Notes under the pieces: model-generated
Seen by the model: only the letters and a program-made list of their open reading frames with translations
Database searches by the model: none
What the model was told of the DNA's origin: nothing
Translations under genes and position numbers: made by a program
NCBI GenBank assembly: GCA_024399015.1
Contig: JAKSIC010000001.1
Coordinates: forward strand, 186,001 to 250,000
Length of the DNA stretch: 64,000 nt
Origin: Fibrobacter sp.
GTDB taxonomy: Bacteria; Fibrobacterota; Fibrobacteria; Fibrobacterales; Fibrobacteraceae
Reading direction: 5' to 3'
Part shown: positions 1-64,000 of the stretch, in pieces
Numbering within the stretch: position 1 is the first letter of the stretch
Layout of the letters: each line of letters starts with the position of its first letter

Positions 1-250
1 TCAAAACCATCATGGGCTGAACCTGGCTCAAGTCATACCGAGCCATGGCAATGTAGTAGCCGCCAGTTGCAAACACGGAGCAAGCAATTCCAAGCCACCA
101 AAAACCGTTGGTGAAAACGCCCTTCCAGAACTGCCAGGGGTTGGACACACCACCAGTTCTTTTGCCTACGTTGGCGACTCCGGATTTTTCCAGAATGTTG
201 CCACAGGCAAAAAGGAAGGCGGGACCTATTGTCAAAAGTAAGAAGAGCAC
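1..250 (-). CDS. DMT/EamA-like membrane transporter, N-terminal part (runs off window)
   Basis: Only the first 83 codons are inside the window. Translation from the GTG at 250 gives a hydrophobic segment (VLFLLLTIGPAFLFACGN), a short polar stretch, then a second hydrophobic segment ending in GGYYIAMARYDLSQVQPMM. That helix followed by a small-residue 'YYIAMxxxxLSxVxP' pattern is typical of EamA/DMT or NIPA-like 10-TM transporters. It begins 36 bases after the slt stop codon on the same strand, so it is probably the last gene of the mce-ptsH-ptsI-slt operon. No good ribosome binding site precedes the GTG; a TTG 12 bases further in is an alternative. The substrate cannot be told. Confidence 0.55.
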   Translation of the reverse strand, partial: MLFLLLTIGPAFLFACGNILEKSGVANVGKRTGGVSNPWQFWKGVFTNGFWWLGIACSVFATGGYYIAMARYDLSQVQPMMVL

Positions 251-286
251 GTTAGTATCAACTATTCAATGGTGGAACGTTGCAAA

Positions 287-2728
287 TTACAGGCTGTCGT
301 AAATTTCCTGATAGATCCAGTAGTTACCCATAACACGCTTCACGTAGTCGCGGGTTTCCCAGTAGCTGATTTCCTCGGCGCGGATATCCCAGGGAAGGCC
401 CTGGCCTGCGGCCTGCCAGCGCTTGGTGGGCTTGGGACCAGCATTGTAGTTACCGAGAACGTACATGTAGTCGTCCTTATATTCAGCCTTCAAATCGATG
501 AGGTAGCGGACGCCCAGACGGATATTCATGTAGGCATTGTAAAGTTGCTTCGGGTCAAAGTTTTCCAGGTTTTCAAGCTTTGCGAGCATCTTGCCGGTAG
601 CAGGCATGATCTGCAGAAGACCGCAGGCACCCACCGGGGAAGCGATTTCAAAGTTGAAGATGGACTCCTGACGCATCACGCTGTACACGAAGAAGGGGTC
701 GATCTTTTCGCCGGAGTGGTACTTCACCTGATCCTTGTACGGAATCGGGTACAGATAATGCAGAACATCGATAGGTGGCGTCATGAGGCGGCGGCGATCA
801 ATGTTGTTCTGGAACTGACGAGCCAAGCGATAGCCTGCAGCAGTTTCACCCATCTCGTAGAAGAGCTGGCCGTATTCGTACAAGAAATCCAAGCGCTTTG
901 CATTCTTCTTGCGTGCTTCATCATAAAGGTCAAAAGCCTGGTCACTGAAGCCGTAGAGGAACAAAGTCTTGATTCGGTTGTAACGTTCCGGACTGTAGGT
1001 AGGATCCGGCTTGCCCAACTTCTGGGAATCGCGAATCCAAGCCAAGGTCTGTTCCGGAGTCATCTGCACGCCATGAGCATAGGGCACATCGGCAGCGGCC
1101 ATCAAGTTATTTTCCACAAGTTTCATTCGGCTGCGATGAGCGTAATAGGCCAGCGGGAAATCGCGGATACAGTCAAGGTAGGCTTCACGTGCCAAGGAGT
1201 CCTTGCCAAGTTTCATGTAGGCGTCACCCAGGAACATGCGGGCGCCACTACCGCTCCACAGGAACGGTTCCTTGGAAGCATCGATAAAGGCAGCAACAGC
1301 CTCTTCCCACTTTTCTTGTTTGAAGAGCACAAAGCCTACGCGGAACTTGGCCCACTGGCGCTTCACATTGTTCTTGAAACGCTTATGGGAAAGTTGCTTA
1401 AAGCAAACCAGGGCGCTATCGTACTTCTGGTTCTGTTCGTATTCAATACCGCGAACCCAGAGGTTGTTTGCATTTTCCTTGCTGTACTTGCTCACGTCAG
1501 TGAGCTGAGCGTCAAGCTTCTTAATGAGTTTTGCATTTCGTGTAGAGTTGTTGCGAAGCAAGCGCAAGGTGGACTGAATCCAGACCGGGCGAACTTCCAC
1601 GGAATCCAGCAAGAAGCGGAACTGGGCAATGGATTCGTCATCACGCTTCAAACCGCGGAGAGCCACGGCGCGCTTTTCCCACAGGTTGATGCGGGTTTCC
1701 ATATCCATAGTGCTGAGAGGAAGCTTGCTCTGAATGGAATCTTCCGGAAGAGCTACTGCACTTTGCGGGTTCTTTCGCACCTGTTCAGCATCAAGAATAA
1801 AGATGGAATCTAAAAGGGTCAAGCAGCTCGCAGCCTCATCCTTAGCGCAAGCCATTTTCGCATAGGCAATCTTCTCCGCCAACGACTCGGGCGCACCCTG
1901 CACCTTACGGAGCTTACGGATGCTGGCAAACGCAGAATCCTTATAGAAGGAAGAACTGGTCAGCAATTGCATATAGATGCGTTTTGCTTCCTTCAACTGC
2001 TTGAACTGTTCCAAATAACGGCCGTAGCGGAACTTCAAAGCAGCCGCATCATCAGACTTGGGGTACTTTTCAATAAAGGCCTTCAAGGAGTCGGCGTGTG
2101 CGCGATCGCTTAATGTAGAGTCAGCCATGGCAGCTTCAATACGCAGGCGAGAAGCACTACGGTCCCAGGAAGCGTTCTTTGCCAAAGCCGGATTCAAACT
2201 CAGGGCGGCACGCATCTTGGCAAAATCCTTCTGGTAGAAACAAGTTTTTGCCATGCGCAAGATTACGGCGCCATCAAGTTCAGAATCGCGACCGCGCAAA
2301 GAATCATAGGCAGCGTAGGCGCTATCCCATTCTTCCTTGTAATAGTACTGAGCTGCTCTTGCAAAATCACGGATGTTCTTCGGCTGACGCGGATCTTCAC
2401 TAGCAGCCTTCACACGTTCATAACGCACCACCATATCCTGGAAACGGCTGGGCGGAATCTGTTCCAAATCCAAATAAGGATTCACAGTTTCCATAGGCAT
2501 AGTCGCAATGATGCTATCCGTCGTCTGCATCGGAACCGGAGCCAAATTTGCAGAAGAAGATACAGGAGCAACATCAGCGGTAACAGATGCCGAAGATTGT
2601 GCCACAGGCACGGAAGCCTGGGTATCCACATTTTGCGGTGCCACATTTTGTGAGCTATCAACAACAGGGCTTTGAGCAAATGCACTCAATGTGCAAATGC
2701 TTAAAAGGGTCACAAGAGATCGAATCAT
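287..2728 (-). CDS. slt: Slt-type lytic murein transglycosylase
   Basis: Periplasmic enzyme that cleaves the MurNAc-GlcNAc bond of peptidoglycan to give 1,6-anhydroMurNAc ends. A signal peptide (MIRSLVTLLSICTLSAFAQS) is followed by a Ser/Val/Pro-rich stretch, then a long alpha-helical, TPR-like superhelix (about residues 100-640, with repeated 'YxxAxxxFxxL' patterns) and a C-terminal SLT goose-lysozyme domain. The catalytic Glu lies in FVYSVMRQESIFN near residue 687, followed by GACGLLQIMPATGKMLA and the YNAGP motif, all typical of family 1 transglycosylases. At 813 aa it is longer than E. coli Slt70 because of the helical region and the linker. It starts 13 bases after ptsI ends, which suggests co-transcription. 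Confidence 0.9.
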   Translation of the reverse strand: MIRSLVTLLSICTLSAFAQSPVVDSSQNVAPQNVDTQASVPVAQSSASVTADVAPVSSSANLAPVPMQTTDSIIATMPMETVNPYLDLEQIPPSRFQDMVVRYERVKAASEDPRQPKNIRDFARAAQYYYKEEWDSAYAAYDSLRGRDSELDGAVILRMAKTCFYQKDFAKMRAALSLNPALAKNASWDRSASRLRIEAAMADSTLSDRAHADSLKAFIEKYPKSDDAAALKFRYGRYLEQFKQLKEAKRIYMQLLTSSSFYKDSAFASIRKLRKVQGAPESLAEKIAYAKMACAKDEAASCLTLLDSIFILDAEQVRKNPQSAVALPEDSIQSKLPLSTMDMETRINLWEKRAVALRGLKRDDESIAQFRFLLDSVEVRPVWIQSTLRLLRNNSTRNAKLIKKLDAQLTDVSKYSKENANNLWVRGIEYEQNQKYDSALVCFKQLSHKRFKNNVKRQWAKFRVGFVLFKQEKWEEAVAAFIDASKEPFLWSGSGARMFLGDAYMKLGKDSLAREAYLDCIRDFPLAYYAHRSRMKLVENNLMAAADVPYAHGVQMTPEQTLAWIRDSQKLGKPDPTYSPERYNRIKTLFLYGFSDQAFDLYDEARKKNAKRLDFLYEYGQLFYEMGETAAGYRLARQFQNNIDRRRLMTPPIDVLHYLYPIPYKDQVKYHSGEKIDPFFVYSVMRQESIFNFEIASPVGACGLLQIMPATGKMLAKLENLENFDPKQLYNAYMNIRLGVRYLIDLKAEYKDDYMYVLGNYNAGPKPTKRWQAAGQGLPWDIRAEEISYWETRDYVKRVMGNYWIYQEIYDSL

Positions 2729-2741
2729 GACTTTCTAAATA

Positions 2742-4565
2742 CTACTTCTTACTGTTTTCAACTTGGCCCACCACACTGGAAATACCCAGGTCCATAATAG
2801 GCTGAGCATATTTCTTATGCAAGTAGGCATTCACACTTTCTGCATCGTCCATCTGCAAAACAGTCAAAGCCGTTTCACGAACGTCTTCAAAATTGATGGA
2901 ACGAATAATCTTCTTGGTTGACATTACACTCCACGGAGTCATGGAAAGTTCATCTACACCAAGTCCCACAAGCAACAGAACGCTCATAGGATCTGCAGAC
3001 ATTTCACCACAAACTGCAACAGGAATACCTTCACGATGCGCAGCACGAACAGTCTGATAAATCATGCTCAACACAGCCGGATGATGAGGCTGGAACATAT
3101 TTGTGATTAATTCGTTGGTACGGTCTACAGCCAAGGTAAACTGAATCAAGTCGTTAGTACCAATGCTAAAGAAGTCCACTTCCTTAGCCAACTTGTCAAC
3201 AATCATTACTGCAGCAGGCACTTCAATCATCACACCAATCTTCACAGGTGCGAGCTTGTGGCCAGCAGCTTCCAATTCCTGACGGCACTTACGAATATGT
3301 TCCTTCGCGCGGCGCAATTCAGACATGCCGGAAATCATAGGCAAGAGAATGCGGAGGTTGCCCTTGGTATTAGCCAAAAGCAAGGCCTTCAACTGGGCGC
3401 AGAACAAATCTGTCTTGTCCAAGCAAACACGGATAGAACGCCAGCCCATGAAGGGATTGGATTCGTTCACCGCGTTAATACCGCTCACCAGTTTATCACC
3501 ACCAGCGTCCAAAGTACGGATCATCACCGGGCAGGGAGACATGGTTTCCAAAATGTAGCGGTAGGCGTCCTGCTGTTCATCCTGGGTAGGAGCATTCTTT
3601 CGCAGGAACAAAAATTCAGAACGATACAAGCCGATACCCGTTGCACCAAAGTCGGTTACTCGATCAGCTTCCGACGGCAATTCAATATTAGCGTGCAAGG
3701 TAATGTACTTACCATCGCGGGTCATCGGTTCAAGCTGGCGCATGGTGAACAATTCACGGCGCTGCTTTTCGAAAACTTCCTGACGTTCATGGAAATCGCG
3801 GATATCTTCTTCATTCGGATTTATGATAACAGTTCCGCGAGAACCATCCAGCAAAATAATTTCGCCGGCCTTTGCCATTGCGGCAAAGTTCCTCAAGCCA
3901 GAAACCAAGGGAATCTGGAGAGAGCGGGCCAAAATAGCCACATGGCTGGTTCGGCCACCAGTATCCATGGCAAGACCAGTCACCTGACCAGGCTTGATGG
4001 ACATCAGCAAGCTGGGCAAAAGTTCGTGACCAACCAGGATTACACCATCTTCTGCAGCCACATCCTCCAATACAGGTCCGGAGTCTTCCATGGCCGCCAT
4101 AAGACGGTTGTACAAATCTCTAAGGTCTGCAGCCTTGTCACGCATAGCCGCAGAATCGATAGATTCAAACTTGTCAATGTAGGCGCCAAGCACAACGTGA
4201 ACAGCCCAACGGGCATTCTTGTGATGCTTGCGAATCTGATCCAGGACACCGTTTAAAAGGCCCGGGTCCTGCAAAATCATCAAGTGGGTTGCAAAGATGA
4301 GGCTATCCTTCATCCCTGCACGAGTTTCGGAAATTTCCTTGATCTGGGCAATCTCCTTGGAGGTCATATTCACGGCCTTCAAGAACAATTGCTCTTCATC
4401 TGCCAATCGGCTTTCCGGGAGGGTTTCCTCTACAACAGAAATCTCTCGGTTAATAACCGGGAAAACCCGGCCCATAGCAAAGCCGGGGGAAGCGGGAACG
4501 CCGGTCAAAACTGTACGGACCGACAAAGCTTCGTTATTAGCAGGGTTCTTCGTTGAAGTGGTCAT
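2742..4565 (-). CDS. ptsI: Phosphoenolpyruvate-protein phosphotransferase (PTS enzyme I)
   Basis: Cytoplasmic enzyme that takes phosphate from PEP onto a histidine and passes it to HPr. The phosphohistidine lies in TGGRTSHVAILARS (about residue 208). The C-terminal PEP-binding barrel shows RTLDAGGDK, IGTNDLIQFTLAVDR and the CGEMSADP active-site cysteine loop. The ATG at 4565 is chosen because GGAAAG stands 8 bases upstream and the protein aligns soon after it; it gives 607 aa, with about 20 residues more than usual before the ASPGFAMG start of the family. This start overlaps the end of ptsH by 29 bases. A TTG just after the ptsH stop (LSVRTVLTG) is an alternative. The linked HPr gene makes the assignment firm; no sugar-specific EII gene is in the window. 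Confidence 0.95.
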   Translation of the reverse strand: MTTSTKNPANNEALSVRTVLTGVPASPGFAMGRVFPVINREISVVEETLPESRLADEEQLFLKAVNMTSKEIAQIKEISETRAGMKDSLIFATHLMILQDPGLLNGVLDQIRKHHKNARWAVHVVLGAYIDKFESIDSAAMRDKAADLRDLYNRLMAAMEDSGPVLEDVAAEDGVILVGHELLPSLLMSIKPGQVTGLAMDTGGRTSHVAILARSLQIPLVSGLRNFAAMAKAGEIILLDGSRGTVIINPNEEDIRDFHERQEVFEKQRRELFTMRQLEPMTRDGKYITLHANIELPSEADRVTDFGATGIGLYRSEFLFLRKNAPTQDEQQDAYRYILETMSPCPVMIRTLDAGGDKLVSGINAVNESNPFMGWRSIRVCLDKTDLFCAQLKALLLANTKGNLRILLPMISGMSELRRAKEHIRKCRQELEAAGHKLAPVKIGVMIEVPAAVMIVDKLAKEVDFFSIGTNDLIQFTLAVDRTNELITNMFQPHHPAVLSMIYQTVRAAHREGIPVAVCGEMSADPMSVLLLVGLGVDELSMTPWSVMSTKKIIRSINFEDVRETALTVLQMDDAESVNAYLHKKYAQPIMDLGISSVVGQVENSKK

Positions 4566-4809
4566 TGAACAAGCTTTCCAACTGAGAAGCAACGTTTTCT
4601 TCGTCTTCGCCGTCGATTTCGAACTTGACTTCGGAACCGGCAGGAATAGCGAGCATCATAACGTTCAGAATGCTCTTGGCGTTAGCCTTGGAACCTTCAT
4701 AGACGATGCTTACATCGCTCTTTGCTTGTCCGGTAACGTCAACAATCATCCCAGCAGGGCGGGCGTGAATGCCCAACTTGTTAGAGACCACCAATGTCTT
4801 AACTATCAT
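4537..4809 (-). CDS. ptsH: PTS phosphocarrier protein HPr
   Basis: Ninety-residue HPr. His15 lies in the canonical GIHARPAG motif and accepts phosphate from enzyme I. Ser46 sits in KANAKSILNVMML, the site used by HPr kinase/phosphorylase in organisms that have it, so regulatory phosphorylation is possible; this is inference because no hprK is in the window. The gene lies 9 bases downstream of the MCE-domain gene and overlaps ptsI, so it is part of one operon. It may serve regulation rather than sugar uptake, since no EII components are visible. Confidence 0.95.
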   Translation of the reverse strand: MIVKTLVVSNKLGIHARPAGMIVDVTGQAKSDVSIVYEGSKANAKSILNVMMLAIPAGSEVKFEIDGEDEENVASQLESLFNDHFNEEPC

Positions 4810-4818
4810 TTTTTTTCC

Positions 4819-5739
4819 TTAGAAAAGATCAACGTTGATGTCCAGGCCGTCCTTGAGAATTACGCGGAACAAGCTGTCAGCAGAATGCACCGTCTTAATC
4901 AAGTCATCATGGAGAGCGCGATCATTCAACAAAAGTCCTGCGGTGTTGTCCTTGGAATTGATCTTATTCTGGACCTTGGAAAGCAGTTCATCCAAATGCT
5001 TTGTAACACCTTCAAGTTCGCCAACCAGGTTGTCGGCATTGCCCATAAGTTTTTCGGTATTGGCAAAAAGATTGTCCACCGGAGACTTAACGCCGTCAAT
5101 AAGTTCATTAACCTTGACCGTCACCTGGTTCAAACCATCCAAGCTCTTCTTGAGCTTAGGATCAGTGGTATTCAACATGGTCATCAGGCGGTCTTCAAGA
5201 TTTTCAGCCTTAACCAAGAGGGTCTTGAAACGTTCCTGGAAATCCGGATTCACGATGGTCTGGTTCAGAGCCTGCTTCACAGATTCCAGCAAAACCTTGG
5301 TGCTATCGCAAACTTCACCAGCCAAGCCGATGGCTTCAGCAATACCAGCATCGAACTGGCCGTTGATGGTATCATTCGGAGCGAAGTATTCTGCGGAATC
5401 GCCCAAAATCATACCAATCTGACGTTCACCCATGATACCGATGTTCTGCACGCGAATTTCAGAGTCCTTGGGAATCTTCACGTCAGTACGAAGGCGAACT
5501 GTTACCACCACGCGGTGGCCAGAAAGTTCAATGTTTTCCACCTTACCCAGTTTGACGCCGTTCACCTTGACAGGGTCGTCAAGAACAAGGGTACTGACCT
5601 GGGTAAAACGCAGGTAGAAGGTGTTGTAAGTTTCACGCGGGTCCTTTTCATTAAGGAAGAACACGCCAAAGACAAGAATGATGACGGCCAGTATGACAAC
5701 TAGGCCAACAGAAAAATAGAGTGCAGAATACTTTTTCAT
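4819..5739 (-). CDS. MCE-domain (MlaD-like) membrane-anchored lipid transport protein
   Basis: An N-terminal membrane anchor (about residues 7-29, FSVGLVVILAVIILVFGVFF) is followed by one MCE domain (about 38-115): Y.TFYLRFTQVSTLVLDDPVKVNGVKLGKVENIEL, then VTVRLRTDVKIPKDSEIRVQNIGIMGERQIGMI. Such proteins form hexameric rings that carry phospholipids between inner and outer membranes. The remaining C-terminal half is a helical, coiled-coil-prone tail, as in longer MCE proteins. No MlaE/MlaF partner lies next to it here. It heads the operon with ptsH and ptsI, an unusual pairing. The exact lipid cargo is unknown. Confidence 0.85.
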   Translation of the reverse strand: MKKYSALYFSVGLVVILAVIILVFGVFFLNEKDPRETYNTFYLRFTQVSTLVLDDPVKVNGVKLGKVENIELSGHRVVVTVRLRTDVKIPKDSEIRVQNIGIMGERQIGMILGDSAEYFAPNDTINGQFDAGIAEAIGLAGEVCDSTKVLLESVKQALNQTIVNPDFQERFKTLLVKAENLEDRLMTMLNTTDPKLKKSLDGLNQVTVKVNELIDGVKSPVDNLFANTEKLMGNADNLVGELEGVTKHLDELLSKVQNKINSKDNTAGLLLNDRALHDDLIKTVHSADSLFRVILKDGLDINVDLF

Positions 5740-5780
5740 TTCGTTCTTAATCTAGTATATTCCGGCTTTTTTCACGGGAA

Positions 5781-5804
5781 AGGCCCCTTAAAACAGGGGC
5801 TCTT
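5781..5804 (-). terminator. Hairpin after trmH, weak terminator
   Basis: GCCCCT and AGGGGC arms surround a 6-base loop between the trmH stop and the MCE-gene start. On the minus strand the stem is followed by CCTTTCCC, so the U-tract is poor and termination may be partial. Confidence 0.45.
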
Positions 5805-5822
5805 TAGGTAAAAAACGCCTTT

Positions 5823-6491
5823 TTAGCCTTCAATTCGGGTAATGGGGCTGTTATTTTCAATGCCGTTTACGTGGCGATCCAGCCAATCCGTCAGCAAGGC
5901 GTCGCGTTCAGCCTTGGGCAAAAGGAACTTTTCACGGCCTTCCTTCTGCATAAAAACGTCCAGATAGGTCATCAAGACGCCACCGGCAACGGAAACGTTC
6001 ATGGATTCGGTAATGCCGTACTGAGGGAGCTTGAATTCATAATCGGCATGGGCCAAGGTATCCGGGTGGTTACCGTGGAATTCGCTGCCCAGGTAGAATG
6101 CGGTGGGCTGGCTCAAATCCAGATCCAACACAGAGTTGGTGGTATTGGTACTAGCCACGGCAATCTTGTAACCCTTGGCACGAAGTTTTTCCATGCAAAG
6201 CATGCGCTTCTTGTACAGGTAAAGATTCATCCACTTGTAGGAACCCTTAAGAATGGACTTGTTCACGCTATAAGCGTTATCTTCTTCGATAATGTGAACA
6301 TCCTGCAAGCCAAAAACTTCAGCGGTACGGATCACTGCGGAAATGTTATGAGGGTCGAACAAATCTTCGAGAACCATGCAGAAGTGTCTCGTACGACGAT
6401 CAACAACAGAGGTCAGCAATTCCTTGCGACGATCTGTCACACGGGCCAAGAGGGATTCCAACTTTTCGGAGTTTTCGTTCATTTCGCTCAT
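5823..6491 (-). CDS. trmH: TrmH/SpoU-family tRNA (guanosine-2'-O)-methyltransferase
   Basis: SPOUT-fold methyltransferase. The opening motif MVLEDLFDPHNISAVIRTAEVFGLQDVHII matches motif 1 of TrmH (E. coli: EQVHKPHNVSAIIRTADAVG), with the conserved Asn-Arg pair. FYLGSEFHGNHPDTL and ITESMNVSVAGGVLM are the trefoil-knot SAM motifs 2 and 3. The length (222 aa) and the C-terminal helical extension resemble TrmH, which methylates G18 in tRNA, more than the rRNA enzyme RlmB. The start codon overlaps the stop of the upstream unknown gene in an ATGA arrangement, so translation is probably coupled. Confidence 0.85.
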   Translation of the reverse strand: MSEMNENSEKLESLLARVTDRRKELLTSVVDRRTRHFCMVLEDLFDPHNISAVIRTAEVFGLQDVHIIEEDNAYSVNKSILKGSYKWMNLYLYKKRMLCMEKLRAKGYKIAVASTNTTNSVLDLDLSQPTAFYLGSEFHGNHPDTLAHADYEFKLPQYGITESMNVSVAGGVLMTYLDVFMQKEGREKFLLPKAERDALLTDWLDRHVNGIENNSPITRIEG

Positions 6492-7558
6492 TTGATTTCC
6501 TTGATTTTTTGAAATTCTTCAACACGTAAGGGTGCGGTCTGCGACGGGTTCTTGCGTTGTTCCTCGCGCAGTTTCTTCAGTTTCATATAATCACCCAATT
6601 TCCAAGGAGCACCATTCACAACGGCCTCGAAATCCAGGACATTTTGAATATTTTCCTGGGATTTCAAGTTGGCGTTTTTAAGCATGGGTTCCTTGTTGCC
6701 GCTAAAATACTGGCCAGAAGACTTTTTCACATCGTTCACAATGTGGTCGATCTTTTCATTCACGACCTTCTTGAAAATATTCATCTGCATAATGGAATTC
6801 AACACGGAATTACCCGGGAACACAATTGCAGTTAATTTGTACTTAATCGTATTTCCAGGAACAGGATCCATATCCAAATATGCGATAGCTGTGCCGTGAA
6901 GAGCCCACTTCAAGACCTTGGCATGACCATAACCGAAGAACAAGTTTCTCAAGCCCAGTTTCTGTCCTGCACTATCCTGAAGAGCCCAGTAGAACTCGCC
7001 CGAAAGGCTACGGCCGTTACTACCATTGAAATACCTGCGGTTCGGATGCGTATACTCGAGAACGTAGTTGGTCTCCAGGTAGGCATTCATCAACTGGGCA
7101 GTGAAGGGCATGTTATCAAAGAGGTAACTGATAATGTTTCCATCAGAGGGGAAAGAACCAACATTTTCATAGATTGCGCGATATTGACGGCCAAGTCGAG
7201 CAAATATTTCCGGAGCATAGGCAGTCTTCATATCCGTGCTTAAGCCACGGGCAACAACCTCATGATAAGGGGCACAGTATTCTTCATCGTACTTCACCCT
7301 TTTCATGGGCTTCTTATCCAGTTCATCACAACCGGGAACATCAATGTTCAAGCAGCCTTTCATACCAGAACAAAGGGCGTGCAAATCGTCATGTCCCAAT
7401 TTGTTCTGCAAACGGAGACGTTCGGCCTTATCCACCTGGTTCAACTGGGAGACTGAATCCGACGGAGAAGCTTGGGCAGGTTCTGCAGCAACAGCGCAAA
7501 CACCGCACAACAGAATTGCGCACAGAATTTTCAGCGTGTTTTTCAGAACCATATTCAA
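6488..7558 (-). CDS. Secreted protein of unknown function
   Basis: I do not recognise the family. A clear signal peptide (VLKNTLKILCAILLCGVCAVAAEPAQA) starts a 356-aa protein. The N-terminal part carries four closely spaced cysteines (ALCSGMKGCLNIDVPGC and EEYCAPY), which could form periplasmic disulfides. The middle is rich in aromatic residues and reads like a small lipid- or ligand-binding domain (ALQDSAGQKLGLRNLFFGYGHAKVLKWAL); the C-terminus is basic and helical. The first codon is TTG with AGAGG 8 bases upstream; an ATG two codons later is the alternative. It lies between the M16-like gene (12-base gap) and trmH (4-base overlap), so it is in their operon. Confidence 0.6.
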   Translation of the reverse strand: MNMVLKNTLKILCAILLCGVCAVAAEPAQASPSDSVSQLNQVDKAERLRLQNKLGHDDLHALCSGMKGCLNIDVPGCDELDKKPMKRVKYDEEYCAPYHEVVARGLSTDMKTAYAPEIFARLGRQYRAIYENVGSFPSDGNIISYLFDNMPFTAQLMNAYLETNYVLEYTHPNRRYFNGSNGRSLSGEFYWALQDSAGQKLGLRNLFFGYGHAKVLKWALHGTAIAYLDMDPVPGNTIKYKLTAIVFPGNSVLNSIMQMNIFKKVVNEKIDHIVNDVKKSSGQYFSGNKEPMLKNANLKSQENIQNVLDFEAVVNGAPWKLGDYMKLKKLREEQRKNPSQTAPLRVEEFQKIKEIK

Positions 7559-7570
7559 AATTCCGTCCTC

Positions 7571-9118
7571 TTAATTTCTGAATTCCAGACTATCCATTGG
7601 GACCACGGTAAACGGCTTCAAGGCATCGAACTTGGAAACCGGTCCCACAATGGAAATGGTCATCTTGGATTTGTCAAAGTACTTGGCAATCATAGCCTTC
7701 ACCTGATCAGGCGTTACCGCATTGATTTCCTTGACATAATCCAGGTAATGGTCGTCGGACTTTCCAAGAAGTTCACCCTTGGCAAAGATAATTGCGGTGG
7801 AAGAAGGACTATCAAACAAGCTGGGCAGGCTTTCAATCAAGGATTTCTTGGCCTGGGCAAGTTCTTCTTCAGAAGGACCATCCTTCGCCAGCTTTTCCAC
7901 TTCTTCAAAAATCAGCTTCAGGGCAAAGTCTACAGATTCAACCTTAGTCTGCAAGGCGATGGTAGACATGGCCGTATCGCGGTAATCGTTTCCTACAGAG
8001 CTATAGATGCTGTAGGCCAAGCCTTCGTCGCTACGGACTCGGTTCATCAAGCGGCTAGTAAAACTGCCTCCGCCCAAAATGAAACTGGCCACTGCAGCAG
8101 GATAGTAGTCCGGATGAGGACGCTTTACAAAAGGCTGATTCATAGAAATGTTGGCCTGAGTAATGTCCTTATCCACCACATAAACTCCCGGCTTGTTCAA
8201 GAAGGCAAGAGGCATGGGCTTTGCTTTTTCTGCAGCAGGTTCGACTTTCCAACCCGCAAAGAAATCCTTCAGCATGACAACTGCGGAATCCTTGTCCACA
8301 TCACCGGAAAGAGCAAAAATAATACGCTTGGATGAGAATGCGCCAGCAGCCAAGCGTTTCACGTCTTCTGCAGTTACGCTTTTGTATTCTTCAGCGTTAG
8401 CATCCCACAGTCTCGGGTTGGGAGCATAGTTTACCTTAGCCTTCAAAGCAGAAAGAACCTTGGCCGGGGTGTCATAGCGACGGTCATAGGAGGTAACAAA
8501 ATTGGTCTTGACCAGTTCCAGCTGCTCCTTGTCAAACTCCGGCGCCGTAAGGACCTGCTTTGCCGTAGTCATCATGTTCTTGAAATCCTTGGACATACAG
8601 TCAATATCAAACATGGAGCTAAAGGTACCTACAGAGGTGCTGAGGCCTGCGCTAATGAACTCCAGGGAGTCATCCAAAGCATGGGGATTTATGCCACCGC
8701 CGCCACCGCGACGGAGCATGGAACTAACCATAGAGTTGGCAGCCTCATCCTTCAAAACGGAAGGAATGAAGGATTCCTCAAAGTAAACAGTAAAGTTTAC
8801 CAACGGAAGGGAGCGATCGCTAACAATGTAGCCCGTAATGCCCGGCGCCACTTCCACACGGTAATCCTTCGGATAGGGCGCCACATACTTGAATTCAGGG
8901 AATTGAATGTCATTGTAACTTACGGGGAGGTCTGCTGACTGAGTCACAGCCGCAGTATCCACACTGCTGGAGCTATCAACAACTTCAGAAACAGTCTTTG
9001 CCGCGGCCGCCTCAGTCTGTGGCGCCGGAGCAGAAGAACAAGAAGACAAGGCAACGGCAGCCATAGAGGCAAACGCCGAAGTCATCCAAACTTTCAAAAC
9101 ATTGGAAACATTTCGCAT
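7571..9118 (-). CDS. M16 (pitrilysin-like) peptidase-family lipoprotein, probably non-catalytic
   Basis: A lipoprotein signal ends in the lipobox VALSSC (Cys about residue 27). The rest follows the two-domain M16 fold: N-terminal half with GYIVSDRSLPLVNFTVYFEES, and the second-domain signatures ALSGDVDKDSAVVMLKDFFAGW, GGGSFTSRLMNRVRSDEGLAYSIYS and LPSLFDSPSSTA. Where active members carry the zinc motif HxxEH before MLxxGT, this protein reads KDEAANSMVSSMLRRGGGG, with no histidine pair. It therefore resembles the inactive partner subunits of two-subunit M16 proteases. No active partner is in the window. At 515 aa the length is normal for a single M16 subunit. Probably anchored in a membrane facing the periplasm. 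Confidence 0.8.
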   Translation of the reverse strand: MRNVSNVLKVWMTSAFASMAAVALSSCSSAPAPQTEAAAAKTVSEVVDSSSSVDTAAVTQSADLPVSYNDIQFPEFKYVAPYPKDYRVEVAPGITGYIVSDRSLPLVNFTVYFEESFIPSVLKDEAANSMVSSMLRRGGGGGINPHALDDSLEFISAGLSTSVGTFSSMFDIDCMSKDFKNMMTTAKQVLTAPEFDKEQLELVKTNFVTSYDRRYDTPAKVLSALKAKVNYAPNPRLWDANAEEYKSVTAEDVKRLAAGAFSSKRIIFALSGDVDKDSAVVMLKDFFAGWKVEPAAEKAKPMPLAFLNKPGVYVVDKDITQANISMNQPFVKRPHPDYYPAAVASFILGGGSFTSRLMNRVRSDEGLAYSIYSSVGNDYRDTAMSTIALQTKVESVDFALKLIFEEVEKLAKDGPSEEELAQAKKSLIESLPSLFDSPSSTAIIFAKGELLGKSDDHYLDYVKEINAVTPDQVKAMIAKYFDKSKMTISIVGPVSKFDALKPFTVVPMDSLEFRN

Positions 9119-9184
9119 TACGCATCAAGATAGCAAATACCTGAGAACAAAACCGCCATCTATTTCTAATTTCAGGGCTGTTCT

Positions 9185-10072
9185 ATGACAGGAAAAATCA
9201 GATTCGCCCCCAGCCCCACCGGATACCTACACGAAGGCCACCTGCTTTCGGCACTTTACGTGTGGGCTGCCGCTAAAAAATGGGGACTCCACGTCCATTT
9301 GCGAATTGAAGACCACGACAGAGGCCGCACCCGCCAAGCCTATATCGATGGAATTCGCGAAGACCTGGAATGGCTAGGTTTCACCCACGATAGCGAAAGT
9401 ATCCAGAGCGAGCGAACCGCAATTTACCAAGGTGTTCTGGAAAAACTCATCGAGAAAGACCTAATCTACCCTTGCACCTGCAGTAGAAAGCAATTGGAAG
9501 CAGAAAATCCTAAAAGCGAAACAGGCGAAATCATCTACCAAGGAAAATGCCGTAGTCTTGCGGGACATTGTCTCGACAACAGCATTCCTCCCCACAACCT
9601 TCGTTTTAAGGCTACAGACAAAGTAATTAACTGGAATGATTATCGTCTTGGTTCATTCAATGAAAATCCAGCAACGCAATGCGGAGACTTCCCCATTCGT
9701 GATCGCGAAGGTAGTTGGACTTACCAGTTTGCCGTCTGTGTCGATGACATTGACCAGGACATCACCCACATCATCCGCGGCGAAGACATCCGCAATTCCA
9801 CTGCCAGACAAATTGTCCTTTCAGAAAGCATCTGTGAAGTTCTCGGCAGGCCCTATAAGCAGCCGTTCTATCTTCATCACGCTCTCATTGCAGACGCCTC
9901 CGGAAAAAAGCTGTCAAAACGTGAATTAGCTCACAGTATCAGGCAAGACAAGGAACAAGGAATCTCCCCGGAAGAACTTTTTGGCAGGGTTCTTTTCAAA
10001 GCCGGTATACATCCAGCGAACAACCCCACCTCGCTAAGCGAAGCTATAGGCGAAATAGCCGAATCTCTGTAG
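9185..10072 (+). CDS. gluQ: Glutamyl-Q tRNA(Asp) synthetase
   Basis: A truncated class I glutamyl-tRNA synthetase paralogue that attaches glutamate to queuosine at position 34 of tRNA(Asp). RFAPSPTGYLHEGHLLSAL contains the HIGH-type motif, RIEDHDRGRTR is the catalytic-domain signature, KKLSKRELA is the KMSKS-type loop, and YPCTCSRKQLE with YQGKCR supplies the zinc-site cysteines. At 295 aa it lacks the anticodon-binding domain of GltX, which is the diagnostic feature. It runs opposite to the M16 operon from a 66-base divergent region. It belongs to the same pathway as the queC gene later in the window. Confidence 0.93.
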   Translation: MTGKIRFAPSPTGYLHEGHLLSALYVWAAAKKWGLHVHLRIEDHDRGRTRQAYIDGIREDLEWLGFTHDSESIQSERTAIYQGVLEKLIEKDLIYPCTCSRKQLEAENPKSETGEIIYQGKCRSLAGHCLDNSIPPHNLRFKATDKVINWNDYRLGSFNENPATQCGDFPIRDREGSWTYQFAVCVDDIDQDITHIIRGEDIRNSTARQIVLSESICEVLGRPYKQPFYLHHALIADASGKKLSKRELAHSIRQDKEQGISPEELFGRVLFKAGIHPANNPTSLSEAIGEIAESL

Positions 10073-10114
10073 CCTCTGACATCCCGCGCCTTCAAAAAAA
10101 AGTATATTGAAGGC

Positions 10115-13100
10115 ATGTCTCAGGCATTATCATCTTCTATCGTATCTAACATTCGTCAAGAAGCAGCACTTTTCGATTCAAAAGACCGTCTGCTTATCTT
10201 CTCTTCCAAGGCGGACTTCCAATCTCCGCTAATTATGGAAGCTGGAGATTTATTCTATGAGAAGTGGAAACAATCAGAAGGCCCTTTGCCCCTGGATTCC
10301 TTTTTCCCGATTTCTGCAAACTTCACTGCCCAGCAGAAAATGGCCATGGAAGACTCAATGTCCATGGTTCTTCGTGAAAAGTACGAAGATTTCGGTGAAT
10401 CCGACTTGTATCTCGTCCTCGGCTTCCTGAAGTGGGACGGCAACGCCCTTGCCCCCAGCCTCCTGATACCTGTAGACGCCGATGTTAACAAGAAGACTTT
10501 AACTCTCGCCAACCGTCAGCCTATTGAAAACGTCGTTCTTAGGGAACGTCTCAAGGACAAGATTGCCCTGCCCAAGGCTGAAGACGCAATCACCAACGGC
10601 AAGTTCAGCATCCTGCAGTATTTTTCCCTTTTCGAAAAGGCTATCGCAGGCGAACGCAATTGGAAGTTTACCCGCCACGGCCTCTGCCTCGGATTCTTCC
10701 ACACCAGCCGTCTTCTTTTCAAGAAGCGTTACGAAATCGGTTGGACCGACAAGAAGATCGAAACTAACGCTGCAATCCAGCCGTTCCTTAGCGGCGATGG
10801 CTACGACGTAACCGAATCCCTGTTTGAAAACGACGCATTCGACCACGTTTACTCTCCTGCAGATCATCACTTCCTGTACCAGACTGACTCCCACACAACG
10901 AAAGTCACCATGGACGCTCTGGACGAGAGGGCACCCGCCTATGCTATCCAGGCTCTGCCCGGCACCGAAAAGATGAAGGTTGCCGCAAACATCGTCGCAG
11001 AAGCTGTAGCACAGAAAAAGAAAGTCTTGGTGGTCACCCGTCGTGCAGTTTCCGCAAACGCATTCAAGAATGCATGGAAACCGCCCTTCCGCACTTTCGC
11101 GGAAGCAGACCGTAACGCATTGGAAAATCAGGTTCGCAAGTCCCGCAAGGAATTCCTTGACTACTACGAGACCGTCAATAACCCCATTCAGCCGTCTGGA
11201 GTTATCCTTTCCGATCTGCTAAAAGAATTTATCGCAGCCAAGGCTCCCAAGCACAAATTCCCGGAATCTGTATTCCAGGGAGTCGGTGAACTGAACTACA
11301 CCAATTACCTTGCATTGAAGGCTGACCTGGAAAAGATTTCCGATCTGTACTTCAACAAGAAGGGCTTTGAAGCTCGCCAAGCTTTCCAGAGCGTCAAGGT
11401 TCCCGGCCTCACAGCAGAAAAGAAAGCTTCCATTTCCGAAGAACTGAAGCTCGCTGCAGAAAACGTTTCCAAGCTGGATCCGACCATCAAGCTTCTGGAA
11501 AACGCAGGTCTTTTCCCCACAGGAATTTTCCTTTCCAGCCTGTCCGATATTCTTGAATTGATTCAAGACAATTTCGACAAGGACACCCCGGACTTTGAAG
11601 ATTGGGAACTTCGTTCCAGCAACTGGGCTGCTTACAAGGACACCCTGCTTGAACTGTCAGAAGCCGGCGACAAGTGGGTACGCTACCGCCGTCAGACTTC
11701 CGAAATCTACACCGACGAAGCTGTAGACACCAACATTCTTGCAGCCCGTGATGAATTTGCCGAAAGCCAGAAAGCTACCTTGAAGGGCCTTTCCGACAGG
11801 TATCGTTCTTCCAAGAAGCAGCTGCTCCAGGTCATCCGCAATCCTAAGGACGTCTCTTCCGACATCCAGTTGCTAGACCTCATCGACACTTTGCTTGAAC
11901 TCCAAGAAAACAAGAAGGCGTACAAGGAAAGCGCCGTTCTCGGAAACCACCTCCTGGGCAAGGACTGGCAGTACGAACGTTCCAACTGGGTGGAACTCCA
12001 CCAGAAGATTCAGTACGTCTTTGAATTCCGCAAGAAGTACGAAGACAATCCGCGTTTGGAACTGCTCCTCCAGATTTTGGAACAGTGGCATAAAATCAAG
12101 TCTATCCTTACGGACTTCGAAAGCATTACCGATTCCGTAAAGAGTTTGCAAAAGTCCATCCGCCAGATTTCCAAGGACATGAAGTTGGAAACTCCGCTGG
12201 ATAGTCTGGATATTAATAAGTGGTTGAACACCATCATGTCCTGGAGCGAAAACTGGGACAACCTGGACGTTCATATCGAGCTCACGTCCCTGTTCAACGA
12301 ACTCAAAGGTTACAACTGCCCCGGACTGGTAGCCTTTGTCGAAGATACTGCCAACGTCCATAAGGACATTGTCCAGGCATTCGTCCATCACTGGTCAGGC
12401 TTGCAGATTCAGGCAGCTACACGCAGCTGTCCGGACCTCTTCTCCTTGAATCCCAAGGCTCGCTACAAGAAGAACAGTGCATACCGTGAATTGCTGGAAA
12501 AATTCAGCAATGCAAATTTCAAGGAACTCCACGATTCCGTCGATCAGAATCCGGAGCTGCTGACCATCGTCAACGTCAATGGTTCTTTAGCTCTGCCCGT
12601 AGACAGCAAGTTCGACTTGACCATTCTTCTTGATGCAGACTGCATCACGGTTGTAGAAGCGCTCCCCAGCATTCTCAGCTCCAAGAAGGTCATCTTCATT
12701 GGCGACCCGCATAATCCAAGCCACGAGATGCTGCCCTACGACGCCTACCAGGAGAACCCGCTTAAGCACACGCCGTTCTTCGTGGAAAGCATTTTGTCGT
12801 CCATTCTCCGTCAGGGCGTTCCCACAAGAGAATTGTGGCTTTCCAGCCAGTATGTCGACGCATCCTTGATCGGTTTCGCCAACGACAGGATTTACAATAA
12901 CAGCATCAAGCAGTTCCCGGCTCCGAACCGTTCCGAGTTCAAGGGCATCCGCTTCAAGACTGTTATGGACAAGGTAATGACCATTGCCCAAGCAGCAATC
13001 CGTCATGCAGAAAAGAATCCAAGCCAGACTCTTGGCATCATCGCATTCCATCAGTCCACCTGCCACGAAATCGAAGCTGCCATCAGAGCAATGCTTACCT

Positions 13101-14230
13101 CCGGTTCCGGCGCCGCACGATTCTTCGATCAGCAGAACCAGGACATCCGTTACTTTATCAAAACTCCGGAACGAGCAATCGACCGCTTCCGCGATGTTGT
13201 ATTCGTTTGTGCAGAATCTGAAAACACCAGCGGACTTGCAAACGACAGAAAGATTTCCGTCTGCTCGACCTTGGCAAAGATCGAAACCCGAGTATTCATT
13301 TCTGAATCCGACATGTCCAAGAAGGGAACCTCTAGAACATCCCTGTTCTGGGAATGGATTTCCTATTTACAAGAAAAGAATTACACGATCAAGAGCGAAG
13401 GTCATCCCGCAGAATCAGCAATCAAGCCGCAGGTTCTGGGAGCCCTCGAAAAGGAAAGCATCCAGATTGAAGAATCCTTCAACCGTGGCGGCATTTCTAT
13501 CGGTCCTGTAGTCGTTGATGCAAACAATTCCAACAGGTTCCTTGCCCTTATCGAAGACGACTGTACCGTTGAACGTTTCTGCGACTCCGTAGAAGACAAA
13601 ACCTGCATCCGACCGGTTCTCCTCAAGAAACTGGGCTGGAAGGTTCTTCACCTGTGGCTGCCCTTCTGGTACATGACTAATGCCGACGAAGTGGGACACA
13701 TGATCGCCACCATCGCTATCGAGCAGAGTGTTGCTCCGCCTCCATCTGCAGAAACAGATGCAGAAGAAGATGATGATGTAGCAGAAAAGATGGCCGGCGA
13801 AGGAACAGCAGTTGTTCCGTACGCAGTCCAGCATCCGAAAATTGAGGGAACTCCTCACGACAAGCCTATCGCAGAACTTCCTGCTGCAGCCCTTATCACT
13901 CAGCTTAAGTTCTACGTGGACCACGAAGCACCTATCCACGAAGACATTCTCAAGCATCGAGTCCTGGAACTCCATCATGTGGATCGCGCAGGTCCCATGC
14001 TTGAAAAAGCCTTGACCGACGCCATCAACCAGGGACTTCAAAAGAAGCGCTTCGTGAAGACCGGTCCGTTCTACTACTCCCTCACACCGATGGAAGTTCA
14101 GCCCCGAGACAGATCCTCCCGTCCGGACTTAGAACGTAAGCTTGTTTATGTTTCTCCGGAAGAACGCGCCTTGATGCCGCAGTCCTTGAACGAGCATAAC
14201 CTCAAACAGGCTCTCGGCTTGCTGGAATAA
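10115..14230 (+). CDS. Degenerate SF1 helicase-like protein with Vsr-like nuclease and DUF3320 domains
   Basis: A 1371-aa protein with the layout of large SF1 helicases of the DUF4011/DUF3320 type, but with decayed ATPase motifs. Around residue 277 the Walker A position reads QALPGTEKMKVAANIVAEA where active relatives have GPPGTGKS. The DEAS box near 839 reads LLDADC. GDPHNPS (about 862), SSQYVDASLIGFANDRIYNN (about 909) and ERAIDRFRDVVFVCAESE correspond to helicase motifs III-VI with key residues changed. About residues 1118-1200 (ALIEDDC ... LLKKLGWKVLHLWLPFWY) resemble a Vsr/MTES_1575-type nuclease; the E and D are kept but the following YH is lost. Residues about 1250-1332 (HEAPIHEDILKHRVLEL ... 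VQPRDRSS) match DUF3320. The long middle is coiled-coil rich. The frame is intact with good codon use, so it is a maintained gene. Function unknown. Confidence 0.7.
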   Translation: MSQALSSSIVSNIRQEAALFDSKDRLLIFSSKADFQSPLIMEAGDLFYEKWKQSEGPLPLDSFFPISANFTAQQKMAMEDSMSMVLREKYEDFGESDLYLVLGFLKWDGNALAPSLLIPVDADVNKKTLTLANRQPIENVVLRERLKDKIALPKAEDAITNGKFSILQYFSLFEKAIAGERNWKFTRHGLCLGFFHTSRLLFKKRYEIGWTDKKIETNAAIQPFLSGDGYDVTESLFENDAFDHVYSPADHHFLYQTDSHTTKVTMDALDERAPAYAIQALPGTEKMKVAANIVAEAVAQKKKVLVVTRRAVSANAFKNAWKPPFRTFAEADRNALENQVRKSRKEFLDYYETVNNPIQPSGVILSDLLKEFIAAKAPKHKFPESVFQGVGELNYTNYLALKADLEKISDLYFNKKGFEARQAFQSVKVPGLTAEKKASISEELKLAAENVSKLDPTIKLLENAGLFPTGIFLSSLSDILELIQDNFDKDTPDFEDWELRSSNWAAYKDTLLELSEAGDKWVRYRRQTSEIYTDEAVDTNILAARDEFAESQKATLKGLSDRYRSSKKQLLQVIRNPKDVSSDIQLLDLIDTLLELQENKKAYKESAVLGNHLLGKDWQYERSNWVELHQKIQYVFEFRKKYEDNPRLELLLQILEQWHKIKSILTDFESITDSVKSLQKSIRQISKDMKLETPLDSLDINKWLNTIMSWSENWDNLDVHIELTSLFNELKGYNCPGLVAFVEDTANVHKDIVQAFVHHWSGLQIQAATRSCPDLFSLNPKARYKKNSAYRELLEKFSNANFKELHDSVDQNPELLTIVNVNGSLALPVDSKFDLTILLDADCITVVEALPSILSSKKVIFIGDPHNPSHEMLPYDAYQENPLKHTPFFVESILSSILRQGVPTRELWLSSQYVDASLIGFANDRIYNNSIKQFPAPNRSEFKGIRFKTVMDKVMTIAQAAIRHAEKNPSQTLGIIAFHQSTCHEIEAAIRAMLTSGSGAARFFDQQNQDIRYFIKTPERAIDRFRDVVFVCAESENTSGLANDRKISVCSTLAKIETRVFISESDMSKKGTSRTSLFWEWISYLQEKNYTIKSEGHPAESAIKPQVLGALEKESIQIEESFNRGGISIGPVVVDANNSNRFLALIEDDCTVERFCDSVEDKTCIRPVLLKKLGWKVLHLWLPFWYMTNADEVGHMIATIAIEQSVAPPPSAETDAEEDDDVAEKMAGEGTAVVPYAVQHPKIEGTPHDKPIAELPAAALITQLKFYVDHEAPIHEDILKHRVLELHHVDRAGPMLEKALTDAINQGLQKKRFVKTGPFYYSLTPMEVQPRDRSSRPDLERKLVYVSPEERALMPQSLNEHNLKQALGLLE

Positions 14231-14250
14231 GCATCCTTTTTAAAACAAGA

Positions 14251-14280
14251 AGCCCCGCTCTATGAGCGGGGCTTTCTTTT
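14251..14280 (+). terminator. Intrinsic terminator of the helicase-like gene
   Basis: Perfect 10-base stem AGCCCCGCTC / GAGCGGGGCT with a TAT loop and a TTCTTTT tail, 20 bases after the stop codon. Confidence 0.9.
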
Positions 14281-14309
14281 GCCAAATCAAAATTTTGCGT
14301 GTCGCCTCA

Positions 14310-14393
14310 GCTATGAAAACAAGCAAGCTTGTTTTCGCAGCACCCACCTAAAGGTGGTCATGGATCACATAAGCGCTAAAGCGCCAAGTGACC
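14310..14393. repeat. Chain of short perfect hairpins between convergent genes
   Basis: Three stems stand side by side, each with an AA loop: GAAAACAAGC/GCTTGTTTTC (14315-14336), CCACCT/AGGTGG (14344-14357) and GCGCT/AGCGC (14373-14384). The last is embedded in an outer stem, GG(A)TCAC with GTGACC (14362-14393). The stretch lies beyond the terminator of the helicase-like gene and just beyond the stop of the minus-strand SPOR gene. It could be a terminator cluster, a small RNA or a REP-like element. Confidence 0.5.
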
Positions 14394-14403
14394 AAAGATC
14401 GGC

Positions 14404-14817
14404 TTACTTTAATTTGACGACAAAGGCGTTGATGTTGTATGCGGACAATTCGCGAGCCTTATCTTCAGCCGCCTTCTTGGTAGTCCATCCACCGCCGCGA
14501 AGCTTGTAGAACGGGGTGTCAAAAACAACCTGAATTGCGTAACCAGTACTTGCAGAAATTTGAGCACGACGACGCTGAGCAGCATCAAAGTCTGCCACAG
14601 CTTCAAATTGAAGGACATAGTAGCCATCGGACTTGCTAGACTTAGCAGTAGACTTGCTGGGAACCGCCTGATTAGAAGAGGTATCCCTCAAGGATGCACT
14701 AAGAGCAGGTTTGTATTCCTTACCGCGGAACAAAGAGTCAAGGTCAGTAGGCTGATCAGCGGCCCAGCCCATGGTGCAGGCAGCAGCGACAGTCAAAAAT
14801 GCAACAAACTTTTTCAT
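14404..14817 (-). CDS. Secreted SPOR-like domain protein
   Basis: Signal peptide MKKFVAFLTVAAACTMGWAA, a Ser/Lys-rich linker, then one SPOR-like domain (about residues 66-137): GYYVLQFEAVADFDAAQRRRAQIS, VVFDTPFYKLRGGGWTTKKAAEDKARELSAY and the terminal AFVVKL strand. SPOR domains bind denuded glycan strands of peptidoglycan. At 137 aa the protein is little more than this domain, so it is likely a small periplasmic cell-wall binding protein. It lies downstream of the giant fibro-slime gene but is separated from it by a strong terminator. Confidence 0.75.
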   Translation of the reverse strand: MKKFVAFLTVAAACTMGWAADQPTDLDSLFRGKEYKPALSASLRDTSSNQAVPSKSTAKSSKSDGYYVLQFEAVADFDAAQRRRAQISASTGYAIQVVFDTPFYKLRGGGWTTKKAAEDKARELSAYNINAFVVKLK

Positions 14818-14832
14818 AGCCCAAATATAAAT

Positions 14833-14864
14833 AAAAAAAGACCCTCCGGCGAAACCGGAAGGTC
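14833..14864 (-). terminator. Intrinsic terminator of the 1591-aa fibro-slime gene
   Basis: On the minus strand, GACCTTCCGG and CCGGAGGGTC form a 10-base stem (one G-T pair) with a 5-base loop, followed by seven T residues. Confidence 0.88.
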
Positions 14865-14882
14865 TTATTGATAATCTAGAGG

Positions 14883-17800
14883 TTAGAATTCTTCCTGGAA
14901 GACAGTGCGACCTTCAGTATTGTAGATCTTGCCGCCCTTAGTAGCCTTCTTAACGCCCATGGTGAAGGTTTCTTCCTTACGACCATCCTTCTTACCACCA
15001 AGCTTCACGTAAGCTTCGATCTTGGTGATATAGACACCGGTACCAACCTGGCGACCTTCGTCGGAAAGCATATTCCAACCAATGTACCAGTTGCGGTTAG
15101 AGCCGGCATCGATACAGGTCTTGTTTTCGCCGGACTTGCCGAAGAAGGAACGACCGTACTTCTTTTCGTTGGTTTCATCCTTACAGAAGATCTTACCAGT
15201 TGCACCAGCGACGTAGTTACCGAGGTTGGTGAAGTATTCGACCTTGTAGTAGAAGTAAACCTTGTCAAGATCATTTGCGAGCTTCTTACGATCTTCTGTG
15301 CTCAGGAGGTTGTAGTAAGAAAGCATATCAGCCATCACGAAGTGACCCGGAATACCACCTTCCTTGTCAACAACCTGCTGGAAGGTTCTGTACTTGTTGT
15401 AAGAGTGAACAACAATCGGGGACTTAGCAGTGTCGCTAGCATAGCTGGTGTATGCAAACTTATTCGGGGTAATACCGCTCTGAGCAGAACCGGTAATTTC
15501 AATCCACGGAGAAGGCAGACGCTTGGTTTCAGCATAACCAGAAGGAGAGTTCCAGTAATACTGTTCATCCAAGAAGGAATCATCCAAGTTCTTAGCCTTG
15601 ACAATGGCACGGATACTGTCTGCGCCAGACAAGGTAATATCAGTCTTGTCGCTCCAGAACACGTTCACAGGTTCAATGCTACCGCTAAGACGGAAGTAGT
15701 CATCCTTATACGGAGTAACGAGCTTCTTCAAACCGGTTGCTTCATCAGTGGGGTTGATGTAGTTAACAGTAATAACACTGCTATCAATGGTCGGTTCGAT
15801 CTGAGAGGTAACGATAAGAGAAGTATTTTCTGTAGCAGAAGCAAAGCGTTCTTCATCCTTCAAGTTACCGTTAGTAATGTAGAAGTCAAACACCTTGAAG
15901 CGGTCAATACCTTCAACAATCTTAACCGGTTCGGACATCGTGATAGTCATGACATCCTGATCAGTTTCCTTACCCTTAGAGTCCTTTCTGGTAATAACGC
16001 TTGCAGAAAGAGCCATCGGAGCAATTCTATCGATCATAGTTTCAGATTCGAAGCCCTGCTTAACAATGTTACCCTTTCTGTCCTTGAACAAGGAGAAGGA
16101 GGTAACCTTACCCGGGCCCATAGTCTTTACACTAGAGGACAGAGTCAAACCGGTGAAACGGATTCTCTGATCACAGTATACAACCGGCTGACCAGTGGTA
16201 GAGTCGATGACGATATCACCATCGATATTCTTCATGTTCTGGTCGCAGTTGGTAGCATTGTCAGCCAAAGACGGAACTACAACAGCGTTACAAAGAACGT
16301 AATCATCATCGCCATCCTTAGTGGACCAGCCTTCCTTTGCAGGATAGTACTTTTCAGCAGTGGAGGTTTCCCATTCAATACATACTGCCAACGGCAAGGA
16401 ATCCTTAGGAATCATGCGGTTATAGTAGATGTCCACCATATCTGCAATACCATCCTGGTATTCTGTAGTCTGGCTGAAGTACGGTGCCGGAATGTTCAGA
16501 GGAACAGCCGGAGTTGCACCCACAACGTCAAACACGTCAGCAAAAGACGGAATCGGGCACGGAGGATCAGCAAAATAGATCGGAGTATAGCTAGCAGCAA
16601 CCAGCGGGATTTCGCCTTCAACATGAACCACAGCCGGATTTGCATCGGCAAGGAGGTACTGCTTCAAAGAGCGAACCTGGAATGCGGCACCACCGTTTTC
16701 AATGCGGAGCTTGGTCGGATCCATTTCGGCAACACCAATAGAGGAACCGTTCAAGGTAAAGTCGAGGCTGCAGGTCAAGCACGGTTCATAGCCACCGCCA
16801 TCAACCGGCTTAAGAGCGACCAGGAAGAAGTCATAGGCATAACCAGTCAGACGTTCTTCAACCTTGCCAGTCTTAGCATCAGCGGTATCACCGGTAAGGA
16901 TCTTCAAAGAAGCCGGATCGATAACCCACTGATCACTAGCATCCTTATACAGAGTATCTACAAATGCCAGCTGCGGCAGGTAGAACTGGATTGTAGCACC
17001 AGTAGCCTTGCCTTCAACCTTGATGGTGAAATTCTGGGTAGAAGCAGTCATCATCATCTGCGGTACATAGACGTAGATGGTATCCACGCCAGACACCTTA
17101 AGCTGGGTTGTGTTGGTGAAGATTTCAGTCATACCGCCGTCAATCATCTTGAATGCGCGCATACCTGCGGAAAATTCAAGCTTGTAGCTAATGTTGTCTG
17201 CATCACCCGGCTGAATAACAACCTTTCCATTTTCGTCACCAGCGACTGCGGATACATACACCGGAACGAGATCGGACATAGACGGAGTTGCAGGACCAGC
17301 CATAGCGGACTTGGTGAAGGAATATTCCTTAGTCATGGAAGAAATAACCTTATCATCGTCATCGTAGTAGTAGGCAATAGCATCGCCGCTGACCACGTCG
17401 ACTTCACCAGCCATACGGAAGGAAGCGACCTTCTTGGAAGCTCCGTTAACCACAACGAACAAGGTCCAACGGCCAGGTTCCGGCAAGGAAATCTTCTTCT
17501 TGTTGATAACCGGAGATGCCGGGTTGGTCAAGTCAATACCACCATAGCTAACCTTACCAGATTCAAGATGTTTCTTCTTGTCGCCTTCATACTTCAAGTC
17601 GGAACCCGGAATCAGGTAGTAATCCATTGAGAAGCCAGTGCAGAGCGGGTTGGTAACAAAGTCGTTACCGCAGCAAGTAAGAGCTTCATCCTGACCAGTC
17701 AATGCAGCGGTGCAAGAGCCATCACCAGATTCAGTGTAGCACATTTCATAAAGGTCAACGGTCTTGTCCTTCGGATCTCTCTTCTTAGTGGCAGTGATAG

Positions 17801-19658
17801 CGGTCTTCTGCACAATGTACATGTTGGTCTTGATGATCACGTTACTCATGGTAGTACGACGGTCGCAGAAGAAGATATCCAGCGGATATTCCTTACCCGG
17901 TACCAAGAAGCCTGCACCATAGGTAACATTCAAGTTCTTCAACACCACGTGAGCCGGGGCTGCCAAGTGGGCACCACCGTTATCCACAGCGATCTTGTTG
18001 TTAATGAACACCCAAATATCATCGTCACCACGGAAAGTAAATTCCTGGTCTTCGTTATAAGTAAAGGTTGCGTGAGATTCGAAGCAGAACTGCTGGTTAC
18101 GCTTTTCGCCCACGGATTCCTTAATATCGGGATTGTCTTCACCATTCCAACGGAAGAATTCTGCGTTACAGTAGTTACCCCAGCACCAGAGGCCAGCCGG
18201 ATTGTCACCGTTATCAAACTTATATTCGCAGTCCACACCATCGAACCAACCCGGAGTGTTGCAGTAATGGTCAAAGTCGTTGATCATCTTGGTTCCGTTC
18301 TTCATCGGGAACATGGAATCAATTACCGGCACAGGACCTGCTGCAATACGTTTGGTACGTGCAGCAAGGAGGGGGCCCATAGTCACACCATTGATGGTGA
18401 CAACTTCAGCATTCGGATTTTCATCAAAGGGAGAGAAACCACCAACGAGGGTATCGCCAGCAACTTCGCTATAGACCTTTGTAGAGTCAGAATCATAGCC
18501 CCAACGGGTATCGGTACCATAGTGCCTGAAGGGCATGTCATAGCACTTCACTTCGTTCTTGCCAACAGTGTAGTTGAAGAGGGTGTTGAAGTTCTGGGCA
18601 TTGCCAAAGCACTTGACAGCATTTTTAGAACCGGAGAAAACAGGCTTCTTGGTCACCGGATCCAGGTCTTCCATTACGATACCCTTATGGACGCCAACGC
18701 AACCAGAGGTGTAATCCTTTGCAGCACCATAAAAGTCCGGGTTACCGTTAGAAGAGAACAACGGGTTCACGCTTTCGTCAGTATCATAAATGAGTGCAGC
18801 CAAGCTGAAGGAGCAACGGGTCCTGTCACCAGCTTCAGGTACACCCGGGTCAATAATATACCAACCGCCATCGTTTTCATCGACCCAGTCGTCTTCATCA
18901 GGTGCGAAGTAGAGGTGATCAGTGCCAAAACCATCGTAGTAAGCGCTCAATTCAATAGGTTCAGCAGCTTCACCATTATCGAATGCGGTAAGACCGCCCT
19001 TACCCAACTGTTCAGTGGGGCTATTCTTTCTGTAAAGGTAAACGTTGTTAGGAGCTTCTTCGAAAACCATGGAGACCCAGCCGCAAAGTTCCTGGTCGGG
19101 AGTCATAACGGTATCTCTGAAAGCACCGGTCTTGGTGTCATAACGGATCATCAACTGGTCAGCCTGCCATTCAACATAGTTAGGAACCAGCACATGGAAA
19201 TACTTGGCGCCAGAAGGAACCGAACCGGTATAGGTGGTACCCGGCTTCAAGGGGTTGTTCATAATGTAAACAACGCCATCAGAACCAGGGCACTTCAAGC
19301 CACCGTTAGCGCCACCCGGACGGCCGGCAACAACACCATCGTAAACCTTGTCGCTGATACCCCAGAGACCCGGATGGTCGATGTTCGTATAGTTCGGGTT
19401 CGTTGTATAGACAGCGAAATAGGTGTCCATATTGCCCTTCAAAGAGGACAAGTCAACGATGTAATAGTCGGATGTTGCATCGTAGGCGGTAGAAGGAATC
19501 TTGGTGGATTCGTTACCGTAGTAGATATTAACGTCCTTCCAAGTAGAAGGAACTCGGATATAGGCAGTACCCGCACAAGCGAATGCTTCCTGCACACCTG
19601 CAAGGAACAAACATGTACCAAGCAACCATTTAAGTAAGGTGTTTTTCGTGTTTTTCAT
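14883..19658 (-). CDS. Giant fibro-slime domain surface protein
   Basis: A 1591-aa exported protein. The ATG at 19658 is chosen because it opens a signal peptide (MKNTKNTLLKWLLGTCLFLAGVQEAFA) and follows a GGAAAAGAGA tract. The fibro-slime domain covers roughly residues 440-615: paired cysteines, QFCFESHATFTYNEDQEFTF, then GDDDIWVFINNKIAVDNGGAH and LDIFFCDRRTTMSN, a PA14-like beta-sandwich calcium/sugar-binding layout. Around 700-900 lies a module also found in the two neighbours at 22-25 kb (GKVSYGGIDLTNP, GRWTLFVVVNGASKKVASFR). Several Ig-like beta regions follow, and near residue 1520 a FlgD-like motif (WYIGWNMLSDEGRQVGTGVYITKI). Fibro-slime proteins in F. succinogenes are associated with cellulose adhesion; that role is inferred here. 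Divergent from the FHA-GGDEF gene. Confidence 0.88.
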   Translation of the reverse strand: MKNTKNTLLKWLLGTCLFLAGVQEAFACAGTAYIRVPSTWKDVNIYYGNESTKIPSTAYDATSDYYIVDLSSLKGNMDTYFAVYTTNPNYTNIDHPGLWGISDKVYDGVVAGRPGGANGGLKCPGSDGVVYIMNNPLKPGTTYTGSVPSGAKYFHVLVPNYVEWQADQLMIRYDTKTGAFRDTVMTPDQELCGWVSMVFEEAPNNVYLYRKNSPTEQLGKGGLTAFDNGEAAEPIELSAYYDGFGTDHLYFAPDEDDWVDENDGGWYIIDPGVPEAGDRTRCSFSLAALIYDTDESVNPLFSSNGNPDFYGAAKDYTSGCVGVHKGIVMEDLDPVTKKPVFSGSKNAVKCFGNAQNFNTLFNYTVGKNEVKCYDMPFRHYGTDTRWGYDSDSTKVYSEVAGDTLVGGFSPFDENPNAEVVTINGVTMGPLLAARTKRIAAGPVPVIDSMFPMKNGTKMINDFDHYCNTPGWFDGVDCEYKFDNGDNPAGLWCWGNYCNAEFFRWNGEDNPDIKESVGEKRNQQFCFESHATFTYNEDQEFTFRGDDDIWVFINNKIAVDNGGAHLAAPAHVVLKNLNVTYGAGFLVPGKEYPLDIFFCDRRTTMSNVIIKTNMYIVQKTAITATKKRDPKDKTVDLYEMCYTESGDGSCTAALTGQDEALTCCGNDFVTNPLCTGFSMDYYLIPGSDLKYEGDKKKHLESGKVSYGGIDLTNPASPVINKKKISLPEPGRWTLFVVVNGASKKVASFRMAGEVDVVSGDAIAYYYDDDDKVISSMTKEYSFTKSAMAGPATPSMSDLVPVYVSAVAGDENGKVVIQPGDADNISYKLEFSAGMRAFKMIDGGMTEIFTNTTQLKVSGVDTIYVYVPQMMMTASTQNFTIKVEGKATGATIQFYLPQLAFVDTLYKDASDQWVIDPASLKILTGDTADAKTGKVEERLTGYAYDFFLVALKPVDGGGYEPCLTCSLDFTLNGSSIGVAEMDPTKLRIENGGAAFQVRSLKQYLLADANPAVVHVEGEIPLVAASYTPIYFADPPCPIPSFADVFDVVGATPAVPLNIPAPYFSQTTEYQDGIADMVDIYYNRMIPKDSLPLAVCIEWETSTAEKYYPAKEGWSTKDGDDDYVLCNAVVVPSLADNATNCDQNMKNIDGDIVIDSTTGQPVVYCDQRIRFTGLTLSSSVKTMGPGKVTSFSLFKDRKGNIVKQGFESETMIDRIAPMALSASVITRKDSKGKETDQDVMTITMSEPVKIVEGIDRFKVFDFYITNGNLKDEERFASATENTSLIVTSQIEPTIDSSVITVNYINPTDEATGLKKLVTPYKDDYFRLSGSIEPVNVFWSDKTDITLSGADSIRAIVKAKNLDDSFLDEQYYWNSPSGYAETKRLPSPWIEITGSAQSGITPNKFAYTSYASDTAKSPIVVHSYNKYRTFQQVVDKEGGIPGHFVMADMLSYYNLLSTEDRKKLANDLDKVYFYYKVEYFTNLGNYVAGATGKIFCKDETNEKKYGRSFFGKSGENKTCIDAGSNRNWYIGWNMLSDEGRQVGTGVYITKIEAYVKLGGKKDGRKEETFTMGVKKATKGGKIYNTEGRTVFQEEF

Positions 19659-19910
19659 AATTCTCTTTTCCATCGATGTAAAACCTTCCAACAACGGCAT
19701 AGCAAAAAGACCGGCCTTTTTGAAATGCCACACCGGGTTGAAATCTATTCTTTTCTTTTCAAAAATGCCAATTATTTTTGCAAAGAATAGTTAAAAAAAA
19801 GGTTTTTTCTGTAAACAAAATGTGAATAATTGGCGAAAACGTGCAAATATCACATATTTTTGCAGAAATTATATTAGATTTCCCTTTCGTAAGACACTCG
19901 GAGACCCCAA

Positions 19911-20795
19911 ATGCAGGACTTAGACCAGACTATCGCAGCCGGCAACAATACTATTAAGTTTTCCACCGTGGAAATGCGACCGCACCTGATCGTCCTGTAC
20001 CCCCAGAACCAGTTTAAACAGATTCCCCTGGAAAAGGGAACCGTGGTCCTTGGCCGAGGCACCGACGCCGACATCAAGCTGGATGATGAACTGGTCAGCC
20101 GCAAGCACTGTTCCCTCACCTTCGACGGTCGTAACGTCACCGTTCAGGATATGGGCAGCACCAATGGTACCTTTGTAGACGGCTCCCCCATCCAGAAAAT
20201 GCAGTTGGACTCTGACAACCGCCTGCAGATCGGCAAGATGGTGCTCAAGGTGGACTTCAAGGACCCCTCCGAGGAAGCTTTCGACCGCGAACTGTACGAA
20301 GCGGCCACTATGGATCCGCTGACCAAGATCAGCAACCGTCGCACTTTTATGGACCGCAGCCTAGGTGAGCTGGCCCTGGCACGCCGTAACAACTATTATG
20401 TACATACTATAATGGTGGACGCAGACCATTTCAAGCGAGTCAACGATACCTGGGGTCACCAGTGCGGAGACATGGTCCTCAAGGAAATTGCCCGCATCCT
20501 CAAGGAAGAAAAGCGCGAATCCGACCTTCTGGCCCGCTATGGCGGCGAAGAATTCGTGCTTCTTTTGGCAGGAATTGGCCCGGAAGATGCCAAAAAGAGT
20601 GCAGAACGCCTCCGTTCCGCCGTTGAGCGCCAACGTTTCTCCTGGAAGGACACCATCATCCCGGTGACAATCTCCCTTGGTCTCTGCAGCAAGCAGGGCG
20701 AAGAAATTGGAAAAATCGACCAGATGATCGCCGAGTGCGACAAAATGCTGTATATCGCCAAGGAAAACGGTAGAAATCAGGTCGCAACCGCCTAA
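19911..20795 (+). CDS. FHA-GGDEF diguanylate cyclase
   Basis: Cytoplasmic signalling protein making cyclic di-GMP from GTP. Residues about 30-110 form an FHA phosphothreonine-binding domain: VLGRGTDADIKLDDELVSRKHCSL and DMGSTNGTFVDG carry the conserved GR, SxxH and NG. Residues about 125-290 form a GGDEF domain: DPLTKISNRRTF, DADHFKRVNDTWGHQCGD and the active-site YGGEEF. RESD lies exactly five residues before GGEEF, which is the RxxD inhibitory site, so product inhibition is expected. No membrane segment. CGGAGA stands 6 bases before the ATG. The FHA domain suggests input from a Ser/Thr kinase. It shares a roughly 250-base divergent region with the fibro-slime gene, hinting at a link with surface attachment. 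Confidence 0.93.
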   Translation: MQDLDQTIAAGNNTIKFSTVEMRPHLIVLYPQNQFKQIPLEKGTVVLGRGTDADIKLDDELVSRKHCSLTFDGRNVTVQDMGSTNGTFVDGSPIQKMQLDSDNRLQIGKMVLKVDFKDPSEEAFDRELYEAATMDPLTKISNRRTFMDRSLGELALARRNNYYVHTIMVDADHFKRVNDTWGHQCGDMVLKEIARILKEEKRESDLLARYGGEEFVLLLAGIGPEDAKKSAERLRSAVERQRFSWKDTIIPVTISLGLCSKQGEEIGKIDQMIAECDKMLYIAKENGRNQVATA

Positions 20796-20837
20796 AAATT
20801 GCGTTTTTTGCATAAAAATGCGTTTTTCATGAATTTC

Positions 20838-20867
20838 AGCCCCCTTTCAACCAGGGGGGCTATTTTT
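20838..20867 (+). terminator. Terminator after FHA-GGDEF gene, just before MATE start
   Basis: AGCCCCC and GGGGGCT arms around a short loop, followed by ATTTTTCT. It ends about 18 bases before the ATG of the next plus-strand gene, so it either ends the upstream transcript or acts as an attenuator for the transporter. Confidence 0.8.
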
Positions 20868-20884
20868 CTATCTTGCGCCCCGAA

Positions 20885-22270
20885 ATGAGCGAATTACATT
20901 CAAACAAGCTAAAATCTTTCGGTACCGCCAGCATTCCCAAGCTGGTCCTGCAGTTTTCCGTCCCCGCCATCATCAGCATGGTGGTTAACGCACTATATAA
21001 TATAGTGGACCGCTTTTTCGTGGGCCAAGGAGTTGGTAGCCTCGGTATCGCAGGTATCACCCTCTGCTTCCCCATCGCTCTTTTCATCATGGCAATGTCC
21101 ATGATCGTCGGCGTGGGCGCCAACACCCTCTTCTCCATTCGTCTTGGCGAAAAGAAATACGAACAGGCAGCCATTATCCTGAACAACGCCTTCGTTTTGC
21201 TCATTATCATGGCCGTAGGAGCCTTTGGCATTGGCGAAGCCTTCATGGAACCGCTGCTCCGCCTCTTTGGCGCTAGCGACCAGACCCTCCCCGTGGCTAC
21301 CAGCTATATGCGCATCATTTTGCTTGGCGCAGTCTTCCAGACGGTGGCTCCGGGCATGAACCACTTTATCCGATCCATGGGTCACCCCAAGACCGCCATG
21401 TTCCGAGAAATCATCGGTGCAGGCACCAACGTGATTCTGGACTACGTTTTCATCATGAAGTTGCACTGGGGTATCGAGGGGGCCGCCTGGGCAACCATTT
21501 GCTCCCAGTTGGTCAGCAGCCTCTTGATTACCCACTTCTTCCTGAAGAAGACCACGCCCATCAAGATTAATCGTCGCTACATGAAGTTGCGTTGGCCCTA
21601 CGTCCGTAAGATCTACATCCTGGGCCTTCCCCCTTCCGTGATGCAGATTTGCAACAGCCTGATGAACGCCATTCTCGCCTGGAGCCTCACCACCTACGGA
21701 AACCAGAGTCTCGAAGCCACAGAAACCATGAGCGGCGGCGACATGGCCATTTCCGCGTTCGGGATCCTAAACAGTATCGTTTCCATTATCGTAATGCCGT
21801 TGCTGGGCTTCGTCAACGGAACACAGCCTATTATCGGATTCAACTACGGAGCAAAACTCTTTGACCGAGTCAAAGGCGTCGTGAAGTTCGCATACATCTA
21901 CTCCTTGGCATTTATGATTCTTGCCTGGGCACTGGTTCAGTGGCAAGCAGAAGCCTTCGTGGCACCATTCGCACCGGGCGACTTGCGTATGCAGGAAATT
22001 GCAGCCAAAGCCATGCGTCTGTTCACCTGCACCATTTTTATGGTTCCATTTGGCATGATTGCAGGAAGCTTCTTCCAAGGTACAGGAAAGGCAGGTCGTT
22101 CTATGTTCCTGAACGCCTGCCGTCAATTGATTTTGTTTATTCCGTTCTTGCTTATCCTTCCTCTGTTCTTCGGCCTTACGGGCGTGTTCTGCGCACAGCC
22201 CGTTGCTGACGTGGGAACAGCATTCATCGGCATATTTATGCTACGCCGAGAATGGAAGAGAATGAAGTAG
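20885..22270 (+). CDS. MATE family multidrug/Na+ antiporter
   Basis: A 461-aa, 12-TM protein of the MatE family, which exports cationic drugs or metabolites against Na+ or H+. It opens with FGTASIPKLVLQFSVPAIISMVVNALYNIVDRFFVGQGVGSLGIAG, the first MatE signature, and repeats the fold in the second half (LGLPPSVMQICNSLMNAILAW, LGFVNGTQPIIGFNYGAKLFDRV). The ATG at 20885 is preferred to the in-frame TTG four codons earlier. No clear ribosome binding site is visible. The stop codon directly abuts the stop of the convergent lipoprotein gene, with no room for a terminator between them. Confidence 0.92.
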   Translation: MSELHSNKLKSFGTASIPKLVLQFSVPAIISMVVNALYNIVDRFFVGQGVGSLGIAGITLCFPIALFIMAMSMIVGVGANTLFSIRLGEKKYEQAAIILNNAFVLLIIMAVGAFGIGEAFMEPLLRLFGASDQTLPVATSYMRIILLGAVFQTVAPGMNHFIRSMGHPKTAMFREIIGAGTNVILDYVFIMKLHWGIEGAAWATICSQLVSSLLITHFFLKKTTPIKINRRYMKLRWPYVRKIYILGLPPSVMQICNSLMNAILAWSLTTYGNQSLEATETMSGGDMAISAFGILNSIVSIIVMPLLGFVNGTQPIIGFNYGAKLFDRVKGVVKFAYIYSLAFMILAWALVQWQAEAFVAPFAPGDLRMQEIAAKAMRLFTCTIFMVPFGMIAGSFFQGTGKAGRSMFLNACRQLILFIPFLLILPLFFGLTGVFCAQPVADVGTAFIGIFMLRREWKRMK

Positions 22271-23293
22271 TTACGGTTTCTTGAAAACGATTTCTGCCGC
22301 AGGAACTCCTGAACTGCCACTTACCTTCAGGTGCACCGTAATTTCGTCCTGTTCCATATCACTCGGATAAACCATTGCGTAAAGAGTGTCTATCCCAGAA
22401 TTGCCAATAGTGCGAACATCAGACAAAGACAAAGCTATAGCTTCACCTGCAATTACAGTAAACAGCTTAACTTCTGGTGAAGCAATCAGCGTATAGCTCA
22501 TGCCCACTGCATCCTGAGGTTGCAAGATATACTTTCCATCCTCTTCACCAGTAATTGCTGAAATATAAACCGGAACAAACATTGCAAGTGACAAATTATT
22601 TGTTGCAACGCCAGCACCAACAAATTTGTAGGATGCGGTAAGATTTTCAATCACCCTATCATTTTCATCATAATAATAGGCCACAGCATCACCAGGAATA
22701 ACTTCCAAATCACCAGCTCTTCGGAATGAAGCCACTTTTTTCAAACTGCCGTCAACGACAACGAATAACGTATAGCGGCCCACCGGAGTAAGAATCTTTT
22801 TCTTGCGGATTACAAGGCCATCTGTCAAGTCAATGCCACCAAAGTGGACCTTGCCGTATTCAAGAACATAACCGGAATCGGCAAAAGTTGTACCAGCGGC
22901 CAAGAAAAATTTAACCGGCAAATCAGAACCATCAAGATTTACGGGGCATACAGTTACTTCCTCTGCATCCGGAGATTCTAACTTTGTATAGCATATTTCG
23001 ACAACATCCACACTTTTATCAAATTTGTCCTTTGTTTTGTTGAGAGAAATAGCTTTCTTTGGATACGTTTCTTCCTCTTCATCGCAGGATTCATCATCTT
23101 CATCACAGAAGTCATTCCAATACGAATTGATTAAATCCAAATCTGTCTTGCTCATGAGAACATGAGACGTATTTTCTTCCTGCGACATTTTTGAAACATC
23201 ATCACCTGAAGTTCCTGTATCTGAACAGGCTGCAAAGAAACAACTTAAAACAACAGCTGCGCCAACAAAGGCTCCCTTAATCATTTTGTTCAT
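22271..23293 (-). CDS. Lipoprotein with the GGIDLT module of fibro-slime proteins
   Basis: Lipoprotein signal with lipobox FFAACS (Cys about 23), then an acidic linker and a roughly 230-residue region homologous to part of the giant fibro-slime protein: GKVHFGGIDLTDGLVIRKKKILTPVGRYTLFVVVDGSLKKVASFRRAGDLEVIPGDAVAYYYDENDRVI, followed by VPVYISAITGEEDGKYILQPQDA. The fibro-slime domain itself is absent. It starts 18 bases after the end of the fibro-slime gene upstream, with GGTTGGGAGG 6 bases before the ATG, so the two are co-transcribed. It may be an outer-membrane anchored partner of that protein. Exact function unknown. Confidence 0.72.
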   Translation of the reverse strand: MNKMIKGAFVGAAVVLSCFFAACSDTGTSGDDVSKMSQEENTSHVLMSKTDLDLINSYWNDFCDEDDESCDEEEETYPKKAISLNKTKDKFDKSVDVVEICYTKLESPDAEEVTVCPVNLDGSDLPVKFFLAAGTTFADSGYVLEYGKVHFGGIDLTDGLVIRKKKILTPVGRYTLFVVVDGSLKKVASFRRAGDLEVIPGDAVAYYYDENDRVIENLTASYKFVGAGVATNNLSLAMFVPVYISAITGEEDGKYILQPQDAVGMSYTLIASPEVKLFTVIAGEAIALSLSDVRTIGNSGIDTLYAMVYPSDMEQDEITVHLKVSGSSGVPAAEIVFKKP

Positions 23294-23311
23294 AGTAATC
23301 CTCCCAACCTT

Positions 23312-25132
23312 TTATTTTACAAAAATTCTTTTGACTTCTGTTCCAACACGTACAAGGAAACTACCCTTATTTGTCATCTGAACATTTGCCTTGCCAGCAT
23401 TCAGAGAACCACGCTTTAGCACACGGCCATTCAAATCCATAATAGCAAAAGTTCTTGCAGATTGATCAGCCATAATGGAAACCATTGATCCCCACGTCTC
23501 CACAGAGAAATTGGCCACAGACTTCTGAATAGGAGTGATGGATTGGAGATCATCACCTCCAAAACGTAAACTTGCAATTTTCTTGGCAGAGCCGTCAATG
23601 ACAACAAACAAAGTCCATCGTCCTTCCGGAAGGGTCATCACCCGTTTATCGATAGCCGGTTTAGAAGGATTTGTAAGATCAATGCCACCATAGTGGACTT
23701 CACCAGAAGCGAGAGAAATAGCGTTACTGTCTATTTTGAGCTCAGCTCCAGGAACCAAATAGTATTTCATCAGATCTCTATAGGAATCCTCTGGGGCACA
23801 AGTTTCTTCAGTAAAATAGTTTCCACAGCTTTCATCTCGAACATAACAGATTTCATATGTATTAACAGCCTTGTCTGTCATCGACTTCTTCACGGTTGTT
23901 AAAACACTTGCAGTTCTTTGGTAAGAAACGATACTTGTTTCAATTTTCAAATCAGACTGTTTTGTATTTCTGTTGCAAGAGAAAATCTCCAATGTATAGG
24001 ATTTTCCAGCCTCCAGCTTTCCGTGTTCACCTTCAAAGCTATCTAATTCAACAGATCCCTTTGCAGTAGGATGGATACCGCCCAAATCAATAGCCAATTT
24101 GCCATCAATATACACCCAGATATCATCACTGCCACTAATGCTGAACTGTTGACCAGGCATATAACCAAATGCAGTATGAGATTCCATACAGAAATGCTGG
24201 TTACGAGTACCAAATTCTTCCGGACCTACAGACCAACCTTCAGGACCTTCAGCAGAGCGTTTTGTTCTTGCCGCAGGGAGGGGCTTTGTACCTGGCATAA
24301 GCAATGCCGGATCAGTAGATTCAATCGGGAAGAAACCTCCTTGCAATCCAGAATCATAAGCCCAACGATTAGCTTCATTTATTTTCAAAGAAACATCAGC
24401 ACAACTGGTTTCATTTACGTTTTCTGTGGCCTTAAATAACTGTCCAAAGAGATTTTCACTAATAAAGCATGTTTTGCCTCTTTCGGTCAGCACAGGTCTT
24501 CTTGTGGAATCGAGAGTTGATTGAACAAGACCATCAATTACACCACTGCAACTTTCAAAGGCAATATTTGCAACAGACGGATTCACCACATCTTCTACAG
24601 CATCGGAGCAAACTTTTCCATCACAGGAGAATGCGGGATGCAGACTCGCATCGGAATCATAAACAGACCAAAGAACATTATACGAGCAAATGCCTTCAAT
24701 ACCAGGATCCGTTACATACCAGCCGCCATCACTTTCTTCAAGCCAAGCGCCTTCATCTGGGACGAAATACATTTCATTCGTGCCAAAACCATCAAAGTAC
24801 AGACCCAGTTCAATAGGTCGTACCGTGATGCCTTCATCAATAAGTCCACCACTGCCAATGGCTTCATCATTAGAGATTCCCATTCTCGCAATAACTGCTG
24901 CACGGCCCAATTTTTCAGACGGGACATCTACATAATACCAACCGCAATTCGCCACGTTCGTTTTAAATGCAATAGAATCTTGCTCATCCAAAAAACGCAG
25001 TATGGGTGTACTACCACCCCAACCATAATCATACGGCATCAAGAAATTCAAGCGTTTTGTTGCAGCAAAGGCACCTTCAACACCGGCTGCGGCAATAGCA
25101 CCAGCCAAGAGCATTTTCAAAGCGTTATTCAT
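23312..25132 (-). CDS. Fibro-slime domain surface protein with C-terminal sorting-like tail
   Basis: The ATG at 25132 has GGAGG 7 bases upstream and gives 606 aa with signal peptide MNNALKMLLAGAIAAAGVEGAFA. The fibro-slime domain (about 150-400) shows QHFCMESHTAFGYMPGQQFS, GSDDIWVYIDGKLAIDLGGIH and LEIFSCNRNTKQSDL. The GGIDLT module follows (GEVHYGGIDLTNPSKPAI, GRWTLFVVIDGSAKKIASLR). The last 70 residues (SARTFAIMDLNGRVLKRGSL ... GSFLVRVGTEVKRIFVK) look like a type IX secretion type A sorting tail. It is a shorter paralogue of the 1591-aa protein and probably takes part in adhesion to plant fibre; this is inference from the family. Confidence 0.85.
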   Translation of the reverse strand: MNNALKMLLAGAIAAAGVEGAFAATKRLNFLMPYDYGWGGSTPILRFLDEQDSIAFKTNVANCGWYYVDVPSEKLGRAAVIARMGISNDEAIGSGGLIDEGITVRPIELGLYFDGFGTNEMYFVPDEGAWLEESDGGWYVTDPGIEGICSYNVLWSVYDSDASLHPAFSCDGKVCSDAVEDVVNPSVANIAFESCSGVIDGLVQSTLDSTRRPVLTERGKTCFISENLFGQLFKATENVNETSCADVSLKINEANRWAYDSGLQGGFFPIESTDPALLMPGTKPLPAARTKRSAEGPEGWSVGPEEFGTRNQHFCMESHTAFGYMPGQQFSISGSDDIWVYIDGKLAIDLGGIHPTAKGSVELDSFEGEHGKLEAGKSYTLEIFSCNRNTKQSDLKIETSIVSYQRTASVLTTVKKSMTDKAVNTYEICYVRDESCGNYFTEETCAPEDSYRDLMKYYLVPGAELKIDSNAISLASGEVHYGGIDLTNPSKPAIDKRVMTLPEGRWTLFVVIDGSAKKIASLRFGGDDLQSITPIQKSVANFSVETWGSMVSIMADQSARTFAIMDLNGRVLKRGSLNAGKANVQMTNKGSFLVRVGTEVKRIFVK

Positions 25133-25237
25133 AATCAAACCTCCTAACCTTTTTTGATCAAGGCTTAATATATATTCCTTACAAACGACTTTATTGTTTT
25201 TTCTTTACGTTGCAAAAAAACGTGACTTACTATACGC

Positions 25238-25270
25238 AAAAATGCCCAAAGCGGAGGCTTCGGGCATTTT
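25238..25270 (-). terminator. Terminator of the 162-aa lipoprotein gene
   Basis: AAAATGCCC and GGGCATTTT arms with an inner AAGC/GCTT stem; on the minus strand the stem ends in TTTTT. Confidence 0.88.
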
Positions 25271-25293
25271 CTTTCAAATTTCAAGTGTTCGTA

Positions 25294-25782
25294 TTAGAAC
25301 AATTTCTTCATGTCGGTGAGTTCACCTTCCGCATTATCATGGAAGAGGATCAAGGAACCGCCACCCATCTTCTGGAAAATCTTGGTCATCTTTGCAACAG
25401 TTTCGCCTTCATCAAAACCGATTTCGTTTGCAGCCGTAGAACCGATAACCAAACCAATCTGAGTCATCTGGGGAGCTGCACGGCGGAGGTAGTTCAGGAA
25501 TTCTTCGTCGCTGTTGATGACATTGGTTGCAGCGGGCTTTTCAATTTCAGCCGGGTCGCGGGTGCTTGCATAGAGAGGATACATGTCGTCGGCAATAACC
25601 TGCTTTGCATTGAGGTAGAACGTATTTCCCACATACAAGCTAATGGTGTCATTCAGTACCTGACGAACTTCAACCATGACATCACACATGGAAGACTGTT
25701 CCTGCATTTCAAGTTTGGAGGCACCACAACCCATAAAGAAAAGGGAGGCTGCGGCCAAGAGAGAAAGAGCGAGTTTTTTCAT
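25294..25782 (-). CDS. Small lipoprotein of unknown function
   Basis: I do not recognise the family. The lipobox SLFFMGC places the lipidated Cys at residue 19 (MKKLALSLLAAASLFFMGCGAS). The 160-residue protein then has a CDVMVEVRQVLNDTISLYVGNTFYLNAKQVIADDMYPLY segment and a C-terminal IGLVIGSTAANEIGFDEGETVAKMTKIFQKMGGGSLILFH segment, a likely small alpha/beta domain. It is a single-gene unit with its own terminator. Probably a periplasm-facing envelope protein. Confidence 0.65.
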   Translation of the reverse strand: MKKLALSLLAAASLFFMGCGASKLEMQEQSSMCDVMVEVRQVLNDTISLYVGNTFYLNAKQVIADDMYPLYASTRDPAEIEKPAATNVINSDEEFLNYLRRAAPQMTQIGLVIGSTAANEIGFDEGETVAKMTKIFQKMGGGSLILFHDNAEGELTDMKKLF

Positions 25783-25817
25783 ATATACTCCTGAGATTGA
25801 ACTCTTCTAATATATAA

Positions 25818-26615
25818 TTATTTGTCCAAAATACCCAATGCCTGGTCAATAAGCTCCGGCTTTAGACCAAAAATACGGCTCAATGTTTCAACACGGTTCG
25901 GAGCTTCAATCTTTTCCATGCGGGATCCATTGGCATCACGGGTCACCAAATTTCCTTTTTGGTAATAATATTGAATTCCCTTTTCTCGGTCTAGACGGTT
26001 AAGGACCGGATAAGTCATCATTTCGCGATAGAAGCTTTCGTTCCAATGCTGTTTGAATTCTTCAACAGAAACACCTTCCATCGGATAATCAAAGCGAAGC
26101 TTCATGGGGGCGGACAAGTTTCCTCCAGCTTGGAGAGCGCCGCCTGTCCAGAGGGACATGGATTCCATATTGGGACGATCCAATCGGACAGAGTTGGGGA
26201 TTAGCGGAAAGAAAGCAGATCCTGTCCCAAAGGGCGGCGGAAGGGGAATGGGGAGCGGTTCAAAAATCAAGTAACCAGGATCGAAGAGATATTCCTTCGC
26301 TCCGGCAAGTCCACAGTCATCATCAGGAAGGATCAGGGCGCAATGAATATTGCGTTCCTTACGCTTATGGCCCATCACCAATCGAGGCTTCAAGCCCATG
26401 TCCATAAAGGTTTGATACAGATGCCAGGTCATGCTGAAGCAAGTACCACCGCCCATCCAGGCATCAATATCATTCTGGAAACTGTCATCCAGCTTTTGTG
26501 CAGCAGAAGAACTTCCCGTCTGGTTAAGACGGATAATCTTCGTCAGATTTTCGTAGGTGACCTTGGACAACTTGTCGCAAAGTTCATTAATCTTTTTCCA
26601 CTGTTCTTCCAACAT
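25818..26615 (-). CDS. Arylamine N-acetyltransferase-like enzyme
   Basis: The 265-aa protein shows the Cys-His-Asp triad pattern of the NAT family: GGGTCFSMTWHLY (Cys), NIHCALIL (His) and EYLFDPGYLIF (Asp). The C-terminal part (IQYYYQKGNLVTRDANGSRMEKI and FGLKPELIDQAL) follows the last NAT beta strands and helix. NAT enzymes transfer acetyl or other acyl groups from CoA to amines. The sequence is divergent, so the acyl donor and acceptor are open; a transglutaminase-like cysteine enzyme is the main alternative. It stands alone between the lipoprotein and azlD, 31 bases from the latter, and may be read through from azlCD. Confidence 0.6.
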   Translation of the reverse strand: MLEEQWKKINELCDKLSKVTYENLTKIIRLNQTGSSSAAQKLDDSFQNDIDAWMGGGTCFSMTWHLYQTFMDMGLKPRLVMGHKRKERNIHCALILPDDDCGLAGAKEYLFDPGYLIFEPLPIPLPPPFGTGSAFFPLIPNSVRLDRPNMESMSLWTGGALQAGGNLSAPMKLRFDYPMEGVSVEEFKQHWNESFYREMMTYPVLNRLDREKGIQYYYQKGNLVTRDANGSRMEKIEAPNRVETLSRIFGLKPELIDQALGILDK

Positions 26616-26646
26616 AAGTATGGCTTAAGTTAGAAAACTTTGGAGA

Positions 26647-26958
26647 TTACAGAAGTCCGTCTACAAAAAGAACGGTAACGCAAGCCACCACGGCAACCAC
26701 CACAAGGCCTCGACCAAGTAGAGAAGCGATTGTTGCCGTCACCAAGGCAAGAATGCCGGAAAGGCGGCTTTCGGTAGCATAGAAAATTGCAGGCACCGTC
26801 ATTGCACTCAAAACCGTGTAGGGAATGTAGGCCAGGAAGGATTTCCAGAAGGGGCTCTTCAATTCCTTTTTCAAAAGAACAAAGGGAACTGCGCGCAAAA
26901 GGTAAGTGACACCAGCCATCACTGCAAGGAACTCAATGTAAGTCTTGAAATCGATCAT
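26647..26958 (-). CDS. azlD: AzlD-family branched-chain amino acid exporter subunit
   Basis: A 103-aa protein with four hydrophobic segments. YLLRAVPFVLLKKELKSPFWKSFLAYIPYTVLSAMTVPAIF is the AzlD signature. It works with AzlC as a two-component exporter of branched-chain amino acids. Its ATG shares one base with the azlC stop (TAATG), so translation is coupled. Confidence 0.9.
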   Translation of the reverse strand: MIDFKTYIEFLAVMAGVTYLLRAVPFVLLKKELKSPFWKSFLAYIPYTVLSAMTVPAIFYATESRLSGILALVTATIASLLGRGLVVVAVVACVTVLFVDGLL

Positions 26959-27704
26959 TACACCGTCTCCTTGGAAGAGGTGGATTCATTGTCGGAGTTG
27001 TTCGACTCACCTGCATTATCCTTCACAGGGAACAGTGCTGCACAAACAAGGGAAGCAACCACTGCGCAAATGATAATGGCAAAGCCACTGCTCACTTCCT
27101 TAAGCACGGGTGCGTAGAAGAACGCAAAACTCAAAGCGATGGCAATAAGGACTGCAATCAAAGTGGGACGATCAGACTTCATGGGAGGAACAACGATGGC
27201 AATGAACATTCCGTACAAGGCAACGCCCAAAGCATTTACCACCATGTCCGGGAGAATCTGTCCGCAAACGGCGCCAGTCAATGTACCGCCACTCCAACCG
27301 ATGTACGGGAGAGTCATGAGACCAAGGAAGTACAACGGATTCACCTTTTCCTTTTGGGCCATAGATACTGCATAAATTTCATCGGTAATACCGGTAGCCA
27401 GCAAAAGACGCTTTGCAGTATTGAAACTAGGAGTCACCTTTTGGGAAAGGGAAATAGCCATCAAGGAATAGCGGAGATTGATGAAGAAACTCGCAATGGC
27501 AAGTTCGATCAAAGTACCTGTAGCGCTGGACATAATCTTGAGACCGGCAAACTGACCTGCAGAAGTCAAGTTGGTCATGGAAATAAAGGTTGCCAACAGC
27601 CAGGAATTCAAAGCGGCGCCAGCGTTGATACCAAAGGCAAAGGACACGGCGAAGTATCCAATGCCAATGGGCAGACCGTCTTTTACACCTTTTGAAAATT
27701 TCAT
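26958..27704 (-). CDS. azlC: AzlC-family branched-chain amino acid exporter subunit
   Basis: A 248-aa membrane protein. The N-terminal GLPIGIGYFAVSFAFGINA, TNLTSAGQFAG and FFINLRYSLMAISLSQKV are characteristic of AzlC/YgaZ. It forms the large subunit of the exporter with AzlD. No clear ribosome binding site precedes the ATG. A strong nested palindrome lies about 50-90 bases upstream and is the obvious candidate for control of this operon. A short acidic, Asn/Ser-rich C-terminal tail is unusual. Confidence 0.9.
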   Translation of the reverse strand: MKFSKGVKDGLPIGIGYFAVSFAFGINAGAALNSWLLATFISMTNLTSAGQFAGLKIMSSATGTLIELAIASFFINLRYSLMAISLSQKVTPSFNTAKRLLLATGITDEIYAVSMAQKEKVNPLYFLGLMTLPYIGWSGGTLTGAVCGQILPDMVVNALGVALYGMFIAIVVPPMKSDRPTLIAVLIAIALSFAFFYAPVLKEVSSGFAIIICAVVASLVCAALFPVKDNAGESNNSDNESTSSKETV

Positions 27705-27751
27705 GAGGCGTAATATAGAAAAAGCCTATTAGTTTTTGCAGCGTTTAGCCA

Positions 27752-27791
27752 AACTTTTTATGCGAATATGCATATACACGCATAAAAAGTT
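27752..27791. promoter_or_regulatory. Nested palindrome upstream of azlCD
   Basis: A perfect 13-base inverted repeat, AACTTTTTATGCG and CGCATAAAAAGTT, encloses a second perfect palindrome ATATGCATAT (27766-27775). It lies between the azlC start and the cellulase terminator. The position upstream of azlC suggests an operator, but a terminator-like or cruciform role is possible. Confidence 0.5.
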
Positions 27792-27821
27792 AAATGTCGC
27801 AGAGATTTTACCTCGTTGGTC

Positions 27822-27859
27822 AAAAAAAAGAGGCCCCGCCCATTTAGGAGCGAAGCCTC
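27822..27859 (-). terminator. Terminator of the GH5 cellulase gene
   Basis: On the minus strand, GAGGCTTCGCTC pairs with GGGCGGGGCCTC (internal mismatches) around an 8-base loop and is followed by eight T residues. Confidence 0.85.
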
Positions 27860-27893
27860 ATGGAGGAATTGAAGTCCTATTTGTGAATCATGT

Positions 27894-30800
27894 TTACTTG
27901 ATGGAGATTCTAGCCACCTGAGCAGCGCTACCATCTATGACACGAACCATATAGTTGCCTTGGCGCATATTGTTCATGGGAACAACTGCGTTTCCTGATG
28001 TAGCAACCTGCTGAGACATAACCATGTTACCCATCATGTCGAACACCTGCACGGAGACGTTTGAGGACTTGACCATGGAAAGAGTCAACTGATTGTTTGC
28101 AAAGCTCATCTTGAAGGCGCCAGCCATATTTACTGCAAGTGCCTGAGATACCACGGAACTGGAAGAAAGTTCCAGATCAGTGTCCGGGATGTCACTGGAG
28201 GAGGACTCTGCCGGAATTTCGCTGCTAGAGCTGGAAACAACAGAACTGCTGGAGGCAGCGCTGCTGCTAGATGCCACACTGCTGCTGGATTCTACAGAAG
28301 AACTAGAAACAGGCTTGGGAAGAACATGGAGCGTGAAGTAGATTTTTTCTCCATTCACCTCTAGCGTTTCAGTGTAATCGCCTTCTGGACCCCAAGACTG
28401 AAGTACACCAGAAATAGTGATCGTATTGTCATCGGCAACATTCTGCGGGAACGTCAGGAAGTTGATGATCCAAGACTTACGGGAATAAGTGTTCACGCCC
28501 GTAATGACGACGGTTTCAATCGTCCCGCCTCTTACAACACTTTGTTCCAGGCTGCCAGTCACTACATAAGTTGCTACACTACTGGAGGAATTCTCAGAGG
28601 AAGAAGATTGTACTTCAGAGCTACTGGAGGAGGACTCTGCCAAAGCTTCGCTACTGGAAGAAACAATCGGCGTTTCGCTACTGGAGCTCGGCGCAACAGA
28701 GCTAGAGGACTTCACAGAACTGGAAGACTTGGGCACCTCAGTCACCTTGATTACGCCGGTAGCCGTAGAGCTGTTATCCACACCGGTCACTGTTACAGTG
28801 AATGCGTAATCCTTGGTTGCAAGGGAGGCATCTACAGTACCGCTGATGGTAAAGGTCTTCTTATCGTTTGACAAAACGCCTTGCAGGCCCTGAGGCAATC
28901 CAGTAACCGTAGCGGAAGTGCCGTTGGTGACGGTGTATGTGATATTCTTGATTGCATTGCCGGCTGTAACACTCTGTGTTGAATTATTACTGGTCAAGGC
29001 TACATTGGTGACGATAGGTGCTCGGGTCACCTTGATTACGCCAGTAGCCGTAGAGTTGTTATCCACACCGGCCACAGTTACGGTGAATGCGTAATCCTTG
29101 GTTGCAAGGGATGCATCTACAGTACCGCTGATGGTAAAGGTCTTCTTGTCGCTGGACAAAACGCCTTGCAGGCCCTGAGGCAATCCAGTAACCGTGGCGG
29201 AAGTGCCGTTGGTGACGGTGTATGTGATATTCTTGATTGCATTGCCGGCAGTAACGCTTTGTGTTGAATTATTACTGGTCAAGGCTACGCTGGTGACGAT
29301 AGGTGTACGAGAGCTGCTGGAAGGTGTCGAAGAACTACTGCTCTTCACAGAGCTAGAAGAAGATTTCGGAGCAGAACTGGAGCTAGAAGCAGGCTTAGCA
29401 ACCACAGGCTTAATGGCAATGCCGTTGCAACGAACATCGTCAACGTAAAGGTAATTCAAGGAAGGTTGGGTTCCCTTGACTTCCCAGGTGAACTTGGTAA
29501 TGCGAGACTTGGAAATGGATACAGGTTTCGCCCAGGATTCCTGAAGCAGCATATCCCAGTCAATAGTTGCAGTAGTCCAGGAGCTAGAAGCTGACTTCTG
29601 AATCTGGTGATAGCCATAGTCTTCAACGGCAGTATCTTCAGCCTTGAAGTTATGGGCGGCACCCTTATACTTATAGCTGATTGTGCTACAACTCGTAAGG
29701 TCATAAGCGGATCCGTCGGCATTCAGCTTTACACCAAGCGCAACGAACGGATCATATTCGTAGGAACCCTGATTCAGCTTGATGTTGGTCATACCAGCCA
29801 CATTCTTGGTGCTATTGCCTGCGGTGGAACCAGCGAGGACAACCTGGAAACCATCCTTATTGGTGGAGTTACCGAAAGAAGAGGCGGCACCGTTTTCGTT
29901 GTCATTATAGGCATACCAGATGCCACCTGTAAATGCCAAGGAGTCGCCATCTTCAAAATCATCAATGTAGTCTGTATAGCCTGCAGGCAATACAACGCTA
30001 GAAGAACTTGTGCTGGAACCGGCGGAACTGTTGGAACTTGTTGCAGAACCATTACAAGCAGTGTATGTCTTGGGCAAACCAGCAAAAACATTCTCATTCA
30101 CCCACTTACCGCTTTCCGTATAATTCCAGGCAGAACCGTTAAAATAGGAAGCAGTTTCGTTCTTGTTTGTTACAGCCCAGTTGGCTCCGGAAAGCTTATG
30201 CTTTTTCATCCAGTTATACCAATTCGTACTGTAGGTAGAATTAAAGCCGCCATCGCCGCTAGGAGCAGAATTACCCCACTCCGTCACAAACACAGAGTAG
30301 CCCGCATTCATTGCAGCTTCTGCGTTGGCACCCTGATTGGAAATCGTGTGCTTATAGGGATCTTCACCAGCATAGTAATGGAAGGAATAAGCAATATTCT
30401 TATCGTTAATGGGGTCGTTATTAACCGCATTGGGATACTGATCGAAATAAGGTGTTCCAGCCACAACTAAGTTGTCGGAATACTTTCGGATAGCCGCAAT
30501 CACGGTCTCGGAATAAGGCTTAATTTTATCAGACCAGTAACTTTTTGCACCGCTTAAATCAAACCAGGAATCGGAACAGCCATTCTTCGGTTCATTATAA
30601 ATTTCGAAAATGACGTTGTCGTACTTACCCCATTTTTCTGCCATGCGGCTGAAAAACTTTACCGCATTGTTCGTATTCTGTTCGGCACAATGGGAATGGA
30701 AGTCAATAATCACGTAAATATCGTTGTTGATGGCGGACTGCACCACGCGATCCATGACACCTTGGTAATAAGACTCATTTTTGAAATAGTGATCGGAGCC

Positions 30801-31124
30801 ACTCCAACCAGTTTCATCCACAGACATGGGAGCGCGAACAATTTGGACACCTTGCTTTTCCACAAGGCCTGTCACAATGTCGTCGGTCCAGAAATCGGCA
30901 CCGGCGCCTTCTCCTGCACCGCTCCAAAAGAAGCTCATGCCCTGAACAGCAACTTCGTTACCCGAAGATACGCCCTTGCAGGAACCATAAATCTGGCCCT
31001 TGCCACTGGAATTCTTGCCAGCCTGAAGCTGACCATACTGGCTAACAGGACCTACTCGACCAAAAGCGGAAGCGGCCAAAGCCAAAGAGAGGGCGGTAAC
31101 GCCTAATACCTTAGAACCAAACAT
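27894..31124 (-). CDS. Modular secreted GH5 endoglucanase
   Basis: A 1076-aa multidomain cellulase. Signal peptide MFGSKVLGVTALSLALAASAFG. GH5 catalytic domain about 30-350: VQGMSFFWSGAGEG, IDFHSHCAEQN, the acid/base Glu in FEIYNEPKNGC (about 178) and the nucleophile Glu in VFVTEWGNS (about 283). A serine linker leads to a CBM11-like domain (about 385-575: IDDFEDGDSLAFTGGIWYAY to YLYVDDVRC). Two nearly identical 95-residue Ig-like repeats follow, then another beta domain and further Ser-rich linkers. The last 80 residues (VSVQVFDMMGNMVMSQQV ... GNYMVRVIDGSAAQVARISIK) look like a type IX sorting tail. It cuts internal beta-1,4-glucan bonds. GAGG stands 4 bases before the ATG. Single-gene unit. 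Confidence 0.93.
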   Translation of the reverse strand: MFGSKVLGVTALSLALAASAFGRVGPVSQYGQLQAGKNSSGKGQIYGSCKGVSSGNEVAVQGMSFFWSGAGEGAGADFWTDDIVTGLVEKQGVQIVRAPMSVDETGWSGSDHYFKNESYYQGVMDRVVQSAINNDIYVIIDFHSHCAEQNTNNAVKFFSRMAEKWGKYDNVIFEIYNEPKNGCSDSWFDLSGAKSYWSDKIKPYSETVIAAIRKYSDNLVVAGTPYFDQYPNAVNNDPINDKNIAYSFHYYAGEDPYKHTISNQGANAEAAMNAGYSVFVTEWGNSAPSGDGGFNSTYSTNWYNWMKKHKLSGANWAVTNKNETASYFNGSAWNYTESGKWVNENVFAGLPKTYTACNGSATSSNSSAGSSTSSSSVVLPAGYTDYIDDFEDGDSLAFTGGIWYAYNDNENGAASSFGNSTNKDGFQVVLAGSTAGNSTKNVAGMTNIKLNQGSYEYDPFVALGVKLNADGSAYDLTSCSTISYKYKGAAHNFKAEDTAVEDYGYHQIQKSASSSWTTATIDWDMLLQESWAKPVSISKSRITKFTWEVKGTQPSLNYLYVDDVRCNGIAIKPVVAKPASSSSSAPKSSSSSVKSSSSSTPSSSSRTPIVTSVALTSNNSTQSVTAGNAIKNITYTVTNGTSATVTGLPQGLQGVLSSDKKTFTISGTVDASLATKDYAFTVTVAGVDNNSTATGVIKVTRAPIVTNVALTSNNSTQSVTAGNAIKNITYTVTNGTSATVTGLPQGLQGVLSNDKKTFTISGTVDASLATKDYAFTVTVTGVDNSSTATGVIKVTEVPKSSSSVKSSSSVAPSSSSETPIVSSSSEALAESSSSSSEVQSSSSENSSSSVATYVVTGSLEQSVVRGGTIETVVITGVNTYSRKSWIINFLTFPQNVADDNTITISGVLQSWGPEGDYTETLEVNGEKIYFTLHVLPKPVSSSSVESSSSVASSSSAASSSSVVSSSSSEIPAESSSSDIPDTDLELSSSSVVSQALAVNMAGAFKMSFANNQLTLSMVKSSNVSVQVFDMMGNMVMSQQVATSGNAVVPMNNMRQGNYMVRVIDGSAAQVARISIK
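28741..29310. repeat. 285-bp tandem duplication inside the cellulase gene
   Basis: Two adjacent 285-base copies (28741-29025 and 29026-29310) differ by only a few bases and encode two 95-residue putative Ig domains (VTSVALTSNNSTQSVTAGNA ... ATGVIKVT). The near identity at silent sites points to a recent duplication or ongoing gene conversion. Confidence 0.9.
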
Positions 31125-31286
31125 ATTTCCTCGTTTTTTATCAAGAAAACCCTAACCAACGAGCAAAAAAATATATAAGGAAGCCCTTTTTTCCACGCTA
31201 TTTAAAACTTACTCCAAGCAAATTCGGTTACAGCGGTAGACAACGTGAAAATAATCACGCAAAGTGGAGCAAAAAGTTCCAAAAAC

Positions 31287-31312
31287 AAAAAGCCCCGCCG
31301 AAGCGGAGCTTT
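31287..31312 (-). terminator. Terminator of the 145-aa secreted protein gene
   Basis: AAAGCCCCGC and GCGGAGCTTT arms around a CGAA loop (TTCG on the minus strand), followed on the minus strand by a T-rich tail. Confidence 0.85.
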
Positions 31313-31341
31313 CTTTAAACTCTTGAGATGTTCAACAGCGA

Positions 31342-31779
31342 TTAGTTTTCGTTGTTGCGCATTTCGGTCTGTTCACGGTCCATAGTGTGCTGGAGGTATT
31401 CCTTAAAGTCACGGTCGATGTTCACGCCGTCGAAGTCAAGGTCATCGTTTTCCAACACGAACACTGCGGACGGGTTATCGAGCCAACCCACAACGTCCAC
31501 GCCTTCCAACTTCATGGACTTGTCGCCAGCAAGCTGTGCAACGTATTCGATCTTAGACTTCTGGACCCAGCCCTGACCGCAGTTACCCTTAACGAGCACT
31601 TCAGTTTCGCCGTCCTTAACGATGGTAAGTTCGTCATTGAAGCCTGCGGTGCAAACAACAGCGCCGCCGTCTTTTTCCTTAGTCAGGTCGATATCGCCCA
31701 GCTTGGACTTGACCTTCTTGCCGGCACCAAAGGAAACGCCGACCATAAGAACGAGAGCAATTACCAATACCTTTTTCAT
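31342..31779 (-). CDS. Small secreted protein of unknown function
   Basis: I do not recognise the family. Signal peptide MKKVLVIALVLMVGVSFGA, then about 125 residues, acidic, with two cysteines (VVCTAG and VKGNCGQGW) spaced for one disulfide, and beta-strand-like stretches (NDELTIVKDGETEVLVKGN, IEYVAQLAGDKSMKLEG). The acidic C-terminus (LENDDLDFDGVNIDRDFKEYLQ ... MRNNEN) is helical. It has its own terminator and runs away from mltG. Likely periplasmic. Confidence 0.6.
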   Translation of the reverse strand: MKKVLVIALVLMVGVSFGAGKKVKSKLGDIDLTKEKDGGAVVCTAGFNDELTIVKDGETEVLVKGNCGQGWVQKSKIEYVAQLAGDKSMKLEGVDVVGWLDNPSAVFVLENDDLDFDGVNIDRDFKEYLQHTMDREQTEMRNNEN

Positions 31780-31875
31780 ATCTCTTCCTCAGAAACAGGG
31801 TAAAATTTCAAAATGCAATAGGAATATACCTTTTATTTTTCCGTTTCGGTAATTTTTCTTTTAAATTTTTAGTGT

Positions 31876-32907
31876 ATGAAGAAGATTTTACTTGTTTTTG
31901 TCGCCATTTTGGCCCTAATCGCCTTTTTTGGGTACTCTTCCGTGAACTCCAGAATGGGTGCAACTGCCCAAAATCAGGATTCTGTGCTTATCCAGGTCCC
32001 CAAGGGCAGCTCCCCCGCCAAGGTTTTCCAGATCCTCAAACAGAACGGAATTTGGGACGACGAGGTGGCCTATAAGCTGGTTGTCCGTAAAAAGAACCCG
32101 TCCTTGAAGGCCGGTTGGTACGAAATTCCCAAGGGACAATCCCTGGAACAGGTACTGGACATTATCGCCAGCGGCAAAATCGCCGTGCGCAAGGTGACCA
32201 TCCCCGAAGGTCGCGCCTCATGGGAAATGCCCGCCTATATCAAGAAGGCTTATCCGAACCTGGACGAGGACCGCTGGAACAAGCTGGTCCAGGACCCCCA
32301 GTTCGCCCGCAAACTGGGTCTCGAAGCAAACAGCCTGGAAGGCTACCTGCTGCCGGACACCTACCCCTTCCCCATCGACGCTGACGAAGAAGTCATCCTG
32401 AAGCAGATGGTGGCAGCCAACTTGAAGCTCCGTGACGAACTGAAGGTCAACCTGAAGTCCGGCTCCAAATGGGAAACCCTTGGCAACTGGCACCGCGTGT
32501 TGACCCTGGCCAGCGTGGTGGAAGAAGAAACCGGTATGCCGGATGAACGTCCCATCATTGCAGGCGTGTTCCACAACCGTCTCCGCATCGGCATGCCTCT
32601 TGGCGCCGACCCCACCGTAAGATTCATCTTCAAGAACTTGACCGGTCCCATCTACAAGAGCCAGTTGAACAGCGACAGTCCTTACAACACCCGCAAATTC
32701 CCTGGATTGATGCCGGGTCCCATTTCCAATCCGGGCCGCAAGGCAATTACCGCAGCACTCTACCCTGCAGAAACCAAGGCATTGTATTTTGTAGCCAAGG
32801 ATGACGGATCTATGACCCACTTCTTCAGCGACAACCTGGCCGACCACAACAAGTACAAGGACGTGGCTGCAAAGAACAGGGCAAAGACCGGCGCACCTCA
32901 ATTGTAA
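31876..32907 (+). CDS. mltG: Endolytic murein transglycosylase MltG
   Basis: Inner-membrane anchored enzyme that cuts nascent glycan strands and ends their elongation. One N-terminal membrane segment (ILLVFVAILALIAFFGYSSV) is followed by a LysM-like subdomain (VLIQVPKGSSPAKVFQILKQNGI) and the YceG catalytic domain. The catalytic Glu sits in LASVVEEETGMPDERPIIAGVFHNRL; DPTVRF, YNTRKFPGLMPGPISNPG and the final ALYFVAKDDGSMTHFFS are family hallmarks. At 343 aa the length is normal. Single gene with its own terminator. Confidence 0.95.
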   Translation: MKKILLVFVAILALIAFFGYSSVNSRMGATAQNQDSVLIQVPKGSSPAKVFQILKQNGIWDDEVAYKLVVRKKNPSLKAGWYEIPKGQSLEQVLDIIASGKIAVRKVTIPEGRASWEMPAYIKKAYPNLDEDRWNKLVQDPQFARKLGLEANSLEGYLLPDTYPFPIDADEEVILKQMVAANLKLRDELKVNLKSGSKWETLGNWHRVLTLASVVEEETGMPDERPIIAGVFHNRLRIGMPLGADPTVRFIFKNLTGPIYKSQLNSDSPYNTRKFPGLMPGPISNPGRKAITAALYPAETKALYFVAKDDGSMTHFFSDNLADHNKYKDVAAKNRAKTGAPQL

Positions 32908-32945
32908 TACAAAGGGGATTCCACCCCTTTGGAATCCCCACTCAC

Positions 32946-32975
32946 AAAAGTCCGTGCAGAAGCCCGGACTTTTTT
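32946..32975 (+). terminator. Terminator of mltG
   Basis: AAAAGTCCG and CGGACTTTTTT form the stem and T-tail. A second perfect hairpin (GGGGATTCC/GGAATCCCC, 32914-32939) stands just before it, so two stems follow the gene in tandem. Confidence 0.9.
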
Positions 32976-32980
32976 CGTGT

Positions 32981-33131
32981 CTGAGGGTGAGTAAACTAAC
33001 TCCTCAGGGGGCCCCTACCCCTAAATTTACTTACAAAGTTTTGGTGGAAGAGCAGGCTCTGCAACACGTAATCGAACCGCGATTCCTATGGATGATAGAC
33101 GCTCTCTATATGTAAACGGGGGTGAAACCCC
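32981..33131. repeat. Cluster of small hairpins between mltG and the MATE gene
   Basis: Several perfect short stems occur in 150 bases without a gene: CTGAGG/CCTCAG with inner GT/AC and AGT/ACT stems (32981-33007), AGAGC/GCTCT (33049-33060), AATCG/CGATT (33070-33084) and GGGG/CCCC (33119-33131). The density resembles the cluster at 14.3 kb. Small RNA, REP-like element or structured 3' end are all possible. Confidence 0.4.
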
Positions 33132-33139
33132 TCACGTCA

Positions 33140-34477
33140 TTATACGACGCCCAGTTCTTTCCAGCGGCCGCCGCGCCAACGGATGTAGTTCACGATGGAG
33201 CGATAGAATTCATCGGCAGCCATGCCCAGCCAAATACCGGCAAGACCAAGATCTAAGCCAAAGCCCAGAAGAAGTGCCGTGCCAAGGCCCAAGGTCCACA
33301 TCATGGTGGAGCCCACAATCGCGGGGAACTTGGAATCACCGGAAGCACGAAGTGCAGAAGTGATGGTCATGTTGGCGGCCTTGAAAGGTTGGAGAGCAAC
33401 GTCGCACCAAAGGCAAATCCTGCCCAACCTCTGGATTTCAGGATCAATGGAATAAAGGGACATTAATTCCGATCCAAAAATTGCCACGATGATTGCGACA
33501 ATCAAACTACTGGAACAACCCGCAGCAAGGCTCTGGTGTAAACGACGGTTGGCCTTGTCGAAATCATGGGCGCCCACCAAGTGAGCTACAAGAATCTGGC
33601 TACCACTACTCAACCCCACACTTAAAATAACCGCAAGCATAGCGAAGTTAGCCGCAAAGATTCTCGCCGTCATGGCTGTAATACCCAAATGCACGATAAT
33701 GGCAGTAAGCACCACTTGGAAAATCTGGAAGCTGACAGGTTCCACTGCAGCAGGCACACCAATGCGGATCCAATCCGGAAGAATGACGCGAGAACGCTTA
33801 AAGTCCGTGCTGCGGATCTTATGGTGAACCTTGTATTTGAGAATAGCATAAAGCACCACAGAGGAAATGAGCCAGGAAAGCATGGTGGCAAGAGCAACAC
33901 CCTTTACGCCCATGCAAGGCAGGCCGAAGTATCCATTCAGGAAAATCACATTCATGATGGCATTGGAAACGATGGTGATAATGTTTCCGATCAAGTTCCA
34001 GCCGGTAAGGCCGTGGGTTGCAATTAAGGAGGTCAGCGTCGTCTGCAAAGATCGGAATGCAAAACCGAAAGAGACGATAAACATGAACTCGTAACCGTAC
34101 TCGGCAGCGTCTCCCGTAAGGCCCATCCAGCTGACAATGTTTCCTGCCAGCGGAATAGTCACCAGCATGATAGCAACACCCAAAAGCAAGCTACCCAGAA
34201 GAACCATAGTCTGGGTGGTGCCGGCCTGTTTGGGACGTTCCGCACCCATGAATTGAGAGGCGATACTTGCGCCCGCCTGAGAGAAGGCGGTAATAGCCAT
34301 AAAAATGGCACCAAGAATAGGGCCCAAGGCACCAACACCGGCCGCAGCAGTTTCAGAAGTGCGGGAAAGGAACCAACTGTCCATCATCGGTTGGCAGGTT
34401 GCGATACCAAACGTTATGAACAAGGGCCAAGAAAGACTCAAAAGGGAGCGATCTTTGACTTGCACTTTAGACTGCAT
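33140..34477 (-). CDS. MATE family efflux transporter
   Basis: A 445-aa, 12-TM MatE protein, not closely similar to the one at 21 kb. SLSWPLFITFGIATCQPMMDSWFLSRTSETAAAGVGALGP is the N-terminal signature; the second half repeats the fold (IGVPAAVEPVSFQIFQVVLTA, SGSQILVAHLVGAHDFDKAN). It expels drugs or metabolites with Na+ or H+; the substrate is unknown. It is downstream of the patatin gene on the same strand, but the 116-base gap suggests a separate unit. Confidence 0.9.
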   Translation of the reverse strand: MQSKVQVKDRSLLSLSWPLFITFGIATCQPMMDSWFLSRTSETAAAGVGALGPILGAIFMAITAFSQAGASIASQFMGAERPKQAGTTQTMVLLGSLLLGVAIMLVTIPLAGNIVSWMGLTGDAAEYGYEFMFIVSFGFAFRSLQTTLTSLIATHGLTGWNLIGNIITIVSNAIMNVIFLNGYFGLPCMGVKGVALATMLSWLISSVVLYAILKYKVHHKIRSTDFKRSRVILPDWIRIGVPAAVEPVSFQIFQVVLTAIIVHLGITAMTARIFAANFAMLAVILSVGLSSGSQILVAHLVGAHDFDKANRRLHQSLAAGCSSSLIVAIIVAIFGSELMSLYSIDPEIQRLGRICLWCDVALQPFKAANMTITSALRASGDSKFPAIVGSTMMWTLGLGTALLLGFGLDLGLAGIWLGMAADEFYRSIVNYIRWRGGRWKELGVV

Positions 34478-34593
34478 AAAAGGGCCTTCTTAAATTTTTT
34501 GTCAATTTTAGAAATGGCCCGACCTGATTGCTAGAGTCGCAAAAAACTTTTTTGTATACAAGCGGATACTAAAAAAGAGTCCCCGAACGGTAA

Positions 34594-36978
34594 TTAAAAG
34601 GAGTAATTGCCAAAACGAACGAAGTAGGTATAGTTACCGAAATCGGCTATATCACCAAAGCTATCCTTATCCACAACTCGGTTCATACCCGCATAAATTT
34701 CCAGGGATTTGTACGCAAGGCGAAGTGCCGGTTCAATGACAAACTTGTTCTTGGACAACTGGGCGTGGGGACTGTCTTCAAAGTCATGGTAATAGGCGGC
34801 AAACAACCACAATCCAAAATACTTGTTATGGAAAGCGGCACTACCACGAATCAAGGCATACTCGTGAGAAGACAACTCTTCGTCATACCATTCCGTTGAC
34901 CACGGAGTAACCTGGGCATGATAACGATAAGCGATATCCAATGGAGCATATTCAAAGGATTTCGGGCTCACGTAACCATGGCCTTCCTGATGGTAGCGTT
35001 CAATTGCCGCTGCAGCCCCCGCAGTAAAGGTCGCGAATGGTTTCGGAGATACGGAATAACGTAAATCACCAGAGAATTTCCAGTAAATCGGAATCAAGTC
35101 ACTCATGCCGAAATTAAATCCGATGGACTGCAAGCCGGCAGAAGCATGAGCAGCAAAACCCTTTTGAGAAAACCACGGATCGTCATCCCCCTTTAAATAT
35201 TCATAATTCAGGCTCGGAGACACAGGGAACGTCTTGACGCCGTCATAACCATAATACAAGGGATTCAATTCAAAAGTACGATTGCCAAACAAGAAGTTTG
35301 CAGAAACCTTCTGGTTCGCGTCCACGTCGTAAACAACCGACATGGAGAAATCACTTCGTTCTTCCGATACGATTCGATACTCGCCACGAAGATCATTATT
35401 GTAAGTCTTCAACGGACGCAGCATAAGGTAATCGTAACCGAACTGAAGTCCCCAATGTTTGCTCCAAAGTTTCGAGACATTCAAACGAGGCTGAACGCCA
35501 TAAGACGAAGTTCCCCAAAAGCCGGACAGAACCAATTCAATTTCCATCTGGTTCACGTAATTTACAGCGCCTTCAAAGTAAGCATTTGCGCCCAGGATGT
35601 TAGAGCCAAAGCCACCCACAGCCACATCAAAGGTGGGATGCACCGCAGCAGAGACCATCAGGTCACCGGAAGGTTGCATATCGAAATCCAACGAGTCATA
35701 ACCCGGACGCTGCAAGATTTTTTCAGCAAAATGTTCTAAAGCAACAATGCCTGTATCAGAATCATTCCAATACGTCTTTACCGCACTCTGTGTTTCCGAA
35801 GACAAACTGTCAAAGGTCGGATTGAACTTAAACCAAGCCTTTCGCACATTACCACTAGCAAGTGAATCCTTATAAGAAACACGACGGTTTGCAAAAGGCG
35901 CGAAATCGGAAAGATTACGTTCAACACTTGAAAAACCAAGCTGAATCATAGCCGTAAAAGATGTATCCAAGGCGGTATGGGCTCGAATTGTAGTTCCAGG
36001 CAAATTATTCAAATTGGCTCCAGCCATTTGTTTCAAAAGCTTGGAGCGAGAATCGCCCGACAATGTTCCGCGCAAAGGATCTGCGATAACAATGATTGGA
36101 AATTCCGCAGCGTTATCTTCTACCGGCAAAGCATAGTGAGGACACAGTTCTCCAGAAATTTCGTTTTTCCACAAGGGCAATGATGAGATTACATCTGCAG
36201 AAAGTTTTCCCTCATTTTTCCCGTCACAACCCTGCACCGAGAATGGAATTTTAAAAGAGACATCTTGGCGATAGAGGCTTTCCTGAAAGCGCAATTTTGC
36301 GATAGATCGTTTAACCCCCATCGTGTCCGGATACAAGGATTTCTTTTCTCGCGCAACATGGAGACTTTCATCCACCGTCATGGTAAAGCGTTGGCGGAGA
36401 CTGGGAATTCCTTTTTTTGAAATTGGAACTTCAAACGCATCACGATTGTCGTAACCCAGCATATTTGTCGGGTCAGAAAGATCGTGTCCCACATAAGGAG
36501 CAATGACAGGATCCTTCATGATTCTCTGAATTTCATCCAGAGGGACACCCTTGGCCCACAAGGAACCAACCCAAGCGCCCCAAGAAGTGCCAACCACAGA
36601 ATCAACAGGGATTCCGTATTCTTCTATAGCATAGAGCACACCCAAATGGAACCAAGCAGAACGTTCCCCACCACTAAGATAGAGGACTGTCTTTAATGCA
36701 GGCTTTTCGCCTGCCGACGACGCATCACTCAGCACTTCAGGTTGTGAAGACGATGAATCCACAGAAACAACTGCAGGTTCTGCAACAGGGACAAACGGAG
36801 CAGCGGGAACGGAATCGACAACTTCGGATCCATTCGCAACAGAATCATTTGCGGATACAACAGAAGCAGTTTCTGCAGCATCAAAAGCGCTCAGCATAAG
36901 CTCTGCATCTGCCGCAGTTTTATCTTGGGCAAGCGCAGTTCCTGCCAACGCCGAAAAGGCAGCCACGGAGGCCACCAT
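34594..36978 (-). CDS. Patatin-like protein fused to an outer-membrane beta barrel (type Vd autotransporter-like)
   Basis: The ATG at 36978 opens a signal peptide (MVASVAAFSALAGTALAQ) and follows AGGGTGG by 5 bases; the product is 794 aa. After a Ser/Val/Ala-rich linker comes a patatin domain: LYLSGGERSAWFHLGVLYAIEEYGI (about 103) and the nucleophile elbow VVGTSWGAWVGSLWA (Ser about 133). Where patatins carry the catalytic Asp in a DGG motif the sequence reads EISGELCPHYALPV (about 276), so the Asp appears lost. A POTRA-like segment (about 383-430) precedes roughly 350 residues of alternating aromatic strands ending in FVRFGNYSF, the C-terminal Phe typical of outer-membrane barrels. This is the PlpD/type Vd layout. 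It is the last gene of the operon starting near 41.6 kb. Confidence 0.8.
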   Translation of the reverse strand: MVASVAAFSALAGTALAQDKTAADAELMLSAFDAAETASVVSANDSVANGSEVVDSVPAAPFVPVAEPAVVSVDSSSSQPEVLSDASSAGEKPALKTVLYLSGGERSAWFHLGVLYAIEEYGIPVDSVVGTSWGAWVGSLWAKGVPLDEIQRIMKDPVIAPYVGHDLSDPTNMLGYDNRDAFEVPISKKGIPSLRQRFTMTVDESLHVAREKKSLYPDTMGVKRSIAKLRFQESLYRQDVSFKIPFSVQGCDGKNEGKLSADVISSLPLWKNEISGELCPHYALPVEDNAAEFPIIVIADPLRGTLSGDSRSKLLKQMAGANLNNLPGTTIRAHTALDTSFTAMIQLGFSSVERNLSDFAPFANRRVSYKDSLASGNVRKAWFKFNPTFDSLSSETQSAVKTYWNDSDTGIVALEHFAEKILQRPGYDSLDFDMQPSGDLMVSAAVHPTFDVAVGGFGSNILGANAYFEGAVNYVNQMEIELVLSGFWGTSSYGVQPRLNVSKLWSKHWGLQFGYDYLMLRPLKTYNNDLRGEYRIVSEERSDFSMSVVYDVDANQKVSANFLFGNRTFELNPLYYGYDGVKTFPVSPSLNYEYLKGDDDPWFSQKGFAAHASAGLQSIGFNFGMSDLIPIYWKFSGDLRYSVSPKPFATFTAGAAAAIERYHQEGHGYVSPKSFEYAPLDIAYRYHAQVTPWSTEWYDEELSSHEYALIRGSAAFHNKYFGLWLFAAYYHDFEDSPHAQLSKNKFVIEPALRLAYKSLEIYAGMNRVVDKDSFGDIADFGNYTYFVRFGNYSF

Positions 36979-37000
36979 CCTAACCACCCTAAAGGATGAT

Positions 37001-37999
37001 TCAGCCAAGACGTGCGGGATTAGCCACATACCTGGAAGCATCCTCTGCTGCAACGTAACCAGACTGCACAAGACTATTGAGGCAGTCATCCATCAGCATC
37101 ATGCCATCCGCTGCGGAGGCAGCAATGATAGAAGGCAAGGTAAAGTGTTCACCACTACGAATTCTTGCAGCCACATTCTGGGTACCATAAAGGATTTCCC
37201 ATGCTGCAGTGCTGCCACCCTGAGTAGACGGCAACAAACGCTGAACCACAATAGCCTTAAGTACAGAGGCCAGCATGTTGCGAACCAAATCGCGATTTTC
37301 TGCAGATTCAGAAGAGAGCAATGCATCAAGAACGCCTACGGCATTGCCAGCAGTCACATTCAAGACAACGAGTGCGCCAGCTTCTGCCGCATGCAAAATA
37401 GGGATCAAAGTCTTGCCGTCAAAATCACCCAACCAAATCAAGTCGGTTCCACTACGGAGAGCCTGATCAATCTTTTGAGAAACATCACCAGATGCATCTT
37501 CAAGAACAAGGCTGGGGCCACGCTTTACAGGAATTTCTTCTGCACCATTCAAGAAACTGACGCGAAGGATCTTGGACTGGCAAAGCGCAGAAACATAGGA
37601 CGTTGCAGTGGTAGTTTTACCACTGCAAGAAGGACCTGCAAAAACAACCAAGCCGGAACTCAAGCCCAGCAAGTTGTTCAAGGATTCCGGAGCGCCGATA
37701 GCAGTAAATTCAGGACAGTCTTCAAGAACCGGGCGGAATACAGCGGCATTGCCCAGAGCAGCACGGTAATAACGTACGCGCCACTTGGATCCGCACCAGG
37801 AGCCCATCACAGTTCCGGATTCGCCATCCATAGAAGTCAAGATTTCGCGGAGGCCACCCACTTCAATAGCGGGGGCATCGGGAATAGCACAAACCTTTCC
37901 AGCCAAGCGAACTGCAGAGGGGGCACCTTCCGTGATAATCAATTCACTGGCACCAACATTCAAGGCATATTCCAACAAAGATTCAATTTCTGTCGCCAT
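37001..37999 (-). CDS. PilT-like ATPase paralogue with altered Walker B
   Basis: A 332-aa PilT/GspE-family protein. It starts like PilT (IESLLEYALNVGASELIITEGAPSAVRLAGKV). Walker A is intact (VVFAGPSCSGKTTTATSY, about 121-135). The region that in PilT reads LVGEMRD...ETGHLVFGTLHT reads WLGDFDGKTLIPILHAAEAGALVVLNVTAGN, so the Walker B glutamate and the His box are changed. It may bind ATP without normal hydrolysis. AGAGG stands 6 bases before the ATG. It lies 12 bases after another PilT-like gene and 22 bases before the patatin-barrel gene. It is distinct from the canonical PilT at 61 kb. Confidence 0.8.
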   Translation of the reverse strand: MATEIESLLEYALNVGASELIITEGAPSAVRLAGKVCAIPDAPAIEVGGLREILTSMDGESGTVMGSWCGSKWRVRYYRAALGNAAVFRPVLEDCPEFTAIGAPESLNNLLGLSSGLVVFAGPSCSGKTTTATSYVSALCQSKILRVSFLNGAEEIPVKRGPSLVLEDASGDVSQKIDQALRSGTDLIWLGDFDGKTLIPILHAAEAGALVVLNVTAGNAVGVLDALLSSESAENRDLVRNMLASVLKAIVVQRLLPSTQGGSTAAWEILYGTQNVAARIRSGEHFTLPSIIAASAADGMMLMDDCLNSLVQSGYVAAEDASRYVANPARLG

Positions 38000-38011
38000 G
38001 ATAAACCTCTT

Positions 38012-39625
38012 TTAGTTAGCAGAACGATATGCCGCAAAACGACGTGCGTCGTTTGCACGCTTCCAAGCTTCATTACCTTCGATGTAACCAGATTCCACGC
38101 ACTTCTGCAAGGAATCATCCAAGGAAACACCCTGATCCTTCAAGCTGTTGATTGCAGCAACAAGCTGGGCGATTTCACCACGGCGAAGGAGGTTGGCCAT
38201 GGGAGACGTCATCTTCATTGCTTCCACAGCAAGAATCTGGCCCTGGTTCTGCACAATGGGAATCAAGTGCTGAACAATCACACCCTTCAGCTGGTCAGCC
38301 AAGGCGTTTGCAAGAGCCGTACGATTCTGTTCCGGAACGGAACTGAGCAAGCGGGAAAGCAGAGAATGAACGTTGTTGCCTGCGGTTACAGCGAACACCA
38401 ATGCGCCAGCATTTGCAGCCTGGAGCAAGGCATAAAGTTCGTCTGTATTTTCCAGATGGTCAAAGAGGATAACGTCTGCGCCGCTCTTCATTGCAAGATC
38501 AACACCTTCAATTCCAGAGCGTACCTGCAAACCAACCTCACGTTGAGCAACTGCGCCGCGGGCGTTCTGCAGCAGGCGTTCGATGGGTTTTTCCACAGTC
38601 TGGATATACACATCACGATTCGCAGCAATGGTTTCTGCAAAGGTAATCATGGTGGTAGAGCGGCCGCTGGCGGCAGGACCTGCAATAAGCACAAGGCCGC
38701 TGTTCAACTCTGCGAACTGGGCGCAGAATGCGGGCAAGTAAAGATTTTCAAGTGTGGTGGATTCAGACGGAATCACGCGTAGAGAAATGCTGGGCGTGGT
38801 TCCGTTCCAGGTCACGGTGATGCGTGCGCGGCCAGCACCCTTCAGGCCGATAGTCTTGCTGAAGTTCTGACCGACCACAATCTTGTAGCCATCGGAGAAA
38901 CCCTTGGAGGCTTCGTCCAGACGTTCATTCAAGCGGGACAAATCCAAAGGCTGTTCGGATGCTTCGAACAGGGCGCCCGATTGTCGCATGACAATGGGGC
39001 GGTCCGCAAACAGATAGATGTCTGTTGCGTTAAACTTGCGAGCAAAAGCAATAATCTGCGGCAAAGTCGTCATGGGGCGGAGAGTTTCCGGAGCCTCGAT
39101 GGGAGTACCTTCACCAGTTGCAATAGCAAAGCGGGACGGAAGTTCATCGCTTTCTGCAGCAAGATCTTCTTCATCAGAATCGCTCTTCACCTGGAAAGTG
39201 CTGATGCTGGTAGCTTCCAAACCAGCGACCGCCTCAACATCCATATTGGCAGTAGAAATTTCGCCATAGGGATTGTTGCCTTCAATCTGCAAGCCTCCAT
39301 CGGAATCCGAAGAACTGGAGGAACTTGCGCTAGATGCGGCGGCGGTAAAAGCAGGTTTTGCGGCAGGTGCGACGGGTGCCGGAGCTGCAGCGGGAGCGGC
39401 CGGCTTTACAGCAGGGGCAGCAGGAGCTTCGGCTGCGGCTTTTGCCTCAAGATTCTTAACAAAAGCAAGAACCTTAACGTACATTGGCGGCGGGATAACA
39501 CCTGCATCCACCAAGACCTGGCCAATATCCTTTGTATCTGTCACCTGACCCCAATAGGTCTTAATTTGGTCTTCAGTCACAACCTTATTGTGAACAAGGA
39601 CCTTTGCCATATACTGGTTTCTCAT
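38012..39625 (-). CDS. GspE/PilT-like protein with degenerate ATPase motifs
   Basis: A 537-aa protein. Residues 1-60 (VLVHNKVVTEDQIKTYWGQ, IGQVLVDAGVIPPPMYVKVL) resemble the N-terminal GspE/MshE domain. An Ala/Pro-rich linker with a serine run follows, then a PilT-like domain (about 190-520). Walker A reads IAGPAASGRSTTM, with the essential Lys replaced by Arg; VEKPIERLLQNARGAVAQREVG keeps the Asp-box scaffold; Walker B reads VILFDHLENT and the His box reads VTAGN. Hydrolysis is therefore unlikely. The ATG overlaps the permease stop (ATGA) and has GGAGGG 7 bases upstream. Probably a structural or regulatory partner of the PilT-like protein that follows. Confidence 0.8.
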   Translation of the reverse strand: MRNQYMAKVLVHNKVVTEDQIKTYWGQVTDTKDIGQVLVDAGVIPPPMYVKVLAFVKNLEAKAAAEAPAAPAVKPAAPAAAPAPVAPAAKPAFTAAASSASSSSSSDSDGGLQIEGNNPYGEISTANMDVEAVAGLEATSISTFQVKSDSDEEDLAAESDELPSRFAIATGEGTPIEAPETLRPMTTLPQIIAFARKFNATDIYLFADRPIVMRQSGALFEASEQPLDLSRLNERLDEASKGFSDGYKIVVGQNFSKTIGLKGAGRARITVTWNGTTPSISLRVIPSESTTLENLYLPAFCAQFAELNSGLVLIAGPAASGRSTTMITFAETIAANRDVYIQTVEKPIERLLQNARGAVAQREVGLQVRSGIEGVDLAMKSGADVILFDHLENTDELYALLQAANAGALVFAVTAGNNVHSLLSRLLSSVPEQNRTALANALADQLKGVIVQHLIPIVQNQGQILAVEAMKMTSPMANLLRRGEIAQLVAAINSLKDQGVSLDDSLQKCVESGYIEGNEAWKRANDARRFAAYRSAN

Positions 39626-40425
39626 AGGAAATCCCTCCGGCTAAACCACCAACTTGCGATGGCCAAAAACACACCCACATAGCCCAAGGCGTAAACAGTA
39701 TTCCAGAACAAATACATGTCCGGAAGAGCGACTCCATGAACCACATAGTTGGTTACGTTAAATCGGTAAAGGCCCGGGAAAATTGCATGAATAACCACGG
39801 CAGCCTTTTCAAAAATTGCACTGGAAGTATCGTTCATTTCGCCCATACGGCTAGCAAAACGAACCTGTTCCAAAAGTTGATTGCTCAGGTGACCTGCAAA
39901 GTAAACACCCAAGGTGAACAAAGCACTTAGAACCGTGCTGCTAAAGCTGCTGAACAAAAGCGCCACTGCAATCACCACAGCCATTTCGCAGAAAATCAGG
40001 TAAATCGCCGTAAGCAAGCTAAGCGTAGGATCTGCACCAGTAACCGCAAGCATCAGGTAGTAGATGCAAGTGAGAATAGCAAGATGCACTGCGACTACAG
40101 CAAGTAAGCCCAAGTACTTACCCACAATGAAAGTGGCTCGACTGATAGGCTTGGAAAGCAAAGTCAATACCGTTCTACGCTGAATTTCCTTTTGAACAAG
40201 ACTGATACCCACAAAAATGGAAATCAGCAAACCAGACAGGCTCATCACTGAAAGGGTGGTGGATTTGATGACGTAGGCGCGATCAAACACAGACCATTCA
40301 CCAAGAACAATGCTGAACAAGGTGAGAGCGATAGCCAGGAATACGATGTTATAAAGAATCTTATCGCGGATAGATTCACGGAAAGTATTGAGGGCAATAA
40401 TGCCAATATGCTTAAGCGTCGGCAC
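39622..40425 (-). CDS. ABC-2 type transporter permease
   Basis: A 267-aa membrane protein with six hydrophobic segments and the ABC-2 opening ALNTFRESIRDKILYNIVFLAIAL and VQKEIQRRTVLTLLSKPISRATFIVGKYLGLLAV. The GTG at 40425 is preferred because GGAG stands 7 bases upstream; an in-frame TTG two codons earlier is too close to it. It overlaps the ATPase gene by 14 bases and the next gene by 4, so the set is translationally coupled. The family exports polysaccharides, lipids or small molecules, and includes gliding-associated GldF-type proteins. Substrate unknown. Confidence 0.88.
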   Translation of the reverse strand: MPTLKHIGIIALNTFRESIRDKILYNIVFLAIALTLFSIVLGEWSVFDRAYVIKSTTLSVMSLSGLLISIFVGISLVQKEIQRRTVLTLLSKPISRATFIVGKYLGLLAVVAVHLAILTCIYYLMLAVTGADPTLSLLTAIYLIFCEMAVVIAVALLFSSFSSTVLSALFTLGVYFAGHLSNQLLEQVRFASRMGEMNDTSSAIFEKAAVVIHAIFPGLYRFNVTNYVVHGVALPDMYLFWNTVYALGYVGVFLAIASWWFSRRDFL

Positions 40426-41323
40426 GGGCAATCTCCTCTGTCAAAATATCTTCAAGGCTGGGACGCTTGTGGTCCATCTTTTCTACAGCAACGCCATGAG
40501 ACAGGCAGAAACTGAGAAGACGATCGCGGGCAGCATCATCAGCGCAAACGCATTCCTGAGGATGACCTGCGGGAGTCACTCCTTCCGGAAGGTCCGCAGC
40601 AAGAATTGCTTGACGAGTACGGACATGGTATTCCACACCGCAGGATTCCGTAATTTCATCCACGGTACCTTCGCGGACAATCTTGCCATCAACAATCATG
40701 GCAACCTTATGGCTAATACTTTCCACGTCACTCAGCAAGTGGCTGGAATAGAAAATAGTCACACCGTCGCGATTCAATGTCTGAATTGCTTCACGAACAT
40801 CACGACGTCCCATAGGATCAAGACCACTCATGGGTTCATCCAAGATCAACAGTTTCGGCTTGCCAAGAATAGCCTGAGCAATGCCCACGCGCTGCATCAT
40901 ACCCTTGGAGTAGGAACGAAGACGACGGTCAATCCAATCCTTATCAGCGTGAAGAAGTTCCAAGGCCCAATGAATACGGGAATCCAGTTCCTTGCCTTCG
41001 AGACCTACAAGCTTTCCGTAGAACTGCAAAAGTTCTCGGCCAGAAAGATAATCGTAGAAATACGGTTGTTCCGGAGAATAGCCCAGGAAAGTTCTGCTCT
41101 TTACATCACGAGGGCTAATGCCGTTAATCAGCACCTTACCAGAATCAAAATTCAAAAGACCGGTAAGAACCTTAATGGTAGTAGACTTACCCGCTCCGTT
41201 AGGACCGATAAAACCATATACCTGACCCGGTTCCACATTAAAACTTACATCCTTCAATGCAAGCTTGGGTTTCATCAGAAAACCGCTGTGGTAGGTCTTA
41301 TGCAAATGTTCAATCTGAATCAT
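40412..41323 (-). CDS. ABC transporter ATP-binding protein
   Basis: A 303-aa nucleotide-binding subunit. Walker A FIGPNGAGKSTTIKVL, Q-loop region LGYSPEQPYFYD, signature YSKGMMQRVGIAQAIL, Walker B LLILDEPMSGLD and the H-loop FYSSHLL are all intact. A C-terminal extension of about 90 residues, typical of ABC-2 export ATPases, follows. It energises the downstream permease. It is the second gene of the operon, 12 bases after the small membrane protein. Confidence 0.93.
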   Translation of the reverse strand: MIQIEHLHKTYHSGFLMKPKLALKDVSFNVEPGQVYGFIGPNGAGKSTTIKVLTGLLNFDSGKVLINGISPRDVKSRTFLGYSPEQPYFYDYLSGRELLQFYGKLVGLEGKELDSRIHWALELLHADKDWIDRRLRSYSKGMMQRVGIAQAILGKPKLLILDEPMSGLDPMGRRDVREAIQTLNRDGVTIFYSSHLLSDVESISHKVAMIVDGKIVREGTVDEITESCGVEYHVRTRQAILAADLPEGVTPAGHPQECVCADDAARDRLLSFCLSHGVAVEKMDHKRPSLEDILTEEIARADA

Positions 41324-41335
41324 ACAAACACCAAA

Positions 41336-41638
41336 TTACTTATCAGAATCCTGTTCGTCGTTTTCTTCTGAAGTATTGCGTTGACCGCCAAAAGCACGTT
41401 CCTCAGCTTCCTCAATTTCACGACGGCGGCGATCAGCCCTTTCCTTTTTATTGATAAAGAAGTAGATAACCGCACCAACCAGGTACACAACGATACCGGA
41501 ATAGAAGATCGGGTTAATGGACTGACCTTCGAGACCCGGGAAAACATTCAGGATCAAGGTATGGCCAAACAGGCTGAGTAACACCAAGATAAAACCCAGA
41601 GCACGAAGCACATAAGTCGCGATGACAAGCTTTTTCAT
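41336..41638 (-). CDS. Small two-helix membrane protein
   Basis: A 100-aa protein, not recognised as a family. The ATG at 41638 has AGAGG 6 bases upstream. Two membrane helices (LVIATYVLRALGFILVLLSL and PIFYSGIVVYLVGAVIYFFI) are followed by a highly charged, helical C-terminal tail (KKERADRRRREIEEAEERA ... EENDEQDSDK). It is the first gene of the ABC/pseudo-PilT/patatin operon and may be an accessory subunit of the transporter. Confidence 0.65.
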   Translation of the reverse strand: MKKLVIATYVLRALGFILVLLSLFGHTLILNVFPGLEGQSINPIFYSGIVVYLVGAVIYFFINKKERADRRRREIEEAEERAFGGQRNTSEENDEQDSDK

Positions 41639-41753
41639 CAAAAACCTCTAAATAGACAACAAAACACCGTATTCCCATACGGTTTCTTTTCTTTTGAAAA
41701 ATACACTTTTATAGAACAAAGAGGAAAGGCGCGTAAGCAAAATGGGCGTTTTA

Positions 41754-41783
41754 TTGATGTTATTTCAGGAAAATTTTATCTAT
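41754..41783 (+). promoter_or_regulatory. Possible sigma70-type promoter for queC
   Basis: TTGATG (41754-41759) and TATCTA (41778-41783) are separated by 18 bases. A start of transcription near 41790 would place the predicted riboswitch at the very 5' end of the mRNA, as is usual. The hexamers are imperfect. Confidence 0.35.
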
Positions 41784-41795
41784 TTTTAGAATAAG

Positions 41796-41836
41796 ACAGT
41801 TCGAAACCATCCTGTCTAAAAACAAAACTAGGGAAC
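41796..41836 (+). ncRNA. PreQ1-I riboswitch upstream of queC
   Basis: A short stem GACAG/CTGTC encloses a 12-base loop (TTCGAAACCATC, 41801-41812) and is followed by the A-rich tail TAAAAACAAAACTAGGG. This is the compact H-type pseudoknot layout of the preQ1 class I aptamer: 5-bp P1, C-containing loop, A-rich tail and an SD-containing 3' end. The Shine-Dalgarno AGGGA lies inside the tail, about 6 bases before the ATG, so ligand binding would hide it and turn off translation. The downstream gene makes the preQ1 precursor preQ0, which strongly supports the call. Confidence 0.8.
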
Positions 41837-41839
41837 ATA

Positions 41840-42529
41840 ATGAAGAAAGCAATCGTACTCTCTTCAGGCGGTGTGGATTCTACCGTCTGCGTGGCAATGG
41901 CCGTTGAAAAGTTTGGCAAGGAAAACGTGGCCACAGCATCCATCTTTTACGGACAAAAACATCGCAAGGAATTGGACTGCGCCAAGGCGGTTGCGGATTA
42001 TTACGGGCTCCCCCATTACGAGTTTGATGTAGCACCCATCATGCAGTTTTCCAACTGCTCCCTACTAGCCAATTCCACAAAAGAAATTGACCACAAAAGC
42101 TACGATCAGCAAATTGCCGAAAACGGCCGCGGGAAAGTTTCCACTTACGTCCCCTTCCGCAACGGTTTAATGCTTAGCGTTTGCGCAAGCCTCGCCCAAA
42201 GCATTTACGAAAACGACGATGTCACCATTTTCCTCGGAGCTCACGCCGACGACGCAGCAGGCAACGCCTACGCAGACTGCAGTGAAGAATTCGTCAGCAC
42301 CATGAGCGACGCCATCGGCATCGGCACTTACGAACAAGTTCACGTGGCAGCCCCCTTTGCAGGAGTCAGCAAATCCGAAGTCGTTAAAATCGGCCTTGAG
42401 CTAAAGGCACCCTTTGAGCTGACCTGGAGTTGTTACGAGGGCGGAGAAAAGCCCTGCGGCACATGCGCCACATGCATTGATCGTGCCAAGGCTTTTGCAG
42501 CAAACAATGCTTGCGATCCGGCATTATAG
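41840..42529 (+). CDS. queC: 7-cyano-7-deazaguanine (preQ0) synthase
   Basis: Cytoplasmic enzyme that turns 7-carboxy-7-deazaguanine into preQ0 with ATP and ammonia, on the path to queuosine. SSGGVDSTVC is the ATP-pyrophosphatase P-loop; FYGQKHRKEL and TYVPFRNGLMLSVCASLA are conserved substrate motifs. CYEGGEKPCGTCATCIDRAKAF holds the four-cysteine zinc site. Length (229 aa) is normal. Its start is controlled by the predicted preQ1 riboswitch directly upstream. Other queuosine synthesis genes are not adjacent. Confidence 0.96.
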   Translation: MKKAIVLSSGGVDSTVCVAMAVEKFGKENVATASIFYGQKHRKELDCAKAVADYYGLPHYEFDVAPIMQFSNCSLLANSTKEIDHKSYDQQIAENGRGKVSTYVPFRNGLMLSVCASLAQSIYENDDVTIFLGAHADDAAGNAYADCSEEFVSTMSDAIGIGTYEQVHVAAPFAGVSKSEVVKIGLELKAPFELTWSCYEGGEKPCGTCATCIDRAKAFAANNACDPAL

Positions 42530-42551
42530 TAAATAAGGATTGCATTGAAAT

Positions 42552-42585
42552 AAAAAAGGCCCAGCTTATAGCCGGGTCTTTTTTG
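42552..42585 (+). terminator. Terminator of queC
   Basis: AAAAAGGCCCAGC pairs with GCCGGGTCTTTTT (single mismatches), followed by T residues. It could serve both directions. Confidence 0.85.
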
Positions 42586-42608
42586 ATTGAAGCACATGAA
42601 AATCTTTA

Positions 42609-44279
42609 CTATACAGCGGCATACAAAAGTATCGCCAGAACTTGGCCGCTTAAAATTCTAAGCAACATGGTCAGCGGATATACAGAAGCATACCCCACAT
42701 TAACCGCTTCACTATTGGAAAGTCCGTTGGCAAAAGCGAGAGCCGGAGGATCCGTCATAGAGCCTGCAATGGCTCCGCAAAGACTCAAGTAATTCACCTT
42801 GAAGACTAAGCGGCCCACGATTCCAGCAACCATCAGCGGAACGAACGTGATGAGAGCAGCAAGACCCATGTAGTAGAAACCGTCTCCATTCAAAAGAACA
42901 TCAAAGAACTTGATACCAGCATTCAATCCCACACAGGTTAAGAATAAAGTAATTCCAAGTTCACGAAGCATTAGGTTTGCGCTTGCAGCCATAAAGAAGT
43001 TCAGCGGACCAATCTTACGCTTGCGGGAAAGGATGATTGAAATAACCAGCGGACCACCGGCAAGGCCAAGCTTCAGCGGAGTAGGCATTCCAGGAATGGC
43101 GATAGGGATGGAACCTACAATAATGCCTAGGAAGATACCGACAAATGCCGGAATGATTTCAGGATGGTCTAGTGCCTTCAAAGAATCGCCAAGTTCCTTG
43201 GTTACAGCGTCAATACCAGCCGCAGGTCCCACAACCAAAAGTTTGTCTGCAAACTTCAATCGAAGATCTAGGCGACCCGTAAACTTAAACTCACCGCGAA
43301 CCACACGGCTAACGGTAACACCATAGCGTTCTGCAAAAGCCAAAGATTCAATGGTTTTGCCAAGCATTTTTTTATTTGTAACCAAAATAGATTTGGTGGT
43401 CAAATCGCTATTGGCGGCAGTAATGGGCGTTGTCAGGCGAGAGCCAATAACCTTTTCCATGGTAGCGACAGCTTCAGGCATTCCTACAATATGAATCTTA
43501 TCACCCTCAAGAATCTTTGTAGAACCCTTCGGAGTAATAATTGTTTCATCACGGAGAAGTCGGGTAATCACCACACCACTAGAAATTAAATTGGGAATTT
43601 CCTTGACTGCGACGCCGAACAGGTTCTTGTTTTCCACAAGAAGGCTGCAGGAAACAATTTCTTTTCGCGTCGCTGCAATTTCCGCCGTATATTCCTCAGC
43701 AGATTTTGCAGGATCCTGCTTGAAGAATACACGAATCAAGATCATCACCAGAATAATTCCGATGACACCGAAGGGATATGCAACAGCGTACCCGATACCC
43801 GTCAGGGATGTGTCCGCCCCGGCCGCGACAAAGGCTGAATTTGCGGCTCCAAGGGAAGGCGTATTTGTGACAGCGCCACAAAGCATTCCAATGAGCACGG
43901 GTACGTTGTTATGCATATCCGTAAAGAAGTACAAGCAAAGCGTTACAAGAACGCCCATAAGCACCACGCTTACCGCCAGAATATTAAGCACCAAGCCATG
44001 GCGACGAATGGAATCAATAAAGCCTGGTCCCACCTGCATACCAATGGTATACACAAACAGGATCAAGCCGAATTCCTGCATAAAGTGGAGTACACTTGGT
44101 TCCAGGCGAAGTCCCAAGTGGCCCATCAAAATGCCAACAAACAGTGCGCCCGCGCCACCAAGGCTAATTCCCTTCACCTTGATTTTTCCGACCATAAGGC
44201 CTAGCGCCGCAGTGACGGAAAGAACCACCACTTGTTGCGCCACCGATGAGCCTGTAAAAAGATCAATTAACCATTGCAC
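42609..44279 (-). CDS. AspT/YidE-family transporter with RCK_C domains
   Basis: A 556-aa membrane protein with two sets of about five membrane helices separated by two cytoplasmic RCK_C (TrkA-C) domains (about 200-370). GLILFVYTIGMQVGPGFIDSI and CGAVTNTPSLGAANSAF in the first half and FLTCVGLNAGIKFF and CGAIAGSMTDPPALAFAN in the second are the duplicated signatures of the aspartate:alanine exchanger family. It probably exchanges an amino acid or dicarboxylate. Convergent with queC, single-gene unit. Confidence 0.9.
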   Translation of the reverse strand: MQWLIDLFTGSSVAQQVVVLSVTAALGLMVGKIKVKGISLGGAGALFVGILMGHLGLRLEPSVLHFMQEFGLILFVYTIGMQVGPGFIDSIRRHGLVLNILAVSVVLMGVLVTLCLYFFTDMHNNVPVLIGMLCGAVTNTPSLGAANSAFVAAGADTSLTGIGYAVAYPFGVIGIILVMILIRVFFKQDPAKSAEEYTAEIAATRKEIVSCSLLVENKNLFGVAVKEIPNLISSGVVITRLLRDETIITPKGSTKILEGDKIHIVGMPEAVATMEKVIGSRLTTPITAANSDLTTKSILVTNKKMLGKTIESLAFAERYGVTVSRVVRGEFKFTGRLDLRLKFADKLLVVGPAAGIDAVTKELGDSLKALDHPEIIPAFVGIFLGIIVGSIPIAIPGMPTPLKLGLAGGPLVISIILSRKRKIGPLNFFMAASANLMLRELGITLFLTCVGLNAGIKFFDVLLNGDGFYYMGLAALITFVPLMVAGIVGRLVFKVNYLSLCGAIAGSMTDPPALAFANGLSNSEAVNVGYASVYPLTMLLRILSGQVLAILLYAAV

Positions 44280-44299
44280 GGGAAAACTCCTGGGTTTAA

Positions 44300-44830
44300 T
44301 TATTTCTTGATGCAGCGTACAGAGTAAGCGATATTCTTGCTAAAGTGCTCAAAGGAAACTTCACCATCCTTGACACGGACCATGGTACCACGGGCATCAT
44401 CGAAAGAATCCGCAGTCCAGAAATTTGCGCTTTCGCCTTCGCCAGCAAACTTGCCGTTGCTTGCATAGCGGTAACCACCAAGTTTCACATCAAGAGCCTT
44501 TACGTCGGCCTTTTCAAAATCGGCCTGTGCAGGAAGAGACCAACCATCCGGGCAAATAGTGTTGGCGGATTCATAAGGATAGAGACGGCCATACTTTTCG
44601 CAATTATCATGATTGCTTCCATAACAGAAACTGGAATCAGAATCAAAGCGAGCCAGGTTTTCCGCCATCCACACCTTATCACCGGTCTTTACTGTCTTAT
44701 AAGTTTTTTCCTGACAAGACAGGGTGTTTGCTGCATCGTCATAAGAGCAGGAATTAGCCTTATCACAAGCGGTGAAAGTGAAAGCGGCGAAGGCGGTAAA
44801 TGCCATAGCAGCGATGAACTTGAGCTTCAT
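44300..44830 (-). CDS. FISUMP-domain lipoprotein
   Basis: Lipobox TFTAC gives a lipidated Cys near residue 22. The rest is one F. succinogenes major paralogous (FISUMP) domain: TGDKVWMAENLARFDS, CEKYGRLYPYESANTICPDGWSLPAQADFEKA and the C-terminal AYSVRCIKK. Cysteines are spaced for disulfides. The family is a very large set of surface proteins of unknown function in Fibrobacter. At 176 aa this is a minimal member. It is divergent from the LysR gene, which might control it. Confidence 0.9.
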   Translation of the reverse strand: MKLKFIAAMAFTAFAAFTFTACDKANSCSYDDAANTLSCQEKTYKTVKTGDKVWMAENLARFDSDSSFCYGSNHDNCEKYGRLYPYESANTICPDGWSLPAQADFEKADVKALDVKLGGYRYASNGKFAGEGESANFWTADSFDDARGTMVRVKDGEVSFEHFSKNIAYSVRCIKK

Positions 44831-45059
44831 AAATCAATCTCCTTAAGATTGTTTTTAGTGATAATTTTTAGAGCTCTTTTTTATACGTTGCCAAATGTAG
44901 ATGGATTCATCACTTTTGACTAATATTTTCTTCTAATCAAATTAATAAGAAAAAATGATTACATTTTTTGCAGTTAATCAAATTTTATTATTATTATATA
45001 AATTTAAAGTATCATTATCAAACCTTGTGATTTCATCACATTTGCCTATATTTGGAATT

Positions 45060-45953
45060 ATGGAACTTACGCAGCTCAAATATTTTCTAGAAGTCGCAAA
45101 GAACGAGCACGTAACGCAAAGTGCCAAGAACCTTTGCATTGTACAGCCCGCTCTCACCCAAGCCATACACAAGCTAGAAGATGAGTTAGGAGTTTCACTA
45201 TTCAAAACCTCCGGCAGAAACATTAAGCTTACAGAAAGCGGCAAGTACTTCTACGAGCAACTACAGCCCATTTATAACGAAATGATGGCCCTGCCTAAAA
45301 GGCTGCAAGAAGTCGCAAACCAGCAGAACAACAACATCAAGCTGAATGTTCTTGCTGCATCCGCACTGTTTACCAACGTGGTGATTGAATACAAGCAGAC
45401 TCACCCACACATCAATATTGACATGATCCAAAACGAAGAAACGGATCTTTCCGATTTCTGCGTTAGGACATTCAGTGCATACAAACCGGAGCTCGACAGT
45501 TTCAAGAGCGACGAACTTTTTGTTCGCTCCGAAAAGATTTTCCTCGCCGTACCCAATACAGCAAAGTACAAGAAGATGGATTCCATTTCTCTCTTTAATC
45601 TGGGCGATGAAAAGTTCATTCGTCTTTACGGTTCCAAGCAGTACCGCAAAATTTGTAACGAACTTTGCGAAAAAATCGGTTTCAAGTCCGAGACCACTTT
45701 TGAAAGCGACAACTCTACCGCTATCAAGGAAGCTGTAGCTGGCGGTATCGGCGTATGCTTCTGGCCCGAAGTGTCTTGGGGAAAAATGGACCACAAGAAA
45801 GTCAAACTTCTTGAAATCACAGATACGGAATTCAAGCGCGACATTGTTGTGTCCTACAGACGCAATAAGCAGAACAGCACACACACCGACGAGTTCTACA
45901 ACTTCATGCTAGGCTACGACGCAAAGAAGCGTTGGAAAAAGAAAAACGTCTAA
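45060..45953 (+). CDS. LysR-family transcriptional regulator
   Basis: The ATG at 45060 is chosen because MELTQLKYFLEVAKNEHVTQSAKNLCIVQPALTQAIHKLEDELGVSLF is the canonical LysR winged helix-turn-helix and begins there; earlier in-frame codons encode AT-rich leader. The product is 297 aa, typical of the family, with a C-terminal periplasmic-binding-like effector domain (IKLNVLAASALFTNVVIEY onward; AVAGGIGVCFWPEVSW). The ligand is unknown. It is divergent from the FISUMP lipoprotein across an AT-rich 229-base region, which is the likely target. Confidence 0.93.
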   Translation: MELTQLKYFLEVAKNEHVTQSAKNLCIVQPALTQAIHKLEDELGVSLFKTSGRNIKLTESGKYFYEQLQPIYNEMMALPKRLQEVANQQNNNIKLNVLAASALFTNVVIEYKQTHPHINIDMIQNEETDLSDFCVRTFSAYKPELDSFKSDELFVRSEKIFLAVPNTAKYKKMDSISLFNLGDEKFIRLYGSKQYRKICNELCEKIGFKSETTFESDNSTAIKEAVAGGIGVCFWPEVSWGKMDHKKVKLLEITDTEFKRDIVVSYRRNKQNSTHTDEFYNFMLGYDAKKRWKKKNV

Positions 45954-45971
45954 TTTGTTTTAGTACTCCAC

Positions 45972-46005
45972 AAAAAAAAGACCTGCTTTTTAGCAGGTCT
46001 TTTTT
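45972..46005. terminator. Bidirectional terminator between LysR and GGGP-synthase genes
   Basis: Perfect stem AAAAAAGACCTGC / GCAGGTCTTTTTT with A runs on one side and T runs on the other, serving the two convergent genes. Confidence 0.95.
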
Positions 46006-46028
46006 GCACTTTTGCGACGAACCAGTAA

Positions 46029-46784
46029 CTATCCCTTAGTATGAATAGCAGCAGCGAACTCCTTCAAGAGGATGGGATCCTGGACCTTTTCCCAAAGGGT
46101 GCCTGTCACAATAATATTTGCACCAGCAGCAACACGGATCGCAGCAGTCTGAGGATCCTTGATTCCACCACCAGTAATGATGGTCATTTCGGTAGCCTTG
46201 CGGGTATAGGCAATATGTTCTACAGGAACCGGATTTTCTGCGCCGCTGCCCGCTTCCAGATAAACGTAACGCATACCCATCAATTCTGCAGCGATAGAAT
46301 GCACCATGCTGAGCTTCGGCTTGTCAGCGGGAATCGGCATGGTGTTGCTAACATATTCCACAGTGGTACGACGGCCGCTATTAATCAATTGATAAGCGGT
46401 AGGAATCGCTTCCATATTAAGAGCACGAACGAGAGCTCCGCCACGCACCTGTTCTTCAATCAAGTAGCTGGGATTACGGCCGCTAACGAGGGTCATGAAA
46501 AGCATGGCGTCAAAACCGGGGACAACCTGGCTTGCTCCACCCGGGAACAAGACCACCGGCAAATCCACTTTGGCCTTGAGAGCAGCAACCTGACGAGGCA
46601 AGTTGAAGTTTCCCATAAAGGAGCCTCCAACTAGAATCAAGTCAGCACCATTTTCCTGGGCCAAAACACCAGACTTCAAAAGAGCTTCGTCATCAGAAGT
46701 ATCTGGATCAAGAAGCACGGCAAACAGCGCACCGCGCTTTTCGATTTCTGCATTCAAACGAGCTTCAGTCTTTCCGATTTTCAT
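46029..46784 (-). CDS. Geranylgeranylglyceryl phosphate synthase-family enzyme
   Basis: A 251-aa TIM-barrel prenyltransferase-family protein. LFAVLLDPDTSDDEALLKSG, ADLILVGGSFMG, PVVLFPGGASQVVPGFDAMLFMTLVSGRNPSYLIEEQ, YVYLEAGSGAENPVP and TIITGGGIKDPQTAA are the phosphate- and prenyl-binding motifs. The enzymes link sn-glycerol-1-phosphate to a polyprenyl diphosphate, the first step of archaeal ether lipids; bacterial members occur in Bacteroidota and Bacillota. Chain length and final product here are unknown. Single gene. Confidence 0.88.
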   Translation of the reverse strand: MKIGKTEARLNAEIEKRGALFAVLLDPDTSDDEALLKSGVLAQENGADLILVGGSFMGNFNLPRQVAALKAKVDLPVVLFPGGASQVVPGFDAMLFMTLVSGRNPSYLIEEQVRGGALVRALNMEAIPTAYQLINSGRRTTVEYVSNTMPIPADKPKLSMVHSIAAELMGMRYVYLEAGSGAENPVPVEHIAYTRKATEMTIITGGGIKDPQTAAIRVAAGANIIVTGTLWEKVQDPILLKEFAAAIHTKG

Positions 46785-46855
46785 AACACGCCTTAAAAGC
46801 TAAAAGTACAGGTTTAATATAGTACATTTTAGCTTTTCACGCCATCAAAACCAAA

Positions 46856-48844
46856 TTAACGGACCTTAATAACCCTTCCTCCTGCACGAACGAGGTAGGT
46901 TCCGTGATTTAAATCATTCAAATTGATTTCGCGGCCAAAGCCCTTGCGAGTCTTAACGCCATTCAAATCAAAAACCATCCAGTCCATTGCTTCAGCCAAA
47001 TAGACCTTACGAGACAGAGCATCATATCGCAAGGGGCTTACAACTTGGTTTGCGGGAAGTTTCTCAATAGCCTCAGGATTAGCAGTAGAATCCGCAGAAG
47101 AGAACTTGATGTTTCCCACGAGAAGTTCTCCGCTAACGCCGCTAGCAGTCAGGTAAAAATCCTGAACTCCAGAAAGATTCGGAAGATCGGAACACTTCAC
47201 ATCCACCCACTTGGTGTCGCCGCATGTTGCAGGGATAGAGCACTTAGAAATTTCATCGCCCTTCTTTCCATCCTTGCGAAGAGATAGTGTACCGCCTGCG
47301 CAGTTTTTCATCTGCACGTGAACAGAAGATCCAACGATAGAGTCCGTAATGACGTTTTCATAAATGGCATAACCGCCATCCTTGATAGCCATCTGGTCCT
47401 TTTCATCCAGACGAATGCGGATGCCATTATCAAAACCATTGGCAGGAATGGTGTCACGGATAACGCGAAGGAAATCCAAGCGATCCAATTCGCCATAGCT
47501 CTTACCCTTTGTGATTTCCACGTAGTTACTGCCACGTTTCAACTTGGTCGGGATATAAACAACAGACTTTTCCGGGAACTCACCCCAGGCACCCGTGATG
47601 GGCAATTTCACTTCACGAGTCACGCCGTTGATGTCCACAAAGTGAGAGCCTTCATCGGTCCAGTCATTGGCGTAACGATAGCAGATCAGATAATCACCGG
47701 CCTGAGGAATAATCATGGGCAAACGGATGCGACTATCCGGTTCGTTAATGTAGCCAACGTATTCGCCGTTGGAGGCCTTGGAGCTACTGGAAATTTCCAC
47801 ATTGTTCAGAATTCCATGTTCCGCCTCAGCGCTTAAGTAACGCCCCATAAAGGGTTGACCCAGTTCCGGCCAGTTATCCTCGGTAAATACAATATCGCGA
47901 ACCTGGATCTTTGCACGACCGGTATCATTCTTATCGTAATAGTGGTTCACAAAACGAAGGCGATTAATATCTTCGAAAGCTTCACCACCGGCAGGACCAT
48001 AATAACGACCATAACGCTGCAACAAGATGGTTCCACCACCCTTCAGAGCCTGATTCCCATTGCGATCCAAGTAAGGGCCAGTAATCTGATTTGCTCGGTT
48101 CACCACAGTCTTGTAGGAATTGCCTTCCAGATTGGCTCCCGTCTTGCAGCAATTATCCCAGGCAGTGAACAAGAAGTACTTGCCGTTATGTTCAATTAGG
48201 CTGGCTCCTTCTACACCGGCGCCACCGCGGTTGGCAATGTTGATCTGTTCTGCGCCCTTGGCTACCTTACCAGATTTTTCATCCAGTTCAATAATATGGA
48301 TACCCGTACCCCAGGAACCAAAGGCCATCCAAACCTTACCTTGAAGATCCTTTAGCACCGCCGCATCAATGGCATTGTAGGCATCGCTCTTTACAGTATG
48401 AATGACCTCGCCTTGATCGGTCCAACCATAGCCCGGCTTGGTCGGGTCAATTTCCTTACTGGACATAAAGCCCATTCCCGAAGAACGAATTCCCATTTCA
48501 GAGCCGCAATAATACACGCGATATTCGCCACCAATATAATGAATATCGGGAGCCCAAATATCAATCATATTGGGAGCGTAATTGAAAAGCCACTTTTCAA
48601 AGGTGGGCATAGCTGGCTCACCCTTCTTCCAGTTCAAAGCATCTTCCGAAGTTTGCATCAAAAGATGATTGTCAGTGGTCATCAAGGCATAACCATCTTC
48701 ATAACGGATAATATCCGGATCATGGCCGGCCCACTGGGTTTCCTTGGCATACCAATCGGCGGCAAAAGCCGGAGTCAAAACAGTCGCAAAAATTGCTAAT
48801 GCCGAAAAAGCGTCTTTAACGCACCCAAATTTCATATTACCCAT
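46856..48844 (-). CDS. GH43 arabinanase-like enzyme with CBM6-type modules
   Basis: A 662-aa secreted enzyme. Signal peptide (MKFGCVKDAFSALAIFATVLTPAFA). The five-bladed GH43 domain (about 30-340) keeps the three acids: Asp in AGHDPDIIRYEDGY, Asp in YNAIDAAVLKD and Glu in AGVEGASLIEHNGKYFLF. IDIWAPDIHYIGGEYRVYY is typical of endo-1,5-arabinanase-like members. Two CBM6-type beta-sandwiches follow (about 345-475 and 490-595). The last 50 residues (WMVFDLNGVKTRKGFGREINL ... GTYLVRAGGRVIKVR) look like a sorting tail. Probably acts on arabinan or arabinoxylan side chains. ATGs at 48844 and 48835 are both possible starts. Divergent from the GSCFA gene. Confidence 0.9.
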   Translation of the reverse strand: MGNMKFGCVKDAFSALAIFATVLTPAFAADWYAKETQWAGHDPDIIRYEDGYALMTTDNHLLMQTSEDALNWKKGEPAMPTFEKWLFNYAPNMIDIWAPDIHYIGGEYRVYYCGSEMGIRSSGMGFMSSKEIDPTKPGYGWTDQGEVIHTVKSDAYNAIDAAVLKDLQGKVWMAFGSWGTGIHIIELDEKSGKVAKGAEQINIANRGGAGVEGASLIEHNGKYFLFTAWDNCCKTGANLEGNSYKTVVNRANQITGPYLDRNGNQALKGGGTILLQRYGRYYGPAGGEAFEDINRLRFVNHYYDKNDTGRAKIQVRDIVFTEDNWPELGQPFMGRYLSAEAEHGILNNVEISSSSKASNGEYVGYINEPDSRIRLPMIIPQAGDYLICYRYANDWTDEGSHFVDINGVTREVKLPITGAWGEFPEKSVVYIPTKLKRGSNYVEITKGKSYGELDRLDFLRVIRDTIPANGFDNGIRIRLDEKDQMAIKDGGYAIYENVITDSIVGSSVHVQMKNCAGGTLSLRKDGKKGDEISKCSIPATCGDTKWVDVKCSDLPNLSGVQDFYLTASGVSGELLVGNIKFSSADSTANPEAIEKLPANQVVSPLRYDALSRKVYLAEAMDWMVFDLNGVKTRKGFGREINLNDLNHGTYLVRAGGRVIKVR

Positions 48845-48940
48845 CCTTTCCCTAATCCAGCGACTAATATAAATTAATTAGACAAGGAAAGATTTATCAA
48901 AGTTGTTATATTCAGGGCAAAAATAAGGACAAGGGACTAA

Positions 48941-49894
48941 ATGAACCTTTTTACCAAAGTGGATATTCTCCAAAGCAGCATTAGAATTGACTACCAGACC
49001 AAACTGGCATTTTTCGGCTCTTGTTTTGCAGACAACATTTCCCTGCGTTTTGCAGAACGAAAATTCCATGTACTGGCAAATCCTTTGGGCGTGATTTACA
49101 ATCCCCTTTCCATAGAAAATCAGATTGGAAAGATTGCAGGAGAAATGCGCGACGAAAACTGCCTCGCAGAATCCTGGAATCTTTGGGATGCGCAGGGAAG
49201 TTTTTCTGAAGAGGCATTGGGCAAGGTTGTTGCGAAGACTTTGGATTTTTTGAAAACGGCCGACGTTGTATTTATCACCTTGGGAACCGCTTTCGTCTAC
49301 TTTTTGAAGGAGACTGGCAAGGCCGTTTGCAATTGTCACAAGCAGCCTGCGGAACTTTTTGAAAGAAGATTGATTTCTGTGGACGAAGCCGCAGAAGCAT
49401 TGAAGAACACAGTGGCGGCGTTGCGCAAGATAAACGAAAAGGCTCACATCGTTTTCACAGTATCGCCCTTACGTCATTTGAACGACGGAGCCCATGGCAA
49501 TAATATTTCCAAGTCTACGTTGCACTTGGCGGTAGAAAAAGTTGTTCAGGAATTTGCATCTGAAAATCGCTCCGCAGAAGGGAGTCGCACCACAGTATCC
49601 TACTTCCCCAGTTACGAAATCGTCATGGACGAACTGCGAGACTATCGCTTCTACGCCGAGGACATGACCCATTTATCAAAGGTTGCGGAAGACTACATCT
49701 TTGAAAGAATGCAAGCTACCTATTGCGACGAAACGACCATCGCCAATACAAAACTGGTGAAAAAATACATGAAGATGGCAAACCACCGGATCGTTAACCC
49801 AAGTTCTCCTAAGGTCGCTGAATTGAACCAACAAATCGTCGAGAAAGCGGTGCAACTGGAAAAGCAAATTTCCGGACTTGACTTGTCCAAATAG
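48941..49894 (+). CDS. GSCFA-domain protein
   Basis: A 317-aa cytoplasmic protein. KLAFFGSCFADNISLRFAERKFHVLANPLGVIYNPLSI is the name-giving GSCFA motif, followed by DVVFITLGTAFVY and IVFTVSPLRHLNDG, which recall the block pattern of SGNH/GDSL esterases. Family members are common in Bacteroidota and of unproven function. The gene is divergent from the GH43 gene across only 96 bases. Confidence 0.88.
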   Translation: MNLFTKVDILQSSIRIDYQTKLAFFGSCFADNISLRFAERKFHVLANPLGVIYNPLSIENQIGKIAGEMRDENCLAESWNLWDAQGSFSEEALGKVVAKTLDFLKTADVVFITLGTAFVYFLKETGKAVCNCHKQPAELFERRLISVDEAAEALKNTVAALRKINEKAHIVFTVSPLRHLNDGAHGNNISKSTLHLAVEKVVQEFASENRSAEGSRTTVSYFPSYEIVMDELRDYRFYAEDMTHLSKVAEDYIFERMQATYCDETTIANTKLVKKYMKMANHRIVNPSSPKVAELNQQIVEKAVQLEKQISGLDLSK

Positions 49895-49897
49895 AAA

Positions 49898-49928
49898 GAA
49901 GGTGAGCTTACGCCCACCTTCCTTTTTT
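49898..49928. terminator. Terminator between convergent GSCFA and FISUMP genes
   Basis: GAAGGTG and CACCTTC arms with a 10-base loop and CTTTTTT on the plus strand; the minus-strand tail TTTCTATTT is weaker. Confidence 0.88.
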
Positions 49929-49933
49929 GCCTC

Positions 49934-51658
49934 CTAACCACCTAGCAAAAATTTCTGTTTGACACAACGAACATATACAACGTCTACATTTTCATAGGAA
50001 ATCGACAAACTGATTGACTGCATGAAAGTTTCTGCAAACGACATCCTAAATTGGTAGCCGTTACCATCCCACATAGCATAATCTATACCCTCTCCTAAAC
50101 TATAGAATGAAAATTCCTTTGATTCCAAATCCATAGAGCCAGTTCCGCCCATAGAAGCGTTAAATCCAATATCATATTTAGGATCAGCACCATCTACAAG
50201 ACGATCTCTCATTTGAGTTAGGCGACCGCCACCATAGTACTTCGTAAACTTTTCCCAATCAGAGAGCCTCGGTAAGCGCCAGCCATCGGGGCATATTCCC
50301 TGGGGATTTCGACCCGACATAACTTCAGCCACTTCATACTTGTCCCCATCAATAAGCATTTGCAAAGAATCAATTTCAATGCCATGACTCACATCAAGAG
50401 TGTACATGCGTCCATACTTTTGGCAATTTTCTTCTTCATTATTAAAACATACAGAAGAAGGAACTTCATACGCCAGGTTTTCCGCCATCCAGGTCACCGG
50501 CTCACCCTTCACATTTATTGTTATAGTCTTATAGGTTTTTCCGTCACGAGAATCAACCATTTCTCCATCTTCATGGACATAGCCCTGTTCCATTACAGAC
50601 CAGAAGCCAGAATCGCACACAATCACTTTTGTATTGGACACAATTGAGGTTTTTTCGCCCTGACGTTCTGCGGTACAACGACCGATATTATCCGTGACTT
50701 CAAAAAGATTAAAGAGATAGGACCTGGCAAGATTTTTTAATTCAGAATCATTTGAGTCAACACCGAAAAATGACAAACTTTCCTCAAAAAGTTCCTTTTC
50801 CGTCGTCATTTCAGCGATTAGGCTATTTCGAGCAAGATTAATGGTATTTGACCAATGGGAAACAAGCTTTCCTTTCCATTCACGACCACCATCCCAATCT
50901 CCGTCCCATATTCCATCTTCAGCAAAATCTTCTACCAAAGCGGCAAAGTGTCCAAACGTATTCATCACAAGAAAATAGTTCATCATTGAATAAAAAGCCT
51001 TAGCTTGAATTGAGCTTTCTTGTAGCATCAAAGATTCAAAGGATGGCATTTCATCATAAATAGCAAAGGCTTTCAACACTTCTTTTTCAGTTTGAGCTTT
51101 TGCAGATTTAAAATCCACACCCGATGAAACGAGTTTCAACATTCTTTGAGAACTCAGCGTTGAAAGGGCATTTAATGTCAAATTTCTCGTCTTACGAACA
51201 TCAATCAAATCACTACGCCAAAAAAGCATAGCTTCATCATAATGAAAGGCTTCTGAATCAGTTTCAACAATTAAATAGGGGCTCGTCACAGAAATACCGT
51301 CAATTTTAAAAGCTCCCGTCCACGCATTAGCAAAACCAAAGAAACTGACACCAGTTTTTTCAAAGGTCACAGGATCCAATTCGTAAATATTCACAGGAAT
51401 CGTTGCTCCCTCAGGTGCTTCTTCATACACAATAGAATCTTCGTCTACTGAATATATTTTCAAATTTTGGAGAACACCCGCAAGAGAAATGTTGTCCAAC
51501 GCATACACGCCAGTTTCTTCGGCACCGCCACCGGTCAGCGGACCATCAGTAGAACCTTCATTTGAACAGCCTGCGAACATGGCCATCATGAAACCAGCAA
51601 GAAGAGCCGGCAGAATTCGGCAGCAAAGGCCACCCATTTTTTGATTCAGATTAAACAT
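49934..51658 (-). CDS. Large FISUMP-domain lipoprotein
   Basis: A 574-aa lipoprotein. Lipobox MFAGC (Cys about 31) follows LLAGFMMAM. The N-terminal 350 residues hold a beta domain (GVYALDNISLAGVLQNLKIYSVDEDSIVY) and a helical, aromatic-rich region. The C-terminal 220 residues form a FISUMP domain: GEPVTWMAENLAYEVPSSVCFN, CQKYGRMY, GICPDGWRLPRLSDWEKFTKYYGGG and the final YVRCVKQK. GGTTAGGAGG lies 5 bases before the ATG. It starts 16 bases after the TIGR02147 gene ends, so both are one operon. It is likely displayed on the outer membrane; ligand unknown. Confidence 0.88.
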   Translation of the reverse strand: MFNLNQKMGGLCCRILPALLAGFMMAMFAGCSNEGSTDGPLTGGGAEETGVYALDNISLAGVLQNLKIYSVDEDSIVYEEAPEGATIPVNIYELDPVTFEKTGVSFFGFANAWTGAFKIDGISVTSPYLIVETDSEAFHYDEAMLFWRSDLIDVRKTRNLTLNALSTLSSQRMLKLVSSGVDFKSAKAQTEKEVLKAFAIYDEMPSFESLMLQESSIQAKAFYSMMNYFLVMNTFGHFAALVEDFAEDGIWDGDWDGGREWKGKLVSHWSNTINLARNSLIAEMTTEKELFEESLSFFGVDSNDSELKNLARSYLFNLFEVTDNIGRCTAERQGEKTSIVSNTKVIVCDSGFWSVMEQGYVHEDGEMVDSRDGKTYKTITINVKGEPVTWMAENLAYEVPSSVCFNNEEENCQKYGRMYTLDVSHGIEIDSLQMLIDGDKYEVAEVMSGRNPQGICPDGWRLPRLSDWEKFTKYYGGGRLTQMRDRLVDGADPKYDIGFNASMGGTGSMDLESKEFSFYSLGEGIDYAMWDGNGYQFRMSFAETFMQSISLSISYENVDVVYVRCVKQKFLLGG

Positions 51659-51674
51659 ATTATCCTCCTAACCT

Positions 51675-52499
51675 CTAAAGTTCTTTTTTTCTTGTCATCG
51701 GGAACAGTTGAATGTTCATGCGGTAGACTTCCTCTGTTTCATCATCCCGCGTTGCGATGTCCAGAATTCTCTTGCGGAAATCTGCGATTTCCTTGACAAT
51801 TTCTTCGTAAGCCTTACGAGTCAAACCTAAGGTAAGACCAGAGAAATTTCGCTCATCCTGATGAACACCCTCGATAGCTTCCAGAGCCATGCGACCCATT
51901 TGACGATGAAGTCCGCGAACAGCAATGGGAGTGACATCCATAGGGCCTGTGGTAACAATTTTTTCAGACTGATGATAATTGCCGTTTTCATCTTTCTTCA
52001 GCAAGCCGGCCTTCGTCAAGAACATCAAAGATTCTGAAACTTCAGCGGCGCTGACTCGAGAACGAATAGCATGAGCCATCTCTGAAGGCTTTGCGCCAGG
52101 CATGGACGGAGCCAATTCGCGAACTATCGGATTCTTCCAATCTTCAAAGAAGCGGAAGGCTATTCCTTCAAGAATGGTGACCTTATTACTGCCAGCAATT
52201 TCAAGCATTCTCTCAAAGGCAATCTTTTTATCTTGGTCACTCTTTCCATTGGAAAAAGCCACCATGGCCTTGAAGTAGTCCAGTTCATAACCAGACAACT
52301 GCATTGCAACACCAACGCGCTCCGCAGCAGAATCACTCAAGTTGAACTTGCCTTCGCTAACCTGCTTCAAATAGACCGGCGAAGTAAAACCCGCATCCTT
52401 GGCAAACTCTCTCCAAGAAAAAGCGGACTTGGCCTTACGATCGGAATAGTAATCCGAAATGTAGGCGCGATAGTCTTGATAATCAAGAATATTTTTCAT
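51675..52499 (-). CDS. TIGR02147-family protein (Fibrobacter paralogous, DUF4423-like)
   Basis: A 274-aa cytoplasmic protein of the TIGR02147 family. ILDYQDYRAYISDYYSDRKAKSAFSWREFAKDAGFTSPVYLKQVSEGKFNLSDSAAERVG is the N-terminal signature and contains a helix-turn-helix-like segment resembling XRE domains. The C-terminal DUF4423-like half includes a winged-helix-like stretch (AAEVSESLMFLTKAGLLKKDENGNYHQSEKIVTTG). This suggests a DNA-binding regulator; the function is not proven. It directly precedes the FISUMP lipoprotein and may control or sense through it. GGAGG precedes the ATG. Confidence 0.88.
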   Translation of the reverse strand: MKNILDYQDYRAYISDYYSDRKAKSAFSWREFAKDAGFTSPVYLKQVSEGKFNLSDSAAERVGVAMQLSGYELDYFKAMVAFSNGKSDQDKKIAFERMLEIAGSNKVTILEGIAFRFFEDWKNPIVRELAPSMPGAKPSEMAHAIRSRVSAAEVSESLMFLTKAGLLKKDENGNYHQSEKIVTTGPMDVTPIAVRGLHRQMGRMALEAIEGVHQDERNFSGLTLGLTRKAYEEIVKEIADFRKRILDIATRDDETEEVYRMNIQLFPMTRKKEL

Positions 52500-52631
52500 T
52501 TTTTCTAACCTCCGTACAAATCAATATAGGTGTTAGAAAAAGCACTTGCAATAGTCAAATAATACAAAATTAAAGATTTTTATCAAAAATCAACATTTTT
52601 GATTCATAATTTTTAAACTACGACATTTCTC

Positions 52632-52650
52632 ACAATACATCTAGTATTGT
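52632..52650. promoter_or_regulatory. Inverted repeat upstream of the TIGR02147 gene
   Basis: ACAATAC and GTATTGT are separated by 5 bases, about 135 bases upstream of the TIGR02147 start in an AT-rich 205-base gap. The size and symmetry suit an operator for a dimeric regulator. Confidence 0.35.
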
Positions 52651-52704
52651 AGAAACCGAATTTCGCCCATTGTCTATTAAAACAGTTGATGCATTTCCGG
52701 CGAA

Positions 52705-54300
52705 TTATTTCAAGCGAATCACATCGTCGCAAAGTTCGCATACAGCGGGACGATGAGTAATAAAGACCATAGTCTTGTTGGGATAAGCCGAGAACAAACG
52801 GCGGTACAGTTCCTGTTCCGTAGACTCGTCCAGAGAAGAACTGATTTCATCCAAGAGCAGGATGTTTCCCGGATGCAGAAGACCGCGGGCAATGGCAATA
52901 CGCTGAGCCTGGCCTTCGCTGAGACCACACCCGCGTTCCCCAAGAACAGAATCAATACCATTAGGAAGCTCATTGACAAAATCCGCGCAAGCCGTATGAA
53001 GAACCTGTTGCAGTTCATCATCAGTAGCTTCGGGCTTTGCAATTTGCAAATTGAAACGAACAGATCCACTTAAAAGAGAATTTCCCTGAGGCACAAAGGA
53101 CATGTCTCGCTTATTGGAAAGAACCTGGCCACTAGATGGATTTACCAAGCCAAGCATCAAGCGGAACAACGTGGTCTTGCCCTTGCCAGTTTCGCCCATG
53201 ATTGCAGTTCTGCTGTTAGGCTTGAAATCATAGGAGAAATGGTCAATGACGCTTTCGCCATCCACGTAACGGAAGGAAACATCCTTGAGGGAAACTTCTC
53301 CCGCGGTTTGCATAGGTGTTGCGGCAGCACCATCGCCGGCCACCCCGTTTTCAGGAACTTCACGAAGTTCTTCCAAGCGATCAATGCTTGCGGTAGCGTG
53401 AATCAGCTGCGGAGCCTCGCTTAAAATTTGCAAAATAGGCTGCTGAATTTGCATCACCAACTGCAAGAAAGACGTCATGACACCGAAGGTAATAACACCA
53501 TTACGAAGGCCGATGCCGCCCCACACAAAAGCCAGCATGTAACCCAGCGCAAAAGCGGAACCAATAAACGTCCTAGCCGTTACCGTAAAGCGGGCACGGT
53601 GCATAACGAGCCCTTTCAAGTTCTGCTGCTTGGAATCCAACTCACCGGTCATCCATTCTTCGCTATCCAAGGAACGCAGCACAGCGTTATGTTCCACCGT
53701 CTCCTGCACCCGCATCTGGATATCGCTTTCTTCCTTACGAATGGCAAGAGTCATCTTGCGTAGCGCGCGGGCGATCATCTTTCCAAAAACAGCAAAAGCA
53801 ACAGTCATCAACACAAGCGCCCATGCCAACTTCATGTCGAACCAACGCAACATCAAGAAGGCGCCAACCAGTTGCGCCAACGTCACGCAAATCTGGGGAA
53901 TAGATTCTGTAATGACCTTACAAACCTGATCCACATCCTTGGACATTCTGGAGGTTACATCACCAGACAGAAGAACCTTTTCATCAAAAAGATTTCTGCG
54001 GAAAAGGCAGCCGAACATCCGCAGGCGAATTTCGTTGTTCTTAGAAATGCTGGCCGAAGACGTCATGTAGGAATAGGCCTGACGCAGCAACACTCCGCCA
54101 AAAACCGCAGCCAGTAAAAGGGCCGCCATGCGAACCACATCACTATCGCTACCCGTGCGGATTGTTTCATCAATAAAAAGCTTGCTAAGCCACACCACAT
54201 ACAAGCCCAAGGCTACACGACCCACGCCAAGCAAGACGCGGGTTCCCATATTGCCTCGAACACCTGCGGTGTTACGCCATAGCCAAGCTAGATATTTCAT
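52705..54300 (-). CDS. ABC half-exporter (permease-ATPase fusion)
   Basis: A 531-aa exporter with six N-terminal membrane helices (about 1-310) and a C-terminal nucleotide-binding domain. Walker A AIMGETGKGKTTLFRLML, signature GLSEGQAQRIAIARGLL, Walker B NILLLDEISSSLD and H-loop FITHRP are intact. There is no N-terminal C39 peptidase domain, so any leader removal must come from another protein, such as the S26-like peptidase two genes upstream. Its ATG overlaps the stop of the PqqD-like gene (ATGA). Substrate unknown; context suggests a peptide. Confidence 0.88.
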   Translation of the reverse strand: MKYLAWLWRNTAGVRGNMGTRVLLGVGRVALGLYVVWLSKLFIDETIRTGSDSDVVRMAALLLAAVFGGVLLRQAYSYMTSSASISKNNEIRLRMFGCLFRRNLFDEKVLLSGDVTSRMSKDVDQVCKVITESIPQICVTLAQLVGAFLMLRWFDMKLAWALVLMTVAFAVFGKMIARALRKMTLAIRKEESDIQMRVQETVEHNAVLRSLDSEEWMTGELDSKQQNLKGLVMHRARFTVTARTFIGSAFALGYMLAFVWGGIGLRNGVITFGVMTSFLQLVMQIQQPILQILSEAPQLIHATASIDRLEELREVPENGVAGDGAAATPMQTAGEVSLKDVSFRYVDGESVIDHFSYDFKPNSRTAIMGETGKGKTTLFRLMLGLVNPSSGQVLSNKRDMSFVPQGNSLLSGSVRFNLQIAKPEATDDELQQVLHTACADFVNELPNGIDSVLGERGCGLSEGQAQRIAIARGLLHPGNILLLDEISSSLDESTEQELYRRLFSAYPNKTMVFITHRPAVCELCDDVIRLK

Positions 54301-54566
54301 TCAATCACACCGACTTTCTGCCATTCGCCAACAATGGCGGCAACATCATTTTTCGCCTGATCCAGGGAAACGTTGTATTCCTGGCAAAGGGCTTCGCTCA
54401 AGCTATCAACGGAAAAGTCACCCTGTTCCGCAGCGCGCTGCCAGAGCCACGCAGCAGTCTCGTTCAAACAAAGCAAACGACCAAAGTTGAGAGCGCCAAG
54501 GCCCTCCCCCATAATCACTTGTTCACCGCACACATCGCGCAGCACATAACCGCTTTTCAATTTCAT
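54297..54566 (-). CDS. PqqD-like (RiPP recognition element) protein
   Basis: An 89-aa stand-alone PqqD-fold protein. After three beta strands (SGYVLRDVCGEQVIMGEGLG) comes the family pattern LNETAAWLWQRAAEQGDFSVDSLSEALCQEYNVSLDQAKNDVAAIVGEWQKVGVIE. PqqD-like domains bind leader peptides of ribosomally made, modified peptides and hand them to maturation or cleavage enzymes. It sits 3 bases after the S26-like gene and overlaps the ABC gene. No radical SAM or other maturase is next to it. Confidence 0.82.
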   Translation of the reverse strand: MKLKSGYVLRDVCGEQVIMGEGLGALNFGRLLCLNETAAWLWQRAAEQGDFSVDSLSEALCQEYNVSLDQAKNDVAAIVGEWQKVGVIE

Positions 54567-54569
54567 AAA

Positions 54570-55016
54570 TCAGTTCCTATGAAATACTCGATACACCAAA
54601 AGTAACCACTTTCGAATGGGTCGCAGAACCTTCCAGACAAAAGAACCTATCTGGCGAGGCTTTGTATAAAGATAATGGGTTTTACCTTTCTTATCAACCA
54701 CATGAGTGGCCAACGCCTTCACGTCGGAAACAAGGCAGCGTTCACCGTAGGCAAGATTTCCATCACCCATGAGCCAAATTTCATTTTCTGCAATCCGATC
54801 GATACGATGAACCACGTAGCGCCTGTTATCGACCCAGGCCAAAATAACATGGCCGACCTTCAGCGATTCCGGCTTCACAAGAATAACACTTTCCTTGCCG
54901 CCCACAATAAAGGGCAGCATGCTACGGCCATTCACAGGGAAAGTCACGCTTACCCCATCCTCTACAAGCCTGATGGCCTCGGCAATAATGTTCTCGTCAG
55001 AAAAAGTGGAATTCAT
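54570..55016 (-). CDS. S24/S26-family signal peptidase-like protein
   Basis: A 148-aa protein with the S26 core: FPVNGRSMLPFI (Ser32, the nucleophile), VGHVILAWVDNRRYVVHRIDRI (His70 where bacterial SPase I has Lys) and WLMGDGNLAYGERCLVSDVKALATHVV. A Ser-His pair is the arrangement of Sec11/SipW-type peptidases. A basic hydrophobic C-terminus (RPIRKWLLLVYRVF) may bind the membrane. It leads an operon with the PqqD-like and ABC exporter genes, so it could remove a leader from an exported peptide. Confidence 0.78.
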   Translation of the reverse strand: MNSTFSDENIIAEAIRLVEDGVSVTFPVNGRSMLPFIVGGKESVILVKPESLKVGHVILAWVDNRRYVVHRIDRIAENEIWLMGDGNLAYGERCLVSDVKALATHVVDKKGKTHYLYTKPRQIGSFVWKVLRPIRKWLLLVYRVFHRN

Positions 55017-55035
55017 ACTTGTTAGTTTATTATAG

Positions 55036-55069
55036 AAAAATAGGCTCCCGCGATAAACGGGAACCTATT
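55036..55069 (-). terminator. Terminator of alaS
   Basis: On the minus strand AATAGGTTCCCG pairs with CGGGAGCCTATT (one mismatch) around a 7-base loop and is followed by TTTCT. It separates alaS from the S26-PqqD-ABC operon, whose promoter must lie in the same short gap. Confidence 0.85.
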
Positions 55070-55089
55070 CATTTTTTCTTTAGACTAAA

Positions 55090-57732
55090 TTAGCCAAGCT
55101 TAGCAGCGACCCACTTTTCAGCTTCAGCGAGAGCTGCAGCAATCTTAGCAGGTTCGCGAGTACCGGCCTGTGCACGATCCGGACGTCCACCGCCCTTACC
55201 GCCGCAGATTGCAGCCAGTTCCTTCACCATGTCGCCAGCCTTGACGCCCTTGCCCTGAACGTTCTTGCCCACGATAACGGCAACGCTTCCGTTGTCCTTA
55301 CCCTTGTTAGCAATAACTGCAACAGAGTCAACATCCAGCTTGTTCTGGACGCCGTCAAGAAGTTCCTTGTACTTGTCGTCGGCAAGTTCAAGTTCGCGAA
55401 CGAAGAGTTTGACACCCTTAACGTCGGTAGCATCCTTCAGCAGGTCTGCAGCGGCGAGAGTTGCAAGTTCAAGCTTCACTGCCTGGAGACTCTTTTCGAG
55501 AGCCTGGGTCTTTTCGAAGGACTGCTGGATACGATCCAGAACTTCAACATCCTTGCAGCGGAGCTTGTCGCGAAGAGCGTTCACGATCTGTGCGCCTGCG
55601 CGAAGCATTGCCATGGCACCGCGGCCAGTAACGGCTTCGATACGGCGGACACCAGCGGAAACGCTGGATTCAGAAACGATCTTCACCATGCCGATGTTAC
55701 CGGAATTGGAAACATGCAAGCCACCGCAAAGTTCCTTGGAGAATTCTTCGCCAGCGGCACCCATCTTCACAACGCGTACGGTATCGCCGTACTTTTCGCC
55801 GAAGAGAGCCATAGCGCCAGAAGCCTTAGCTTCGTCCACGCCCATGACGTCGGTGTGGACCGGCAGGCATTCCATGATCTTTGCGTTCACGATGTCTTCG
55901 ACCTTCTGAATTTCTTCAGCGGTCATGCCATTGAAGTGAGTAAAGTCAAAGCGGAGGGAATCCGGAGTCACCAAGCTACCCTGCTGCTGTACGTGAGTGC
56001 CCAGCACTTCGCGGAGAGCGGCCTGAACCAAGTGAGTAGCGGAGTGGTTGCGACGGATGTCCATGCGACGTTCGTCATCCACAGTTGCCATGAACACGCC
56101 ACCCATGGTCTGTTCGTTAGCTTCACCCTTCACCACCTTACCGCGGCAAAGAGCGGTGTCATTCACCTTCACGGTGTCGAACACGGCAATTTCAAGATCC
56201 TTGGAAACCAGCATACCCTTATCGCCAACCTGGCCACCCATTTCGGCGTAGAACGGGGAAGTTTCAAGAACGATGGAAAGAACGCCCTTATCTTCGCGGT
56301 AGCGGACAACCTTGGTTTCGCAAGCGGACAGTTCGTAACCAACGAAGTTGGTAGAAGCTTCGGAGTACTGGGTCCAGCCTTCGGTACCCATGGTGTTGAT
56401 GCCCTGCTTCATGTTGGCGCGGGCACGTTCCTTCTGTTCTTCCATGCACTTTTCGAAGCCGGCTTCATCGATGGTGAGGCCCTTTTCTTCGGCGAGGATG
56501 CCAGTGAGGTCCGGCGGGAAGCCATAGGTATCGTAAAGCACGAAGACCTTGTCGCCCGGCACAACCTTTGCGGAACCCATTTCAGCAACGATGGCTTCGA
56601 AACGTTCGAGACCTGCATCCAGAGTCTTGATGAAGCGGTCTTCTTCGCTCTTGATGACTTCGGTAACGAAAGCCTGACGCTGACGGATTTCGGGGAATGC
56701 TTCGCCCATGGTATCAGCAAGAACCTGGACCAGCTTGTAAATGAAAGCTTCCTTCTGGCCCAGGAGGCGGGCAAAGCGGCTGGCGCGGCGGAGAATGCGG
56801 CGGAGCACATAGCCACGGCCTTCGTTAGACGGGAGAGCGCCATCGGCAATAGCGAAGGAAACTGCGCGGATGTGGTCTGCGATCACGCGGTGGGGAGTAC
56901 CGTTTTCGTCGTCGGTGTAAGGAACGCCGGAGAGTTCAGCAACCTTGGAAATAATCGGAGTGAACACGTCGGTATCGTAGTTGCTGCGCTTGCCCTGGAG
57001 GATGGCGCAGATACGTTCGAAACCCATACCGGTGTCCACGTTCTTGGCCTTCAGCGGAATGAGGGAGCCATCACTAATGCGTTCGTACTGCATGAACACA
57101 TTGTTCCAGATTTCGATGTAACGGTCGTTTTCGCCGTTCACGCCCAGGATTGGATCCTTGAAGGTTTCCATCTGGGTAGCAAGGTCGCCACGGTCGTAGT
57201 GGATTTCGGAGCAGGGGCCGCAAGGACCGGTATCGCCCATTTCCCAGAAGTTGGAGTGAGCGTCGAAGCGCATGATGCGATCATCGGGAAGACCGGAAAC
57301 GTCCTTCCAGATCTGCCATGCTTCGTCATCATCTTCGTAAACAGTTGCAAAGAGACGTTCCTTGGGGAGCTTCCAAACTTCAGTCAGGAGTTCCCATGCC
57401 CAGCTAATGGCTTCCTTCTTGTAGTAGTCACCGAAGGACCAGTTGCCCAGCATTTCGAAGAAGGTGTGGTGGTAGTTGTCGCGACCCACAACGTCCAGGT
57501 CGTTATGCTTACCGGAAACGCGGAGGCACTTCTGGCTGTTGCAGGCACGCTTCCAGCCCTTGGGATTGTCGCCCAGGAAGATTGCCTTGAACTGGTTCAT
57601 GCCAGCGTTGGTGAACATCAAAGTCGGGTCGTCGTGGGGCACCACCGGGGAGCTGCGGACGAACAAGTGTTCCTTGGATTCAAAGAACTTGATAAAGGAT
57701 TCGCGCACTTGCGCAGAAGTCATAGTAGGCAT
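55090..57732 (-). CDS. alaS: Alanyl-tRNA synthetase
   Basis: An 880-aa class II synthetase that charges tRNA(Ala). The catalytic domain opens with FFESKEHLFVRSSPVVPHDDPTLMFTNAGMNQFK. The editing domain has the zinc-site NHSATHLVQ and CGGLHV. The C-terminal C-Ala domain ends in ICGGKGGGRPDRAQAG, the usual Gly-rich motif. Length and motif order are normal. Single gene with its own terminator. Confidence 0.97.
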   Translation of the reverse strand: MPTMTSAQVRESFIKFFESKEHLFVRSSPVVPHDDPTLMFTNAGMNQFKAIFLGDNPKGWKRACNSQKCLRVSGKHNDLDVVGRDNYHHTFFEMLGNWSFGDYYKKEAISWAWELLTEVWKLPKERLFATVYEDDDEAWQIWKDVSGLPDDRIMRFDAHSNFWEMGDTGPCGPCSEIHYDRGDLATQMETFKDPILGVNGENDRYIEIWNNVFMQYERISDGSLIPLKAKNVDTGMGFERICAILQGKRSNYDTDVFTPIISKVAELSGVPYTDDENGTPHRVIADHIRAVSFAIADGALPSNEGRGYVLRRILRRASRFARLLGQKEAFIYKLVQVLADTMGEAFPEIRQRQAFVTEVIKSEEDRFIKTLDAGLERFEAIVAEMGSAKVVPGDKVFVLYDTYGFPPDLTGILAEEKGLTIDEAGFEKCMEEQKERARANMKQGINTMGTEGWTQYSEASTNFVGYELSACETKVVRYREDKGVLSIVLETSPFYAEMGGQVGDKGMLVSKDLEIAVFDTVKVNDTALCRGKVVKGEANEQTMGGVFMATVDDERRMDIRRNHSATHLVQAALREVLGTHVQQQGSLVTPDSLRFDFTHFNGMTAEEIQKVEDIVNAKIMECLPVHTDVMGVDEAKASGAMALFGEKYGDTVRVVKMGAAGEEFSKELCGGLHVSNSGNIGMVKIVSESSVSAGVRRIEAVTGRGAMAMLRAGAQIVNALRDKLRCKDVEVLDRIQQSFEKTQALEKSLQAVKLELATLAAADLLKDATDVKGVKLFVRELELADDKYKELLDGVQNKLDVDSVAVIANKGKDNGSVAVIVGKNVQGKGVKAGDMVKELAAICGGKGGGRPDRAQAGTREPAKIAAALAEAEKWVAAKLG

Positions 57733-57815
57733 AATGTGTCCCTTTATAATTTTACGGCGGAAAAGATAGAATTTTTAAAGTCATATTCGCAGCCCCCGAT
57801 GCAGGGTTAACATGC

Positions 57816-57845
57816 AAAAAGGCCCCGATTTAACACCGGGACCTT
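57816..57845 (-). terminator. Terminator of the GH16 gene
   Basis: On the minus strand AAGGTCCCGGTG pairs with CGGGGCCTT around a short loop, followed by TTTTT. Confidence 0.88.
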
Positions 57846-57871
57846 CGATAGTTAGGAGAGACTCTTGTAAA

Positions 57872-58912
57872 CTATTCGCGAGACATCAACAACTTGCAAT
57901 AGCCATCTTCCACGACCACATTGCTGGGAGAAAGCATGACATGTTCCATTTCCCAGTTACCCGTAGCCCAATGATCGGAAAGGTCTGTTCCGTCAAAGTC
58001 ATCCTGCCAATCAAGGGCAAAGGTCTTTGTTGCTTCATCATACTTGTACACGCGAACGTAATCAATCCACTGGGCCTTGGGACCATCAGCCAATTCAGCG
58101 CCTGTGAACTTGCCAACCCAGGCAGTGCTCTTTGCAGCCCAGAGGTTGAAACGGAGGGACTGTTCTTCAGTCATGAATTCCACCTGGCCCTTCTTTTCAC
58201 CAACGTAGTCACGACGAACTTCAACACTGTCGATTTCCCAGGAGATATATTCCGGAGTCCAGATCATCGCATACAGATGGAAATCTGCCGTTGCATCAAA
58301 GCCATACTGGTGCTTGACTTCGGAAGTCGTATTACTGGTCTTCTTACCGGTTTCTTCGTCAGAATGACGGGTAATCAGGTTCGACTGCCACACGCCCGGA
58401 TTCTTACCAAGAATTTCGATATCAATTTCATTCCAAACATAATCACCTTTCTTCCAGGAATCATCATAGTAGAGGAACATGGAGCTAACAGAGCCCGGAA
58501 TAGAAACCATCTTCATGCGGGCTTCGAAACGACCATAGTGGAACTGGTCTAAGCCGGTAAGCTCTGCACCGTAGTAGGTGAAATCAGCAAAGTTGTCTAC
58601 AGGAACGGAAACGTTTTCCGGGAAAGTGACAAGACCTTCATCAGAACGAACCCAATGTGAGGCAAAGCCATCTGCACCGATGGTAGGTACAGCCGGAACT
58701 CCTTCAGACGGAACCGGGGGAACAATGTCAGATGCGCTAGAGCCAAGAACCTCAGAGGAGGAGCTAAAAGGATCCACAGGAAGAATAGCTGAAGAACTAG
58801 ACAAATCAGAAATCTGTCCATTATCAGGATTGTTGCCATTGTCGTCACCGCAAGCAGTGAAGAAGCCTGCGCAAAGTCCGAAAGCCACGGAGAGAATGAG
58901 TTTGTTATTCAT
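57872..58912 (-). CDS. Circularly permuted GH16 lichenase-type beta-glucanase (lipoprotein)
   Basis: A 346-aa lipoprotein (lipobox GFFTAC, Cys about 21) with a Ser-rich linker. The GH16 fold begins in its middle: FHYGRFEARMKMVSIPGSVSSMFLYY, catalytic motif VWNEIDIEILGKNPGVWQSN, then WTPEYISWEIDSVEVRR and LRFNLWAAKSTAWVGKF. The segment that normally starts GH16 enzymes lies at the C-terminus (FALDWQDDFDGTDLSDHWATGNWEMEHV ... VVVEDGYCKLLMSRE). This is the same permutation as in the known F. succinogenes 1,3-1,4-beta-glucanase. It should hydrolyse mixed-linkage beta-glucan at the cell surface. Single gene. Confidence 0.93.
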   Translation of the reverse strand: MNNKLILSVAFGLCAGFFTACGDDNGNNPDNGQISDLSSSSAILPVDPFSSSSEVLGSSASDIVPPVPSEGVPAVPTIGADGFASHWVRSDEGLVTFPENVSVPVDNFADFTYYGAELTGLDQFHYGRFEARMKMVSIPGSVSSMFLYYDDSWKKGDYVWNEIDIEILGKNPGVWQSNLITRHSDEETGKKTSNTTSEVKHQYGFDATADFHLYAMIWTPEYISWEIDSVEVRRDYVGEKKGQVEFMTEEQSLRFNLWAAKSTAWVGKFTGAELADGPKAQWIDYVRVYKYDEATKTFALDWQDDFDGTDLSDHWATGNWEMEHVMLSPSNVVVEDGYCKLLMSRE

Positions 58913-59030
58913 AGTATTACCTCGTTTTCCTATAAATTACTCTAAAAATCCAATTGAAGAATCCACAGGAAATCTAATTACATCAAACAGTATCAACTGT
59001 ATCAAATTCATTTGATTCTCATCGCGTTTA

Positions 59031-59681
59031 TTAGAAATCATTCACGACAATCGCATTATTTCCTTTTTCACGACGGGAATAAATGCTTTTCAAAAGAACC
59101 AGTACCGATTCCTTATTGCACACAGGATTTCTTTTATGGCTCAGACAAAGCGACTTTGCGTCCATCCCTTCCAGAAATTTAATTTGTTCTAAAAGTTGCT
59201 GGACATTATAAAAATCGGGGCCACCATGTCCAACGGTTGGATAAGTCGCATCGCCCAAAAAAGCTAGTTCATCGTCCACAATCAGGGCAAGAGATCCTTT
59301 CGCATGACTAGAAGGAATCGGCGTAATCCGCAACCGCAAACCATCGAAAAATTCCATTGTTTCAGAAACATCCGTGCCGGCCTTAATGTATTTCCTTGTC
59401 TGCGGGCTCACATACAAATTGTCATAAGGCAAAGAAATTTCACCATTCAAAAAACGGACCAAATTCCCAATATGATCCTTATGAAAATGAGAAATGACGA
59501 AATTTTTCTTCAGCCCTTCAGACGGCAGATCGTTTATGAAACGGAACGCTTCATCACTAATGCCCACATCAAAAATCCACCAAGCGGAATCACCTCGCAC
59601 GGCAAACACATCCGCGCTCAACGGATCCCGAGTTGCCGGCAAATAATGGATTCTATCCGTCAATTGAATGGACTCAATCAT
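59031..59681 (-). CDS. MBL-fold metallohydrolase
   Basis: A 216-aa metallo-beta-lactamase-fold protein. FVISHFHKDHIGNLVRF is the HxHxDH metal site; PSSHAKGSLALIVDDELAFLGDATYP supplies the further His and the bridging Asp, and LCLSHKRNPV the last His. No signal peptide, so cytoplasmic. The ATG at 59681 is preferred over an in-frame TTG six codons earlier. Substrate unknown; thioesters, lactones or phosphodiesters are all cleaved by relatives. Confidence 0.85.
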   Translation of the reverse strand: MIESIQLTDRIHYLPATRDPLSADVFAVRGDSAWWIFDVGISDEAFRFINDLPSEGLKKNFVISHFHKDHIGNLVRFLNGEISLPYDNLYVSPQTRKYIKAGTDVSETMEFFDGLRLRITPIPSSHAKGSLALIVDDELAFLGDATYPTVGHGGPDFYNVQQLLEQIKFLEGMDAKSLCLSHKRNPVCNKESVLVLLKSIYSRREKGNNAIVVNDF

Positions 59682-59697
59682 AACCCCAAAAATAAAC

Positions 59698-59727
59698 AAA
59701 AAGTCCGGCCTTTAAGCCAGACTTTTT
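59698..59727. terminator. Terminator-like hairpin downstream of pilC
   Basis: AAAAAGTCCGGC and GCCAGACTTTTT arms (one mismatch) with T runs in both directions, between the pilC repeat region and the MBL gene start. Confidence 0.8.
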
Positions 59728-59737
59728 ATTCGCCACA

Positions 59738-59950
59738 CAACGAAGTGTCGCGAAGTTTTATAAAAACGAGCGAGGTAAAGCAAGCAAGAGCAGGAACAGT
59801 TTCGCGTAGCGTACTTAGACGTACGTGAGCGAAGCCATGACGAACTATTGCGCAGCTTTGCAAAAACGAGTGAGACAAGGAATGATTTGGCGTAGCGTAC
59901 TTAAACGTACGTGAGCCAAACCATGACGAAGTATCGCGAAGTTTTTTAGC
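59738..59950. repeat. Diverged tandem repeat with covarying hairpins after pilC
   Basis: Two and a bit copies of a roughly 86-100-base unit begin at 59738, 59838 and 59924, each with an ACGAAnTnTnGCGnAG opening. Copies 1 and 2 contain an imperfect hairpin built on CGTAC/GTACG. The outer stem is TTCGC/GCGAA in copy 1 (59801-59833) and TTTGGC/GCCAAA in copy 2 (59886-59920); the C-G to G-C swap keeps pairing. It begins inside the pilC stop region and holds no gene. Confidence 0.75.
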
Positions 59951-61148
59951 CCTTAATAGCGTCACCCATGGAGAACATCGGCATGTACATTGCAATCAGC
60001 AAGCCACCGACAGCACCACCGAGGAACACGATGATCAACGGTTCCATCATACCCACGACGCCATCCACGGCGGCATCCACTTCTTCGTCGTAGAAGTCAG
60101 CCAGCTTGAGGAGCATGCCGCCCAGGTTACCAGTCTTTTCACCCACACCGGTCATCTGAATCACCATGGGCGGGAACAGATGGCATTCTTCCATGGGTTC
60201 TGCAATGGATTTACCGCCAGCAATACCGATTGAAATCTTGGTAATGGCCTTTTCGATAACCTTATTGGAAACGGTAGATGCCACAACCTTCAAGGAGTCC
60301 ATCACAGAAACACCAGCATTAAGCAAGGTACCAAGAGTACGGGCAAAACTTGCAGTAGCAGACTTAACCTGAAGGTCACCTAGTTTGGGAACCTTTAGCA
60401 TAAAGCCGTCCCACGCAAATTTAATTGCGGGAACCTTCATTGCCATTTTGTATGCAACAGCAATAATGACTACACCGATAAACAAGAACGCACCATTATC
60501 ACGAAGGAAGTCAGAAATAGTCATCACGAACTGGGTCGGGGCGGGAAGTTCCGCATCCAAGGCAGCAAACTGTTCTGCGAAGGTCGGCACAACGAAGGTC
60601 ATCAAGGCGATCACCACCACGATACCCACAACAATCAACATGACCGGGTAGGTCAAAGCCTTCTTCACCTTACGCTTCAAACGTTCACTGTTTTCCAAGG
60701 TGTCTGCCAGACGAGCAAGAATGCCATCCAAAATACCACCAGCTTCACCTGCAGCCACCATGTTTGTATACAGAGGTGTGAAAACCTTCGGATGCTGAGA
60801 CAAGGCGTCAGCCAAGGAAGAACCGCCGTTAATGGACATGGTCACCTTGTGGACCACAGCCTTCAAATCGGGGTTTTCGCACTGTTCCTCCAGAATGTTC
60901 AAGCACTGCAACATGGGAAGACCTGCAGAACTCATGGAGGAGAACATACGAGTAAAACGGGAAATGTCGGCAGCCTTGATGCCGCCACCGAACGGGAGCT
61001 TAATTTCCGTAGGTTTCTTCTTAAGGCTTTCAATAATCAAGCGACGACGCATCAACAGGGCTTCAGCTTCAGCCTTGTCCTTTGCCTCGAGAGTACCTTC
61101 AAACTTGTTACCGGCAGTGTTTGTTGCCTTGTATAAAAATTCAGCCAT
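59946..61148 (-). CDS. pilC: Type IV pilus inner-membrane platform protein PilC
   Basis: A 400-aa protein of the GspF/PilC family, the inner-membrane platform on which pilus motor ATPases act. It shows the two homologous cytoplasmic domains: ISRFTRMFSSMSSAGLPMLQCLNIL and SATASFARTLGTLLNAGVSVMDSLKV, each followed by the GGSSLADAL/GGKSIAEPM and GEAGG/GEKTG motifs. Three membrane helices include YPVMLIVVGIVVVIALMTFVVPTF and EPLIIVFLGGAVGGLLIAMYMPMF. It follows pilT by 3 bases. Confidence 0.95.
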   Translation of the reverse strand: MAEFLYKATNTAGNKFEGTLEAKDKAEAEALLMRRRLIIESLKKKPTEIKLPFGGGIKAADISRFTRMFSSMSSAGLPMLQCLNILEEQCENPDLKAVVHKVTMSINGGSSLADALSQHPKVFTPLYTNMVAAGEAGGILDGILARLADTLENSERLKRKVKKALTYPVMLIVVGIVVVIALMTFVVPTFAEQFAALDAELPAPTQFVMTISDFLRDNGAFLFIGVVIIAVAYKMAMKVPAIKFAWDGFMLKVPKLGDLQVKSATASFARTLGTLLNAGVSVMDSLKVVASTVSNKVIEKAITKISIGIAGGKSIAEPMEECHLFPPMVIQMTGVGEKTGNLGGMLLKLADFYDEEVDAAVDGVVGMMEPLIIVFLGGAVGGLLIAMYMPMFSMGDAIKG

Positions 61149-61151
61149 TTA

Positions 61152-62219
61152 TTACACACCTTCCTTCACGAACAGCTGTTCCAGCTGGTCCGGACTGGGA
61201 GAACGGGAAAGAGCTTCGAAACGGTCGACCTTATGATTCTTCACAAGTTCGCAGAGACACATGTTCATGGTGTTCATGCCGAACTTCTGACCGATTTCAA
61301 TCATGGATTCAATCTGGTGAACCTTGTCATCACGGATCAGGGCGCGAATACCCGGAGTCACGTTCATGACTTCGTAAGCCATCACGCGGCCACCACCAAT
61401 CTTGGGCACCAAGGTCTGGCATATAACACCCTGGAGCACAAAGGAAAGCTGGGTACGAACGGTCTGCTGTTCACCCTTGGGGAACGCATCCACCACACGG
61501 TTGATGGTCTGAACACAGGAGTTGGTATGCAAGGTTGCAAAAGCCAAGTGGCCCGTTTCAGCAATAGTAAGTGCAGCACGGATGGTTTCCAGGTCACGCA
61601 TTTCGCCGATAAGAACCACGTCCGGGTCCTGACGGAGAGCCATCTTAAGAGCATCGGAGAAGCTATTGGTATCGCTACCCACTTCACGCTGGTTGATCAT
61701 ACAACCCTGATGCTTGTGCAAAAATTCGATAGGATCTTCAACAGTGAGGATATGGTCGTGACGTTCCTTGTTGATCTTGTCGATCATTGCAGCCAAGGTG
61801 GTGGACTTACCGGAACCGGTAGCACCTGTCACGAGAACGAGGCCGGAAGGACGAGTGGTAAACTCCGCCATAATCTTCGGCAAGCCAAGTTCCTTAAAGG
61901 TCTTGATGTCCAGCGGAATAATACGAAGAGCCAAGGCAACGCAACCACGCTGCAGATAGGCGTTGGCACGGAAACGAGCCAAGTTCGCAATACCGAAGGA
62001 GAAGTCACATTCCTTGTTCTGTTCGAAGGACTTCTTCTGCATTTCGTTCATCAAGCTGTAAGTCATTCGCATGGTTTCGTCCGGCTTCAGCTTGTTCTCG
62101 CCAATGGGAGTCAAGTTACCGTGAAGACGAATAAGAGGAGGTGCGCCTGCAGTGATATGCAAGTCGGAAGCGCCTCTTTTAACCATTTCAGAAAGAAGAT
62201 CTTGAATATTATATGCCAT
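61152..62219 (-). CDS. pilT: Type IV pilus retraction ATPase PilT
   Basis: A 355-aa hexameric ATPase that retracts type IV pili. All motifs are intact: Walker A LVTGATGSGKSTTLAAM, Asp box VEDPIEFLHKHQGCMINQREVG, Walker B VVLIGEMRDLETIRAAL and His box ATLHTNSCVQTINRVVDAFP. The C-terminal region has ALIRDDKVHQI in place of the usual AIRNLIRE. The ATG at 62219 fits the usual PilT start. It contrasts with the two degenerate PilT-like proteins at 37-39.6 kb. Confidence 0.96.
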   Translation of the reverse strand: MAYNIQDLLSEMVKRGASDLHITAGAPPLIRLHGNLTPIGENKLKPDETMRMTYSLMNEMQKKSFEQNKECDFSFGIANLARFRANAYLQRGCVALALRIIPLDIKTFKELGLPKIMAEFTTRPSGLVLVTGATGSGKSTTLAAMIDKINKERHDHILTVEDPIEFLHKHQGCMINQREVGSDTNSFSDALKMALRQDPDVVLIGEMRDLETIRAALTIAETGHLAFATLHTNSCVQTINRVVDAFPKGEQQTVRTQLSFVLQGVICQTLVPKIGGGRVMAYEVMNVTPGIRALIRDDKVHQIESMIEIGQKFGMNTMNMCLCELVKNHKVDRFEALSRSPSPDQLEQLFVKEGV

Positions 62220-62272
62220 ATCCAAGAATATAACATTAAAACGGCCGAAAATTTCATAAATTCAACCTAGAT

Positions 62273-62788
62273 ATGGCCTCTTCTCGTATAAAAATTCTCG
62301 TACTTGCCGCCGTAATCGGCGTTTTTGGCTATTTGTACCTGAATCGTAAGATCACCGACAGCCATTTCGCTGTTTTGCCCGGCCATATCGAAAACTTCAC
62401 CGCAATTAATGTGGACGGCGGGAAAACCACCTACCAGGATGAAAAGGGAAAGGCTACCCTCATTACCTTGAGCGCCAGCTGGTGTCCGGCCTGCATGGCT
62501 GAAATTCCCATGTTGAAAAAACTACACGACGAATTTAGCGGCCAAGGTTTCAAGGTTCTTATGGTCAGTGAAGACGACAATGTGAAAATCGCAGCCAAGT
62601 TCAAGAAGAAGCAAAAACTTCAATGGACCGTGGTTCACTGGAACTATGATCTAATGAACGTCCTTGGAAACCCAGGCGTTCTTCCAGTAACATATCTGGT
62701 AAACAACCAGGACAGCATTGTTCAAATCCACTCTGGCATCTTTGAAGAAGATGACATGAGAAGTTCCATCAAGAAATTGCTTAAATAA
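62273..62788 (+). CDS. Membrane-anchored TlpA-like thioredoxin
   Basis: A 171-aa protein with one N-terminal membrane anchor (IKILVLAAVIGVFGYLYL) and a TlpA/ResA-type thioredoxin domain. LITLSASWCPACMAEIPMLKKLHDEF carries the redox CPAC motif and GVLPVTYLVNNQD the cis-proline loop. It probably works in the periplasm as a thiol-disulfide reductase. It runs opposite to pilT from a 53-base gap. Confidence 0.9.
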   Translation: MASSRIKILVLAAVIGVFGYLYLNRKITDSHFAVLPGHIENFTAINVDGGKTTYQDEKGKATLITLSASWCPACMAEIPMLKKLHDEFSGQGFKVLMVSEDDNVKIAAKFKKKQKLQWTVVHWNYDLMNVLGNPGVLPVTYLVNNQDSIVQIHSGIFEEDDMRSSIKKLLK

Positions 62789-62822
62789 AAAAGACCGTCG
62801 CCCAGCTGCAACGGCCCTTTTT
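62787..62822. terminator. Terminator between the TlpA-like and epmA genes
   Basis: AAAAAAGACCGT and ACGGCCCTTTTT arms (one mismatch) around a CG-rich loop, usable from both convergent genes. Confidence 0.8.
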
Positions 62823-62842
62823 AATTTATTCATACTTAACCA

Positions 62843-63814
62843 CTAGGCTATAGGGCTAGGGAACAGAATCACGTCTGCAATTTCCGGTTTTTCCAAAGCC
62901 AGCATAAAGAGACGATCCAAACCCAGGGCCACACCGGAGCAAGCCGGCATTCCTGCATCCAAGGCTCCAAGGAAGTTTTCATCCACAGGGGGCAGAGGCT
63001 TGCCCATCTTGCGACGAATTTCCAAATCAGCCTCAAAGCGACGACGCTGTTCCACAGCATCCGTCAATTCGGTATAGCCGTTACACAGTTCAACTTGATC
63101 CACAAACAATTCAAAGCGACGAGCCCAAGTGTAGCCCTCATCATCCTTGTATGTTTGTGCGAGAGCCGCCTGAGAAGGCGGGTAATCCATAATGAATTCC
63201 GGACCATTGCTTGCCAAGGCCGGCTCAATAATGAAGACCATCAAGTAGTCCCACCAGTCCTCACGGCTCATCATTTCCGGAGATTCCGGGACAGGCACAT
63301 TGTGAACCTGGCAAGCTACAACAAAGTTGGTAAGGTCATGGCAGAAAGGATTTACCTTGGCGTACTTCTTGAACGCGTCAATCCAACGGGTCCTGCGAGC
63401 GTTAATAGGCTTACCAAGAATTTCGCTGACCAAGGCTTCCACCTCATCCATCAGCTGTTCCTGCGGCATGCCAACGCGATACCATTCCACCATGCTAAAT
63501 TCATTATTATGATGGCTACCGAATTCATCCTTACGGAAAGACTTCGCAATCTGGAAAATATCTCCAAAACCAGCGGACAGAAGTCTCTTCATGTGGAATT
63601 CGGGACTAGTCATCATGAATCGCGGAGTCTCGCCTGCGACTTCAAAATAATCCAGCTGCGGGTCAGTTCCACCTGCATTGGAAAGGGTCGGCGTTTCCAC
63701 TTCCAGAACATTCCTGGAAACGAAAAACTGACGAACCTTGTTCATCAAAGCCTGCCTTGCAATCCACGTTTCGCGTTTGCAAGTCGGTGCATAATTTTTC
63801 TTGTTCTCTTCCAT
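62843..63814 (-). CDS. epmA: Elongation factor P beta-lysyl ligase
   Basis: A 323-aa lysyl-tRNA synthetase-like enzyme (EpmA/GenX/PoxA) that attaches (R)-beta-lysine to EF-P. It contains only the class II catalytic domain: VLEVETPTLSNAGGTDPQLDYFEV, FMMTSPEFHMKRLLSAGFGDIFQIAKSFRKDE and NNEFSMVEWYR, VELCNGYTELTD and GVALGLDRLFMLALEK are the class II motifs. The missing anticodon-binding domain separates it from LysS. EF-P and EpmB genes are not in the window. Confidence 0.93.
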   Translation of the reverse strand: MEENKKNYAPTCKRETWIARQALMNKVRQFFVSRNVLEVETPTLSNAGGTDPQLDYFEVAGETPRFMMTSPEFHMKRLLSAGFGDIFQIAKSFRKDEFGSHHNNEFSMVEWYRVGMPQEQLMDEVEALVSEILGKPINARRTRWIDAFKKYAKVNPFCHDLTNFVVACQVHNVPVPESPEMMSREDWWDYLMVFIIEPALASNGPEFIMDYPPSQAALAQTYKDDEGYTWARRFELFVDQVELCNGYTELTDAVEQRRRFEADLEIRRKMGKPLPPVDENFLGALDAGMPACSGVALGLDRLFMLALEKPEIADVILFPSPIA

Positions 63815-63865
63815 TTTGTTTTTCCCAAAAACAGTCCTAACCTAACCCAAAACAAATTCTACAGA

Positions 63866-64000
63866 CTATTCTTCTGCAGGAGCCTCCTCTGTGGCTTCGG
63901 CGGGAGCGCCAGCAACAGCATCAACAACGCAACGAACAGACATGGAGAAAGATTTTTCCACCGGCATGGAATTCACATCACGGTCGGTGCTGAACATGGA
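63866..64000 (-). CDS. FISUMP-domain protein, C-terminal end (runs off window)
   Basis: The last 44 residues are inside the window: FSTDRDVNSMPVEKSFSMSVRCVVD, then an acidic Ala/Glu-rich tail ending in a TAG stop. The SxSVRCV pattern is the end of a FISUMP domain, as in the two FISUMP lipoproteins above. The Ala/Pro/Glu tail after it is unusual for the family. The start, length and export signal lie beyond the window edge. Confidence 0.6.
   Translation of the reverse strand, partial: SMFSTDRDVNSMPVEKSFSMSVRCVVDAVAGAPAEATEEAPAEE

Follow-up and report, generated by a model that had tools for sequence, protein, structure and literature searches.

Three adjacent genes of a Fibrobacter genome, encoding an S26-like peptidase, a stand-alone PqqD protein and an ABC exporter, very probably form the shared maturation and export module of a RiPP system akin to the linear polyphosphorylated peptides (LPPs), acting on several remotely encoded precursors with modification, cleavage and export as in the LPP system of Bacillota. 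The LPP family of RiPPs, described from the lpp cluster of Paenibacillus alginolyticus (Popov et al. 2026, PMC13381572), was said to be restricted to Bacillota, its role being unknown. An earlier sequence-only reading had taken the three genes for a complete set to recognise, cut and export a peptide, and this is well supported by the match of the trio to LppS-LppB-LppD, LppB and LppS, like LppK, having been compared by description.

The peptidase, PqqD and exporter genes

The trio is encoded on the minus strand of the window (the whole 64-kb stretch of DNA that was analysed) in the order S26-like peptidase, PqqD, ABC exporter. The ORF coordinates confirm the tight packing noted before: a 3-base gap separates the peptidase gene (54570..55016, 148 aa) from the PqqD gene (54297..54566, 89 aa), which overlaps the exporter gene (52705..54300, 531 aa) by 4 bases. 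Between alaS and the peptidase gene lies a terminator-like hairpin followed by a T run (55020..55089, minus strand; minimum free energy -22.7 kcal/mol, z=-5.6, with 0 of 200 shuffles as good), which is absent from the listing of the terminator pattern scan. Its location suggests that the trio is its own transcription unit. On the 3' side of the trio, also on the minus strand, are genes for a TIGR02147 family protein (51675-52499, E=2e-88) and then a FISUMP-domain protein (49934-51658), a pair that is not conserved as a neighbour of the trio.

The first gene encodes a signal-peptidase-like, LppS-like candidate leader peptidase of the S24/S26 fold, recognized by sequence from matches to TIGR02228 (E=7e-5) and PF00717 (S24/S26, E=0.0016), neither of which reaches the cut-off. 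In a fold model with a pLDDT of 84.5 it matches LexA, UmuD' and SipA, and a PDB sequence search gave a chance match only. Each of 100 homologues out of 100 keeps Ser32, His70 and Asp85, which bears out the expected Ser-His enzyme and makes Asp85 a probable third member of the catalytic set.

The stand-alone PqqD protein, a putative LppB-like RiPP recognition element (RRE), matches PF05402 at E=8e-14, above cut-off, in an ORF of its own adjoining the peptidase gene, as had been claimed, and is the only PF05402 match in this genome. A PDB sequence search with it found only TfuB1, weakly (E=0.06). The third protein, LppD/MsbA-like, combines an ABC permease (PF00664, E=1e-26) with an ATPase (PF00005, E=6e-20) and, again in agreement with the sequence-only reading, has no C39 peptidase domain; its best NCBIfam matches are of the CydC/CydD/MsbA type, all below cut-offs. 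A phage or defence origin of the trio was considered and rejected: PHROGs gave no match, and what PADLOC matched in the ABC protein reflects ATPase background.

Partner enzymes and gene order in two phyla

The 64-kb window itself contains no precursor-like leader and no tail of the type described below. The statement that no modification enzyme or precursor is adjacent to the trio thus holds for the locus but not for the genome, in which both kinds of gene occur on other contigs. The HprK-like kinase is present as a single copy on contig C16, away from the trio. The C16 kinase itself has P-loop matches only; one homologue matches curated HprK-related models weakly, below cut-off (E=2e-4 to 5e-3, the best at 2e-4 to 3e-4), and a PDB search with the kinase gave weak matches only, HprK and PEP carboxykinase among them. 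NTP_transf_5 homologues are found on contigs C27 and C29; the C29 protein matches PF14907 at E=3e-40 (a homologue at E=1e-45), and the C27 copy was assigned by homology. The C27 gene directly follows what by eye is an ORF for a sugar-phosphate nucleotidyltransferase (L072:8192-10302), a possible hint at a nucleotide-sugar substrate. Radical SAM proteins, with 25 matches in the genome, were set aside as partner enzymes once the kinase and NTP_transf_5 partners appeared.

In about 35 Fibrobacter neighbourhoods, read with codon-scored gene calls, the trio is usually part of a longer operon of the form [large secreted protein]-[NTP_transf_5]-[HprK-like kinase]-S26-PqqD-ABC. Most other Fibrobacter operons carry the kinase, often together with NTP_transf_5, and in most of these loci the kinase gene is directly upstream of S26. 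The upstream genes are missing at the trio locus of this genome and of its two nearest relatives that were read. In nine Fibrobacter loci a DUF5662 protein (PF18907, E=1e-34) is encoded after the ABC gene, for example at L062:11620-12159. Fibrobacter G041 has a divergent cluster (L041:7551-14783) with an NTP_transf_5-like gene, a 923-aa protein, a PqqD-like ORF, a 762-aa protein that begins with an S26-type domain and is otherwise unassigned, and a kinase that shares only 24% identity with the main kinase family.

Nearly all of the Fibrobacter loci that were read, and most of those from Bacteroidota, keep the order S26-PqqD-ABC, so that the proposed check of neighbour conservation in these two phyla came out positive. 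A close homologue of the PqqD protein is found in 71 of 80 Fibrobacter genomes, which, together with the recurring gene order, indicates that the trio is more than a chance association. A scan of the genome collection with the kinase alignment found more than 570 relatives, the best 80 of which belong to Fibrobacter and to rumen Prevotella/Bacteroidaceae; kinase, S26, PqqD and ABC genes occur together in 60 of these best 80 loci. The rumen Prevotella/Bacteroidaceae possess the same cassette, with the kinase gene, and often NTP_transf_5 too, directly upstream of S26-PqqD-ABC and with the same leaders. Fibrobacterota and Bacteroidota are interleaved in the kinase tree (four changes, neither phylum monophyletic), which tentatively suggests transfer between them. 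Literature searches, with many subscription papers outside their coverage, did not turn up the system in Fibrobacter or in Bacteroidota.

Precursors and the secreted proteins encoded beside them

The sequence-only reading supposed that the substrate might be encoded elsewhere and proposed a search for small ORFs with a shared leader. Such a search of this genome identified four short precursor ORFs, on contigs C16, C29, C2 and C22, that have the common leader KKxYxxPxM...LLxxS. A leader profile built from 30 rows found them with E values of 3e-12 to 5e-6, and an independent DNA pattern found the same four, with none in a backward control. The C16 precursor, a 53-codon ORF (MKMIKKEYEAPKMDIVDLKMEAPLLGASDGPEGVTEYDDEFGCNYNPEMDRKA), adjoins the kinase gene, and the C29 precursor (MQKKEYKAPKMKEIKLKARASLLSGSSSDGYYHGGISYNGMSDPVEKPEV) adjoins NTP_transf_5; ORFs with the same leader occupy the corresponding gaps of other Fibrobacter operons. 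The model of the paeninodin precursor, NF033524, gives a weak match (E=0.12) to one of the precursors, in the leader only.

Scans with regular expressions are full of antisense and chance ORFs, and the counts given here are of ORFs confirmed by the leader profile. On this basis 74 of the 80 Fibrobacter genomes encode precursors, from 1 to 13 each. Precursors and PqqD occur together in 70 genomes, PqqD alone in one, precursors alone in four and neither in five (Fisher p=3e-5); among genomes at least 90% complete the corresponding numbers are 40, 0, 1 and 3 (p=3e-4). The genomes with precursors and no detected PqqD are G023, G039, G044 and G079, three of which are at most 85% complete; G048 is the genome with PqqD and no detected precursor. 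An alignment of 90 distinct Fibrobacter precursors was anchored on YxxP, the Tyr and Pro of which were selection criteria and so are no evidence themselves; 81 precursors have Ser at Tyr+20, 83 have Leu at Tyr+16 and 78 have Leu at Tyr+17. The leaders are conserved and the cores variable and acidic (24% D+E, 4% K+R). The suggestion that the substrate may not be a classical modified peptide is disfavoured by these results, the substrate being a leader-peptide family that fits the LPP scheme.

Nearly all precursor genes immediately follow one that encodes a large secreted protein, and these proteins end in a single type of tail that reads W[FY]D[LM]xGRxLNxKPxxKGxYYxNGKKVIIK. A tail profile has only four strong matches in this genome, each followed by one of the four precursors, and in seven further genomes searched with the tail profile alone a precursor follows 28 of the 30 strong matches retrieved, making 32 of 34 in all eight genomes. 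Because the profile was trained on precursor-associated proteins, the pairing is free of bias from the choice of locus but not from the profile; it indicates an association between this tail type and the precursors, and does not mean that every secreted protein has a precursor. Most precursors in the Bacteroidota loci are likewise behind a tail-protein gene. A few precursors are not preceded by a tail gene, and in L118, L127 and L130 of Bacteroidota such precursors are located 19-41 nt before genes with secreted-protein- or lipoprotein-like starts. Two or three tandem precursor ORFs with differing cores follow a single secreted-protein gene at L116:4592-5028, L189, L097 and other loci. Some of the paired proteins bear repeat domains (Flg_new, GLUG, beta-helix). 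The fold model of one paired protein has a pLDDT of 54 overall, and only its last ~30 residues are well modelled. This pairing of precursors with large tail proteins is a new observation.

How the paired proteins are secreted may be indicated by the type IX translocon gene SprA, which is present in this genome. The tails match no curated T9SS model in NCBIfam or Pfam. They are alike in outline to the short T9SS C-terminal signals of Prevotella intermedia cargo (PMC11969387), with a tail of ~45 aa, a basic C-terminus, a conserved Gly before a basic residue and a GxY motif, but differ from them in being paired with precursors. The type IX route is a lead only.

Proposed pathway and competing explanations

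By analogy with Bacillota, the KKxYxxPxM leader of each precursor would bind PqqD via YxxP, and the HprK-like kinase, supplied from another locus, would phosphorylate the conserved Ser, which stands 20 residues beyond the Tyr. Assisted by PqqD, the S26-like peptidase would cut off the leader between LL and Ser. If the cut (^) were LL^xxS, the Ser would be at core position 3, as in LPPs; the alternative LLx[G/A/C/S]^S would place a small residue at -1 and the Ser at core position 1. Signal peptidases favour a small residue at -1. The core that the ABC protein would export is linear and acidic, with about 12-31 residues; NTP_transf_5 may attach another group to it, and the trio in the window would serve all four remote precursors.

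In the published LPP system (PMC13381572), the peptidase is of the SpI type, relies on S/H/D catalysis and needs its RRE in order to cut, while Ser3 of the core is polyphosphorylated by an HprK-like kinase; the NTP transferase had no detected effect in the study's host, and the exporter is MsbA-like. Fibrobacter resembles it in the S/H/D peptidase, the discrete RRE, the NTP transferase, the MsbA-like exporter without a C39 domain, and the short precursors with a YxxP leader and a conserved Ser after it; its kinase, a candidate counterpart of the LPP kinase, is a conserved partner gene with a weak match to HprK. The two differ in the leader, where Fibrobacter has LLxxS, without FET, and Bacillota LPPs have FETxxS, and in the position of the Ser, which in LPPs is two residues nearer the Tyr (Tyr+18). 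The system is genus-wide in Fibrobacter rather than patchy and occurs in other phyla; the machinery of this genome is split over several loci, and its precursors are dispersed behind large secreted proteins. Since the full published leader motif, YxxPxVLxHQxIxFETxxS (PMC13381572), is not matched by the Fibrobacter precursors beyond YxxP and a later Ser, the system is called an LPP-like variant rather than a member of the LPP family.

Other pathways share some of these parts. Paeninodin-type lasso peptide clusters (PadeA/K/N/B1) likewise combine a YxxP or WxxP leader, a B1-like RRE, an HprK-like kinase, a nucleotidyltransferase of the NTP_transf_5 kind and an ABC exporter, so the trio could be what remains of a lasso-peptide pathway, or such a pathway with another protease in place of its own. 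This is very unlikely: the peptidase here is of the S26 type and its pairing with the other genes is conserved across two phyla, the B2 cysteine protease (Transglut_core3, PF13471) has no match in the whole genome, and no lasso cyclase was seen in the translated neighbourhoods that were read. The HPr-rel-A system (TIGR04352/TIGR04353) and ScmC of SynChlorMet also join an HprK-like kinase to a PqqD-like protein, but the matches to them are weak, far below cut-offs, and they differ from the S26 peptidase, exporter and YxxP precursors found here. Least probable of all is a general exporter of non-peptide substrates with PqqD and S26 as unrelated passengers. The ABC protein does contain no peptidase and does resemble CydC/CydD/MsbA most closely; however, the fixed order S26-PqqD-ABC in Fibrobacterota and Bacteroidota, the kinase gene beside it and the co-occurrence of PqqD with YxxP precursors all argue against such passengers.

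The other alternatives concern the purpose of the peptide. Due to the operon-like pairing of precursor genes with those of the tail proteins, which are presumably secreted through Sec, the peptide probably works with its paired protein; a joint action at the cell surface is speculative. The exported modified core might be an anchor, partner or adapter, attached to the tail protein by binding or by a bond at the cell surface, for example as the acceptor in a sortase-like step, which would make the system an aid to surface-protein assembly and not a natural-product pathway. This reading, compatible with an LPP-like module and different from it in the product's purpose, is a tentative one that falls somewhat short of even chances. 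The adjacency of tail and precursor genes (4/4 here, 32/34 in eight genomes, and in Bacteroidota as well), the presence of SprA and the outline similarity to P. intermedia T9SS signals (PMC11969387) are consistent with it, but neighbouring genes need not encode interacting products, no curated T9SS model fits the tails, a few precursors lack an upstream tail gene, and Bacillota LPPs occur without type IX secretion. If the peptides were instead secreted bacteriocins or signals, with the paired proteins as adhesins or immunity factors that merely share their regulation, the 1-13 precursors per genome with conserved leaders and variable cores would be understandable, as would the Flg_new, GLUG and beta-helix repeats of some paired proteins. 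That explanation is unlikely, for the system is near-universal in the genus rather than patchy, the cores are strongly acidic, unlike most membrane-active peptides, and the paired proteins resemble large repeat-bearing secreted proteins, not immunity proteins. A broader conjecture, which we consider doubtful though slightly less so than the bacteriocin or signal explanation, is that in Fibrobacterota and Bacteroidota the phosphopeptide pathway is auxiliary to the secretion of surface proteins, in which each tail protein would have its own phosphorylated peptide, exported by the shared ABC protein, that joins or anchors the protein.

For a maturation operon without a visible precursor, a whole-genome leader search proved to be a solution. 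The LPP-like system is near-universal in a major fibre-degrading genus of the rumen and common in rumen Prevotella. Gene order links its precursors to one defined class of secreted proteins, which gives a concrete lead to the role of the peptides and connects a RiPP pathway with the export of surface proteins in a way that can be tested.
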